Origin: Paludibacteraceae bacterium | GTDB lineage: Bacteria > Bacteroidota > Bacteroidia > Bacteroidales > Paludibacteraceae | Direction of reading: 5' to 3' | Length of the DNA: 42,828 bases | NCBI GenBank assembly: GCA_017628395.1 | Contig: JAGBZD010000097.1 | Coordinates: 1 to 42,828 of the forward strand | In this document: one piece after another, positions 1-42,828 of the stretch | Layout: every line of letters starts with the position of its first letter | Numbering within the stretch: the first letter of the stretch is position 1 | Notes under the pieces: generated by a model | Told to the model about the DNA's origin: nothing | Seen by the model: the letters and a program-made list of their open reading frames with translations, nothing else | Database searches by the model: none | Program-made: the position numbers and the translations under genes

Positions 1-12
1 AGGCGGTCTTTG

Positions 13-96
13 TACCCAGAGCCGGGGTCGAACCGGCACAGGGGTGAACCTACTGGTGTTTGAGACCAGCGCGTCTACCGATTCCGCCATCTGGGC
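13..96 (-). tRNA. tRNA-Leu (anticodon CAA)
   Basis: Read on the minus strand, a 7-bp acceptor stem (GCCCAGA with TCTGGGT, one G-U pair), a D arm, a five-pair anticodon stem CTGGT/ACCAG around loop CTCAAAC (anticodon CAA), a long class II variable arm and a T arm with GTTCGA can all be drawn. The 84-nt length fits tRNA-Leu. The 3' CCA is not encoded (ACA follows), so it must be added after transcription. It has its own promoter just upstream. Confidence 0.96.
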
Positions 97-119
97 CTGC
101 TCTTTTTCAAAAGCGACTG

Positions 120-151
120 CAAAGGTACTGCTTTTTTTTGAGATGACCAAA
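120..151 (-). promoter_or_regulatory. promoter of tRNA-Leu
   Basis: Minus strand: -33 TTTG (151..148), 20-bp spacer, -7 TACCTTTG (127..120). The spacer contains TC followed by eight A and then GC. It matches the tRNA-Phe promoter at 36581..36612 at all but one position. The predicted start lies about 15 nt before the tRNA. Confidence 0.85.
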
Positions 152-157
152 TAAAAA

Positions 158-192
158 TGCAAAAAAGTGCAAAAATAATGCACTTTTTCGCA
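158..192 (-). terminator. terminator of the lepA-antiporter-yqeY operon
   Basis: 14-position stem with one mismatch (arms 158..171 and 179..192, 7-nt loop). On the minus strand the 3' arm runs into TTTTTTGC and a further T-rich stretch. It lies 120 bp after the yqeY stop and just before the tRNA-Leu promoter, so it separates the two transcription units. Confidence 0.65.
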
Positions 193-312
193 AATATCGG
201 CTATTTTTGGGTAAAATCCCCTTAGCAAGCACAATCTTCATATTGCTTTCACATCACCGCTGAGCAATGTTGGCGAAGCGGAATGGTTGTCTATGTTGTC
301 GTTAGCAAACAA

Positions 313-765
313 TCACTTCGTCAACAATTGACGCACCACCATATTGATGGTTTTGCCCTCTGCTTTACCAGCCAATTGTTTGGTAGCCACACCCATTACT
401 TTGCCCATATCTTGTGGACCTGTGGCACCTACTTGCGCAATAATCTCTGCCAAAACGACTTTCAGTTCGTCCTCGCTCATCATAGCAGGCAAATAACGCT
501 CTATCACAGCGCACTGTGCCATTTCATCATCTGCCAACTCAGGGCGATTGGCAGCGCGGAACATTTCGGCTGCCTCTTTGCGTTGCTTCACCATCTTTTG
601 CAGTATCTGCAACGCACGGTCGTCGTGCAATTCGCCATCAGCACCCTTGGCTGTCTTTGCCTCCAGAAACTCTTTCTTTATACCGCGCAGCGCATCCAAC
701 GCTACTTTATCCTTTGCGAGCATCGCTTTCTTGATGTCCTCGCTAATTTGATCAAACAGATTCAT
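313..765 (-). CDS. yqeY: YqeY / GatB-YqeY domain protein
   Basis: The 150-residue protein has the typical length and motifs of the YqeY family: N-terminal helix MNLFDQISEDIKKAM, then ALRGIKKEF, a central helical part with KQRKEAAEMF and RPELA, the IERYLP motif, and a C-terminal ATGPQDMGKVMG segment resembling the tRNA-binding tail domain of GatB and GluRS. The molecular role of free-standing YqeY is not settled; tRNA-related functions have been proposed for the family. It is the last gene of a three-gene operon, 9 bp after the antiporter gene, and is followed by a terminator. Confidence 0.92.
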   Translation of the reverse strand: MNLFDQISEDIKKAMLAKDKVALDALRGIKKEFLEAKTAKGADGELHDDRALQILQKMVKQRKEAAEMFRAANRPELADDEMAQCAVIERYLPAMMSEDELKVVLAEIIAQVGATGPQDMGKVMGVATKQLAGKAEGKTINMVVRQLLTK

Positions 766-774
766 AATTCTTAA

Positions 775-2094
775 TTATAAAAAGATTATTTGCACTAAAA
801 TGTAGATTGGTAGCAATACGATCAATGAGAACTTGAACATGTACCCAAAGAACGATGGCATCTTAATACCATTCTCCTCAGCAATGGCCTTCACCATAAA
901 ATTTGGTCCATTACCAATATAGGTCATTGCACCAAAGAACACCGAACCAATACAAATAGCCTTCAGCAGTATCTCTGGAATACCAGCCATCATATCCCCA
1001 CCAAAGACTGCCATTTGGTCTGGTGTCAAGCCTGTAGCCACGCTATGGAAAGCCACCGCGGTTGGCGTGTTATCCAAGAAAGAGGACAACAGACCTGTCG
1101 AATAATAGAACTGCCATGTTGCATCCAATCCCAACGAAGCTGCATTTGCGTTCAAGTACTCCAGTGCTGGAGTCATGGTGGTAAAAATACCCAAGAACAG
1201 CACAGCCACTTCCATGATTGGCGCCCATGAGAACTTATTCATTCCGTAGCGCACATTGCGCTTCGTGGTATAGAGCGAACCAAATGTCAGTGACAGCAAT
1301 ACAATCTCACGCAAATAGCGCAACCACATAGGAGCATGAGGATTTGCCATTTCTGGGATAGTACCCGAATTGATGAAAGCTACCGCCAACACGATACCCA
1401 CCAAGTATAGGAGATTATGCTTACCCTTGAAGACAAGCGGTACTTGTTGCTCATGGTCTGCCTGCAACGCATGCGCGTGTTCCTTTTTATAATAGATAGT
1501 ATCCAGCACATAGTAAATTGCCATCAGCACTGCACCCGTAAACAACCAAGGTGCCCACATAGACATAAACCAAGTAAAGTCAGCACCGCGCAAGAAGAGC
1601 ATAAACAATGGAGGGTCACCCAGTGGGGTTAGCAATCCACCGCAGTTAGCGCACAAGGCAATGAAGAACAAAATGGTATGTACCTTGTGTTCGCGTTGCT
1701 GATTGGTAGTAATCAGCGGACGAATCAGCAACATAGCAGCACCCGTAGTACCCATGATGCTTGCCAGCAGCCAACCCAAACCCAAGAAACTGGTGTTCAC
1801 CCAAGGCGTTGCCTTGATATCACCCGACAGGTGAATGCCACCCGTTACGACATACAACGCCAGCAGCAAAATGATGAAAGGCACATAGTCGCCAAAGAGT
1901 TGGTGCTCCAACTCATGCAACATACCTCCCATAATCAGGCAGACTGCAGTTGGTACGCCCAAGAATAGGGCTACTGTCAATTTGTGTTTATTACTCTCCC
2001 ACCAATGCTCTGCCAGCAATGGTGCTACCGCGATAGTCAACAGCATTAGTCCAAAAGGAATCATGCTCCATGCACTATGTACAAGTTGTTCCAT
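775..2094 (-). CDS. NhaD/ArsB-type sodium:proton antiporter family membrane protein
   Basis: The 439-residue protein is strongly hydrophobic with about 11 predicted membrane segments. Diagnostic stretches of the ion transporter (NhaD/CitM/ArsB) superfamily are the segments GTTGAAMLLIRPL, ANCGGLLTPLGDPPLFM and the second-half LDNTPTAVAFHS, which correspond to the two inverted re-entrant halves. It probably exchanges Na+ for H+ across the inner membrane, but substrate cannot be fixed from sequence alone. It lies between lepA (54 bp upstream, spacer of decamer repeats) and yqeY (9 bp downstream) and is probably cotranscribed with both. Confidence 0.85.
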   Translation of the reverse strand: MEQLVHSAWSMIPFGLMLLTIAVAPLLAEHWWESNKHKLTVALFLGVPTAVCLIMGGMLHELEHQLFGDYVPFIILLLALYVVTGGIHLSGDIKATPWVNTSFLGLGWLLASIMGTTGAAMLLIRPLITTNQQREHKVHTILFFIALCANCGGLLTPLGDPPLFMLFLRGADFTWFMSMWAPWLFTGAVLMAIYYVLDTIYYKKEHAHALQADHEQQVPLVFKGKHNLLYLVGIVLAVAFINSGTIPEMANPHAPMWLRYLREIVLLSLTFGSLYTTKRNVRYGMNKFSWAPIMEVAVLFLGIFTTMTPALEYLNANAASLGLDATWQFYYSTGLLSSFLDNTPTAVAFHSVATGLTPDQMAVFGGDMMAGIPEILLKAICIGSVFFGAMTYIGNGPNFMVKAIAEENGIKMPSFFGYMFKFSLIVLLPIYILVQIIFL

Positions 2095-2100
2095 GATAAA

Positions 2101-2150
2101 TAATTGTTTAGAGTTGTTTAGTATTGTGTAGAATTGTGTAGGGTTGTATT
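2101..2150. repeat. degenerate 10-bp tandem repeat in the lepA-antiporter spacer
   Basis: Five consecutive decamers on the plus strand: TAATTGTTTA, GAGTTGTTTA, GTATTGTGTA, GAATTGTGTA, GGGTTGTATT. They fill almost the whole intergenic spacer and overlap the lepA stop codon. Confidence 0.85.
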
Positions 2151-3924
2151 AATCCAGTTTTAGTACAGCGAGGAAGGCTTTTTGAGGTACTTCCACATTG
2201 CCGATTTGCTTCATGCGCTTCTTACCCTTCTTCTGCTTCTCCAGCAGTTTGCGCTTACGGCTCACATCACCACCATAGCACTTTGCCAACACATCCTTGC
2301 GCACTTGCTTCACCGTCTCACGGGCGATAATCTTCGCACCAATAGCAGCTTGAATAGCAATATCAAACTGCTGACGAGGCAACAACTCCTTGAGCTTCTC
2401 GCACATACGACGACCAAAACTCTCAGCATTATCTCGGTGGGTCAAGGTACTCAGCGCATCCACTTGCTCGCCATTGAGCAATATATCCAGTTTCACGAGG
2501 TTACTTGGGCGGAAGCCATTGTGGTGCCAGTCGAAGGACGCATATCCCTTGGAGATAGATTTCAACTTATCATAGAAGTCAATCACAATCTCTCCGAGCG
2601 GCATATCGTAGAGAATCTCCATACGGTCGCCAGAGATATACTCTTGCTTCACCAATTCGCCGCGCTTGCCAAGACACAAGGTCATAATCGGACCAATATA
2701 ATTGCTGGTTGTAATCACGCTGGCACGGATATATGGCTCCTCAATGCGGTCAATCACCGTAATATCGGGCATACCCGCAGGATTGTGTACCTCATGCATC
2801 TCGCCGTCCTTGGTATAGACCTTATAACTCACATTGGGCACCGTGGTAATGACATCCATATCAAACTCACGATCCAAGCGCTCTTGTACAATCTCCATAT
2901 GCAATAGTCCCAAGAATCCGCAGCGGAATCCAAAGCCCAATGCTACCGAAGACTCGGGCTGGAAGGTCAAAGCAGCATCGTTCAATTGGAGTTTCTCCAG
3001 CGACGCACGCAAGTCCTCAAAATCCTCTGCCTCTATCGGATACACACCCGCAAACACCATTGGTTTAGCCTCCTCAAAGCCAGCAATAGCTTCCGTACAA
3101 GGACGCGCCACATGGGTAATAGTATCACCCACCTTCACCTCGGTTGATGTCTTGATACCCGAAATGATGTATCCTACATTACCTGCCGAAATCTCCTTTG
3201 TGGGCTGCATACCCAATTTGAGTACACCTATCTCGTCCGCATCGTACTCTTTGCCTGTATTGAAGAAGCGCACACGGTCACCCGACTTCATCGTACCATT
3301 CACCACCTTGAAGTAGGCAATGATACCACGGAATGGATTAAACACCGAGTCAAACACCAAACATTGCAGCGGTGCCTCAGGGTCGCCCACAGGAGGTGCA
3401 ATGCGCTCAATGATAGCATCTAATATCTCTGGCACGCCGTCGCCTGTCTTTGCCGAGCAGCGCAGTATCTCCTCGCGCTTACAACCCAGCAGGTCGATAA
3501 TCTCGTCCTCCACTTTCTCTGGCATAGCCGAATCCATATCGCATTTGTTCATCACGGGGATAATCTCCAAGTCATGCTCCAATGCCATATAAAGGTTAGA
3601 AATGGTCTGCGCTTGCACACCTTGCGACGCATCCACGATCAGCAAAGCACCCTCGCACGCAGCGATACTGCGGCTCACCTCGTAGGAGAAGTCCACATGT
3701 CCCGGAGTATCAATGAGGTTAAGCGTATAACCCTTGTACTGCATCTGGATAGCGTGTGACTTAATGGTGATACCACGCTCTTTCTCCAAATCCATATCGT
3801 CCAGCACCTGATTCTCCATCAAGCGTTTATCCACCGTAGCAGTGTACTCTATCAGTCGGTCCGCCAAGGTGGACTTGCCATGATCAATGTGGGCAATAAT
3901 GCAAAAATTTCGTATATTCTTCAT
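2149..3924 (-). CDS. lepA: elongation factor 4 (LepA), ribosome back-translocating GTPase
   Basis: Full-length at 591 residues. The start is fixed by the conserved [19 protein letters not shown], with the P-loop AHIDHGKST, switch motif DTPGHVDF, and NKCD for guanine recognition. EF-G-like domains follow, and the C-terminal LepA-specific domain ends in [17 protein letters not shown], a tRNA/ribosome-contacting tail. It acts in the cytoplasm on stalled or mis-translocated ribosomes. First gene of the operon, with its own promoter at 3979..4010 interlocked with that of korA. Confidence 0.98.
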
Positions 3925-3978
3925 ATTATCTTTATTATCAACTTTTATGCCACTCTTATCCTAATTTATAATCGGCTG

Positions 3979-4010
3979 CAAAATTAGTAAAAAATTTGCA
4001 CATATGCAAA
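3979..4010 (-). promoter_or_regulatory. lepA promoter
   Basis: Minus strand: -33 TTTG (4010..4007), 20-bp spacer, -7 TAATTTTG (3986..3979), giving a leader of roughly 50 nt. Its -33 box lies inside the spacer of the divergent korA promoter. Confidence 0.85.
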
Positions 4011-4026
4011 AAATATAGTAATTTTG
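3995..4026 (+). promoter_or_regulatory. korA promoter
   Basis: Plus strand: -33 TTTG (3995..3998), 20-bp spacer, -7 TAATTTTG (4019..4026), leader of about 55 nt. The -33 boxes of korA and lepA form the two ends of the interrupted palindrome TTTGCACATATGCAAA (3995..4010), so the two polymerase sites overlap. Confidence 0.85.
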
Positions 4027-4086
4027 TCGCCGATTTTACAAAATTGTAATATTATATTAATTGTTAATTATTAACTATTAATTTCC

Positions 4087-5946
4087 ATGCAAAAGCAACA
4101 TGTAGTAGTTCGCTTCTGTGGCGATTCGGGCGATGGTATGCAACTCACAGGCACCATGTTTGCCTCGCTGAGCGCTATCTTGGGTAACGAGATTAGCACC
4201 CTACCCGACTTTCCCGCGGAGATTCGTGCCCCACAAGGCACTTTAGGTGGTGTGAGCGGTTTCCAAGTACAATTAGGCACTGGTGTCTATACCCCAGGCG
4301 ACCAAGCCGATGTGATTATAGCCATGAACGCTGCTGCACTCAAAGTTTGTACACTTGGGTCAGATTTCAACAAAGCAGGTGCACAGTGGAAAGCAGAGTC
4401 ATCCATGTTCCACCGCGATGCAGTAATCATTGTGGACACCAATGCGCTCACACCCAAAGACCTCGAAAAAGCACGCTACCAAACCGACAACCCATTCACC
4501 GAACTGGGCATTCCAGAGTCGGTACAAATCATACCCGTAGCCCTAACAGAGCTCACCAAAGAGGCACTCAAGGACATGGGATTGGACAACAAATCCATTC
4601 TCAAGTCGCGCAATATGTTTGCCCTCGGACTGGTTTGCTGGCTCTTCAATCGCCCTGTGGATAAAGCAGTTGCGTTCCTTGAGAGCAAGTTCCAAAAGAA
4701 ACCTCAACTCATTGCCCCCAATGTAAAGGTACTCACCGACGGCTTCAACTACGGACAAAACCTCGCGCTGAATATCCAAACGATGAATGTGGACACATCC
4801 CACGACCTACCCCAAGGCACCTATACCTCCATCGCAGGCAACAAAGCCACGGCATGGGGACTGATAGCCGCAGCAGAGAAATGCGGCAAACGCCTTTTCT
4901 TGGGCAGTTATCCTATCACACCTGCCACCGACATCATGCACGAACTGGCAGCCCGCAAAGACATGGGCGTGATGGTGGTGCAAGCCGAGGATGAGATTGC
5001 GGGTGTCTGCACCGCTATTGGCGCAGCCTTCGCGGGCGACTTGGCTGCCACCAGCACTTCGGGTCCAGGTCTCAGTCTCAAGGGCGAAGCCATTGGCTTG
5101 GCAGTAATGGCGGAATTGCCACTCGTGGTGATTGATGTGCAACGCGGAGGTCCCAGCACTGGACTCCCTACCAAAACCGAGCAGACCGATCTCATGCAAG
5201 CGCTCTATGGTCGCAATGGCGAGTGTCCTGCGGTAGTGATAGCTGCATCCACCTCTGCCAACTGTTTTGATTACGCCTACGAAGCTGCTAAGATTGCTTT
5301 GGAAAACATGACCCCTGTGGTACTACTCACCGACACCTACTTGGCGAATGGCACAGGGCTGTGGCGCATACCAAAACTGAGCGAACTACCTCCAATTCAC
5401 CCACAAAGCGTGCCTGAAGAACTAAAAGGAAACTACAACCCTGCCCTGCGCGATGAGCGTGGCGTGCGCTATTGGGCATACCCAGGCATGGAGGGTTACG
5501 AACACCGCAATATCGGTTTGGAACGCGATGCTGAGAAAGGCACCATCTCCACCAATCCCGAGAACCACCAACGCATGGCACTCGCACGCCAAGCCAAGAT
5601 TGAGCAAGTGGCGAACCAAATACCTCTGCTGCAGGTACAAGGCAACCCGCAGAGCGACACACTACTGGTGGGTTGGGGTTCAACCGAAGGTCACCTGCTG
5701 GCAGCAGCCGAGCAGTTGGATTGCGCATTGGCACACTTCAACTATATTAACCCACTACCTAAGAATACCGAAGAAGTGTTGCGTCGATACAAACGCATCG
5801 TGGTGTGCGAACTCAACAGCGGACAACTGGCGGCGCACCTACGCAGCAAGATCGAGGGGCTATACTTGGAGCAATACAACGAAATGACCGCACAACCATT
5901 TGCAGTAGATCGAATAGTAGCAGCGGTCAAATCAAACAAAAATTAA
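4087..5946 (+). CDS. korA: 2-oxoacid:ferredoxin oxidoreductase, fused gamma-alpha subunit
   Basis: The 619-residue chain carries an N-terminal gamma-type domain (about residues 1-185, RFCGDSGDGMQLTG near the start), followed by the alpha pyrimidine-binding domain with LGSYPITPATDIMHEL and AEDEIAGV, and a domain II with RGGPSTGLPTKTEQTDL. This is the gamma-alpha fusion usual for Bacteroidota KorA. With the beta subunit it oxidatively decarboxylates a 2-oxoacid (most likely 2-oxoglutarate) to acyl-CoA while reducing ferredoxin. No separate delta (ferredoxin-like) subunit is adjacent. It is followed 80 bp later by korB. Confidence 0.93.
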   Translation: MQKQHVVVRFCGDSGDGMQLTGTMFASLSAILGNEISTLPDFPAEIRAPQGTLGGVSGFQVQLGTGVYTPGDQADVIIAMNAAALKVCTLGSDFNKAGAQWKAESSMFHRDAVIIVDTNALTPKDLEKARYQTDNPFTELGIPESVQIIPVALTELTKEALKDMGLDNKSILKSRNMFALGLVCWLFNRPVDKAVAFLESKFQKKPQLIAPNVKVLTDGFNYGQNLALNIQTMNVDTSHDLPQGTYTSIAGNKATAWGLIAAAEKCGKRLFLGSYPITPATDIMHELAARKDMGVMVVQAEDEIAGVCTAIGAAFAGDLAATSTSGPGLSLKGEAIGLAVMAELPLVVIDVQRGGPSTGLPTKTEQTDLMQALYGRNGECPAVVIAASTSANCFDYAYEAAKIALENMTPVVLLTDTYLANGTGLWRIPKLSELPPIHPQSVPEELKGNYNPALRDERGVRYWAYPGMEGYEHRNIGLERDAEKGTISTNPENHQRMALARQAKIEQVANQIPLLQVQGNPQSDTLLVGWGSTEGHLLAAAEQLDCALAHFNYINPLPKNTEEVLRRYKRIVVCELNSGQLAAHLRSKIEGLYLEQYNEMTAQPFAVDRIVAAVKSNKN

Positions 5947-5980
5947 AATTTATTATCCCAAAATTAACAAACACTTTTGG

Positions 5981-6010
5981 ACAATTTTCTATAATTTTCT
6001 TTAATTTTGG
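5981..6010. repeat. 10-bp degenerate repeat in the korA-korB spacer
   Basis: Three consecutive decamers ACAATTTTCT, ATAATTTTCT, TTAATTTTGG lie between the korA stop and the korB start. The spacer after korB (7091..7122) has a weaker pattern with CAAAATTAGC / CAAAATTTCT. Confidence 0.6.
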
Positions 6011-6026
6011 TTAGAACAATATTCCC

Positions 6027-7070
6027 ATGGAAGCAAGTCAATTTAAGAGCAATCAATATGTAAAGTTCTGTCCCGGGTGTGGTGACCATGCTATCTGCAT
6101 GGCGTTGCAAAAAGCCATGGCGGAGGTGGGCGTACCTACGCACCAAACAGTGGTCATCTCGGGTATCGGTTGTTCAAGCCGTATGCCTCACTACCTCAAC
6201 ACCTATGGTTTCAATACCATCCACGGGCGTGGTGCAGCTATCGCCACTGGTGTGAAAACCAGTCACCCCGAACTCAGCGTATGGCAGATGACAGGCGATG
6301 GCGACTGCCTCGCTATTGGCGGCAATCACTTTATCCACGAACTGCGCCGCAATGTAGATCTCAATATCTGCCTATTCAACAATCGCATATATGGTCTTAC
6401 CAAAGGTCAATACTCCCCTACTTCACCCAAAGGCTTTATCAGCAAGTCCAGTCCGTTTGGTACGGTGGAGCGTCCGTTTATCCCTGCCGAACTGGTGTTC
6501 GGCGCACGCGGCACATTCTTCGCCCGCACATTGGATGTGGATATGCCGACTACTGTGGATTGTATGGTGCAAGGACATCAACACAAAGGCGCCAGCGTGA
6601 TTGAGTGTCTGGTGAACTGCGTGATTTTCAACAATGGCACCCACAATTGGATAGCCGACCGCGAGATGCGCGCCGAGCGCAGTATCGTGCTTCGTCATGG
6701 AGAGAAGATGATCTTCGGCAAAGAGAAAGACAAAGGTCTGGCATTGGATTACTCGCAAGGACTTATTCCTCAACTCATTGTGGTACCAGCCAACGACCCA
6801 CGCGTACTTACCCACGATGCCACCATGCAAGACCCAACGCTACACCGTATGCTTGCTTTGATGGGGCAAGATATCCCTGCCTCATCACCTAATAGCCTTA
6901 TAACCTCATCACCTCAATTGCCTATCGCTCTCGGTGTTATACGCAATGTAGAGGAAGAGGCATACGACATGGCTGTGAATGAGCAGATTAACGAAGTGCG
7001 CGAGAAGAGCAAAGTAAAAACATTTGACCAACTGACTCAGACATTAGAGCAGTGGGAAGTAAATCACTAA
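6027..7070 (+). CDS. korB: 2-oxoacid:ferredoxin oxidoreductase, beta subunit
   Basis: The 347-residue thiamine-diphosphate-binding chain has CPGCGDHAI near residue 15, GIGCSSRMPHYLNTYG, the HGRGAAIATGVK segment and the TPP/Mg motif GDGDCLAIGGNHFIH, then NNRIYGLTKGQYSPTS. It pairs with KorA in the cytoplasm. Near residues 285-297 there is a non-conserved insert, SSPNSLITSSPQ, encoded by an 8-bp tandem repeat (6880..6917), which may have been gained recently. The family's conserved core is intact, so the enzyme should be active. Confidence 0.93.
   Translation: MEASQFKSNQYVKFCPGCGDHAICMALQKAMAEVGVPTHQTVVISGIGCSSRMPHYLNTYGFNTIHGRGAAIATGVKTSHPELSVWQMTGDGDCLAIGGNHFIHELRRNVDLNICLFNNRIYGLTKGQYSPTSPKGFISKSSPFGTVERPFIPAELVFGARGTFFARTLDVDMPTTVDCMVQGHQHKGASVIECLVNCVIFNNGTHNWIADREMRAERSIVLRHGEKMIFGKEKDKGLALDYSQGLIPQLIVVPANDPRVLTHDATMQDPTLHRMLALMGQDIPASSPNSLITSSPQLPIALGVIRNVEEEAYDMAVNEQINEVREKSKVKTFDQLTQTLEQWEVNH
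6880..6917. repeat. in-frame 8-bp tandem repeat inside korB
   Basis: Units CCTCATCA, CCTAATAG, CCTTATAA, CCTCATCA, CCTCAATT. The reverse complement has the form AGGTGATG, resembling the AGGTTAG-type repeats in spacers at 29926 and 31234. The repeat encodes a low-complexity insert near the KorB C-terminus. Confidence 0.75.
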
Positions 7071-7162
7071 TACAGGATTTATCACAACCAAAATTATAGT
7101 ATATTATACAAAATTAGCCAAAATTTCTATAGCGGCGAATGGAACTAATTAAACTAAATTAA

Positions 7163-7915
7163 ATGAAAAAGATTCTTTTTATTGTTGCGTTAGTAGCAAC
7201 TGTGATTGTGAGTGCGAATGCGCAAGTGGTCAATGATAGCACCGTGACGGTGCCACAGGAGGAGAGCATGGTGATGAAAGTAGAGAACTGGTATGCCAAC
7301 AACATGAATTACCTGAGTATCACGCTGCTCATGACGGTAGAGTCATCTTTTATACCTTTCCCCAGTGAGATTGTCATTCCTCCCGCAGCCTATGTGGCGG
7401 GCAAAGAGGATAGTACACTGCATGTCACAGATAGTTACCCCATTAATGTACTGCTTATCGTGCTTTTCGGTACGATAGGAGCTATGCTGGGTGCTATCAT
7501 CAACTACCTGCTGGCGATGTGGCTCGGTCGTCCTATCATCTATGCATTTGCGGATAGCAAGGTGGGACACCTCTGTTTGCTATCATCGGAGAAAGTAAAG
7601 AAAGCCGAAGACTACTTCAACGAACATGGCAAGGTGAGCACCTTTGTCGGTCGCTTGATACCAGGTATTCGCCAACTGATTAGTATCCCTGCGGGTTTGA
7701 GCAAGATGCACTTCGGTCAGTTCTTGCTATATACCTTCTTGGGTGCAGGCATTTGGAATATTGTATTGGCATTGTTGGGCTATATCGCCCACGGACAGAT
7801 GGACCTTATCCACGCTTACAGCCACGAACTGAGCATCGCCATCATGGCATTGCTGGGCATTGTGGTGGTGTATTTTGTGGCAAAAGCAGTCATCAAACGC
7901 TGCAAGAAGGGATAA
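7163..7915 (+). CDS. DedA family membrane protein with N-terminal signal segment
   Basis: The 250-residue protein begins with a signal-like segment (MKKILFIVALVATVIVSANA, cleavage likely after A20) and a short acidic stretch, then the DedA/SNARE-associated domain: ESSFIPFPSEIVIPP (acidic re-entrant motif), GAMLGAIINYLLAMWLGR, and FVGRLIPGIRQLISIPAG, the second re-entrant motif with the conserved Arg and Pro. DedA proteins are inner-membrane proteins implicated in lipid scrambling/undecaprenyl phosphate recycling and envelope homeostasis. It stands alone and is closed by a strong terminator. Confidence 0.9.
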   Translation: MKKILFIVALVATVIVSANAQVVNDSTVTVPQEESMVMKVENWYANNMNYLSITLLMTVESSFIPFPSEIVIPPAAYVAGKEDSTLHVTDSYPINVLLIVLFGTIGAMLGAIINYLLAMWLGRPIIYAFADSKVGHLCLLSSEKVKKAEDYFNEHGKVSTFVGRLIPGIRQLISIPAGLSKMHFGQFLLYTFLGAGIWNIVLALLGYIAHGQMDLIHAYSHELSIAIMALLGIVVVYFVAKAVIKRCKKG

Positions 7916-7932
7916 AAAACCCTACCACTATT

Positions 7933-7976
7933 AACGCCATTTATGTTTTTATGAGCATAAATGGCGTTTTTTTCTT
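7933..7976 (+). terminator. rho-independent terminator after the dedA gene
   Basis: Perfect 13-bp stem (AACGCCATTTATG at 7933..7945 with CATAAATGGCGTT at 7956..7968), 10-nt loop, then a run of T with one C. Confidence 0.9.
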
Positions 7977-8221
7977 TTTCATCTTTCCCGTCTCATATCT
8001 TTCGAAACCACTCGATTACCACTCTGATTTTCGCGGTAGCCCCGTTATGCACCCCTTTTCTAAATACTCCTACCATCTTCCCGCAGTTCTACCCGTTAGC
8101 ATTCCGTTACCATTCCGTTACTATCCTATACTCTCCTAATAGTTTGCCAGAAGGTTGTTTACCCCAAATCAATGTGATAAACAAAATTTGATACGGTTGT
8201 TTTGATTTTTTTATTATTTTT
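7977..8221. repeat. gene-free spacer with 11-bp repeats
   Basis: No credible coding sequence. At 8090..8133 there are four 11-bp units: TACCCGTTAGC, ATTCCGTTACC, ATTCCGTTACT, ATCCTATACTC. Read on the minus strand the core is TAACGGAATGG, close to the TAACGAATAAC units at 28970..29013. Confidence 0.7.
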
Positions 8222-8253
8222 CTTGCATTATTCAAAGAAATGTTGTAATTTTG
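8222..8253 (+). promoter_or_regulatory. promoter of the 8.26-8.64 kb RNA
   Basis: -33 CTTG (8222..8225), 20-bp spacer, -7 TAATTTTG (8246..8253). The start is expected at about 8257-8261. No protein-coding gene begins within the next 400 bp on this strand. Confidence 0.8.
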
Positions 8254-8257
8254 CACC

Positions 8258-8644
8258 CGAAAGCTCAACGCCGGGGTTTAGAGGGAGGGAAGTGTCCCCT
8301 CTCGGAAAGCCAAATTGTTTGACTAAACACCCCAGTCACGGCTTTCAAGACATATTAAAAAGGCGTTTATTAGCGCTCTGTTCTGACGAATCGAAATGTC
8401 GCAAGTTTCGGAAAAAGAATCAGGACTTAGCAACGATAGATGTCCTACGGGATATAGATTATCCCTCTTGTGCCTATTTGGTACGCCTTTTGCATATATG
8501 CGTATGCGCACACGCGTACCTTAACTATGTAGCACGAGAGTATATTTATATTCGGCGTGGGCTTCGCGTTGTCGGTTCTATTCTTTAGGCAATGCGACAG
8601 CCTCGATTCGTGGAACTGGCAAGAGCAAGTTTCACGCTTTTTTG
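8258..8644 (+). ncRNA. structured RNA of about 385 nt, family not recognised
   Basis: Bounded by a good promoter and a terminator, and rich in stems. 5' domain: a possible H-type pseudoknot, GGGG-TTTAG (8273..8281) with CTAAA..CCCC (8323..8333, 2-nt bulge), interlocked with GAAAGCC/GGCTTTC (8305..8311 with 8340..8346), and a small AGAGGG/CCCTCT hairpin between. Further 3': CGAAA/TTTCG, GGGATA/TATCCC, a perfect GGTACGC/GCGTACC stem around a purine-pyrimidine loop, and GTTGTCG/CGACAGC. The sequence lacks the signatures I know for RNase P RNA (GAGGAAAGUCC), tmRNA (tRNA-like ends, tag frame) and SRP RNA. A 128-codon frame across it starts upstream of the predicted start and has no protein-like features. 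It may be a trans-acting RNA or a long leader for the downstream secreted-protein genes. Confidence 0.6.
8609..8643 (+). terminator. terminator of the structured RNA
   Basis: 9-bp stem CGTGGAACT/AGTTTCACG (8609..8617 with 8628..8636, one G-U), 10-nt loop, C and then six T. Confidence 0.85.
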
Positions 8645-8719
8645 TTGTGTCTAATTGGTTCAGAAAACTCATTAAAGATGAGGCTAATGTTAATATTAAC
8701 TAATTAAAACAACAAAACA

Positions 8720-9511
8720 ATGAAAAAAATCATTATGGTGGTGCTATCTGTAGCACTTTGCGCATCTTGCGCAGCAAAGAAGCCTGTACGCGTTTCACAA
8801 CCTGTACAACAACCTGTTCAACAACAAATTGATCCTCAACAAGCAAAACTAGACAGTCTCCGTCGCGCTCAAGAGATTCGTCGTATTGAATTGCAAATGC
8901 AAGCAGAGGAAGCACAAATGCAAGCAGATCTTGAAATTGCAAAACTCAAGGCAGACAATGCAAAACGCGCAACATCGAAGCGTGTAGGACAAGATCTTTA
9001 CACTCCTTGTATTGATGAGAGTTATGATAAACCAGGTGAGTACATGGCAGCATTGGGTATTGCAGAAGGCGAAATAGAACGTGGTCCTGCTCAAATCAAT
9101 GCAAACCGTTATGCTGTTGCCAATATTGCATCACGCTATATTGGTATAATTAAAAATGGTGTTACACAATATGCAAAAAATGTAAATACTCGCTCTGGCG
9201 CTAAGGTAAAAGAGAACGAATTAGAAGGCGAAGCACAAGCTATCGGAGAAAAAGCAATTGATAAATATGCAGAGGTTGTTTGCACCAAATTTGAGCAAGA
9301 CGATATGGGTACTTACACATGCTATGTAGCAGTACATGTTCCTTTGAAAGATGTTCTCAATGAAACCATTGATGAGTTGGGTGTTCTTCAAACCGATTAC
9401 GATCGTCAACAATTCCGCAATTGGATGGAAGCTGAGTTAAATAAACAAGCTGCTGCTAAAGAAGCGGAGAAAAAAGAACTTCAAGATTTGCGTCAACAAT
9501 TAGGTGAATAA
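8720..9511 (+). CDS. LPP20-like lipoprotein
   Basis: The 263-residue protein has a signal peptide with a lipid-attachment cysteine likely at C17 (ALCASC; the -3 residue is unusual). A Gln/Pro-rich stretch and a coiled-coil of Lys/Glu/Gln/Ala (residues 40-95) follow. A globular domain (about 95-220) contains PCIDESYDKPGEYMAALGIAEG and a Tyr/Val-rich strand AEVVCTKFEQDDMGTYTCYVAVHVPL, resembling LPP20/LpoB-type lipoproteins. A second charged helix ends the chain. It is probably anchored to an envelope membrane facing the periplasm. Its TAA stop overlaps the ATG of the next gene (TAATG), so translation is coupled. The function is unknown. Confidence 0.75.
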   Translation: MKKIIMVVLSVALCASCAAKKPVRVSQPVQQPVQQQIDPQQAKLDSLRRAQEIRRIELQMQAEEAQMQADLEIAKLKADNAKRATSKRVGQDLYTPCIDESYDKPGEYMAALGIAEGEIERGPAQINANRYAVANIASRYIGIIKNGVTQYAKNVNTRSGAKVKENELEGEAQAIGEKAIDKYAEVVCTKFEQDDMGTYTCYVAVHVPLKDVLNETIDELGVLQTDYDRQQFRNWMEAELNKQAAAKEAEKKELQDLRQQLGE

Positions 9512-9945
9512 TGAAAACTCGTTTTATAATCATTACCATGGTAGCACTCCTATCGCCTGCGTTCATGTGGGCGTTAGGAGAGCCCTCTTGGGTCAAACAT
9601 TTACCAAAGCCTAACAACGACACATACTATTATAGAGTTACCAAAGCCGAAGGGAAAACATACGAAGAAGCATATACTAAGGCTTTTTCAATGGCTATAT
9701 TGGAGAGTCAATGGAAGATTGGTGTCAAGGTAAACAAATCGGATAATCTACAAACCATAGAAGAAACTATTACATCTGATTTGAATTTGCGAGGCTCTAA
9801 TATGAATTTGCCTCTAAATAAGGTATGTGAATATGAAAAGGCGAGTCCTAATATTTCCAATGGAGTTGTACTGTATATCCTTTGGCAAGTAGCACGCTAC
9901 GGAAATGTAAAAGTAGAATTTGAAGAATATTTGAATTGTGAATAA
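9511..9945 (+). CDS. small secreted protein, LPP20-like single domain
   Basis: The 144-residue protein has a signal peptide (MKTRFIIITMVALLSPAFMWA) and one domain that aligns by eye with the N-terminal half of the next gene product. The shared pattern is PSWVKHLP....TYYYRVTKAEGKTYEEAYTKA, NMNLPLNKVCEYE and VLYILWQVARYGNVKVEFEEY. No catalytic motif is visible. It is translationally coupled to the lipoprotein gene upstream and 25 bp ahead of the next gene, suggesting the three products act together in the envelope. Confidence 0.7.
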   Translation: MKTRFIIITMVALLSPAFMWALGEPSWVKHLPKPNNDTYYYRVTKAEGKTYEEAYTKAFSMAILESQWKIGVKVNKSDNLQTIEETITSDLNLRGSNMNLPLNKVCEYEKASPNISNGVVLYILWQVARYGNVKVEFEEYLNCE

Positions 9946-9970
9946 ATTAAAGAATACAAAATATTGACAT

Positions 9971-10888
9971 ATGAGAAAAATACCATTCTTTGTGTTGTTG
10001 GTTTTGTTTGCTACATCTGCCTCAGCACAACAACCTAAAAAACCAGAATATCGTCCCGATTGGTTTTATAATACTCCACATCCTGGAAATGCCACATATT
10101 TATATGTAGTCGAACATGGTGAAGGTGCAACCAAACGTGAAGCATTAAATCAAGCTATTGCACGTGTGTTTCAAAGCACAGCCAATCGTATTGGACAATT
10201 TGTATCAACTGATGAAATTAATCGTGCAGTACAAGCAGGAACAGATTATAGTGTAATAGGTAGAAATATGAAAGTACCTATTAATAAAGTATGTGAATTT
10301 GCATTTCAAGATGAAAAGTCATATGCTTGGACTGTATATGTGCTGTGTCAAGTTGCCAAATCAGGCAGTGTTATTCCTGAATTTGATGATTGTGATTTAT
10401 GTAATGCTCATACAATATTCGATAAAAATATGATGTATTACAAAGAACAATTGGCACAACAAAAAATAAATGCTCGTAAGGCTAAAAATAAAGAAAATGC
10501 TATTTCTTTAGTAGAGTCAGTATTTGTTCCTGGATTAGGACAAATTATGAAAGGTCATGTGACTGAAGGCACCTTTACTCTAATAGGCGAAGTTGGATTA
10601 TTAACTGGAGGTATTGCAACTTACGCTGTTGCTAAAAACAAATTGGAACTATTGAAAGCAGAAGACTTGGATTACGCTTCTTTTAACCAATTGAAAAAAG
10701 AATATAATGGATTGCGTGCAGGAAGTTATATAATGTATGTTACTGCAGGTGCATTGTATGCGTTTAATTTATATCGCGCATATTTTGCTCCCTCATATAA
10801 ACATCGAAATTATGCTTTTTATCCAACTGTAATCTCTGTTGACAATCAACAATTAGCATTAGGTATGGGTATGTCTATTAATTTCTAA
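9971..10888 (+). CDS. secreted/membrane protein: LPP20-like domain plus DUF5683-like membrane region
   Basis: The 305-residue protein has a signal peptide ending SASA, then an LPP20-like domain (residues 25-140; PDWFYNTPHPGNATYLYVVEHGEG and NMKVPINKVCEF mirror the preceding protein). A short Lys/Gln-rich helix connects to a C-terminal part with VFVPGLGQIMKGHVTEG, two hydrophobic helices and an aromatic tail, which resembles DUF5683/TM2-like modules. It ends with LGMGMSINF, a terminal aromatic typical of outer-membrane-associated proteins. The domain pair suggests it grew from a copy of the preceding gene fused to a membrane module. Confidence 0.65.
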   Translation: MRKIPFFVLLVLFATSASAQQPKKPEYRPDWFYNTPHPGNATYLYVVEHGEGATKREALNQAIARVFQSTANRIGQFVSTDEINRAVQAGTDYSVIGRNMKVPINKVCEFAFQDEKSYAWTVYVLCQVAKSGSVIPEFDDCDLCNAHTIFDKNMMYYKEQLAQQKINARKAKNKENAISLVESVFVPGLGQIMKGHVTEGTFTLIGEVGLLTGGIATYAVAKNKLELLKAEDLDYASFNQLKKEYNGLRAGSYIMYVTAGALYAFNLYRAYFAPSYKHRNYAFYPTVISVDNQQLALGMGMSINF

Positions 10889-10899
10889 ATTAAATATAT

Positions 10900-11394
10900 A
10901 TGAAAAGATTGTTGTTATTTTTTTGCAGTATTGCTTATCTTGCAGCATTTACTTCGTGTGAAACGAATGTTATAGATGGCGTACAATACATACAAGGTCC
11001 TGGAGATTGCATAGAATGTTCAGCATCTTGGAATAATGAGATAGTTTCTTTAACAGGTTATTCTACAATTAGTTTTAAGTCTCAAATAAATGGAAATTTA
11101 GAATTTGAGTACTATAACAATGCTTGGTGGGATAACGGCGAACCTTGGAATATTTCAGGTTTCGTTGTGTATGCAAACGATAATAAAATAGGAGAATACT
11201 CCTCTGCAAGTAGAAATGGGTTATTTACCCAGATATCTATACAATCAATAAAAAGAGGTTGTGTTATAGAAATTGTTTATGTTGGAGAAAGAACAGGTGG
11301 AGAATATTGTACATCGTTATTAAAAAACATAAAAATTACTAGCAAACAATCTAATAATGAATCTAACAATTCTAACCCAGATTGGGAATTTTAA
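10900..11394 (+). CDS. putative lipoprotein, unknown function
   Basis: The 164-residue protein has a signal peptide with a likely lipid cysteine at residue 20 (AFTSC). The mature part is rich in Asn, Ser, Tyr and Trp and looks beta-stranded (ISFKSQINGNLEFEYYNN, GFVVYANDNKIGEY, CVIEIVYVGER). This resembles carbohydrate-binding or jelly-roll-like surface lipoproteins, but no family could be assigned. It ends in an Asn/Ser-rich tail. The coding sequence is markedly AT-rich compared with the housekeeping genes, as are the next three genes. Confidence 0.6.
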   Translation: MKRLLLFFCSIAYLAAFTSCETNVIDGVQYIQGPGDCIECSASWNNEIVSLTGYSTISFKSQINGNLEFEYYNNAWWDNGEPWNISGFVVYANDNKIGEYSSASRNGLFTQISIQSIKRGCVIEIVYVGERTGGEYCTSLLKNIKITSKQSNNESNNSNPDWEF

Positions 11395-11405
11395 TAATTA
11401 TAGTG

Positions 11406-12071
11406 ATGAAAAAGATAATTTTATTGGCAATAATTGCTATTATATCCTCAAGTTGTGTAAAATCATTGGAAGAGGAAGGTATAACTTTTAGTACAAGGTT
11501 AAAAGGACGTTTAATTGACAAATCGTCATTCGAACCAATACCTAATATTGTGATTCAAGTTACTAATGGTTCTCTTGTCTATGCTCAAACAAAAACAAAT
11601 TATGAAGGAGTTTGGTCTTTAGACATCAATGTGGAAGATATTAGTACTGATTATTATTTACTACTTTGTGAGAGTCCTGAATATACATCTTTAAAAGGAC
11701 AATTAAGAGGATTTGGTCAAGCAGAGTATGATTATACGGATATAATGTTATCCTCTAAATATGCAGAGTTGTTAAAATTTTCTTTTGGGGGAGTTCATTA
11801 TAGTATTTCTTCAAACTTGGGTGATATGTCTTGGGATAATGCTATAATTAGTTGTAATACTTTATCAGAACATGGCTATTCTGATTGGTTCTTACCGAAT
11901 AAAGAACAATTAAAAGCGATGTGTTTATCCGACTATAGTCTATTTAATAAAGATTATTGGAGTTCTACAGAATATAGTACAACGAGTGCTTATTATGTTA
12001 GGGATGGTAATATTGGTTATAGAAATAAGAATTCAAGTAACTATGTGCGATGCATAAGAAAGGACAACTAA
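11406..12071 (+). CDS. FISUMP/DUF1566-type lipoprotein (paralog 1)
   Basis: The start was set at the ATG at 11406, because from there MKKIILLAIIAIISSSC forms a proper lipoprotein signal (C17); an upstream in-frame ATG would overlap the previous stop. The 221-residue product has a carboxypeptidase-regulatory-like beta-sandwich (GRLIDKSSFEPIPNIVIQVTNG...YEGVWSLDI, residues 30-115) and a C-terminal FISUMP/DUF1566 domain with SDWFLPNKEQL, YWSSTEYS and YVRCIRK. Such lipoproteins are common, poorly understood surface proteins of Bacteroidota. A close paralog lies at 13151, one gene further on. Confidence 0.75.
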   Translation: MKKIILLAIIAIISSSCVKSLEEEGITFSTRLKGRLIDKSSFEPIPNIVIQVTNGSLVYAQTKTNYEGVWSLDINVEDISTDYYLLLCESPEYTSLKGQLRGFGQAEYDYTDIMLSSKYAELLKFSFGGVHYSISSNLGDMSWDNAIISCNTLSEHGYSDWFLPNKEQLKAMCLSDYSLFNKDYWSSTEYSTTSAYYVRDGNIGYRNKNSSNYVRCIRKDN

Positions 12072-12081
12072 GTAACTAAAT

Positions 12082-12879
12082 ATGATTAGATATATGAGGT
12101 CCCCTATCCTTATTTTAGCATTATTATTAAGCTGCAACCTATTTTCTCAAACATGCGTTATTGGTGAAATAGACCATAATATTCTGTCTAAAGCTATTAA
12201 GTATTCAGAAGGTTTATATGAGTTATTACCAACACACAAACCTACGAGAGAAGATATCTATAAAGACAGCATAAAGCAACAATACCTTGTCGCATATAGA
12301 ACATATCATCCACAAGATGCAATCGCTCCATGCATTCATGAATCCTTTGGTACTAAACAGCATCTTACAGGATATGGTGAATACATACACTCAAATCAAC
12401 AAGAGGCAATCAATAAAGCTCTTTTAAATGTGAGGATAGAGATGGTAAGTAAAATGCCTTATATCAATAATCCACTTCCCATTAGGATTCATGATAACAA
12501 GACATTTGTGGATGTGTTAGATTTAAAGAAATATATCGTTGTTTGGTATGAAGTAGCAAAGTTATTATCCGACTCAGTTCAAACTACATGTATGCATATA
12601 GACTCATTAGATAATTACTACCTTGTGTTTTGTGCTGGATATATAAATCGAGAAGCCATAAATAAAATAACCTATCAAATCAGCCACTTGATTGATTTTG
12701 AAGAGTATTTTGATACGAGTAATGAATTTCAACAATTTGCGAAAAGTGTAATTGCAGATTTTAAAAAGCAAGGAGTGCTGTTGTACGATAGTAATAGTCC
12801 TTTGACAAAGACGCAATATGCGAAACGAGAAGAAGAATTCAGACAATTACTATATAAAGAATTAGAAAAAAGATTTTGA
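12082..12879 (+). CDS. secreted LPP20-like protein
   Basis: The 265-residue protein has a signal segment (residues 5-22, ending LLSCNLFSQ; an alternative start ATG lies 12 bp inside). The segment PCIHESFGTKQHLTGYGEYIHSNQQEAINKALLNVR matches the PCIDESYDKPGEYMAALGIAEGE region of the lipoprotein at 8720, so it is a diverged member of the same group. The C-terminal half is charged and helical. Its stop overlaps the ATG of a decayed gene (ATGA at 12879), indicating that this was once coupled to a thioredoxin-like gene. Confidence 0.6.
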   Translation: MIRYMRSPILILALLLSCNLFSQTCVIGEIDHNILSKAIKYSEGLYELLPTHKPTREDIYKDSIKQQYLVAYRTYHPQDAIAPCIHESFGTKQHLTGYGEYIHSNQQEAINKALLNVRIEMVSKMPYINNPLPIRIHDNKTFVDVLDLKKYIVVWYEVAKLLSDSVQTTCMHIDSLDNYYLVFCAGYINREAINKITYQISHLIDFEEYFDTSNEFQQFAKSVIADFKKQGVLLYDSNSPLTKTQYAKREEEFRQLLYKELEKRF

Positions 12880-13053
12880 TGAAAATATTTATCACTTTGT
12901 TTTGCTTTCATATGTGCGCTATTACGAGACAATAGTTCACTTGTTGCGCAAGTCTTATTGTCAAAGTAGTCCATATGGGATGGCTTTGCCGTTAAAGAGC
13001 AGCAATTTGACGGATATCGCGAGGCAGAAGAACGATTTGCTCGTTTTTGTTGT
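12879..13053 (+). pseudogene. decayed 5' fragment of a thioredoxin-like gene (copy of the 14297 gene)
   Basis: The ATG at 12879 opens MKIFITLFCFH and then stops. From 12934, in another frame and with an in-frame TAG, the translation reads SSLVAQVLLSK*SIWDGFA and then REAEERFARF. The intact gene at 14297 has SPISAQVLLPQYSVWEGFA and REAEERFARF at the same places. The fragment breaks off after FARF and is followed by a C8A8 run (13061..13076). Confidence 0.8.
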
Positions 13054-13150
13054 ACATAGTCCCCCCCCAAAAAAAACAAAGCAGATTATGATTTAGATGT
13101 TTCTACAGAATAACAATATATTAGTGAATTTTTCTTATCAATGTATAATT

Positions 13151-13846
13151 ATGAAAAAACTTACTCTACTCGTTTTTATAGTATTTTTATGTTCAAATTG
13201 TATAATAAGCCTTGAAGAAGAAGGACTAGATTATGCAACAATTACCTATACTGGTAGATTACTGGATAAAATGTCTTTTCAACCCATATCGGGTATCGTA
13301 ATCCAAATTACAAATGGCACAATCATACACGCAAAAACGAGAACAAGTGAAGATGGCATTTTTCAGTTATCAGTTATATTGGAGGACATCAATTCTGACT
13401 ATTATCTTTTAATCAGTGGTCATGCAGAGTATCCACAAAAAAAAGAAAAATTAGTTGGCTTTGGTAAAAATGGATATAATTATGGAGACATTCTATTGGC
13501 AGATTATAATTCTTCATTACCAAGATTTCAACACGACGGCATTACCTACATAGTTCATCCCGATTTGGGTGTAATGAACTGGTATCAAGCAATTGATATT
13601 TGTAATTATTTGACTTATGGTAATTACTCTGATTGGGTACTACCCAGCAAAGAAATACTTTTTACAATGTATATTTATAAAAATGAAATTGGCGATTTCT
13701 CTACTGAATATGGTTCTTATTATTGGAGTTGTTCTGAATATGGATATTCTAATCGCGTTTCTTGTCTGCGCTTTTATGATGGTCGATGGTTTGACAAAGA
13801 AAAAGGAGACTGGAGCAGAGTTAGATGTGTAAGGAAAGCTTCTTAA
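13151..13846 (+). CDS. FISUMP/DUF1566-type lipoprotein (paralog 2)
   Basis: The start was set at the ATG at 13151, which gives the lipoprotein signal MKKLTLLVFIVFLCSNC. The 231-residue product is collinear with the protein at 11406: SLEEEG after the cysteine, GRLLDKMSFQPISGIVIQITNG, LEDINSDYYLLISG, SDWVLPSKE, YYWSCSEYG and a terminal VRCVRKAS. It therefore has the same regulatory-like sandwich followed by a FISUMP domain. It arose by tandem duplication; the intervening DNA holds the 12082 gene and a pseudogene fragment. The gene is AT-rich. Confidence 0.75.
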   Translation: MKKLTLLVFIVFLCSNCIISLEEEGLDYATITYTGRLLDKMSFQPISGIVIQITNGTIIHAKTRTSEDGIFQLSVILEDINSDYYLLISGHAEYPQKKEKLVGFGKNGYNYGDILLADYNSSLPRFQHDGITYIVHPDLGVMNWYQAIDICNYLTYGNYSDWVLPSKEILFTMYIYKNEIGDFSTEYGSYYWSCSEYGYSNRVSCLRFYDGRWFDKEKGDWSRVRCVRKAS

Positions 13847-13948
13847 TTATTATCATAATCATTAAAATAAAATGCAATAAATAGTGTTGCTATGGGTGCT
13901 ATTTGAACCTTTACTTTCAGTACTAATATTTATTCTACATGAGGAAGA

Positions 13949-14029
13949 ATGCAAACTTATCATTTCTTGTTGGGTTTGGAGCAACAGCCTTCTACCCAAC
14001 AAGCAGAGCAGATTTTTGGAGAATTGTAA
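13949..14029 (+). pseudogene. second fragment of the thioredoxin-like gene
   Basis: 27 codons reading MQTYHFLLGLEQQPSTQQAE then QIFGEL and stop. The intact gene at 14297 has FLLGLEHQTPTQQAEQIGAL. Just after it, AGTCCATTTCTATATAACGAA can be read SPFLYNE, similar to the NSPYRNDE part of the intact gene. It is the continuation point of the fragment at 12879 or a separate copy. Confidence 0.75.
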
Positions 14030-14200
14030 AAGTGGGCTGACAATAGTCCATTTCTATATAACGAATAACCTACATTTGGTCCTATGATTGGTAAAGCAAT
14101 TACATAATTGAACTGATTTCTGCAATTAAGCCACCTAATATTGCAGGAATCATAGAGAATTGCGTAAAAATTGCATCAATTCGGTAATTTGTAAATTCCA

Positions 14201-14249
14201 AATTTCGGGGTCAGAGTGTATTTCAGCGAAATAAATTTCGGGGTCAGAG
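14201..14249. repeat. two copies of AATTTCGGGGTCAGAG around a small hairpin
   Basis: Copies at 14201..14216 and 14234..14249, 33 bp apart, separated by ATTTC-AGC-GAAAT. The motif recalls repeats associated with REP-type (RAYT) transposases in other bacteria; no transposase gene is in the window. Confidence 0.6.
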
Positions 14250-14296
14250 GTGTCCCGTTCGCATAATTCCAAGATTGTCAACAGAATAATAAAAAT

Positions 14297-15166
14297 TTGA
14301 AGATATATATTTTACATATCACCTTATTCTTCTGCGGATTATTGCTAATCAATAGTCCTATCTCTGCACAAGTTTTGCTGCCACAGTATTCCGTGTGGGA
14401 GGGATTTGCGTTTAGTAACCAACAAACAGTAGAATCCCGCGAAGCGGAGGAGCGGTTTGCGCGGTTCTTGTTGGGTTTGGAGCATCAAACTCCTACCCAA
14501 CAAGCGGAGCAGATCGGTGCGCTACTTGCCAAAGCAGAGCAAAACAATGCTACCGCGCGTTTCCTGTTGTTGGCAGAGAAGTACCTCTACGACCCTAACT
14601 CGCCCTATCGCAACGATGAACAGTATCTGCTATTCTTGCAATATGCTGCCACACATCAGTTAGCGACTTACACCACCTATCCTCGCTACCAAAAGCATTA
14701 CACGATGGTGCAGAAAAATCGTGTAGGCATGCCTGCTGCGGATTTCCCCTTCACTACCCAAGCTGGCGAGGAAGGGCATTTGTATGGTGTACAAAGCCAA
14801 TATATATTACTCTTTTTCCACGACCCGAATTGCGAGGAGTGTCAGTTGGTAAAACAACAACTAGAGAGCCAACACGCTCATTTTGCGCAGAAAGGTGTGC
14901 AAGTCGTGGCAGTGTATATCGACGACGATGTAGAAGCGTGGCAAAAAGCACAATATCCCTCTGCATGGCTCAGCGTATATGCGCCAGAAATAGACAAACA
15001 AGACCTATACGACATCAAAGCCCTGCCCACATTATACCTTTTAAACACGCGAAAGCTCGTACTCCTAAAAGATGTACGATTAGAGGAGGTCATAAACTAT
15101 CTTTCTTCGGTATACTTTCGGAAAGCCTTCGGAAAATCACATACTAAAACAATAAGACACTCATGA
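14297..15166 (+). CDS. thioredoxin-like (TlpA/DUF5106-type) periplasmic protein
   Basis: The 289-residue protein has a signal peptide (cleavage after PISA), a helical N-terminal domain (about 25-130) with YLYDPNSPYRNDEQYL as in DUF5106-containing thioredoxin proteins, and a thioredoxin fold (about 145-275). The fold carries the redox motif C179-E-E-C182 (HDPNCEECQLV) and cis-proline ALPTLYLL. It probably acts as a thiol-disulfide protein in the periplasm. No ATG is in a suitable place: the frame opens with TTG at 14297 (TTGAAGATATAT), where the decayed copy at 12879 has ATGAAAATATTT. A repeat-derived sequence lies immediately upstream. Its end overlaps the next gene by ATGA. Confidence 0.78.
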   Translation: MKIYILHITLFFCGLLLINSPISAQVLLPQYSVWEGFAFSNQQTVESREAEERFARFLLGLEHQTPTQQAEQIGALLAKAEQNNATARFLLLAEKYLYDPNSPYRNDEQYLLFLQYAATHQLATYTTYPRYQKHYTMVQKNRVGMPAADFPFTTQAGEEGHLYGVQSQYILLFFHDPNCEECQLVKQQLESQHAHFAQKGVQVVAVYIDDDVEAWQKAQYPSAWLSVYAPEIDKQDLYDIKALPTLYLLNTRKLVLLKDVRLEEVINYLSSVYFRKAFGKSHTKTIRHS

Positions 15167-15714
15167 AAAACAAATATAAGACATTACTAATTGTTATCAT
15201 TAGTATCGTAGGGTGGAATGTGATACTGTTTCTGATTACTGCTATTAGCCTAATGGTAGAAAAGTCGAAGAATACAGATCGCCCTATCCAAGAAGAAGAG
15301 TATTATGATGGGTATGGTGCTGAATGCCAACGATTTGATAGTTTATTGAGTAACACTACCGATGAAGAATTGGTAGTTGTACTTAGATATGCTATTTCGC
15401 ATCGCTATGTTCATAATAGGCATGTAGATCCATATCATAATAAGCATGTGATGTGTGAGCCATGGAAACGCTCGGAGAGGATATTTAATAAAATAGCAGA
15501 TAGACATGATTTGCTTCAGCAGATATATCCCGATGTCTATATGTTGAAAGATTATTTGCGATGGTTCAGCATGTCAGGGAAGGTATATCCAGATACTGCT
15601 GTTTCAAATAGCATACTAAGATATATAGAAAAAGAAGAAATCAAAATAGATTCAGAGGTGCATCCTGCCGAATATTTTTCCACTCCATTATTATATCAAC
15701 CTCATAGGGAATAA
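15163..15714 (+). CDS. small single-pass membrane protein, unknown family (copy 1)
   Basis: The 183-residue protein has one N-terminal membrane helix (about residues 8-31, LLIVIISIVGWNVILFLITAI). A soluble domain follows, rich in Tyr, His, Arg and Asp (RYAISHRYVHNRHVDPYHNKHVMCEPWKR), then helices (ADRHDLLQQIYPDVYMLKDYLRWF). I do not recognise the family. It overlaps the thioredoxin-like gene by 4 bp and so is translationally coupled to it. A 94% identical copy lies at 17348. Confidence 0.75.
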   Translation: MKNKYKTLLIVIISIVGWNVILFLITAISLMVEKSKNTDRPIQEEEYYDGYGAECQRFDSLLSNTTDEELVVVLRYAISHRYVHNRHVDPYHNKHVMCEPWKRSERIFNKIADRHDLLQQIYPDVYMLKDYLRWFSMSGKVYPDTAVSNSILRYIEKEEIKIDSEVHPAEYFSTPLLYQPHRE

Positions 15715-15769
15715 TCTACATTTTGCGATTTGCGAGCAATTGCTTAATTCTTAATATCCACTATCTCAT

Positions 15770-17041
15770 TTATGGCTTTAAACATCCAATTGGCACCACA
15801 TATACCCCATCTTTACGCTTGAGTGCATATTTCCCCACTGCGGTTAATACCAACTTAAATGAAGGATTAGGCATACGAGTGGTATCTATCTTGGCTTCCA
15901 ATTTATTAAGCGTTAGAGTTGCTTCCTCAATCTGAGTTTCACCTCCCAACTTCACTTCAATCAATCCGTAGCTGCCATTGCGACGGTGTAAAACAGCATC
16001 ACATTCCAACCCATCGCTATCTCGATAGTGATATAAGTGACCATCTAATGCCTCTGCATATACACGCAAATCACGGATTGCCATATTCTCAAAGAACAAA
16101 CCAAAACTATCCAAATCTTTCATCAAATCCTTAGGTCCAATACCCAAAACAGCCGTTCCTATGCTAGGGTCAACTAAATGACGCGTATCAGCAGTGCGAA
16201 TAGCAGCTTTGCTACGCAGATTAGGATTCCACGCTTCTAAATCTTCTACCACATACAAACGCTTGAGGGCTTTAATGTAATCTGCAACAGTATCTTCATC
16301 TAATGTAGCTGTGTCATTATTAAGCATATCTGTTCGGATAGTCTTCAACGAAACTTGCTGCGCAATATTTCGTGCATACGAGCGCAACAATCGGCGCGCC
16401 CTCTCTGGACTGCGTTCTACTCCATCTACTCGCTGAATATCGCGCTCTACTACCGAATCAACATAGTCAAAAGCCTGATCCAAAGCCACATTACCCTCCA
16501 AAAAGGTCGTTTGAGGCCAACCGCCGCGACATAGCAAATAGGCAATATCTTCCAAAACCAAATGATTTTGAGCAGGAGCATATTCTTCACCATCGAACAA
16601 GGCAGCGAAGCTTATAATTGCGTTACCCTCACCCGATTCAAACAAACTCATCGGACGCATACGCACATGGGCAAAGCGACCTGTACCGCTATGAATCGTT
16701 GCGCTAGGGTCTGGCAAAACCGAAGAACCAGTCAAAATGAACTGTCCAAATTCATTGCGCCGATCTACTTCGCTTCGGATGGCATCCCATAGAGCAGGTA
16801 AAGTTTGCCACTCATCAATTAGGCGAGGAGTTTCACCCTGCAATAGTGTTTTGCTGCTAATTTCGATTAATTGCTTACTTTGTTGCAGCACTTCTGAGTC
16901 GCCAAGGTCTAATATGCTTTTCGCAACTTGCTTGGCTGTGGTAGTCTTACCGCACCATTTAGGTCCTTCAATTTGCACAGCTCCCTTACCTGCTAACCTA
17001 CGCGAGAGGAGTTGATCCGCTATTCGTTCTTTATATGCCAT
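15770..17041 (-). CDS. AAA ATPase with DUF4143 domain (ATPase 1)
   Basis: 423 residues from the ATG at 17041. An upstream TTG start at 17065 is rejected because it lies inside the -7 promoter box. The AAA_14 domain has P-loop GPKWCGKTT, Walker B-like LIDEWQTLP and sensor FILTGSS. The C-terminal DUF4143 domain carries GLFFENMAIRDLRVYAE and a nuclease-like DGLECDAVL...YGLIEVKLGG (D...EVK pattern). The biochemical role of the family is not established. Gene orientation is opposite to its neighbours; it sits between the two copies of the small membrane protein gene. Confidence 0.88.
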   Translation of the reverse strand: MAYKERIADQLLSRRLAGKGAVQIEGPKWCGKTTTAKQVAKSILDLGDSEVLQQSKQLIEISSKTLLQGETPRLIDEWQTLPALWDAIRSEVDRRNEFGQFILTGSSVLPDPSATIHSGTGRFAHVRMRPMSLFESGEGNAIISFAALFDGEEYAPAQNHLVLEDIAYLLCRGGWPQTTFLEGNVALDQAFDYVDSVVERDIQRVDGVERSPERARRLLRSYARNIAQQVSLKTIRTDMLNNDTATLDEDTVADYIKALKRLYVVEDLEAWNPNLRSKAAIRTADTRHLVDPSIGTAVLGIGPKDLMKDLDSFGLFFENMAIRDLRVYAEALDGHLYHYRDSDGLECDAVLHRRNGSYGLIEVKLGGETQIEEATLTLNKLEAKIDTTRMPNPSFKLVLTAVGKYALKRKDGVYVVPIGCLKP

Positions 17042-17062
17042 AAGTATTTGAATTTGAGGCTG

Positions 17063-17094
17063 CAAAGGTAATACTTTTTTTTGAAACTTCCAAA
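17063..17094 (-). promoter_or_regulatory. promoter of ATPase 1
   Basis: Minus strand: -33 TTTG (17094..17091), 20-bp spacer with TC and eight A, -7 TACCTTTG (17070..17063). The mRNA should start near 17057, leaving a leader of about 15 nt before the ATG at 17041. Confidence 0.85.
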
Positions 17095-17107
17095 TGTTTT
17101 ATATAAA

Positions 17108-17191
17108 TTCGGTAATTTGTGGCGATTTTGTTCGGTAATTTGTGGATGTTTTATTCGGTAATTTATGACAGTTTTGTTCGGTAATTTGTGG
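17108..17191. repeat. four direct 23-bp repeats (iteron-like)
   Basis: The core TTCGGTAATTTGTGG starts at 17108, 17131, 17154 and 17177, exactly every 23 bp; the third has TTATGAC instead of TTGTGG. The 8-bp remainder (GCGATTTTG-like) is also partly conserved, so this is a tandem repeat and not a CRISPR. It lies between the ATPase 1 promoter and the promoter of the second membrane-protein copy. One more core is at 14180. Confidence 0.88.
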
Positions 17192-17209
17192 ATTTTAGCA
17201 TACTTTAGT

Positions 17210-17242
17210 GGCGAAATCGAACAAAAAACTACCGATTTCGCC
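17210..17242. other. hairpin next to the 23-bp repeats
   Basis: Perfect 10-bp inverted repeat GGCGAAATCG (17210..17219) and CGATTTCGCC (17233..17242) with a 13-nt A-rich loop. No T-run follows on either strand, so it is not an obvious terminator; it may be a protein-binding site or an RNA element. Confidence 0.6.
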
Positions 17243-17281
17243 GCCCAATCTTGCGGGAATCATAAAAAAACATCTCAAAAC

Positions 17282-17313
17282 CTTGCGTAATTAAAAGATT
17301 TTCACCACCTTTG
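17282..17313 (+). promoter_or_regulatory. probable promoter of membrane-protein copy 2
   Basis: -33 CTTG (17282..17285), 20-bp spacer, -7 CACCTTTG (17306..17313; first base C instead of T), followed by GCAGCG as at other promoters of the window. Leader about 30 nt. Confidence 0.6.
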
Positions 17314-17347
17314 CAGCGAAAATCAATCAAAAAATAATGATTAACTC

Positions 17348-17818
17348 ATGAAACAAAAATATAAGACATTACTAATTGTTATCATTTGTATCGTGGGTTG
17401 GAATGTGCTACTGTTTCTGATTACTGCTATTAGCCTAATGGTAGAAAAGTCGAAGAATACAGATCGCCCTATCCAAGAAGAAGAGTATTATGGTGGGTAT
17501 GGTGCTGAATGCCAACGATTTGATAGTTTATTGAGTAACACTACCGATGAAGAATTGGTAGTTGTACTTAGATATGCTATTTCGCGTCGCTATGTTCATA
17601 ACAGACATGCAGATCCATATCATAATAAGCATGTGATGTGTGAGCCATGGAAACGCTCGGAGAGGATATTTAATAAAATAGCAGATAGACATGATTTGCT
17701 TCAGCAAATATATCCAGATGTCTATATGTTGAAAGATTATTTGCGATGGTTCAGCATGGCAGGGAAGGCATATCCAGATACTGCGATTTCAAATAGCATA
17801 TTAAGATACATAGAATAG
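17348..17818 (+). CDS. small single-pass membrane protein, unknown family (copy 2, truncated)
   Basis: The 156-residue product is about 94% identical to the protein at 15163 over its whole length (nine or ten substitutions). It has the same membrane helix and His/Tyr-rich domain. It ends at a TAG where copy 1 continues with KEEIKID. Unlike copy 1 it is not behind the thioredoxin-like gene but has its own promoter. Duplicated DNA begins near the start codon and runs past the stop to about 17925. Whether the shortened protein works is unknown; the lost tail is conserved downstream of the TAG. Confidence 0.7.
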   Translation: MKQKYKTLLIVIICIVGWNVLLFLITAISLMVEKSKNTDRPIQEEEYYGGYGAECQRFDSLLSNTTDEELVVVLRYAISRRYVHNRHADPYHNKHVMCEPWKRSERIFNKIADRHDLLQQIYPDVYMLKDYLRWFSMAGKAYPDTAISNSILRYIE

Positions 17819-17905
17819 TCGGAAATAATGATATATGCAGATGTAGAACCTGCCGAGTATTTTTCCACTCCATTATTATATCAACCTCGTAGGGTACTTC
17901 CATAA
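17819..17905 (+). pseudogene. conserved tail of copy 2 beyond the in-frame TAG
   Basis: Reading on after the TAG in the same frame gives SEIMIYADVEPAEYFSTPLL and then YQPRRVLP before TAA at 17903. Copy 1 has HPAEYFSTPLLYQPHRE. The codon count between the shared GAA and CCT codons is identical in both copies, so the only block is the TAG. Confidence 0.8.
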
Positions 17906-17988
17906 CCACATTTTGCCCACAAATTAGGTGCTTATTACACCATTTTTCATACTAATTGAAAAAAAATACACTTTTTTTGTAGCATATA

Positions 17989-18020
17989 TTTGTGGATATC
18001 AGATAATTATTGTACCTTTG
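17989..18020 (+). promoter_or_regulatory. promoter of ATPase 2
   Basis: -33 TTTG (17989..17992), 20-bp spacer, -7 TACCTTTG (18013..18020). Leader about 30 nt. Confidence 0.85.
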
Positions 18021-18056
18021 TCCGAAAATTAAGTACTACTTTAGATTTGTCCGATT

Positions 18057-19205
18057 ATGTACAACAGAACATTAGAAGCCGAACTGATTCGCCTGTCAGG
18101 ATTTTTTAGAGTACTGACTATTACAGGACCTCGCCAATCAGGAAAAACAACACTAAGCAAAAAAGTTTTTCCAGAGTATCATTATATTAACCTTGAAGAT
18201 GAAACTACGCGAGCCGAATTAGAATTAGATTGCAAGGAGTATTTACATAAATATCGCAAAGGGTTGATTATAGATGAGGTACAGAATATGCCAGAGATTT
18301 TCTCTGTGGTGCAAGTGATTGTGGATGAATACAGCGATGCACACTTCGTACTCACTGGTAGCAACAACTTTCTGCTCATGCAAAAGATTACTCAATCATT
18401 GGCAGGAAGAACAGCTGTGCTTACATTGCTGCCATTCGCTATCAACGAACTAACGAAAGAAGACCGTTCTGTAGATTTATACGAGATGCTTTTGCGCGGA
18501 TTCTATCCAGCTGTATGGGCACACAATATTCCACCACAAGACATCTATCGCCAATACTTCTCCACATATATTCAGCGCGATATTCAGCAAGTGCTGAAGA
18601 TACGCCATCTGTCGGAGTTCCGCCGCTTTGTTATTATGTGTGCTTCGCGCATTGGTACGGAGTTTAATGCACAGAGTATGTCAAACGAACTCGGAGTATC
18701 CATACCCACAATACAGGAATGGATGAATGTGTTGGAAGCATCGTATATCGCATTTCGGTTGCAACCATTCTATAGAAACATCAATAAGCGCCTCATTAAA
18801 ACTCCAAAAATATACTTCTACGATGTAGGACTTGTATGTTTCTTATTAGGTATAAAGACTGCCCAACAAGTAGAAACACACCCATTGCGAGGGCAGATAT
18901 TTGAGAATATGGTGGTATGTGAATTTTTGAAACAGCAATACAACCAAGGACAGGATAGTAATATCTATTTCTATCGTGATAAAGGTCAACACGAAGTGGA
19001 TTTGATTCAGGAAGACGGCATTAACCTCTCAGCATACGAGATAAAGTTATCTGCTAATATCCATACAGATTTCTATAAGAATTTGCAATACTTCCGAGCA
19101 CTATTTCCAAACGAAACAGTTATTACGCAGGTCATCAACACTGGTGAGAACGACAATCGCGACCCACTGCATGGACATATCAATTATTTGAATCTATTCG
19201 AGTAA
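18057..19205 (+). CDS. AAA ATPase with DUF4143 domain (ATPase 2)
   Basis: The 382-residue protein has P-loop GPRQSGKTT (about residue 24), Walker B LIIDEVQNMP and sensor FVLTGSNN. A winged-helix-like middle follows (NAQSMSNELGVSIPTIQEWMNVLE), then a DUF4143 domain with YFYDVGLVCFLLGI, LRGQIFENMVVCEFLKQ and the nuclease-like YRDKGQHEVDLI...AYEIKLSAN (E-x-D...E-x-K). It is distant in sequence from ATPase 1. It follows the second membrane-protein copy, again giving a membrane protein/ATPase pair. Confidence 0.9.
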   Translation: MYNRTLEAELIRLSGFFRVLTITGPRQSGKTTLSKKVFPEYHYINLEDETTRAELELDCKEYLHKYRKGLIIDEVQNMPEIFSVVQVIVDEYSDAHFVLTGSNNFLLMQKITQSLAGRTAVLTLLPFAINELTKEDRSVDLYEMLLRGFYPAVWAHNIPPQDIYRQYFSTYIQRDIQQVLKIRHLSEFRRFVIMCASRIGTEFNAQSMSNELGVSIPTIQEWMNVLEASYIAFRLQPFYRNINKRLIKTPKIYFYDVGLVCFLLGIKTAQQVETHPLRGQIFENMVVCEFLKQQYNQGQDSNIYFYRDKGQHEVDLIQEDGINLSAYEIKLSANIHTDFYKNLQYFRALFPNETVITQVINTGENDNRDPLHGHINYLNLFE

Positions 19206-19424
19206 TCATGCATATAGCCAACCACATTTAGCCCACAGAAAGCCCAGAGATGTCCCATCGTGGTCGCTTAACATACAGGCACCTTTAGATACACAACGGT
19301 ACAAACCGTAGTGAAAGATGGGGGAGAGGGGATCCCTGCAAAGCCCCAGTGGTAACCGAATGGTATGCGAGGGTATCGCTCGCCAATGATTGCCCGTAGA
19401 AAGGCAATTAAGAACGATTTTGCA

Positions 19425-20162
19425 CTAATTATGCGCCCAACCAAGGGCAAAGACGCTTATTCGACAACCGCGAATAGGCGTCGTTTGTTTCATGCACGCC
19501 AACATGGTCGAACCCGAAGTAATCACATCGTCCACCAACAAAAGATGCTTATTCTTCCACTCTTCGGGATAGCGCACCGAAAAGACATCCTGCACATTGT
19601 CCTTGCGCTTCTCAAACCGCGAACGCGACTGATGGGGATTATTCCGCGTACGCACCAAATGCTCTGTATCCATAGGAATATGCAACACATCGCTCAATCC
19701 CCTACCTATCCACTCTGCCTGATTGAACCCCCTCGCACGCAAACGCTTAGGGTGCAATGGCACTGGCACAATCACATCAATATCGTCCCACAAATCCACA
19801 TCAATATACTCCTGCGCCGCCAAACGACCTAACATATAAAAAACTTGCGGATGCGGATGATTGCCGAACTTCCCTCGCTCAATCAACGCTCGCAAGTTTT
19901 TACCTCGTCCACGATTGTAATACGCAAACGCCATTCCGCGCTCATAACGGACACGACATTTCTCATCCTTAAACAACTGCTGAAACAGCATATCTACGCC
20001 GTTCTGCTCCAACAAAGTATGTTCGGTACGAGGCAGAGTAGCCACACAATCCGCACACACCACCTGCTCCTCCTCCTGCAACTTACAGCCGCAAGCCATG
20101 CAGCAACGAGGAAAAAGCACTTCAAGAATAGCCCTACAACCCGTACGGATGAAAGAAAACAT
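19425..20162 (-). CDS. comF: ComF family phosphoribosyltransferase-like protein
   Basis: 245 residues from the ATG at 20162, 10 bp after the ftsZ stop. Two TTG codons directly upstream are less likely starts. N-terminal zinc-finger-like CCMACGC...CADC, then the PRTase domain with the loop IVPVPLHPKRLRARGFNQAE and the PRPP-binding signature LLLVDDVITSGSTM. ComF proteins are linked to DNA uptake in naturally competent bacteria; elsewhere the role is unclear. It is the last gene of the rseC-murC-ftsQAZ run. Confidence 0.93.
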   Translation of the reverse strand: MFSFIRTGCRAILEVLFPRCCMACGCKLQEEEQVVCADCVATLPRTEHTLLEQNGVDMLFQQLFKDEKCRVRYERGMAFAYYNRGRGKNLRALIERGKFGNHPHPQVFYMLGRLAAQEYIDVDLWDDIDVIVPVPLHPKRLRARGFNQAEWIGRGLSDVLHIPMDTEHLVRTRNNPHQSRSRFEKRKDNVQDVFSVRYPEEWKNKHLLLVDDVITSGSTMLACMKQTTPIRGCRISVFALGWAHN

Positions 20163-20172
20163 CAACAATCAC

Positions 20173-21450
20173 CTATCTTCGTCCCCTCATCCAACTTGCC
20201 AATCCCGATAAACCGTTGCGTTTGGCATCATCTGCAGGTTTAGCAACTGGGGTGGTTGGTAATGTAAACTCTAATACAGGAGATGGCGACGATATGTCAT
20301 CATCCAACTCTATCACCACATCACCATCTTGCACTTCTTCCGTAACCTCTGGCTCAACAACTACTGGTTCTTCCACCTCTTCCTCTTTTGCCTCTTCCGC
20401 CACTGGTTCTGTTTCTACCTTATCCTCATAGAAACTCTTAATGGCTTCATCTACTGTTTTCTTACCAACCGCGTCATCCAGCCCCGGTATATCCGACACC
20501 TCATACCCCGTAGCAATCAAGGTTACACGCACTTTCTCGCCCAATGTCTCATCCAACGACACACCCCATTGCACCTCTACTTCTTCGCCTACAGCCTGCA
20601 CGAAATCATGAATATGATCCAACTCCTGCATGATAATAGGATGTTCCGTCGAGCAATAGAGCTGCAACAATATACGCTTGGCACCACTAACTTCACTATT
20701 CACCAATGGCGAATGTAGCGCCTCGTGTATCGACTGCTCAATACGGTCCTCTCCACTCGCACTACCCACACTCATAATGGCTACATTACCATTCTTCAAT
20801 GTATTATATACATCCGCAAAGTCGGTATTGATATACCCCGGCACAGTGATAATCTCCGCTATCGAACGAGCAGCATTCGCCACTACATCATCCGATTTGG
20901 AGAAAGCGTTTAGGAAATTAAAATCAGGATATATCTGGCGAAGTTTCTCATTGTTAATGACCAAGATAGCATCTACTTGTTCTGCCAATCGAGCCACACC
21001 CGTCATTGCTTTCTTTATCTTCTTCGCACCCTCGAAAGCAAACGGAATAGTCACAATACCCACTGTCAGGATATCCATCTCTTTTGCTACCTCTGCCACC
21101 ACCGATGAAGCACCCGTACCCGTACCTCCACCCATACCTGCTGTCAAGAAGAGCATCTTGGTGCCATCATTGAGTGCCTCGCGTATGCGATCACGGCTCT
21201 GCTCGGCATATTCCTGCGCAACCTCTGGTCTGCCGCCCGCACCTAATCCAGGACCTAACTGCAACTTGGCTGCCACACTGCTACCCGCCAAACTCATCTT
21301 ATCGGTATTGCAGACCATAAATGTCACATCCTTCACACCTTGTGAATACATATAATTGACTGCATTGCAGCCACCGCCACCAACTCCCATTACTTTGATT
21401 ATGGAGTCTTGGGTAATCTCAGGAACTAAATCGCTAATTACATCGTACAT
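20173..21450 (-). CDS. ftsZ: cell division GTPase FtsZ
   Basis: 425 residues. The tubulin-like GTPase core has IKVMGVGGGGCNAVNYM, NTDKMSL, the signature GGGTGTGASSVVAEVAKE and the NNEKLRQIYPDFNFLNAF helix. After about residue 320 comes an acidic linker (many Glu/Val), then a short C-terminal peptide LSGLASWMRGRR, which replaces the typical FtsA-binding end. It polymerises at mid-cell to form the Z-ring. It is 23 bp behind ftsA and followed directly by comF. Confidence 0.98.
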   Translation of the reverse strand: MYDVISDLVPEITQDSIIKVMGVGGGGCNAVNYMYSQGVKDVTFMVCNTDKMSLAGSSVAAKLQLGPGLGAGGRPEVAQEYAEQSRDRIREALNDGTKMLFLTAGMGGGTGTGASSVVAEVAKEMDILTVGIVTIPFAFEGAKKIKKAMTGVARLAEQVDAILVINNEKLRQIYPDFNFLNAFSKSDDVVANAARSIAEIITVPGYINTDFADVYNTLKNGNVAIMSVGSASGEDRIEQSIHEALHSPLVNSEVSGAKRILLQLYCSTEHPIIMQELDHIHDFVQAVGEEVEVQWGVSLDETLGEKVRVTLIATGYEVSDIPGLDDAVGKKTVDEAIKSFYEDKVETEPVAEEAKEEEVEEPVVVEPEVTEEVQDGDVVIELDDDISSPSPVLEFTLPTTPVAKPADDAKRNGLSGLASWMRGRR

Positions 21451-21473
21451 AGTATAATTGGTTTTATATGGTT

Positions 21474-22778
21474 TTACTTCGTTTCTGTTTGTGTTTGTGG
21501 TTGTTCGGTGAACATATCCAGCAAGCTGGTTTGTGCCGTTTGTTTGAACTTCTCAAAATGCTTTCGCAAATCATGTACAGGTTCCGCATCTGGGTGTCTG
21601 TCGCGGTAATGAGCCCCCAACAAAAGTGTTCCAACCAATGCACTATAATTGGGCGCACACATCTCATCGGGTGTATCGCTCGTCAGCCACGATGCATGCG
21701 AGCCATACAACACTGGTACAGATACGAACTGCTGGACGAAATCTTCCATTCCCTGCAACATCGAAGCGCCACCCGTGATATACAACACCCCCACTTGCTG
21801 CTCGCAAGCACGAAGGTCGTCCACCAACGGAGCCATGATCTGTTGCAATCGCGCCACAATCGTCTTTACCAAATCCGACATGCGAATAATCCTTGTTTCG
21901 CCCTCCTGATTTGCATCTGGCATACGGAAACATTTGCTTTCGCTATCCGCATCTACAGCTGTGGCTCCATACTTACATTTTAATAATTCTGCGTAGCGTT
22001 TGTTTATACCCAACTGTTGAATATCTCGTGTCACATCGTATCCGCCTTGTGCCACCACCTTATTGAGCACATACTTGCCCTTGCTAAACACCGTCAGCGT
22101 AGTCGTCTGTGCTCCCATATCCAAAATGGCACAGCCATTGCGGAAGTCCTCGTCCGTAGCCAACGCGCACAACAACGCATCCGGACGCGCATACATGCGC
22201 TCAATATGCTTTGGAGTACGAATAAAACTATCCAACACCTTTTGCTCCAACTCTTTCGGACCAACAAACACCGTATATTTCACCTCAATCTTCGCTGCTC
22301 GCTGTTGTGGAGAAGGTTCTTCCTCTTGAGGCACTCCGTCCAACACATAGCAATACGGTATCGTTGCCAATACTGCCACTTGCGGGTTGCGCAATTCTAT
22401 CTTCGTCTTGCACTCAGCATCCATTTCTTCCAACAACTCGCTGGAAATCTCGCGTCTATACACTTGATTACGATAGGATGACACCTCTGCCAACTTCATC
22501 AACCTACCACCCAATGTCACAAAGGTGGAGGTCAATGCAGGATGCTTGATGCGATTAGCAAGCAAACGCATACTCTCGCTGATACCATAACTCGCGTCAC
22601 TTGTACTGGTGATTACACCGCGCTCTACGCTCGCGCTACGCGCCGATTGCTCTACGCCCAACACATGCAACAAGCCATCAGCCGTTCGCTCCGCAGCCAT
22701 TGAGCGCACGCCATCGCTGCCCAAATCGGTTGCCACCAACGGTTGGGGTAATGTAGATTCTATTTTTTTTCTTGCCAT
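21474..22778 (-). CDS. ftsA: cell division protein FtsA
   Basis: The 434-residue actin-like ATPase has LVATDLGSDGVRSMAAE (phosphate 1), the SHS2 region with TLGGRLMKL, CAILDMGAQTTTLTVFSKGKYV (phosphate 2), GGYDVTRDI and VLYITGGASMLQGMEDFV (adenosine motif). The C-terminus ends with a short amphipathic helix-like QTSLLDMFTE. It tethers FtsZ to the membrane. It is the usual partner upstream of ftsZ in the division cluster. Confidence 0.95.
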   Translation of the reverse strand: MARKKIESTLPQPLVATDLGSDGVRSMAAERTADGLLHVLGVEQSARSASVERGVITSTSDASYGISESMRLLANRIKHPALTSTFVTLGGRLMKLAEVSSYRNQVYRREISSELLEEMDAECKTKIELRNPQVAVLATIPYCYVLDGVPQEEEPSPQQRAAKIEVKYTVFVGPKELEQKVLDSFIRTPKHIERMYARPDALLCALATDEDFRNGCAILDMGAQTTTLTVFSKGKYVLNKVVAQGGYDVTRDIQQLGINKRYAELLKCKYGATAVDADSESKCFRMPDANQEGETRIIRMSDLVKTIVARLQQIMAPLVDDLRACEQQVGVLYITGGASMLQGMEDFVQQFVSVPVLYGSHASWLTSDTPDEMCAPNYSALVGTLLLGAHYRDRHPDAEPVHDLRKHFEKFKQTAQTSLLDMFTEQPQTQTETK

Positions 22779-22802
22779 ATCCTCTTCTATTTCCTACAAA
22801 AA

Positions 22803-23531
22803 TTAATACCTCCCCACGACTTGACCTTGATAGCGCAAGTCATACTCTTTGTAAGACTTATACCCAATCTTGTCAAACCCTTTCACATACAATTTGCGCA
22901 GGCGCTCCATCTTTTGCTCATATCCTTGCAAGTCCCCTAAGAGGATATCCCCCTCCACATGGCGTTGTTTCAGCACATGCTGCTTTGGATTGCGCACATG
23001 AACCTGCGTAATGCGCTGGCTCCAATAACTATCGTCCTGCAACCAGCACACAAAATCAAAGTACTCTTCCGTGGCTGCACGCTGGCTCACATTGCCCTTG
23101 AAAATAGGCACCGACACCTCTATGGAAGAACGAACAGGCATCACTCTGCGATCGGTATCCACATAATAACTACCCTCCGCAGTCGTGACATACAACATCG
23201 GCACACGCTGCGTGAGTCGCACACAGACATCACCCGTTGATGTTTTGTAACATTCTGCGGTACGAATCATATCGTGCTGCAAGAGGCATTGCTCTATCTC
23301 CTGACACGACACTTCATCCCATCGTTTTCCCACAGGCAACAATGCCCTACGCTGCAAGGTTCGCTGCAACTCATCTACGCTTACAAACTGATGTTGCGCG
23401 CTATCGCACAACAAGATCTCCAACCGCTGGCATACTGCATCGGTTGGCTGCTTCGATGCCCAAGCACCGACTACCCATGTGGCTATACTCAGAAGTATTG
23501 CACATGCTAAAACCAACATTTTCTTTTTCAT
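22803..23531 (-). CDS. ftsQ: cell division protein FtsQ
   Basis: The 242-residue protein has one N-terminal membrane helix (MKKKMLVLACAILLSIATWVVGAWA), followed by a periplasmic part with the POTRA-like VSVDELQRTL...ECYKTSTGDVCVRLTQRVPMLYV and a beta domain. Sequence conservation in this family is low; position between murC and ftsA supports the call. Start overlaps the murC stop by 4 bp (ATGA). Confidence 0.9.
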   Translation of the reverse strand: MKKKMLVLACAILLSIATWVVGAWASKQPTDAVCQRLEILLCDSAQHQFVSVDELQRTLQRRALLPVGKRWDEVSCQEIEQCLLQHDMIRTAECYKTSTGDVCVRLTQRVPMLYVTTAEGSYYVDTDRRVMPVRSSIEVSVPIFKGNVSQRAATEEYFDFVCWLQDDSYWSQRITQVHVRNPKQHVLKQRHVEGDILLGDLQGYEQKMERLRKLYVKGFDKIGYKSYKEYDLRYQGQVVGRY

Positions 23532-24946
23532 ATACAGTTAAGGATTAATTGTTCTTTCACTTTCTCTACGCACCTATCTATATCCCCTGCCCCCATCGTA
23601 ATCACGACAACTGGCTCTGCCACCTGCGTCACGCGTTGTAGCACATGATTTGCTAAATCGGCTTTCTCTACAATCGCGGCTGTCTTCATTCCGTTCGCCA
23701 TTGTCATCTTACTCATTAGCCAATCGCTTGTCACACCCGATATAGGTTGCTCGCGCGCAGGATAAATCGGCAACAACACCACTTCGTCCAGCGTACTCAA
23801 CACCGCAGCAAACTCAGGCGCAAAATCGCGGGTTCGAGTGAACAAATGGGGCTGAAACACACCTATCACATACCTGTCAGGACACAAACGCCTGACAGAC
23901 TTTATGCACGCCTCCAACTCCATTGGGTGATGCGCATAGTCGTCCACATATACCACTTTCGGCGTATTCACATGGATATTAAATCGGCGATACACACCCG
24001 AAAAAGTGCGCATACCATTGCGCAATTCATCATCCGTAGCCCCCATTAGCCATGCTACAGCCATCGCAGCCACACCATTCTCGATATTCACCCACACTGG
24101 CACGCCCAACTCCACATCCGATACGGTGTGTTCAGGAGTATGAAAATCAAAGCGAATCTCGCCATCCGCTATCCGTACATTATCCGCATAGAAGTGCGGT
24201 TGCGTAGCGGCATTTTGCGATTGTATCACATCATAACTATACACCCTACACTGCGGCGAAGCAGCCTTCGCCACATCCTGCGCCAAAGCAGCCTTCACCA
24301 CCAACGCATGCTCCACCAACCCCGCATATTTCTCGAAACTCTCACGGTACGCTTCCGCATCGCCATAAATATCCAAGTGATCAGGGTCCATACTCGTAAT
24401 CACCGAAATATATGGTTTCAACTGATGAAACGAACGGTCAAACTCATCCGCTTCCACCACCACATTATCGCTTTGGTCCAACAGCAGGTTGGTCTTATAA
24501 TTATTGGCTATTCCGCCCAAAAACGCATTGGCTCCCACATGCGATTGGTGCAATATATGTGCTAATATCGTACTCGTAGTCGTCTTTCCATGCGTTCCTG
24601 CCACACAGAGTGCTTTCTGTTGTCGCGTCACCCGCCCTAAGACCTCCGCACGCTTCAATATCTGAAACCCATTCTCCCTCAGCCACACATATACCGCCAT
24701 TTCCTCTGGCACAGCAGGCGTTCTGACAACGGTAGTAGTCTCTCTCTTCAAGTCCTTTACCCACGACAAATCCTCATCATACTGCACACTTATCCCCTCT
24801 GCTTCTAACGCACGCGTCAGTACCGATGGTGTACGATCATACCCCAACACACGGTATCCCTTTGCTGCGAAATAACGCGCCAAAGCACTCATACCAATAC
24901 CGCCTATCCCTAAGAAATAATATGTGTCTATCTTGCTGTCTGTCAT
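23528..24946 (-). CDS. murC: UDP-N-acetylmuramate--L-alanine ligase
   Basis: 472 residues from the ATG at 24946, preceded by a good Shine-Dalgarno-like AGGAGA (one of few in the window) and placed 14 bp after the rseC stop; longer frames reading into rseC are rejected. Motifs: YYFLGIGGIGMSALARYF (UDP-binding start), ATP loop VAGTHGKTTT, EADEFDRSF, MDPDHLDIYG, and VYVDDYAHHPMELEA with FQPHLFTRT. It adds L-Ala to UDP-MurNAc in the cytoplasm. Confidence 0.97.
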   Translation of the reverse strand: MTDSKIDTYYFLGIGGIGMSALARYFAAKGYRVLGYDRTPSVLTRALEAEGISVQYDEDLSWVKDLKRETTTVVRTPAVPEEMAVYVWLRENGFQILKRAEVLGRVTRQQKALCVAGTHGKTTTSTILAHILHQSHVGANAFLGGIANNYKTNLLLDQSDNVVVEADEFDRSFHQLKPYISVITSMDPDHLDIYGDAEAYRESFEKYAGLVEHALVVKAALAQDVAKAASPQCRVYSYDVIQSQNAATQPHFYADNVRIADGEIRFDFHTPEHTVSDVELGVPVWVNIENGVAAMAVAWLMGATDDELRNGMRTFSGVYRRFNIHVNTPKVVYVDDYAHHPMELEACIKSVRRLCPDRYVIGVFQPHLFTRTRDFAPEFAAVLSTLDEVVLLPIYPAREQPISGVTSDWLMSKMTMANGMKTAAIVEKADLANHVLQRVTQVAEPVVVITMGAGDIDRCVEKVKEQLILNCI

Positions 24947-24960
24947 ATGGTTTTCTCCTG

Positions 24961-25422
24961 CTATTTTTTTCGCGCTGTAAAAGAAAATTCCTTTTGCAAC
25001 TTGTCCTTGAACATGCCGAGCACGAGGTAATATAGCGCCATGGCGCAAAGTGCTACCGTACCGAGGATCTCCTCGCGTACTGCCCAGATTGCATTACCAA
25101 CAAGCATTACCGCCAGCATCACAAAGAATGGCAGCAAGTACGCGAGTACCACGGCTTTCCATCCCATTCGTTGCTGCACCATTACTTCTACGGCATCGCC
25201 TACTTTATACTCCAATAGCGGCTTGTCCGCGTCCAATACCCCATAGCCCATAGGGCGTCCATTATCCGACAAAAGAACAGCCGTCATCTCCTTCTCGGCG
25301 CTTTCTGCGCTGGCGCACATGGCTTTGGCCTTGCATGCTGCGCACGCGCTCGTTTGCACGATGCGCACGAGGGCGGTGCCGTCCTCATTCAACGCGATTA
25401 TTATGCCGTCATGTTTAATCAT
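24961..25422 (-). CDS. rseC: RseC/MucC-like SoxR-reducing system protein
   Basis: The 153-residue protein starts with IKHDGIIIALNEDGTALVRIVQ and a Cys cluster (CAACKAKAMCASA), then a beta-domain and two membrane helices (VVLAYLLPFFVMLAVMLVG and TVALCAMALYYLVLGMF), as in RseC. In many Bacteroidota rseC precedes the rnf genes; here it precedes murC and no rnf gene is visible. It has its own promoter, which may also drive murC-ftsQAZ-comF. Confidence 0.88.
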   Translation of the reverse strand: MIKHDGIIIALNEDGTALVRIVQTSACAACKAKAMCASAESAEKEMTAVLLSDNGRPMGYGVLDADKPLLEYKVGDAVEVMVQQRMGWKAVVLAYLLPFFVMLAVMLVGNAIWAVREEILGTVALCAMALYYLVLGMFKDKLQKEFSFTARKK

Positions 25423-25447
25423 TTTCCTTTGACTTGCAAAAAACGCA

Positions 25448-25479
25448 CAAAGTTACTACAAAAAATGCACATACGCAAG
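25448..25479 (-). promoter_or_regulatory. promoter of rseC (and probably murC-ftsQ-ftsA-ftsZ-comF)
   Basis: Minus strand: -33 CTTG (25479..25476), 20-bp spacer, -7 TAACTTTG (25455..25448). Spacing of genes downstream is tight (14, -4, 24, 23, 10 bp), and no other promoter of this type was seen before comF. Confidence 0.75.
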
Positions 25480-25503
25480 TAAAATGAGTTTTTTTTCAAA
25501 AAT

Positions 25504-25888
25504 GATAGATAGAATCTATCTCATTCTGCTTTATTGCTTACAGTAAGCTCGCTTGCTAGTAGGCAATAAGGTGGAATGATAGGGCAAACGGATTTTTGAA
25601 AAAGAACGAGTGTCTGTAGTATGGGCTGCATCGTGCGACCGTAATTTCGGGGGAATGTTGGAAAATTCGTTCGAGCATAGCGAGATAAGAATTGCCTTCC
25701 AACAGGCAGCGTCCGAAGTACAAAAAAATACGCACATACACAAGTGTTTTGAGCGAAAATTTATTTTCAGGCTAAAAAACGCTTGTGTATGGGCTGCGTA
25801 GGGTGGCAGTAGCTTCGAGGTGGGCGAGCGTAGCGAGGTCGGTGTCCTCGAAGGTACTACATTGCCACTCTGCGCTAGGGCATAGCCC
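25504..25888 (+). other. chain of long hairpins, probable plus-strand structured RNA or decayed palindromic elements
   Basis: No coding gene between rseC and the lipoprotein at 25987. H0: GATAGAT/ATCTATC (25504..25520). H1: 20 pairs between 25522..25541 and 25559..25578, extended by AGTAAG/CTTGCT around loop CTCG. H2: ATTTCGG/CCGAAGT, TGTTGGAA/TTCCAACA and AATTC/GAATT (25644..25719). H3: CATACACAAG/CTTGTGTATG plus GTTTT/AAAAC (25735..25791). H4: GGGCT/AGCCC, GCGTAG/CTGCGC, GTGGCA/TGCCAC, GTAG/CTAC, TTCGAGG/CCTCGAA (25791..25888). All eight non-Watson-Crick positions are G-U when read as plus-strand RNA. No clear promoter precedes it. Confidence 0.65.
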
Positions 25889-25916
25889 GCACATATGCAA
25901 GCATATAAACTATTTT

Positions 25917-25961
25917 TACAAAAAAAGTGGAAAAGTCAGCATCCTCTGCTTTCTTTTCCAC
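25917..25961 (-). terminator. terminator of the FISUMP lipoprotein gene at 25987
   Basis: 9-bp stem GTGGAAAAG/CTTTTCCAC (25927..25935 with 25953..25961) followed on the minus strand by seven T. It lies 26 bp after the stop codon. Confidence 0.85.
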
Positions 25962-25986
25962 TTATAGATAGCCTCAGTTACAGAAA

Positions 25987-27222
25987 CTATTCATTCCATA
26001 CTGGGCGTACAGGCATACCTACATATCGTTCGTAATCATTACCAACTTTACCATTGCTATACAGTGCATAGGCTCTACGCATATCCTGATCACATAAAGA
26101 GCTCGACCAATAATATAGTCCATTTAACAAACGGCCTGCATCTTTGCTATACCCCCCTTTATACAGGAAAATACTTTTGTTATTTACCTTGCTAGTCACT
26201 TTATAATACCTATTATACATTGTCCACACACAACTATCTATCAACTCTTGCCACTCTTCACGAGTGGGGGTGCGCCAATTCTCACCCATATTCATCGTAG
26301 CGGCATCATCGACAGCTTCAAGAGTGATTAACCCATCTTCTTCGTTATATTTTATCATATTGCTTTCCGTTACATCGCAATGCTTGTATGTATTCCAAGT
26401 ATAGTATAAATCTTGTACTATACCTGATTTGCCAGACACTTCTCCCCATGCAAAGTGCGTTCCACCTGACAAGGGGTTGCCTGCTCCAACATTCACCTGA
26501 GCCCATTTCACACTCAAACCCAACTCTTGTGGTTCATAGATATTGTCTGTCGAAAAACAAACCTCATTACCATATGCTAATCCTACTTCTGTAATCACAT
26601 ATGCTCGTACATAATAAGTAGTAGAATGTCGCAAATCTACCATAGACGCCGAAAAACCATCTCCAGATTGTTTACATACCTTTTTCATATCCTTCAATAC
26701 AGACAAACCAGAAACATTGCCATATATGAAACCACATTCCAGTATTTTATCGCATTGTTCATGCGTCATAGTACACGCAAGCGAAGCACTCATAAATGTC
26801 ACATCTTTAGGAGATTGAGTGATAATAGTAGGTTCCACTTTACCCCTCTCAATGGTTTGAAATTCGATGCATGTGTCTCCCTGCAAAGACGACCACTTAT
26901 TTCCCACTTGGAAACGAATATAGTATGTCGATGCCTGCTCCAAACCTTCTACTATTCCAGCATATTTACCTTCCTCCTGCTCTATCATCACAACCGATAT
27001 CGCTTCGGCAAAATCAGAAGACTGGGCTACATACGCTCTAACATCTTCGACCGTAATACTACTACGAACCTCACATGTGATCGTAGCCAAACTATACGAA
27101 GGTTCTACAGTTACATCGTATATGTCTAATTTGGTTGTCGGAATACCCTCCTCTCGTTCACAAGCAATCAATATGAATGACAAAAAGATACTAACCAATA
27201 TATATGCAATGCTCTTTTTCAT
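25987..27222 (-). CDS. lipoprotein with two Fn3-like domains and a FISUMP domain
   Basis: 411 residues from the ATG at 27222, chosen because MKKSIAYILV...FILIAC gives a classic lipobox (C21). Two fibronectin III-like units follow: YSLATITCEVRSS...LEQASTYYIRFQVGN and TFMSASLACTMTHEQ...LRHSTTYYVRAYVITEVGLAYGNEV. The C-terminal FISUMP domain has LGLSVKWAQVNVGAG, THFAWGEVSGK, GENWRTPTREEWQELID, GLYYWSSS and VGMPVRPVWNE. It is probably an exposed surface lipoprotein. It lies 20 bp behind the PEGA-type gene and shares its promoter. Confidence 0.85.
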   Translation of the reverse strand: MKKSIAYILVSIFLSFILIACEREEGIPTTKLDIYDVTVEPSYSLATITCEVRSSITVEDVRAYVAQSSDFAEAISVVMIEQEEGKYAGIVEGLEQASTYYIRFQVGNKWSSLQGDTCIEFQTIERGKVEPTIITQSPKDVTFMSASLACTMTHEQCDKILECGFIYGNVSGLSVLKDMKKVCKQSGDGFSASMVDLRHSTTYYVRAYVITEVGLAYGNEVCFSTDNIYEPQELGLSVKWAQVNVGAGNPLSGGTHFAWGEVSGKSGIVQDLYYTWNTYKHCDVTESNMIKYNEEDGLITLEAVDDAATMNMGENWRTPTREEWQELIDSCVWTMYNRYYKVTSKVNNKSIFLYKGGYSKDAGRLLNGLYYWSSSLCDQDMRRAYALYSNGKVGNDYERYVGMPVRPVWNE

Positions 27223-27242
27223 AATCTCTCTTTTCAATTACA

Positions 27243-28724
27243 TTAAAATGTCCATCCTAATCCAAGTTCCATTTCCACATGTCTTGCCTCTATAGTCTGC
27301 ACACCAACACTGATTGTCATGCCCTTAATGCTTCCTATGATGCCGCCACCGAAACTTATTCCCTTTGCGATTGTTGGTCCATATTCTACCCAGCGACCAT
27401 CTGCCAATTCCCAATAACGGGTATATTGACCATATCCCAAACCTGCATAAAGACCAAATATCGTATTGCGATTGCATTTTAGCTTTTCGCTATTCAAAAA
27501 GTTAACCACCACACCTGCATTTACATTCCATTCTGTAAAACGCCTCTTGCCTGTGTACGCGGGCATTAATGGATTGCTGCTTATCCCAACCCATCCTCCT
27601 TTTTGAATTTGTATCCCTTCTATCGCCTCCGTTGTCTGGAAGTTCGAGCGTCCTTTCACATACCAACCTATTCCGCATACGCGCGTTATTTCGCCATATA
27701 CTTGTCCTGCCACCAAACCCACACTCCATGCAGGATTCATCGCATATCCGCCCTCTGCCAATACAAATGTATTCTGACGATACACTTTTTTCCGTGGTAT
27801 TGGATACACTTCCACATGCTCGCCAGGGTTCACCACGACATTCTTCTTCCAAGTATGGTATTTCGGTTTCTTTATGGTCAGCATATACTGCCCTAATTCA
27901 AACAAGATATTATAATTTCCATTCTCTAGTGGCAGCTCTACCACTTGTTTATGCTTCGAACATTCCACCTCAAGCGACAATCCTGACAAGTCCGCACTAT
28001 CACTCTTCACGCTCAACCAACCAAATTTGGGTACCAAAGTTATCGCGGTGTCTTTGTGCAACGAATCCACCACAAAAGACCCTTCGGCTGTCTTATAATC
28101 CTCTGCCGTAATGGTATAATAGTATGTTCCTTCTATCAACAATTGCTGCGCAGTACCATTCTCCAATTTCCACTCCTCCGTCATAAACCCCGAACGCATC
28201 TCTACTTTTGCCTCAGCAGGTTCTACGGTCAGAGCAAACGGATATGTCTTTAACTGGTTTGGATCGCGCATATCGTCTTGCATAATGTAGTGCACGCGAC
28301 CATAAAATACGGTATTAGATTGCAGATGTACTATGCTATCAAACATCATTTGTGGCAAACACTCGCCATTGCATTGCATTTCAATATAGCGAGCACGCGA
28401 AGGAATGAGAAATAGCAACTCATTTCTCGCTTCTTTGAACACACTCTCCACTTTCACCATTCGACCCAGCGAGATATTCAATCGCTCCTTAGCATCCTCT
28501 ATATCCTTGCTGTTGCCATCCAAACCAACACGAATAACCACATATGGGAACGGATCATCTGCACCCACAATCTCGTAATTGCCAAACTGGTTGCGATAAA
28601 CCTCTGAGGCTTTTACATTCGGCATCGTCTGAAACTCTTTGGTTAATGTGATAGACTGCGCCCAAATGGGGACAAAGGTCACGCACATCAGCAACCCCAA
28701 TAATAACATTCGATTTCTTTTCAT
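27243..28724 (-). CDS. PEGA-domain surface protein with C-terminal beta-barrel-like part
   Basis: The 493-residue protein has a signal peptide ending PIWA. An N-terminal domain contains FPYVVIRVGLDGNSKDIEDAKERL. PEGA-like beta repeats follow (about 160-310, e.g. GTYYYTITAEDYKTAEGSFVV and NGNYNILFELGQYMLTIKKPKYHTWKKNVVV). A C-terminal region of alternating strands (from about 325: AEGGYAMNPAWSVGLVAGQVYG ... MELGLGWTF) ends in Phe, as outer-membrane barrels do. It is likely exported to the outer membrane; ligand unknown. First gene of a two-gene unit with the lipoprotein at 25987. Confidence 0.75.
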   Translation of the reverse strand: MKRNRMLLLGLLMCVTFVPIWAQSITLTKEFQTMPNVKASEVYRNQFGNYEIVGADDPFPYVVIRVGLDGNSKDIEDAKERLNISLGRMVKVESVFKEARNELLFLIPSRARYIEMQCNGECLPQMMFDSIVHLQSNTVFYGRVHYIMQDDMRDPNQLKTYPFALTVEPAEAKVEMRSGFMTEEWKLENGTAQQLLIEGTYYYTITAEDYKTAEGSFVVDSLHKDTAITLVPKFGWLSVKSDSADLSGLSLEVECSKHKQVVELPLENGNYNILFELGQYMLTIKKPKYHTWKKNVVVNPGEHVEVYPIPRKKVYRQNTFVLAEGGYAMNPAWSVGLVAGQVYGEITRVCGIGWYVKGRSNFQTTEAIEGIQIQKGGWVGISSNPLMPAYTGKRRFTEWNVNAGVVVNFLNSEKLKCNRNTIFGLYAGLGYGQYTRYWELADGRWVEYGPTIAKGISFGGGIIGSIKGMTISVGVQTIEARHVEMELGLGWTF

Positions 28725-28753
28725 AAACCAATCTTACTTTTTCAAATTCCCTG

Positions 28754-28784
28754 CAAAGATACTGCTTTTTTTTGAATTATCAAA
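28754..28784 (-). promoter_or_regulatory. promoter of the PEGA/FISUMP gene pair
   Basis: Minus strand: -33 TTTG (28784..28781), 19-bp spacer with TC, eight A and GC, -7 TATCTTTG (28761..28754). Confidence 0.82.
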
Positions 28785-29106
28785 GCCCTTTAAACACTTG
28801 TACAGAAAACAAATAAAAATAACAATTGTATATCAGTACCTTATATGATATTTGTACAGATTTTACAGTTGCTCCATTTGTTGGGATTTGAGGGAATAGT
28901 AAAGCATCGTACGAACGATAGCAGGAAACTGCGCATAGCGTTTTGCTTTGCTAATCTGTAGAATTGCTTAATAACCTACGAATAACCTACGAATCACTAA
29001 CGAATAACTAACGATTGACTGCTGAAAAGCGAGTGCAAAACAAAAAGCCCACATTGTCGAAAAAAATCCCATATCTTCCAAACATTGTAAACTTTTCAGC
29101 CCAAAA
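28785..29106. repeat. gene-free spacer with 11-bp tandem repeats
   Basis: No coding sequence recognised. At 28970..29013 there are four 11-bp units: AATAACCTACG, AATAACCTACG, AATCACTAACG, AATAACTAACG. Shifted by register this is TAACGAATAAC, related to the repeat at 8090..8133 on the other strand. Confidence 0.8.
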
Positions 29107-29138
29107 CTTGCACACATCACAAAATTTCACTACCTTTG
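29107..29138 (+). promoter_or_regulatory. promoter of the deacetylase-permease-glycerate kinase operon
   Basis: -33 CTTG (29107..29110), 20-bp spacer, -7 TACCTTTG (29131..29138). Leader about 70 nt. Confidence 0.82.
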
Positions 29139-29213
29139 CAGGCGTTATTCAAGCAACAAACATTCTCCTCGAAGAGGACAATAAATGAACAATAAAAGAA
29201 AACAACACATATC

Positions 29214-29930
29214 ATGAAAGCAAAACAAATCATTCTTTTGGGCATCTGCGCGATACTGCTTTGCCCACCCATGCAAGCCGCTGAACGCTGGATAGAAGGT
29301 TACAAAAAAGTACTCGTTATTGGTGCGCACCCCGATGACCCCGAAACGATGTGCGGAGGCACGATGATCAAACTGCGCGAAATGGGCGTGGAAGTCGTAT
29401 CCGTCTATCTCACAGGAGGCGAAGCAGGCATCCCAGGCAAGACACACGAAGAGTCACGCACCATTCGTACCGCCGAAGCCACAAAAGCATGCGAAGTGAT
29501 GGGCGTTCGTCCCGTGTTTATGACCCAAATCGACGGCAACGCCGAAGTCAACAAAGCGCGCTATGCCGAGATGAAAGCCCTGATTGAAGCCGAGAAACCC
29601 GATATGGTCATCACTCATTGGCCAATTGATTCGCACCGTGACCACCGTGTATGCTCAATCCTCGTATATGACGCGTGGCGACAAACAGGTTACACCTTCG
29701 ACCTCTACTACGGCGAAGTGATGACGGGTCTGCAAACGCAAACCTTTGCCCCCAACCACTGGGTGAACATCACCGAGCAGCACGAGCAGAAAGTGAAAGC
29801 CTACTACTGCCACGAGAGCCAAGACATGCCCGTGGTACAGGAGTGGCACGATGCTATGGAGGAACTCCGCGGCATGGAGTGCCATACCAAATATGCAGAG
29901 GCATTTGTGAAACAAGTGTGGAAGGAGTGA
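29214..29930 (+). CDS. secreted PIG-L (LmbE-like) family deacetylase
   Basis: The 238-residue protein has a signal peptide ending MQAA, so unlike BshB-type enzymes of bacillithiol synthesis it acts outside the cytoplasm. Zinc/catalytic motifs: GAHPDDPETMCGG (H39, D41, D42) and WPIDSHRDHRVCS (H-x-x-H pair). Family members remove acetyl groups from N-acetylglucosamine-type substrates. It is followed by a GntP permease and glycerate kinase, separated by a 7-bp tandem repeat that begins at its own last codons. Confidence 0.88.
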   Translation: MKAKQIILLGICAILLCPPMQAAERWIEGYKKVLVIGAHPDDPETMCGGTMIKLREMGVEVVSVYLTGGEAGIPGKTHEESRTIRTAEATKACEVMGVRPVFMTQIDGNAEVNKARYAEMKALIEAEKPDMVITHWPIDSHRDHRVCSILVYDAWRQTGYTFDLYYGEVMTGLQTQTFAPNHWVNITEQHEQKVKAYYCHESQDMPVVQEWHDAMEELRGMECHTKYAEAFVKQVWKE

Positions 29931-29966
29931 GGTGAAAGGTGAAAGGTTAGAGGTTAGAGGAAAGGA
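29926..29966. repeat. 7-bp tandem repeat between deacetylase and permease genes
   Basis: Units GAGTGAG-type: GAGGTGA, AAGGTGA, AAGGTTA, GAGGTTA, GAGGAAA. The repeat includes the deacetylase stop codon and provides the AGGAAAGG before the permease ATG, so it may also serve as ribosome binding site. Confidence 0.85.
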
Positions 29967-29968
29967 TT

Positions 29969-31240
29969 ATGAATAGTGCATTAGCCGCAGTGATTGGACT
30001 GCTATTATCTATCGTATTGATTATCAAGAAAGTGTCGCCAGTCTTCAGCTTGATGCTGGGCGCCATCGCAGGTGGGTTACTGGCAGGTTGGGGACTGGAG
30101 AGCACAGTCGCTCATATGATTAGCGGCGTAAAAGACATTACACCCGCCATCGTGCGTATTCTTGCCGCTGGTGTACTCACGGGTATGCTCGTCAAAACAG
30201 GCGCTGCCACCACTATCGCTAAGAGTATCATCAAGGCATTGGGCGAGAAATATATCTACTTGGCATTAGCCATCTCGGCAATGATTCTCACGGGTATGGG
30301 TGTGTTCATTGATGTAGCAGTCATTACGATTGCCCCTATCGCTATTATCATGGGTTGCCGCCTGCGTTTGTCGAAATTCAAACTGCTATTGGCTATGATT
30401 GGTGGCGGCAAATGCGGCAATATCCTATCGCCTAACCCCAATACGATTATCGCAGCTGAGAACTTCGACGCACCACTTTCATCCGTAATGGCAGCAGGTA
30501 TTGTGCCAGCACTAATCGGATTGATTATCACCGTGTTTGTTATCGTACCCATGATACCTAAAGGCGACCTTATGGGCGAGGAGGCGAAAGGCGATGAGGC
30601 AAAAGGCGACGAGGCAAAAGGCGACGAGGCATTGCCTGCTCTATGGCGCAGTCTATTAGGACCTATCGTGACGATCATCTTGCTGGCGCTTCGCCCCATA
30701 GCGGGCATCGTGATAGACCCCATGATTGCCTTGCCCGTGGGCGGTGTAGTAGGAATCCTCGCTACTGGCAAATGGCATGACACCGCAGCATGCTTGACCT
30801 ACGGACTGGAGAAAATGTCGGGCATCGCTATTCTGCTGGTCGGCACAGGTACATTGGCAGGTATCATCAAGGCATCTGCGATTAAGGATGTGTTGGTCGG
30901 TATGCTGGCAGGTTGGAGCAACGGCGGTACCTTCATGGCGCCTATCGCAGGTGCGCTGATGTCCGCAGCTACTGCTTCTACAACCGCAGGCGCTACTATT
31001 GCTTCGGCTTCGTTTGGCGAAGCTATTTTGGCAGCAGGTGTAGCCGCCGTATGGGGTGCAGCCATGACCAATGCGGGTGCTACCACACTCGACCACTTGC
31101 CACACGGTTCGTTCTTTCATGCCACAGGTGGCTCAATGGGCTTCTCTGTCAATGAACGCTTGCGACTGATCCCCTACGAGACATTGGTCGGATTAATATT
31201 GACCTTAGGTAGCATTGGTATGTATTTTATTGTAGGTTAA
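29969..31240 (+). CDS. GntP family permease (gluconate/glycerate-type)
   Basis: The 423-residue protein has about 12 membrane segments and GntP family motifs: KVSPVFSLMLGAIAGGL, GVFIDVAVITIAPIAI, GGGKCGNILSPNPNTI, and C-terminal GATTLDHLPHGSFFHATGG. It takes up a sugar acid; the adjacent glycerate kinase makes glycerate or a close relative the best guess. The cytoplasmic/periplasmic loop near residues 203-222 contains GEEAKGDEAKGDEAKGDEAL, three and a half copies of GDEAK encoded by a 15-bp repeat, which is not part of the family core. Confidence 0.88.
   Translation: MNSALAAVIGLLLSIVLIIKKVSPVFSLMLGAIAGGLLAGWGLESTVAHMISGVKDITPAIVRILAAGVLTGMLVKTGAATTIAKSIIKALGEKYIYLALAISAMILTGMGVFIDVAVITIAPIAIIMGCRLRLSKFKLLLAMIGGGKCGNILSPNPNTIIAAENFDAPLSSVMAAGIVPALIGLIITVFVIVPMIPKGDLMGEEAKGDEAKGDEAKGDEALPALWRSLLGPIVTIILLALRPIAGIVIDPMIALPVGGVVGILATGKWHDTAACLTYGLEKMSGIAILLVGTGTLAGIIKASAIKDVLVGMLAGWSNGGTFMAPIAGALMSAATASTTAGATIASASFGEAILAAGVAAVWGAAMTNAGATTLDHLPHGSFFHATGGSMGFSVNERLRLIPYETLVGLILTLGSIGMYFIVG
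30577..30630. repeat. in-frame 15-bp repeat inside the GntP permease gene
   Basis: Units of AAAGGCGACGAGGCA type (with variants AAAGGCGATGAGGCA), each made of two AGGC-headed heptamer-like halves. The 15-bp period keeps the frame and encodes (GDEAK)n in an inter-helix loop. The text resembles the AGG-headed repeats in the spacers on both sides of this gene. Confidence 0.8.
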
Positions 31241-31275
31241 AGGTTAGAGGTTAGAGGTTAAAGGCGAGAGGTTAT
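31234..31275. repeat. 7-bp tandem repeat between permease and glycerate kinase genes
   Basis: Units AGGTTAA, AGGTTAG, AGGTTAG, AGGTTAA, AGGCGAG, AGGTTAT, with exact 7-bp phasing. It includes the permease stop and runs into the ATG of the kinase gene. Confidence 0.88.
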
Positions 31276-32401
31276 GAAGATAGTTATAGCATCCGATTCT
31301 TTTAAGAGATCGTTGAGTTCGATAGAAGTAGCGCAGGCGGCTACACGCGGCATTCAGGCAGTATATCCCGATTGCGATGTGGTGGCTGTAAATGTAGCAG
31401 ATGGTGGCGAAGGCACCGTAGAAGCCATAGTAGATGCCTTGGGCGGCGAGATAGTACATACCACGGTTAGCGATCCGTTAGGTCGTCCTATTCAAGCACG
31501 CTACGGCATTGCAGGCAACAAAGCCATCATTGAGATGGCTGCGGCCAGTGGTTTGCCCCTACTCCAACCCGAAGAACGCAACCCATGGATGACCTCCACT
31601 TATGGCACAGGTGAGATGATCACGGATGCTATTCAAAGAGGTTGTCGTCAGTTTTTGGTAGGTATTGGCGGTAGTGCGACCAACGATGCAGGCACGGGTA
31701 TGTTGCAAGCATTAGGCTTCAAATTCTACGATTTCAACGGAAAAGAGATTACTGACTGCCGCGGTGGAAGATTGCAAGATATTGCCGATTTAGACGACAC
31801 TTTTGTGCCAAAATCCGTGCAAGAAGCACAGTTTATTGTGGCATGTGATGTGGACACTCCGTTCTGCGGCCCAGAAGGCGCAGCACCCGTGTTCGCTCCG
31901 CAAAAAGGAGCTGATGCAGAAATGGTGGCAAGATTAGATGCGGGCATGGTTTCTTTTGCCCATGTCATCGAAAATAAATACGGTATCAATATCGCACCCG
32001 TGGCAGGTGCTGGTGCAGCAGGTGGCATGGGTGGTGCATTCAGAGCATTCCTGGATGCCAAACTCCAACGAGGCATAGAGATGGTGCTGGATTCTATCGA
32101 TTTCAACGCAATAATCCAAGATGCAGACTTGATTATTACAGGCGAGGGGAAGATTGATTTCCAAACAGCCAAAGGCAAGACTGCTGCGGGCATACTGGCT
32201 CGCGCTAAGCAGCAAGGCATACCTGTTGTGGCTATCGGTGGATGCGTGGAAATGTGCGAAAGTGTCGAGCAAATGGGCTTTGCAGGTATCTATCCTATCT
32301 TGGAGGAGAAAGTACCATTGGAAATAGCTATGCGTCCAGACTTCGCCGCCAAAAATGTGGAAAAAACTGTAAAAAAAATAATCGCCTCAACTTTCAACTA
32401 A
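31274..32401 (+). CDS. glxK: glycerate kinase
   Basis: 375 residues, full length for the GlxK/GarK family: MKIVIASDSFKRSLSS start, NVADGGEGTVEAIV, AAASGLPLL, TYGTGEMITDAIQRGCR, GIGGSATNDAGTGMLQALG, ACDVDTPFCGPEGAAPVFAPQKGA and LIITGEGKIDFQTAKGKT. It phosphorylates D-glycerate using ATP in the cytoplasm. It forms an operon with the permease and the deacetylase. Confidence 0.95.
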   Translation: MKIVIASDSFKRSLSSIEVAQAATRGIQAVYPDCDVVAVNVADGGEGTVEAIVDALGGEIVHTTVSDPLGRPIQARYGIAGNKAIIEMAAASGLPLLQPEERNPWMTSTYGTGEMITDAIQRGCRQFLVGIGGSATNDAGTGMLQALGFKFYDFNGKEITDCRGGRLQDIADLDDTFVPKSVQEAQFIVACDVDTPFCGPEGAAPVFAPQKGADAEMVARLDAGMVSFAHVIENKYGINIAPVAGAGAAGGMGGAFRAFLDAKLQRGIEMVLDSIDFNAIIQDADLIITGEGKIDFQTAKGKTAAGILARAKQQGIPVVAIGGCVEMCESVEQMGFAGIYPILEEKVPLEIAMRPDFAAKNVEKTVKKIIASTFN

Positions 32402-32403
32402 AA

Positions 32404-32435
32404 TTTGCACATATCGCATTTTTTTTGTACCTTTG
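32404..32435 (+). promoter_or_regulatory. ftsK promoter
   Basis: -33 TTTG (32404..32407), 20-bp spacer, -7 TACCTTTG (32428..32435). It begins 2 bp after the glycerate kinase stop codon. Probably also drives the lolA-like gene and trxB. Confidence 0.85.
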
Positions 32436-32490
32436 CAGGCTGAAACAAAAAAAGGTATTCCTACCATTAACTATGACACAAAATTAAACT

Positions 32491-35016
32491 ATGGCACGAC
32501 GAGTAACAAGACCAACCACTCCTACTGCTTCAGGCAGTAAACAACAACCAACCAACATTGACAAACCCAGCATTAAAGACTATGTACTCTCCACCCGCGA
32601 TATGGTGATGAGCAACCGTTTTCAATTAGCAATGGGTATCATGCTTATTGCTATCACCTTAATGCTATTGATTGCATTCGTTAGTTTCTTTTTCACAGGA
32701 GCCAACGACTTCTCTATTCTTGAACACACCGCTGATCGCCGCACAATGCGCAGCGAGATACAAAACGCATTGGGACTTCCCGGTGCAGTCATCTCGCGTT
32801 GGTTAGTGGACGGCACTTTTGGTATCGTATCATTAGCGGCTCTGGTCGCATTAGCCCTCACAGCCGTACGCATGGTGGCAAAATTCACATTGAATCATTT
32901 GCGCCTGCTTTTCATCACCCTATTCATACTACTTTGGGGGTCTATTGCATTGGGATTCGCACAACAGATGATTGGCATCGGCACCTTCTTCCGCTGGGGA
33001 GGAGCGTTCGGGCAAATCGTCGCAGAATGGGCAATATCTTATATACAATGGATCGGAGTACTTTTGATTTTAATAGCAATACTCATTGTCTTTCTCATTG
33101 TAGTGGATAAGCACTTCGTAGAGCATTGCCAACAACTTGGTTTATGGATAAAGAATCTATTCGCAAAACCAACAAAAACAGACACAACGGAAGAACTTGA
33201 CACGGAATCCATCACCAACGAAGAGGATACACCCGACAATATCATTGATATTATTCTTGATGAACTCCCCGACGTTGAAGAAGAAAAAGAAAATGAAGAA
33301 AACATACCCATACTGAATATAGAACCTACTTCATCGGAAGAATTAAATACGGAAGACGCGGAAGAAACCAATCAAACGGAGGAAGAAGAAGTAGCTATTT
33401 CAGTAGAAGAAGTACGAGAAGTAGAGTTATCGGAAGACGACCCCGAGTATCTTCTGCAGAAACTCGGTCCGTATGATCCACGCAAGGATTTGGAGCATTA
33501 CAAATTCCCTTCGTTGGGTCTGCTGAAGGTATATGACAACGAGACGGCTCCCGTCATCAACCAAGAGGAGCAACAAGCCAATGCCAACCGCATTGTGACT
33601 ACATTGCGCAACTATGGCATTGAGATTGAATCGATCAAGGCAACCGTGGGCCCTACCGTAACGCTCTATGAGATCGTGCCTCAAGCGGGCGTGCGTATAT
33701 CGAAGATCCAGAACTTGGAGAGCGACATCATGCTCTCGCTTTCAGCGATGGGTATTCGTATTATCGCTCCTATTCCAGGCAAAGGAACCATCGGTATTGA
33801 GGTGCCAAATGAGAAGCCACAAGTTGTATCGATGCACTCGGTAATCGCCAGCAAACGCTTCCAAGAGGAGCAAAAGATGAAGTTGCCAATCTCTATCGGA
33901 CGAACTATCACCAACGAAGTGTTTATGTTTGACTTGGCAAAGACTCCACACTTGCTTGTAGCAGGTGCTACGGGACAAGGTAAGTCAGTGGCCATCAATG
34001 CTATTATTACTTCGTTGCTCTACAAGAAACACCCAGCCGAACTGAAATTCGTAATGGTGGATCCTAAAATGGTGGAGTTTGCGCCATACAAGCCGCTGCT
34101 TCGCCACTATCTGGCAGCCACACCTGACACAGAAGATGAAAATATCGTAATTGTGGATTGCGACAAGGTGGTTAATACCCTAAACTCGCTTGTGATTGAG
34201 ATGGAGAACCGCTACAAACTGCTGATGGATGCAGGTGTGCGCAACCTCGAAGACTACAACGAGAAGTTCGTTTCGCGCAGGTTGAATCCAGAGAAAGTGG
34301 TGGCAGATAGTTTGCACCACCAGTTCTTGCCATATATTGTGATTATCATCGACGAGTATGGCGACTTTATTATGCAAGCGGGCAAGCAGGTGGAGACCCC
34401 TATCGCGCGCATCACCCAGAAAGCGCGCGCCGTGGGTATGCACATGATTCTCGCAACCCAACGCCCATCGGTGAATATCGTGACGGGTGTAATCAAAGCA
34501 AATATCCCAACGCGTATTGCCCTGCGCACACAGTCCGTAGTGGATTCGCGCACCGTGCTTGACACCAAGGGTGCAGACCAACTTATCGGTCGTGGCGATA
34601 TGCTCTATTCAGGAAACGGCAATATCACCCGTCTGCAATGTGCGTTTGTGGACACCCCAGAGGTAGATGCGATTGTGGAGCATATCGAGAAGCAACAACA
34701 TTACTTCGAGCCATACCAACTGCCAGAGTATGTGCCAGAGGGAGGTGAAGGCGAAGCATTGGCACCCGGCGCGGTAGATTTGAAACGCCTCGACCCAATG
34801 TTTGCGGATGTAGCACGCTATGTGGTGACCAAGCAAGAGGGATCCACCTCGCGCCTGCAACGCGCCTTTGAGATTGGTTACAACCGCGCAGGCAAATTGT
34901 CTGATCAGTTGGAGGCAGCAGGTATCGTTGGACCTAACAAAGGTCCTAAAGGACGCGATGTGCTGATACAGAGTCTGGATGAACTGGATAAGAAATTAGA
35001 AGAATTAGGGTGCTAA
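32491..35016 (+). CDS. ftsK: DNA translocase FtsK/SpoIIIE
   Basis: The 841-residue protein has four N-terminal membrane helices (about residues 45-210), then a Glu/Thr/Asp-rich linker (230-310). The motor follows: alpha domain, Walker A GATGQGKS (about residue 493), Walker B VIIIDEYGDF (about 616), QKARAVGMHMILATQRPSVN and GADQLIGRGDML. A C-terminal winged-helix gamma domain (about 775-835, TSRLQRAFEIGYNRAGKLSDQLEAAG) is present. It pumps chromosomal DNA through the closing septum and assists dimer resolution. The linker is shorter than in E. coli FtsK, as usual for this phylum. Confidence 0.96.
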   Translation: MARRVTRPTTPTASGSKQQPTNIDKPSIKDYVLSTRDMVMSNRFQLAMGIMLIAITLMLLIAFVSFFFTGANDFSILEHTADRRTMRSEIQNALGLPGAVISRWLVDGTFGIVSLAALVALALTAVRMVAKFTLNHLRLLFITLFILLWGSIALGFAQQMIGIGTFFRWGGAFGQIVAEWAISYIQWIGVLLILIAILIVFLIVVDKHFVEHCQQLGLWIKNLFAKPTKTDTTEELDTESITNEEDTPDNIIDIILDELPDVEEEKENEENIPILNIEPTSSEELNTEDAEETNQTEEEEVAISVEEVREVELSEDDPEYLLQKLGPYDPRKDLEHYKFPSLGLLKVYDNETAPVINQEEQQANANRIVTTLRNYGIEIESIKATVGPTVTLYEIVPQAGVRISKIQNLESDIMLSLSAMGIRIIAPIPGKGTIGIEVPNEKPQVVSMHSVIASKRFQEEQKMKLPISIGRTITNEVFMFDLAKTPHLLVAGATGQGKSVAINAIITSLLYKKHPAELKFVMVDPKMVEFAPYKPLLRHYLAATPDTEDENIVIVDCDKVVNTLNSLVIEMENRYKLLMDAGVRNLEDYNEKFVSRRLNPEKVVADSLHHQFLPYIVIIIDEYGDFIMQAGKQVETPIARITQKARAVGMHMILATQRPSVNIVTGVIKANIPTRIALRTQSVVDSRTVLDTKGADQLIGRGDMLYSGNGNITRLQCAFVDTPEVDAIVEHIEKQQHYFEPYQLPEYVPEGGEGEALAPGAVDLKRLDPMFADVARYVVTKQEGSTSRLQRAFEIGYNRAGKLSDQLEAAGIVGPNKGPKGRDVLIQSLDELDKKLEELGC

Positions 35017-35020
35017 CATC

Positions 35021-35575
35021 ATGAAACTATTATTTATAACCCTTACCGTTCTGCAATCGCTGCTTGCGACATTAGAACAAAAGACATTGGTGTCGGATTT
35101 CACCATCAGCATTGCTGAGCAGCAAGCCCAACCCATCACCTACACAGGCAGTTTGGCTATGCACGGCAAACAATTCACGCTGAGTATGTTTAACATGGAG
35201 GCTGCCTACGACGGCAACACCTTATATATGTATAGCGAAGAGTTGGAAGAATTGACCCTCTCTACCCCCACCGAGGAAGAACTAACACAAACTAATCCGT
35301 TTCTCTACGCGCAGGCATTGCTGCCTATTTGCCAGTATGCTGAAAAAGTCGTAGGCGACAAGACGCAAATAACGCTGACACCCAATGACCAGTCAGCAGG
35401 TATCAAGAAGTTCGTACTGCGCGTAACCACAGCTACCCTACTCCCAACGAACATAGAGATACACGAAACAGAGGTTCAAACCACCACTCTCCGCCTCAAC
35501 AATGCTCGCTATACAGACGAAACGCCATCGTTCGTTATAGAGAAAGAAGGTGCGTTTGTTAACGACTTGAGATAA
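35021..35575 (+). CDS. LolA-like outer-membrane lipoprotein carrier
   Basis: The 184-residue protein starts with a short hydrophobic segment (KLLFITLTVLQSLLA) that can serve as signal peptide. The mature part has LolA-like features: FTISIAEQQ...YTGSLAMHGKQFTLSMFNMEAAYDGNTLYMYSEELEELTLSTPT, matching the strand order of the unclosed barrel. It would carry lipoproteins across the periplasm. It is 4 bp after ftsK, a pairing also seen in other Bacteroidota. Confidence 0.8.
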   Translation: MKLLFITLTVLQSLLATLEQKTLVSDFTISIAEQQAQPITYTGSLAMHGKQFTLSMFNMEAAYDGNTLYMYSEELEELTLSTPTEEELTQTNPFLYAQALLPICQYAEKVVGDKTQITLTPNDQSAGIKKFVLRVTTATLLPTNIEIHETEVQTTTLRLNNARYTDETPSFVIEKEGAFVNDLR

Positions 35576-35609
35576 ATTGTACATTGTAAATTGTCAAATA
35601 GTAAATTAT
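35576..35609. repeat. 7-bp tandem repeat between the lolA-like gene and trxB
   Basis: Units ATTGTAC, ATTGTAA, ATTGTCA, AATAGTA, AATTATA. The upstream in-frame ATG at 35577 lies within this repeat and encodes repeat-derived residues, which supports the start at 35610. Confidence 0.75.
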
Positions 35610-36536
35610 ATGAAATGTCTTATTATCGGCTCTGGCCCTGCTGGCTATACCGCAGCTATTTATGCTTCACGCGCTAACCTCAGCCCCGTACTTATTGAGG
35701 GCATGCAGGTAGGCGGACAACTGATGATTACCACCGAGGTGGAAAACTTCCCTGGTTACCCAGACGGTGTAGAACCCTACCAAATGATGGACGATATGCG
35801 TCGCCAAGCCGAGCGTTTCGGCACCGAGTTCGTGTCGGGTATGGTCACCAAGGTGGACTTTTCTTGCTCGCCTAAGAAAGTGTGGGTAGAGGATGACCAA
35901 CTATACGAAGCTGACACCGTGATTATCGCCACTGGTGCAAGCGCTAAGTTCCTCGGCATCCAATCCGAAGAAGATTACAAAGGTCGCGGCGTGAGCGCTT
36001 GTGCGACTTGCGACGGCTTCTTCTACCGCAAAAAGACCGTAGCCGTAGTAGGTGGTGGTGACACTGCCTGCGAAGAAGCGAACTACCTCGCTGGTCTTTG
36101 CCAAAAAGTATATATGATCGTGCGCAAACCATATCTGCGTGCATCAGAGATCATGCAGCAACGAGTAAAAGATAATCCAAAAATCGAGATTCTTTTTGAG
36201 CACAACACCCTAAATCTCACAGGCGAGACAAAAGTAGAAGGTGCAGACCTCGTATATAAGAAAGGTACGCCAGAGGAAGAGATCCGCCACATAGCTATTG
36301 ACGGCTTCTTCTTGGCTATTGGTCATAAGCCCAACACCGACCTCTTTGCGGAGTACATTGAGCGCGATGCGGAGGGATATATCAAGGTAGAAGGTCATAG
36401 CCCATGCACCAATGTGGCAGGTGTATTTGCCGCAGGCGACTGCGCTGATCCACACTACCGCCAAGCCATCGTGGCAGCTGCCAGCGGATGCAAAGCGGCT
36501 ATGGAAGCGGAGAAATACATCGCTGCATTAGGGTAA
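35610..36536 (+). CDS. trxB: thioredoxin-disulfide reductase
   Basis: 308 residues from the ATG at 35610 (MKCLIIGSGPAGYTAAIYASRA, the FAD-binding GxGxxG/A motif). Also seen: the redox pair C131-A-T-C134 in GVSACATCDGFFY, NADPH-binding VVGGGDTACEEANYL, and the final VAGVFAAGDCADPHYRQAIVAAASG. It reduces thioredoxin with NADPH in the cytoplasm. Confidence 0.96.
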   Translation: MKCLIIGSGPAGYTAAIYASRANLSPVLIEGMQVGGQLMITTEVENFPGYPDGVEPYQMMDDMRRQAERFGTEFVSGMVTKVDFSCSPKKVWVEDDQLYEADTVIIATGASAKFLGIQSEEDYKGRGVSACATCDGFFYRKKTVAVVGGGDTACEEANYLAGLCQKVYMIVRKPYLRASEIMQQRVKDNPKIEILFEHNTLNLTGETKVEGADLVYKKGTPEEEIRHIAIDGFFLAIGHKPNTDLFAEYIERDAEGYIKVEGHSPCTNVAGVFAAGDCADPHYRQAIVAAASGCKAAMEAEKYIAALG

Positions 36537-36580
36537 AAACAAAGAAAATACGCTTTTTTTTGAAAAAAAGTACCAAAATA

Positions 36581-36612
36581 TTTGGTCATGTCAAAAAAAA
36601 GCAGTACCTTTG
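36581..36612 (+). promoter_or_regulatory. promoter of tRNA-Phe
   Basis: -33 TTTG (36581..36584), 20-bp spacer with TC, eight A and GC, -7 TACCTTTG (36605..36612). Identical to the tRNA-Leu promoter except for one spacer base. Confidence 0.88.
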
Positions 36613-36645
36613 CACTCGCTTTTGAGATTTGTGCTCAATGCGAGG

Positions 36646-36718
36646 GGTGCCATAGCTCAGTTGGTAGAGCAAAGGACTGAAAATCCTTGTGTCCCCGGTT
36701 CGATTCCTGGTGGCACCA
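36646..36718 (+). tRNA. tRNA-Phe (anticodon GAA)
   Basis: 73 nt: acceptor GGTGCCA/TGGCACC, D arm GCTC..GAGC, anticodon stem AAGGA/TCCTT with loop CTGAAAA, T arm with GTTCGATT, discriminator A. CCA is not encoded. Own promoter and terminator. Confidence 0.97.
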
Positions 36719-36723
36719 CAAAA

Positions 36724-36756
36724 AAGACTTTGAGATTTCTCAAGGTCTTTTTTTGT
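36724..36756 (+). terminator. terminator of tRNA-Phe
   Basis: Stem AAGACTTTGAGA/TCTCAAGGTCTT (36724..36735 with 36738..36749, one G-U; innermost pairs open to form the loop) followed by T-rich sequence. Confidence 0.88.
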
Positions 36757-36801
36757 TTTGAGATATAATCGTCTCAAATAATAATAATAACACACCACCC
36801 T

Positions 36802-37503
36802 ATGCACCTCCAAGTCATCGCCCACGCCCATAACGGCTTTTCACAGAAGTTTGGCATTCCCCGCCAAAGCAGAAAAGACTCTTGCATTGAGACACATATT
36901 ATATTTACGCACGCGTATCGCGTGCGCGAGGCCTTGCGCGGAATAGAAGACTATTCGCACCTATGGCTACTATGGGGATTTCATGAGGCGGTGAGGCGAG
37001 AGGATAAAGGCAAGGATAGTTGGTCCCCCACTGTGCGACCACCGCGCTTGGGAGGCAACAAACGCATGGGCGTCTTTGCTACTCGTTCACCCTTCCGACC
37101 AAATCCGATTGGGTTAACCAGCGTCAAACTGCTGGGCATAGAAGACACTCCTGACAAAGGATTGGTACTTGTAGTATCGGGAGCTGACCTATTAGACGGC
37201 ACTCCCATTTACGACATCAAACCCTATTTGGCGTTTTCCGACAGCCACCCCGAGGCTAAAAGCGGATTTGCAGAAGCCACACAAGACTACCATTTAGAAG
37301 TGCACATCTCCAAGCATTTGTTGCAAGAAATCCTGCACAAAGGTTGCCCATGGGATGAGATAAAAGAGATACTCAGTCAAGACCCTCGACCCGCCTACCA
37401 AAACGACCCCGAACGCATCTATCATCTGGATTATGCCAAATGGAAAATTGACTTCATAGTAGATAATTCTACCCTTTATGTGCAAAATATAGTGGAAATT
37501 TAG
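36802..37503 (+). CDS. trmO: tRNA m6t6A37 methyltransferase TrmO (TsaA/YaeB family)
   Basis: The 233-residue protein has the single-sheet beta-barrel SAM-binding core: KFGIPRQ, GIEDYSHLWLLWGFHE, SPTVRPPRLGG, GVFATRSPFRPNPIGLTSVKL, LDGTPIYDIKPYL. A C-terminal domain with DPRPAYQNDPERIYHL binds substrate. It methylates N6-threonylcarbamoyladenosine at position 37 of certain tRNAs. Between GFHEA and SPTV there is a charged insert VRREDKGKDSW encoded by AGG-headed repeats (36984..37018), a few residues longer than in familiar homologs. Confidence 0.93.
   Translation: MHLQVIAHAHNGFSQKFGIPRQSRKDSCIETHIIFTHAYRVREALRGIEDYSHLWLLWGFHEAVRREDKGKDSWSPTVRPPRLGGNKRMGVFATRSPFRPNPIGLTSVKLLGIEDTPDKGLVLVVSGADLLDGTPIYDIKPYLAFSDSHPEAKSGFAEATQDYHLEVHISKHLLQEILHKGCPWDEIKEILSQDPRPAYQNDPERIYHLDYAKWKIDFIVDNSTLYVQNIVEI
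36984..37018. repeat. AGG-headed repeat inside trmO
   Basis: Units TGAGGCGG, TGAGGCG, AGAGGATAA, AGGCA, AGGATAG, period 7-8 with decay. It encodes the charged insert between the two conserved blocks of TrmO. Confidence 0.55.
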
Positions 37504-37520
37504 GTAATTTTAATAAATTA

Positions 37521-37552
37521 TTTGCCCATATCAAAAAAAAAGCGTAACTTTG
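37521..37552 (+). promoter_or_regulatory. alpha-amylase promoter
   Basis: -33 TTTG (37521..37524), 20-bp spacer with TC and nine A, -7 TAACTTTG (37545..37552). Leader about 70 nt. Confidence 0.85.
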
Positions 37553-37626
37553 CGGGTTGAATTTGCGCAACTAATAAAATATATTAACATAAATCGAGAT
37601 ACAAACAAAAACAATCATAAACAATC

Positions 37627-40600
37627 ATGAAAAGATTTACTGTATTTTTATTGTCCGTATTTGTTAGCAGCTTTATGGCTATGTTCGCTGCTCCATACGG
37701 CTTGTTAATCAACGGAACTACCAAATTAGAAGCGACTCCATTATCTGAAAAAGATTTCAACGATCGTGAGCAATTCTTGGTTTCATGTGTAGCATTGAAT
37801 CAAGGCGACAAAGTGCAATTGCACGATTTTGGCAGTGGTGCATCATGGATGTGTGCTATTGACCCATATGGTGAGTACCAAAAGTTCACTAAGAACACCG
37901 ACCACCTCATCTGTAATGCCGCAGGTTCATACGATTTCTACATTAAATTGAAATATGAGGACGATATGCTCTATATCGGTCCTGGACAGAATTGTGGCAC
38001 AGTCACCCCTCCTACCCCAGACCCTAATGCCACATACTATGTGACTGGTTCTGCCGAACTTGTAGGCGCAGACAAAGCATGGAGCGAGACTGCTATCTCC
38101 ATGACCAAAAACGCAAATAATACTTTCACCCACACTTTCAGCGAATTGGCAGAAGGTGTGATATATCGCATGAAAATCACCAATGGTACTTGGGATCAAA
38201 ACTGGGGCTTTAGCGCAGTGCAAAATGCGCATGCTGGTGTGACGGGTGATGTAGATGGAAACATTGTCTTTAAGTTGGCTACAAAAAGTAATGTGGATGT
38301 TACTTTCAACGGCGCAAGTATTACATTAACAGGTGATTTCACCGACGAGAAACCTGTTAATACGAACTCCGTTCCTGCTGAATGTGAAGATGTTATGTTG
38401 CAAGCATTCTACTACGACTCCTACCGAGATGGTGCTCCTGGTGATGTGAAAATCAACGGAAAACAATTAGGAAATACCAAATGGAATGTATTGCTCGATC
38501 AATCAGGTGAGATAGGTACTTACTTCGACCTCGTATGGCTTCCACCATCGGGCAAATCCGAAGGCGGTACTGGCTATCACCAAACTGTTTATAGCAACCA
38601 AAACTCCGACTGGGGTAGCCAAAAAGAGTTGATAGAATTCATCAACCGCATGCACGCTGTCAACACCAAGGTGGTTGCAGATATCGTTATCAACCATGCG
38701 GGCGGCAAATCGTGGTGCGAGTTCTTCCCACAAAATTTTGGCGAGTATGGCACTTTTGAACCTGACGCTTCGTGGATAGCTCAATCAGACGAAGTTAACT
38801 TCAATCCAGAAGCAGGAGATTGCAAAGGCAAAGCCACTGGTCCAGAAGATGGCGGTTACAATATGCAAGACAACTATGCTTCCGCTCGTGACTGGGCACA
38901 CGCAAAGCCAGAAGTGCAAGAGATGATGAAGGCGTATCTTAAATGGATGAAGAATGTGATCGGTTTCGATGGCTGGCGCTACGACTATGCACAAGGTTTC
39001 AAAGGTCACTATATAAACATGTACAATAGCGCTTCGGAGAACTACTTCTCTGTCGTAGAGTTCTGGAATGGCGACATGAACAACATCAAGAGCTATCTCA
39101 ACGATGTTAACTGGAATACCTTGGCATTTGACTTTAGCACCAAATATTCTGCTATCAAAGGCATTGCCGATGGACACTATGAACAATGTAAAGGCTCTGG
39201 ACTTTTGGGTGCAGGTCTGAGCAAGTACGCTGTGACATTCGTGGATAGCCACGACACCTACTTTGGTTGCGAGGCAGGTCGTGACAATAATGACGAGATT
39301 GGCGGTTGCGGTAAGTCTATGGAAGACTACAACAAAGACCGCGTGCTCGGTGCCAACGCATTTATCCTTTCTATGCCAGGCGTACCTTGCGTATTCTATC
39401 CTCACTGGGCAAAATACAAAGATGCTATTGGCAAGATGGTATTGGCGCGTAAGGCTGCGGGTGTACACTCTGAATCCAAAGTAACCGATGAGGCAGGAAG
39501 TGGTTTCTACAAATCTACCATCACTGGCAAGCATGGTTCTATCCGTCTTCTCCTCGGTCCTAACAGTGGATTCAACACTACTCCAGCAGGATATACTTTG
39601 GCATATAAGGGTGGAAACTTCGCTATGTACTACACCACCACACAAGCCGAAGTACCTGTGCTCAGCATCACTCCTTCTACCATCTATAAAACAGAAACTC
39701 ACACCGTGGAAATGAGTGCTGTAGCTTTGAGTGGAAAGCCTACTATTTACTACACACTTGACGGTTCCGACCCTACTACCTCTGCAACCAAAAAGACCTA
39801 TACTACTTCGTTCACTATCAGCGGAACAGTGACCGTGAAAGCTTATGCAGAACTCAATGGCGTAAAATCAGCCGTACAAGAGGCTACATACACCTACCAA
39901 GAGCCACAGCAAACACCTCTTACTGTAAAATTCATGCCTCCTGCTACATGGGAGAAGGTTTATCTTTACGCTTGGGATGCTGCAGGTGCCACTGTATTGA
40001 GTGCTTGGCCAGGCATGGAGTGGAAAAACAAAGATGCTAATGGATGGTTGTATCATGTATTTGATGCAAAATATCAAGAGGTAAATATCATCTTCAACAA
40101 TAACGCAGGCGAACAATCAAGTGATATTCTCCTTGATCAAGATGCTTGCTACGAGTGGAAAGGCATGGAAGTATTGAGCCAAAACTGCTCGCTGTCTGAC
40201 ATTCCATTCCAAGTAATAGCAAGTCCAGAGGGTAAAGTGTATAAAACAGAAGAGTTGTCAGTCTCTCTCTCTACCGTAGGAGAGAAAAGTGCTGCTACCA
40301 TTTATTACACCCTTGACGGAAGCGATCCTAAAGGTTCTGCTAAGCAAATCTATAGCGCACCTATCACTATTACAGGCACCAAGACACTGAAAGCATACGC
40401 TGTAGCAGCGGGCGAAGAAACAGAAGTGATTACCCACACTTACACCTATGAAGCTCCACAAGGTTCTCCTATAGTGGTTAAGGCAAAAGTTCCTGCTACT
40501 TGGACCGACCAAATCACCGTTTGGGTTTGGCCTACTGGTGGCGAAGGTGTTGAATCTGTTGCAGCCAAAGAGGGCAACTGGTATGTATATCAACATGCCG

Positions 40601-40890
40601 ACAATAGCGAATTCAACATCATCTTCAAGAATGGTGCGGGATGGAATGGCGACCCTAACCAATCGGAAGACATTACAGGCATCTCAAAAAACACTTGCCT
40701 CGAACTCACCGCTGGTGCTGGAAAAGCTACATATACCCTCATTGACTGCGATGGTACTGGCGTTGAGGATATCACAACTCCAACACCTCAATTGGACATC
40801 ACCCTGCCTATGTACAATGTATTGGGACAACAAGTGAATGCCACCTATCGCGGTATCGTCATCCAAAACGGACATAAATACCTGCGTTAA
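37627..40890 (+). CDS. secreted multidomain GH13 alpha-amylase
   Basis: The 1087-residue protein has a signal peptide, then N-terminal beta modules (about 25-240; one pullulanase-like, TYYVTGSAELVGADKAWSE). The GH13 barrel spans about 250-690 with DIVINHAGG, the nucleophile Asp about 453 (GWRYD), acid Glu about 478 (VVEFW) and Asp about 543 (FVDSHD). After it: a chitobiase C-like unit (YYTLDGSDPTTS), a CBM26-like starch-binding unit (VYLYAWDAAGATVLSAWPG), a second YYTLDGSDPKGS unit, a second CBM26-like unit (ITVWVWPTGGEG), and the tail PMYNVLGQQVNATYRGIVIQ. The tail is shared with the next protein and resembles type IX secretion tails. It hydrolyses starch outside the cell. Confidence 0.92.
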   Translation: MKRFTVFLLSVFVSSFMAMFAAPYGLLINGTTKLEATPLSEKDFNDREQFLVSCVALNQGDKVQLHDFGSGASWMCAIDPYGEYQKFTKNTDHLICNAAGSYDFYIKLKYEDDMLYIGPGQNCGTVTPPTPDPNATYYVTGSAELVGADKAWSETAISMTKNANNTFTHTFSELAEGVIYRMKITNGTWDQNWGFSAVQNAHAGVTGDVDGNIVFKLATKSNVDVTFNGASITLTGDFTDEKPVNTNSVPAECEDVMLQAFYYDSYRDGAPGDVKINGKQLGNTKWNVLLDQSGEIGTYFDLVWLPPSGKSEGGTGYHQTVYSNQNSDWGSQKELIEFINRMHAVNTKVVADIVINHAGGKSWCEFFPQNFGEYGTFEPDASWIAQSDEVNFNPEAGDCKGKATGPEDGGYNMQDNYASARDWAHAKPEVQEMMKAYLKWMKNVIGFDGWRYDYAQGFKGHYINMYNSASENYFSVVEFWNGDMNNIKSYLNDVNWNTLAFDFSTKYSAIKGIADGHYEQCKGSGLLGAGLSKYAVTFVDSHDTYFGCEAGRDNNDEIGGCGKSMEDYNKDRVLGANAFILSMPGVPCVFYPHWAKYKDAIGKMVLARKAAGVHSESKVTDEAGSGFYKSTITGKHGSIRLLLGPNSGFNTTPAGYTLAYKGGNFAMYYTTTQAEVPVLSITPSTIYKTETHTVEMSAVALSGKPTIYYTLDGSDPTTSATKKTYTTSFTISGTVTVKAYAELNGVKSAVQEATYTYQEPQQTPLTVKFMPPATWEKVYLYAWDAAGATVLSAWPGMEWKNKDANGWLYHVFDAKYQEVNIIFNNNAGEQSSDILLDQDACYEWKGMEVLSQNCSLSDIPFQVIASPEGKVYKTEELSVSLSTVGEKSAATIYYTLDGSDPKGSAKQIYSAPITITGTKTLKAYAVAAGEETEVITHTYTYEAPQGSPIVVKAKVPATWTDQITVWVWPTGGEGVESVAAKEGNWYVYQHADNSEFNIIFKNGAGWNGDPNQSEDITGISKNTCLELTAGAGKATYTLIDCDGTGVEDITTPTPQLDITLPMYNVLGQQVNATYRGIVIQNGHKYLR

Positions 40891-40896
40891 TACCAT

Positions 40897-40935
40897 TTGG
40901 TGCGTGATAGACCAACTATCACGCGCCAACCTTTT
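40897..40935 (+). terminator. hairpin after the amylase gene, possible terminator
   Basis: 14-bp stem (TTGGTGCGTGATAG at 40897..40910 with CTATCACGCGCCAA at 40916..40929, one G-U), 5-nt loop, followed only by CCTTTTG. The weak T-run may allow read-through to the next gene, for which no clear promoter was found. Confidence 0.65.
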
Positions 40936-40982
40936 GACATACAACAACTTTATATAATTATTAACTTTTAATTTATTTTATT

Positions 40983-42071
40983 ATGAAAAAAATCTTTACA
41001 TTCTTTGCAGCATTGGCATGTGTAATGTCAATGAGCGCAGTAACCTACAATGTTACTGTACCAGCAGGCACCAATGCTTGCTACATAGCTGGTGAAATGA
41101 CTGGCTGGGGTCAACAAGAAATGACAAAAGTGGACGACACCCACTACACATTGGACATCGCTGACGCTACCGAAGCTATGAAGTACAAATATTGCTCTGG
41201 TCCAGGTTGGGCGTATGTAGAAAAAACTGCTGATGGTGGCGATGTAGCTGACCGCGCATACACTCCTAATGATGTTGTAGAAGCATGGGCTGCTGTGTAC
41301 GACCCTAACAATGTGCCTTCGCAAGGCGAGACCAAGGACATCACCGTTAAGGCTAAAGTACCTGCAGAGTGGACAGATCAAATCACTGCATGGGTATGGG
41401 CTACTGGTGCTGAGGGAACCGAAGTTACTCCTACTAAAGAAGGTGAGTGGTATGTTTACACTCAAAACTGCGCTGAACTCAATATCATCTTCAAGAATGG
41501 TGCAGGTTGGAATGGTGATGCTAACCAAACAGTAGATATCACAGTTACCGAGAGCACTTGCATCGAGATTACCGCAGGAACAGGTAAAGCAAACTACACC
41601 GCTGTTAATTGCGAAGGCGGCGAGACTCCTAACCCAGGCGAACCAAAGGACATCACCGTTAAGGCTAAAGTTCCTGCTACTTGGACCGACCAAATCACCG
41701 CATGGGTATGGGCTACTGGTGCAGAAGGCACTGAGGTTGTTCCTGCACAAGAGGGCGAGTGGTATGTTTACACACAAAACTGCACCGAGCTCAACATCAT
41801 CTTCAAGAATGGTGCGGGATGGAATGGCGATGCTAACCAAACAGTAGATATCACTGTTACTGAGAGCACTTGCATTGAGATTACTTCCGATGGTGCAAGC
41901 AAGGCTACCTACACAGTTGCAGAATGTCCAGGTACAGATGTTGAGAATGTAACAACGAATGATATACCCGCGTTGGATCTCGCAAAACCTATGTACAATG
42001 TTCTTGGTCAAGAGGTTGACGCTAATTATCGCGGAATCATTCTCCAAAACGGATTTAAATATCTGCACTAA
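40983..42071 (+). CDS. secreted starch-binding protein with three carbohydrate-binding modules
   Basis: The 362-residue protein has a signal peptide (MKKIFTFFAALACVMSMSA) and a CBM20-like module (residues 20-110, YNVTVPAGTNACYIAGEMTGWG, MKYKYCSGPGWAYVEK). Two almost identical CBM26-like modules follow (about 119-210 and 224-315, DITVKAKVPA.WTDQITAWVW and LNIIFKNGAGWNGDANQTVD). The last part is the PMYNVLGQEVDANYRGIILQ tail. There is no catalytic domain. It probably holds starch at the cell surface for the amylase upstream. The CBM26-like modules are close to the last module of the amylase. Confidence 0.85.
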   Translation: MKKIFTFFAALACVMSMSAVTYNVTVPAGTNACYIAGEMTGWGQQEMTKVDDTHYTLDIADATEAMKYKYCSGPGWAYVEKTADGGDVADRAYTPNDVVEAWAAVYDPNNVPSQGETKDITVKAKVPAEWTDQITAWVWATGAEGTEVTPTKEGEWYVYTQNCAELNIIFKNGAGWNGDANQTVDITVTESTCIEITAGTGKANYTAVNCEGGETPNPGEPKDITVKAKVPATWTDQITAWVWATGAEGTEVVPAQEGEWYVYTQNCTELNIIFKNGAGWNGDANQTVDITVTESTCIEITSDGASKATYTVAECPGTDVENVTTNDIPALDLAKPMYNVLGQEVDANYRGIILQNGFKYLH

Positions 42072-42084
42072 TAGCATTTAATAC

Positions 42085-42120
42085 ATGGTTTCCAAGTTGC
42101 GAAAGCAATTTGGAAACCAT
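42085..42120 (+). terminator. long hairpin with GAAA loop after the starch-binding protein gene
   Basis: 16-position stem (42085..42100 with 42105..42120, one G-U) closed by a GAAA tetraloop; no T-run follows, so it may be an mRNA 3'-end stabiliser or a weak terminator. Confidence 0.6.
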
Positions 42121-42171
42121 TATTGTATGAAGTTTGTTATTGAGCAACTCATTTACAACTTATAATTTATT

Positions 42172-42828
<657 letters not shown>

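Follow-up and report, generated by a model that had tools for sequence, protein, structure and literature searches.

A 42,828-nucleotide stretch of DNA from a Paludibacteraceae bacterium (contig JAGBZD010000097.1; hereafter the window) carries on its forward strand an RNA element that is probably a cis-acting, attenuator-like 5′ leader of riboswitch scale. It belongs to a multi-copy RNA family of the Bacteroidota that has no entry in Rfam 15. The conserved part of the element spans 8348..8642 and corresponds to positions 1–259 of covariance model R1, which scored it at 231.1 bits with the window copy itself among the training sequences. A Bacteroidota-type promoter was read from the sequence at 8222..8253 (−33 CTTG at 8222–8225, N20, −7 TAATTTTG at 8246–8253), and a terminator-like hairpin with U-tract was predicted at 8609..8643 (hairpin 8609–8636, T 8638–8643), its fold consisting of a 9-bp stem (8609–8617 with 8628–8636) and two inner pairs at −13.3 kcal/mol. 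Both the promoter CTTG-N20-TAATTTTG and the 9-bp hairpin before six T had been proposed in a preliminary description, together with an undescribed structured RNA in a stretch free of credible genes, and we agree on each of these points. Its extent had to be revised: the RNA is present, but its conserved part begins only at 8348. Between promoter and conserved part lies a variable 5′ hairpin of the leader, P0 (8259..8346), which in the predicted fold closes directly 5′ of ACATA. This nested hairpin places 8340–8346 on 8259–8265 and replaces the 5′ pseudoknot suggested earlier, in which 8305–8311 was paired with 8340–8346. A P0-type hairpin closing before ACATA was predicted in 50 of the 76 same-genus copies used (out of 88), with 21.9 expected from shuffles. 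The downstream gene (8720..9511) is an ORF for a 263-aa secreted lipoprotein, as predicted by an N-terminal heuristic; a Pfam scan of this protein gave no match at E ≤ 0.01.

A known Rfam family would have spoken against a new RNA, and none was found. The window was scanned against Rfam 15 (4227 families) at curated cutoffs, with no match on the element; in a permissive scan of 8100–8800 the best E was 2.5, with everything far below cutoff, and scans of 40 further loci (2 × 20) likewise gave no match on the element. RNase P, tmRNA and SRP, already held not to fit in the preliminary description, were ruled out on this basis, as was 6S RNA. The sections of the literature covered, among them parts of PMC8040213 and PMC2864571, contained no description of the RNA family, and fragments of the element may sit among the 3161 candidates of PMC8040213. 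Known RNAs were observed beside two elements: a group II intron domain (RF00029, 65.6 bits) at L146:222-297, near a short-class element, and a SAM-II riboswitch (RF01726, 52.8 bits) at L163:2050-2109, on the same locus as an element.

The window RNA was predicted to fold at −141.2 kcal/mol, compared with a mean of −106.2 kcal/mol for shuffled sequences (z −6.35; none of 100 shuffles as good). The minimum-energy structure, one long single-sequence rod, was rejected as the true topology, since the comparative pairs disagree with it; the comparative data support instead two local hairpins (a/a′, e/e′), joined by predicted long-range helices. In alignment A3, comprising 88 distinct same-genus copies, 96.6% of the cells of all 53 pairs were paired (shuffled 80.7%), and all five measures lay above every shuffle. 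Hairpin A (8380..8426) is closed by stem a (8380–8386 with a′ 8420–8426; 7 pairs, 97.1% paired, every pair changed on both sides) and holds the hypervariable tag b (8387..8393), the kissing loop c (8397..8403) in a small hairpin C1, and the hypervariable tag d (8415..8419). Hairpin E (8569..8622) is closed by stem e (8569–8578 with e′ 8613–8622; 10 pairs, 99.0% paired, 7 with two-sided changes) and holds the respective partners in the order d′ (8581..8585), c′ (8593..8599, in hairpin C2) and b′ (8604..8610). Helix f, whose 5′ side is strand 1 (8439..8445), also covaries in A3. The small hairpin P2 (8362..8377; 8362–8365 with 8374–8377) was paired in 99.1% of cells with no pair changed on both sides, hence without covariation support. 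A helix P1, formed by AAAA near 8357 with the terminal U-tract, was tried and discarded as not cognate-specific (p 0.93 and 0.65; third group 0.013).

The pairing between the two hairpins was assessed independently of the search model: R1, built from 26 copies, contained no helices other than P2, a, C1, f, e and C2; helices b, c and d were excluded, so that their pairing was not built in. In A3, b/b′ was paired in 99.2% of cells with two-sided change at all 7 pairs, c/c′ in 99.7% with two-sided change in 5 of 7 pairs, and d/d′ in 76.7% on the alignment. The covariation score of b, c and d together was 0.830, compared with 0.207 ± 0.010 for shuffled alignments (0/500) and at most 0.142 for slid partners; two of the five measures (pairs changed both sides, pair types) do not exceed shuffles for these helices, because their columns hold nearly every letter. 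In alignment A7, in which c was fixed by the search pattern, helix d aligned poorly (43–74% paired at four positions, 35% at one), and an alignment-free test was therefore used. Cognate duplexes were stronger than non-cognate ones in 70/70 (b) and 84/84 (d) distinct tag pairs of the genus set and in 66/66 (b) and 74/74 (d) of the set from named genomes, with duplex energies of about −7 to −10 kcal/mol for the own partner and about −1 to −2 kcal/mol for partners of other copies. Null controls in which b was combined with d′, or d with b′, gave nothing. Because b, c and d covary and the pairing of b and d is cognate-specific, hairpins A (8380–8426) and E (8569–8622), 142 nt apart, are predicted to recognise each other. 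Substitutions in relatives compensate within the comparatively supported stems and do not break them; together with the wide conservation and the empty Rfam 15 comparison, they bear out the undescribed structured RNA proposed at the outset.

A further set of pairings involves strand 1, strand 2 (8555..8565), which is common to strands 1 and 3, and strand 3 (8632–8637), directly before the U-tract. Besides the long class, to which the window element belongs, a short class of about 160–195 nt was found, in which strand 2 reads GCGUGGG and may take as partner either the upstream strand 1 or strand 3. In the short-class alignment A6, helix 1:2 was paired in 95.3% of cells, compared with 89.1% after shuffling, and helix 2:3 in 95.5%, compared with 91.1%. 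Four pairs of each helix show changes on both sides; a single column common to the two helices contributes most of the two-sided change (for 1:2, 17 of 21 cells; for 2:3, 10 of 16). A6 contained 48 of the 55 short elements, leaving out L157, L143, L198, L205, one L217 copy, L224 and L225, and superseded an earlier, cruder picking of strand 1 in 52 of the 55, which had given 40/52 for 1:2 and 44/52 for 2:3. Six model hits had been removed before the duplex comparison and the survey of downstream genes: L162 minus, L150 minus, L169 plus and L174 plus (weak or antisense), L188 (atypical) and L199 (contig end). Duplex energies were calculated for 154 of 180 elements (26 had no strand-2 pattern; for 1:2, 37 of the 40 short ones were used). 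Cognate exceeded non-cognate duplexes in three groups in 76/83, 27/31 and 31/37 cases for 1:2 and in 70/83, 30/31 and 37/40 cases for 2:3, the windows of the latter including part of stem e. Helices 1:2 and 2:3 cannot coexist, because both use strand 2, and in the short class they are predicted to be mutually exclusive, each being conserved. For the long class the signal is weaker: the strand 2 overlap of f and P3 comprises only two bases, the supporting triple change comes mostly from one clade, and P3 in A3 shows one pair changed on both sides (a value reached by 464/500 shuffles) and 13 changed cells (shuffled 2.3). The competing pairings are thus clear in the short class and partial in the long class, including the window element.

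A U-tract (at least 5 T in 7 nt) was present at the end of 246/253 copies and in 27/252 controls, the models themselves ending on the U-tract and thereby favouring its detection. A local terminator hairpin was found in 151/197 long and 9/59 short elements; the short elements appear to close through helix 2:3 instead. In many copies, e.g. L036, L041 and L214, the sequence between U-tract and ATG contains another conserved stretch, GGGGCGTTTGGAGCC or GGGACT..GGCAAA. The stretch after the U-tract is perhaps complementary to strand 3, for which the signal was weak (p 0.012, 0.31, 0.045); within the genus, the pairing energy was no stronger than with an upstream control.

The position of the element relative to promoter and gene was constant. 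A same-strand ATG ORF lay within 300 nt of the U-tract in 227/256 elements, with a median gap of 65 nt. Promoters were counted as sequence motifs in the 223 of 256 elements having such a gene and enough upstream sequence: a −7 box occurred within 160 nt upstream in 193/223 (about 20 expected from shuffles) and both boxes in 146/223, and the gap between U-tract and gene contained a −7 box in 10/223 (about 8 expected from the same shuffles scaled to gap length). With a promoter upstream of the element and the gap at chance level for promoters, transcription of the gene probably passes through the element, which in most copies is thus placed as a 5′ leader between promoter and gene. The choice between a cis and a trans role, left open in the preliminary description, now leans towards cis for the same reason.

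The downstream products were signal-peptide-like, by a crude heuristic, in 53/80 cases in the genus, 48/97 for other long copies and 37/50 for short copies (background 237/620), so that the enrichment for long copies outside the genus is modest (48/97 compared with 38%). Pfam was run on 20 downstream proteins (17 from the own genome, 3 from a relative), 7 of which had no match at E ≤ 0.01. Above the curated cutoffs were BspA leucine-rich repeats, DUF4988 with collagen-like and Listeria-Bacteroides repeats, VWA, a type IX secretion tail, MORN, and a helicase with DUF559; others among the 20, including a sigma-factor region, stayed below cutoff. Since some of the downstream genes are not secreted (helicase, HTH, the sub-threshold sigma-factor match), no theme pointing to a ligand emerged, and no common pathway was seen among the genes compared. 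Elements L205, L224, L165, L174 and L228, from different genomes, stand before small HTH-like proteins of one look (MRNIHIGQIIHKKF...) as judged by eye, possibly a regulator group.

Copies are numerous. In the own genome (2.4 Mb), 33 matches were obtained with covariance model R3, built mainly from the short class (E ≤ 0.001), 26 with R1, and 17 by BLAST of part of the region; the RNA, treated before as a single locus, is real, but it recurs many times in its genome. BLAST of the whole region gave matches in relatives too. R1 matched 36 of 37 same-genus genomes (own genome included), 6 of 24 other genomes of the order and, in a wider sample of the order, at least 58/247 genomes and at least 42/165 genera; the figure of 58/247 is a lower bound, given the strict filters and the few candidates scored. 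R3, applied to 345 genomes of the phylum, matched 38; the majority belong to other families within the class, and five lie outside it. Distant copies inspected by eye had the same parts. The conservation in relatives on which the preliminary description depended thus extends from genus to order and phylum. That the RNA belongs to a multi-copy family, with mutually exclusive helices and hypervariable matching tags, is invisible from one sequence.

A pattern scan of named genomes yielded at least 114 stretches; among the 80 loci listed, R1 confirmed 78, a few of them partial or weak (e.g. L305, L252), and did not confirm two (Billgrantia, Saccharibacteria). Hosts among the loci listed were mostly Paludibacteraceae, Muribaculaceae, Prevotella and other Bacteroidales MAGs, and included the named strains Paraprevotella xylaniphila YIT 11841, with 10 matches in its genome, and Prevotella sp. 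P5-50. Four confirmed loci came from MAG records labelled Clostridium, Firmicutes, Erysipelotrichaceae and Lachnospiraceae (L231, L254, L291, L294), labels likely due to misbinning. The element of L282 (JAFUVS010000002.1, a roe-deer rumen Paludibacteraceae MAG) was identical to the copy on the same-genus contig G016:C19. BLAST of the window element against plasmid and phage collections gave no match in either, and a plasmid or phage origin was dropped. Seven exact pattern matches occurred in a collection of viral contigs, three of which (L344, L346, L347) were confirmed by R3 and four not; the three have an ORF behind the element, and the contigs may be host DNA or prophage.

The tags vary far more than the structure that carries them. 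Among 24 own-genome pairs at least 90% identical elsewhere, identity was 0.30 for b and 0.38 for d, compared with 0.94–0.98 for stems and core; 22 own-genome copies compared had 20 different b, and six type-B copies, 0.92 identical in the apical region, were 0.31 identical in b. With a chance identity of 0.385 for b from column composition, near-identical own-genome copies share b no better than chance, yet b matches its own partner. L040 and L065, own-genome copies before homologous genes, differ at 8/12 sites of b + b′, at 6/182 sites in the rest of the element and at 4/34 fourfold-degenerate sites of the genes; other pairs vary, e.g. L040–L106 with 4/12 for b and 11/33 fourfold sites. Where the downstream proteins of two same-genus copies are homologous (65 pairs, in some cases only over short segments), b is the same in 2 pairs and d in 1. 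In tests of tag identity whose statistics ignore the tree of these related sequences, kissing-loop identity within genomes was below permutation (0.582 compared with 0.625 ± 0.019, 0/500), b was not significantly low (47/500) and d not at all (385/500). For pairs at least 85% identical elsewhere, b identity was 0.384 within genomes (85 pairs) and 0.457 between genomes (305 pairs; p 0.005).

Diversification need not be instant. L217:442-616 and 1567-1741 are tandem copies with identical b, c and d, each before a similar gene and apparently a young duplication, and the apparent orthologues L175/L177 share b by eye; both cases would argue against immediate divergence of tags. Another tandem, L198:461-697 and 903-1090, has the same tag b in both elements, the first with a hairpin E that looks altered by eye. 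Swapping of whole leaders between loci could explain the differing tags of gene duplicates; it does not explain the diversity of b and d in the leader pool itself. Reverse complements of b, c and d were no commoner in the sequence flanking their own element on either side than in the flanks of other copies, and a role of the tags as antisense to the own mRNA was rejected on this null result. The best reading of the tags is that they direct the pairing of each leader to itself and away from other leaders of the cell, which suggests that mispairing in trans carries, or once carried, a genuine cost, or that trans pairing with the own kind is the function. A design in which each RNA copy has a private matching tag pair fits no RNA family known to us. 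As a tentative and more doubtful extension, the private complementary tags might form a code that limits each leader to recognising itself or transcripts from the same locus; some 20–30 leaders per cell might then, on the same slender footing, be kept distinct by diversifying selection or a dedicated mechanism.

The simplest account is a cis leader with attenuator logic. Transcription would start at the promoter, and the nascent RNA would fold hairpin A (b, C1, d) and then hairpin E (d′, C2, b′), the two recognising each other through helices b, c and d. With strand 2 on strand 1, the 3′ end would be free and the polymerase would read into the gene; with strand 2 on strand 3, a hairpin would be closed around E directly before the U-tract and lead to termination. 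From this arrangement we infer that termination occurs and is regulated, and that docking of A and E would set the balance, perhaps stabilised by a small molecule or protein. The docked form is, by a slight preference, taken to be the terminated one; the polarity could be the reverse, because the local terminator hairpin of many long-class copies competes with docking.

Other explanations were weighed against the cis leader. The own promoter, the strong terminator-like end and hypervariable 5–7-nt tags resembling variable seeds would also suit stand-alone small RNAs that end at the U-tract and act in trans, the gene being reached only via leaky read-through. This is unlikely, given the same-strand gene at a narrow distance in 227/256 elements behind a gap not enriched in promoters, tags that pair with their own partner, and reverse complements of b, c and d that are not enriched in the own flanking regions relative to those of other copies. 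A mobile or repeated DNA element (miniature transposon, REP-like palindrome or recombination site) landing behind promoters, its palindromic look being a feature of the DNA, would account for many near-identical copies per genome with unrelated genes behind them and for ends (AAAAAGCGT...ACGCTTTTT) resembling inverted repeats. We consider it very improbable: the pseudoknotted helices with some G-U pairs, the kissing loops and the unpaired residues that are conserved fit a folded single strand, the two ends themselves show little or no covariation (P1 p 0.93, 0.013, 0.65), the order promoter, element, gene is constant, and the window element lacks a BLAST match among plasmids and phages.

Pairing could also take place between molecules. 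Covariation is blind to the difference between cis and homotypic trans pairing, so hairpin A might dock with the E of another transcript from the same locus, the tags serving as identity codes; this is improbable in our estimation, as is the outcome it would have, namely homotypic dimers or oligomers, or feedback of the terminated leader on its own locus. It would fit tags that differ between near-identical copies of one genome and a within-genome kissing-loop identity below permutation (0/500), and geometric reasoning suggests that one molecule could hardly form a/a′, e/e′, b, c and d all together; ornate bacterial RNAs are reported to form homo-oligomers (PMC12286853). The permutation effect, however, is not significant for b (47/500) and absent for d (385/500), with relatedness not modelled, intramolecular docking should be kinetically favoured, and the two tandem L217 copies carry the same tags.

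As a cis leader, the element resembles trp-type attenuators (Bacteroid-trp, RF01692) in lying before a gene and in its competing hairpins and terminator-like hairpin with U-tract. It differs from them in its large pseudoknotted docking domain and its dozens of copies per genome, and no leader peptide with regulatory codons was noticed at the element in an unsystematic inspection; Bacteroid-trp itself gave only a sub-threshold match (24 bits, cutoff 49) at 8691–8788, 3′ of the element. Some riboswitches, such as those for cobalamin and c-di-GMP, have kissing loops or many copies per genome. The element is like them in size, conserved unpaired residues, loop–loop contact, leader position, number of copies and surface proteins among the genes, and unlike them in having no Rfam match and in carrying locus-specific hypervariable tags, to our knowledge no riboswitch trait. 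With the ornate large bacterial RNAs GOLLD, ROOL and OLE (PMC12286853) the element shares elaborate structure, long-range loop contacts and possible self-assembly; it is smaller than they are, is a gene leader and has no Rfam match to them. In phi29 pRNA, complementary loops pair between molecules and can vary if the partner varies too. The element likewise varies its loop sequence together with a complementary partner, whereas it may pair in cis or trans and has dozens of codes in one cell.

If the leader reading is right, the standard RNA library lacks a class of structured RNA that is apparently common in a major phylum of gut and rumen, and many accessory, mostly secreted or surface genes would be under shared RNA-level control. 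The private tag pairs raise the question of why a cell keeps dozens of near-identical RNAs distinguishable; should the code for self-recognition be true, it would mean locus-specific feedback or co-assembly of mRNAs for surface-protein genes throughout the phylum. The 10 matches in the named strain Paraprevotella xylaniphila YIT 11841 make the reading testable.
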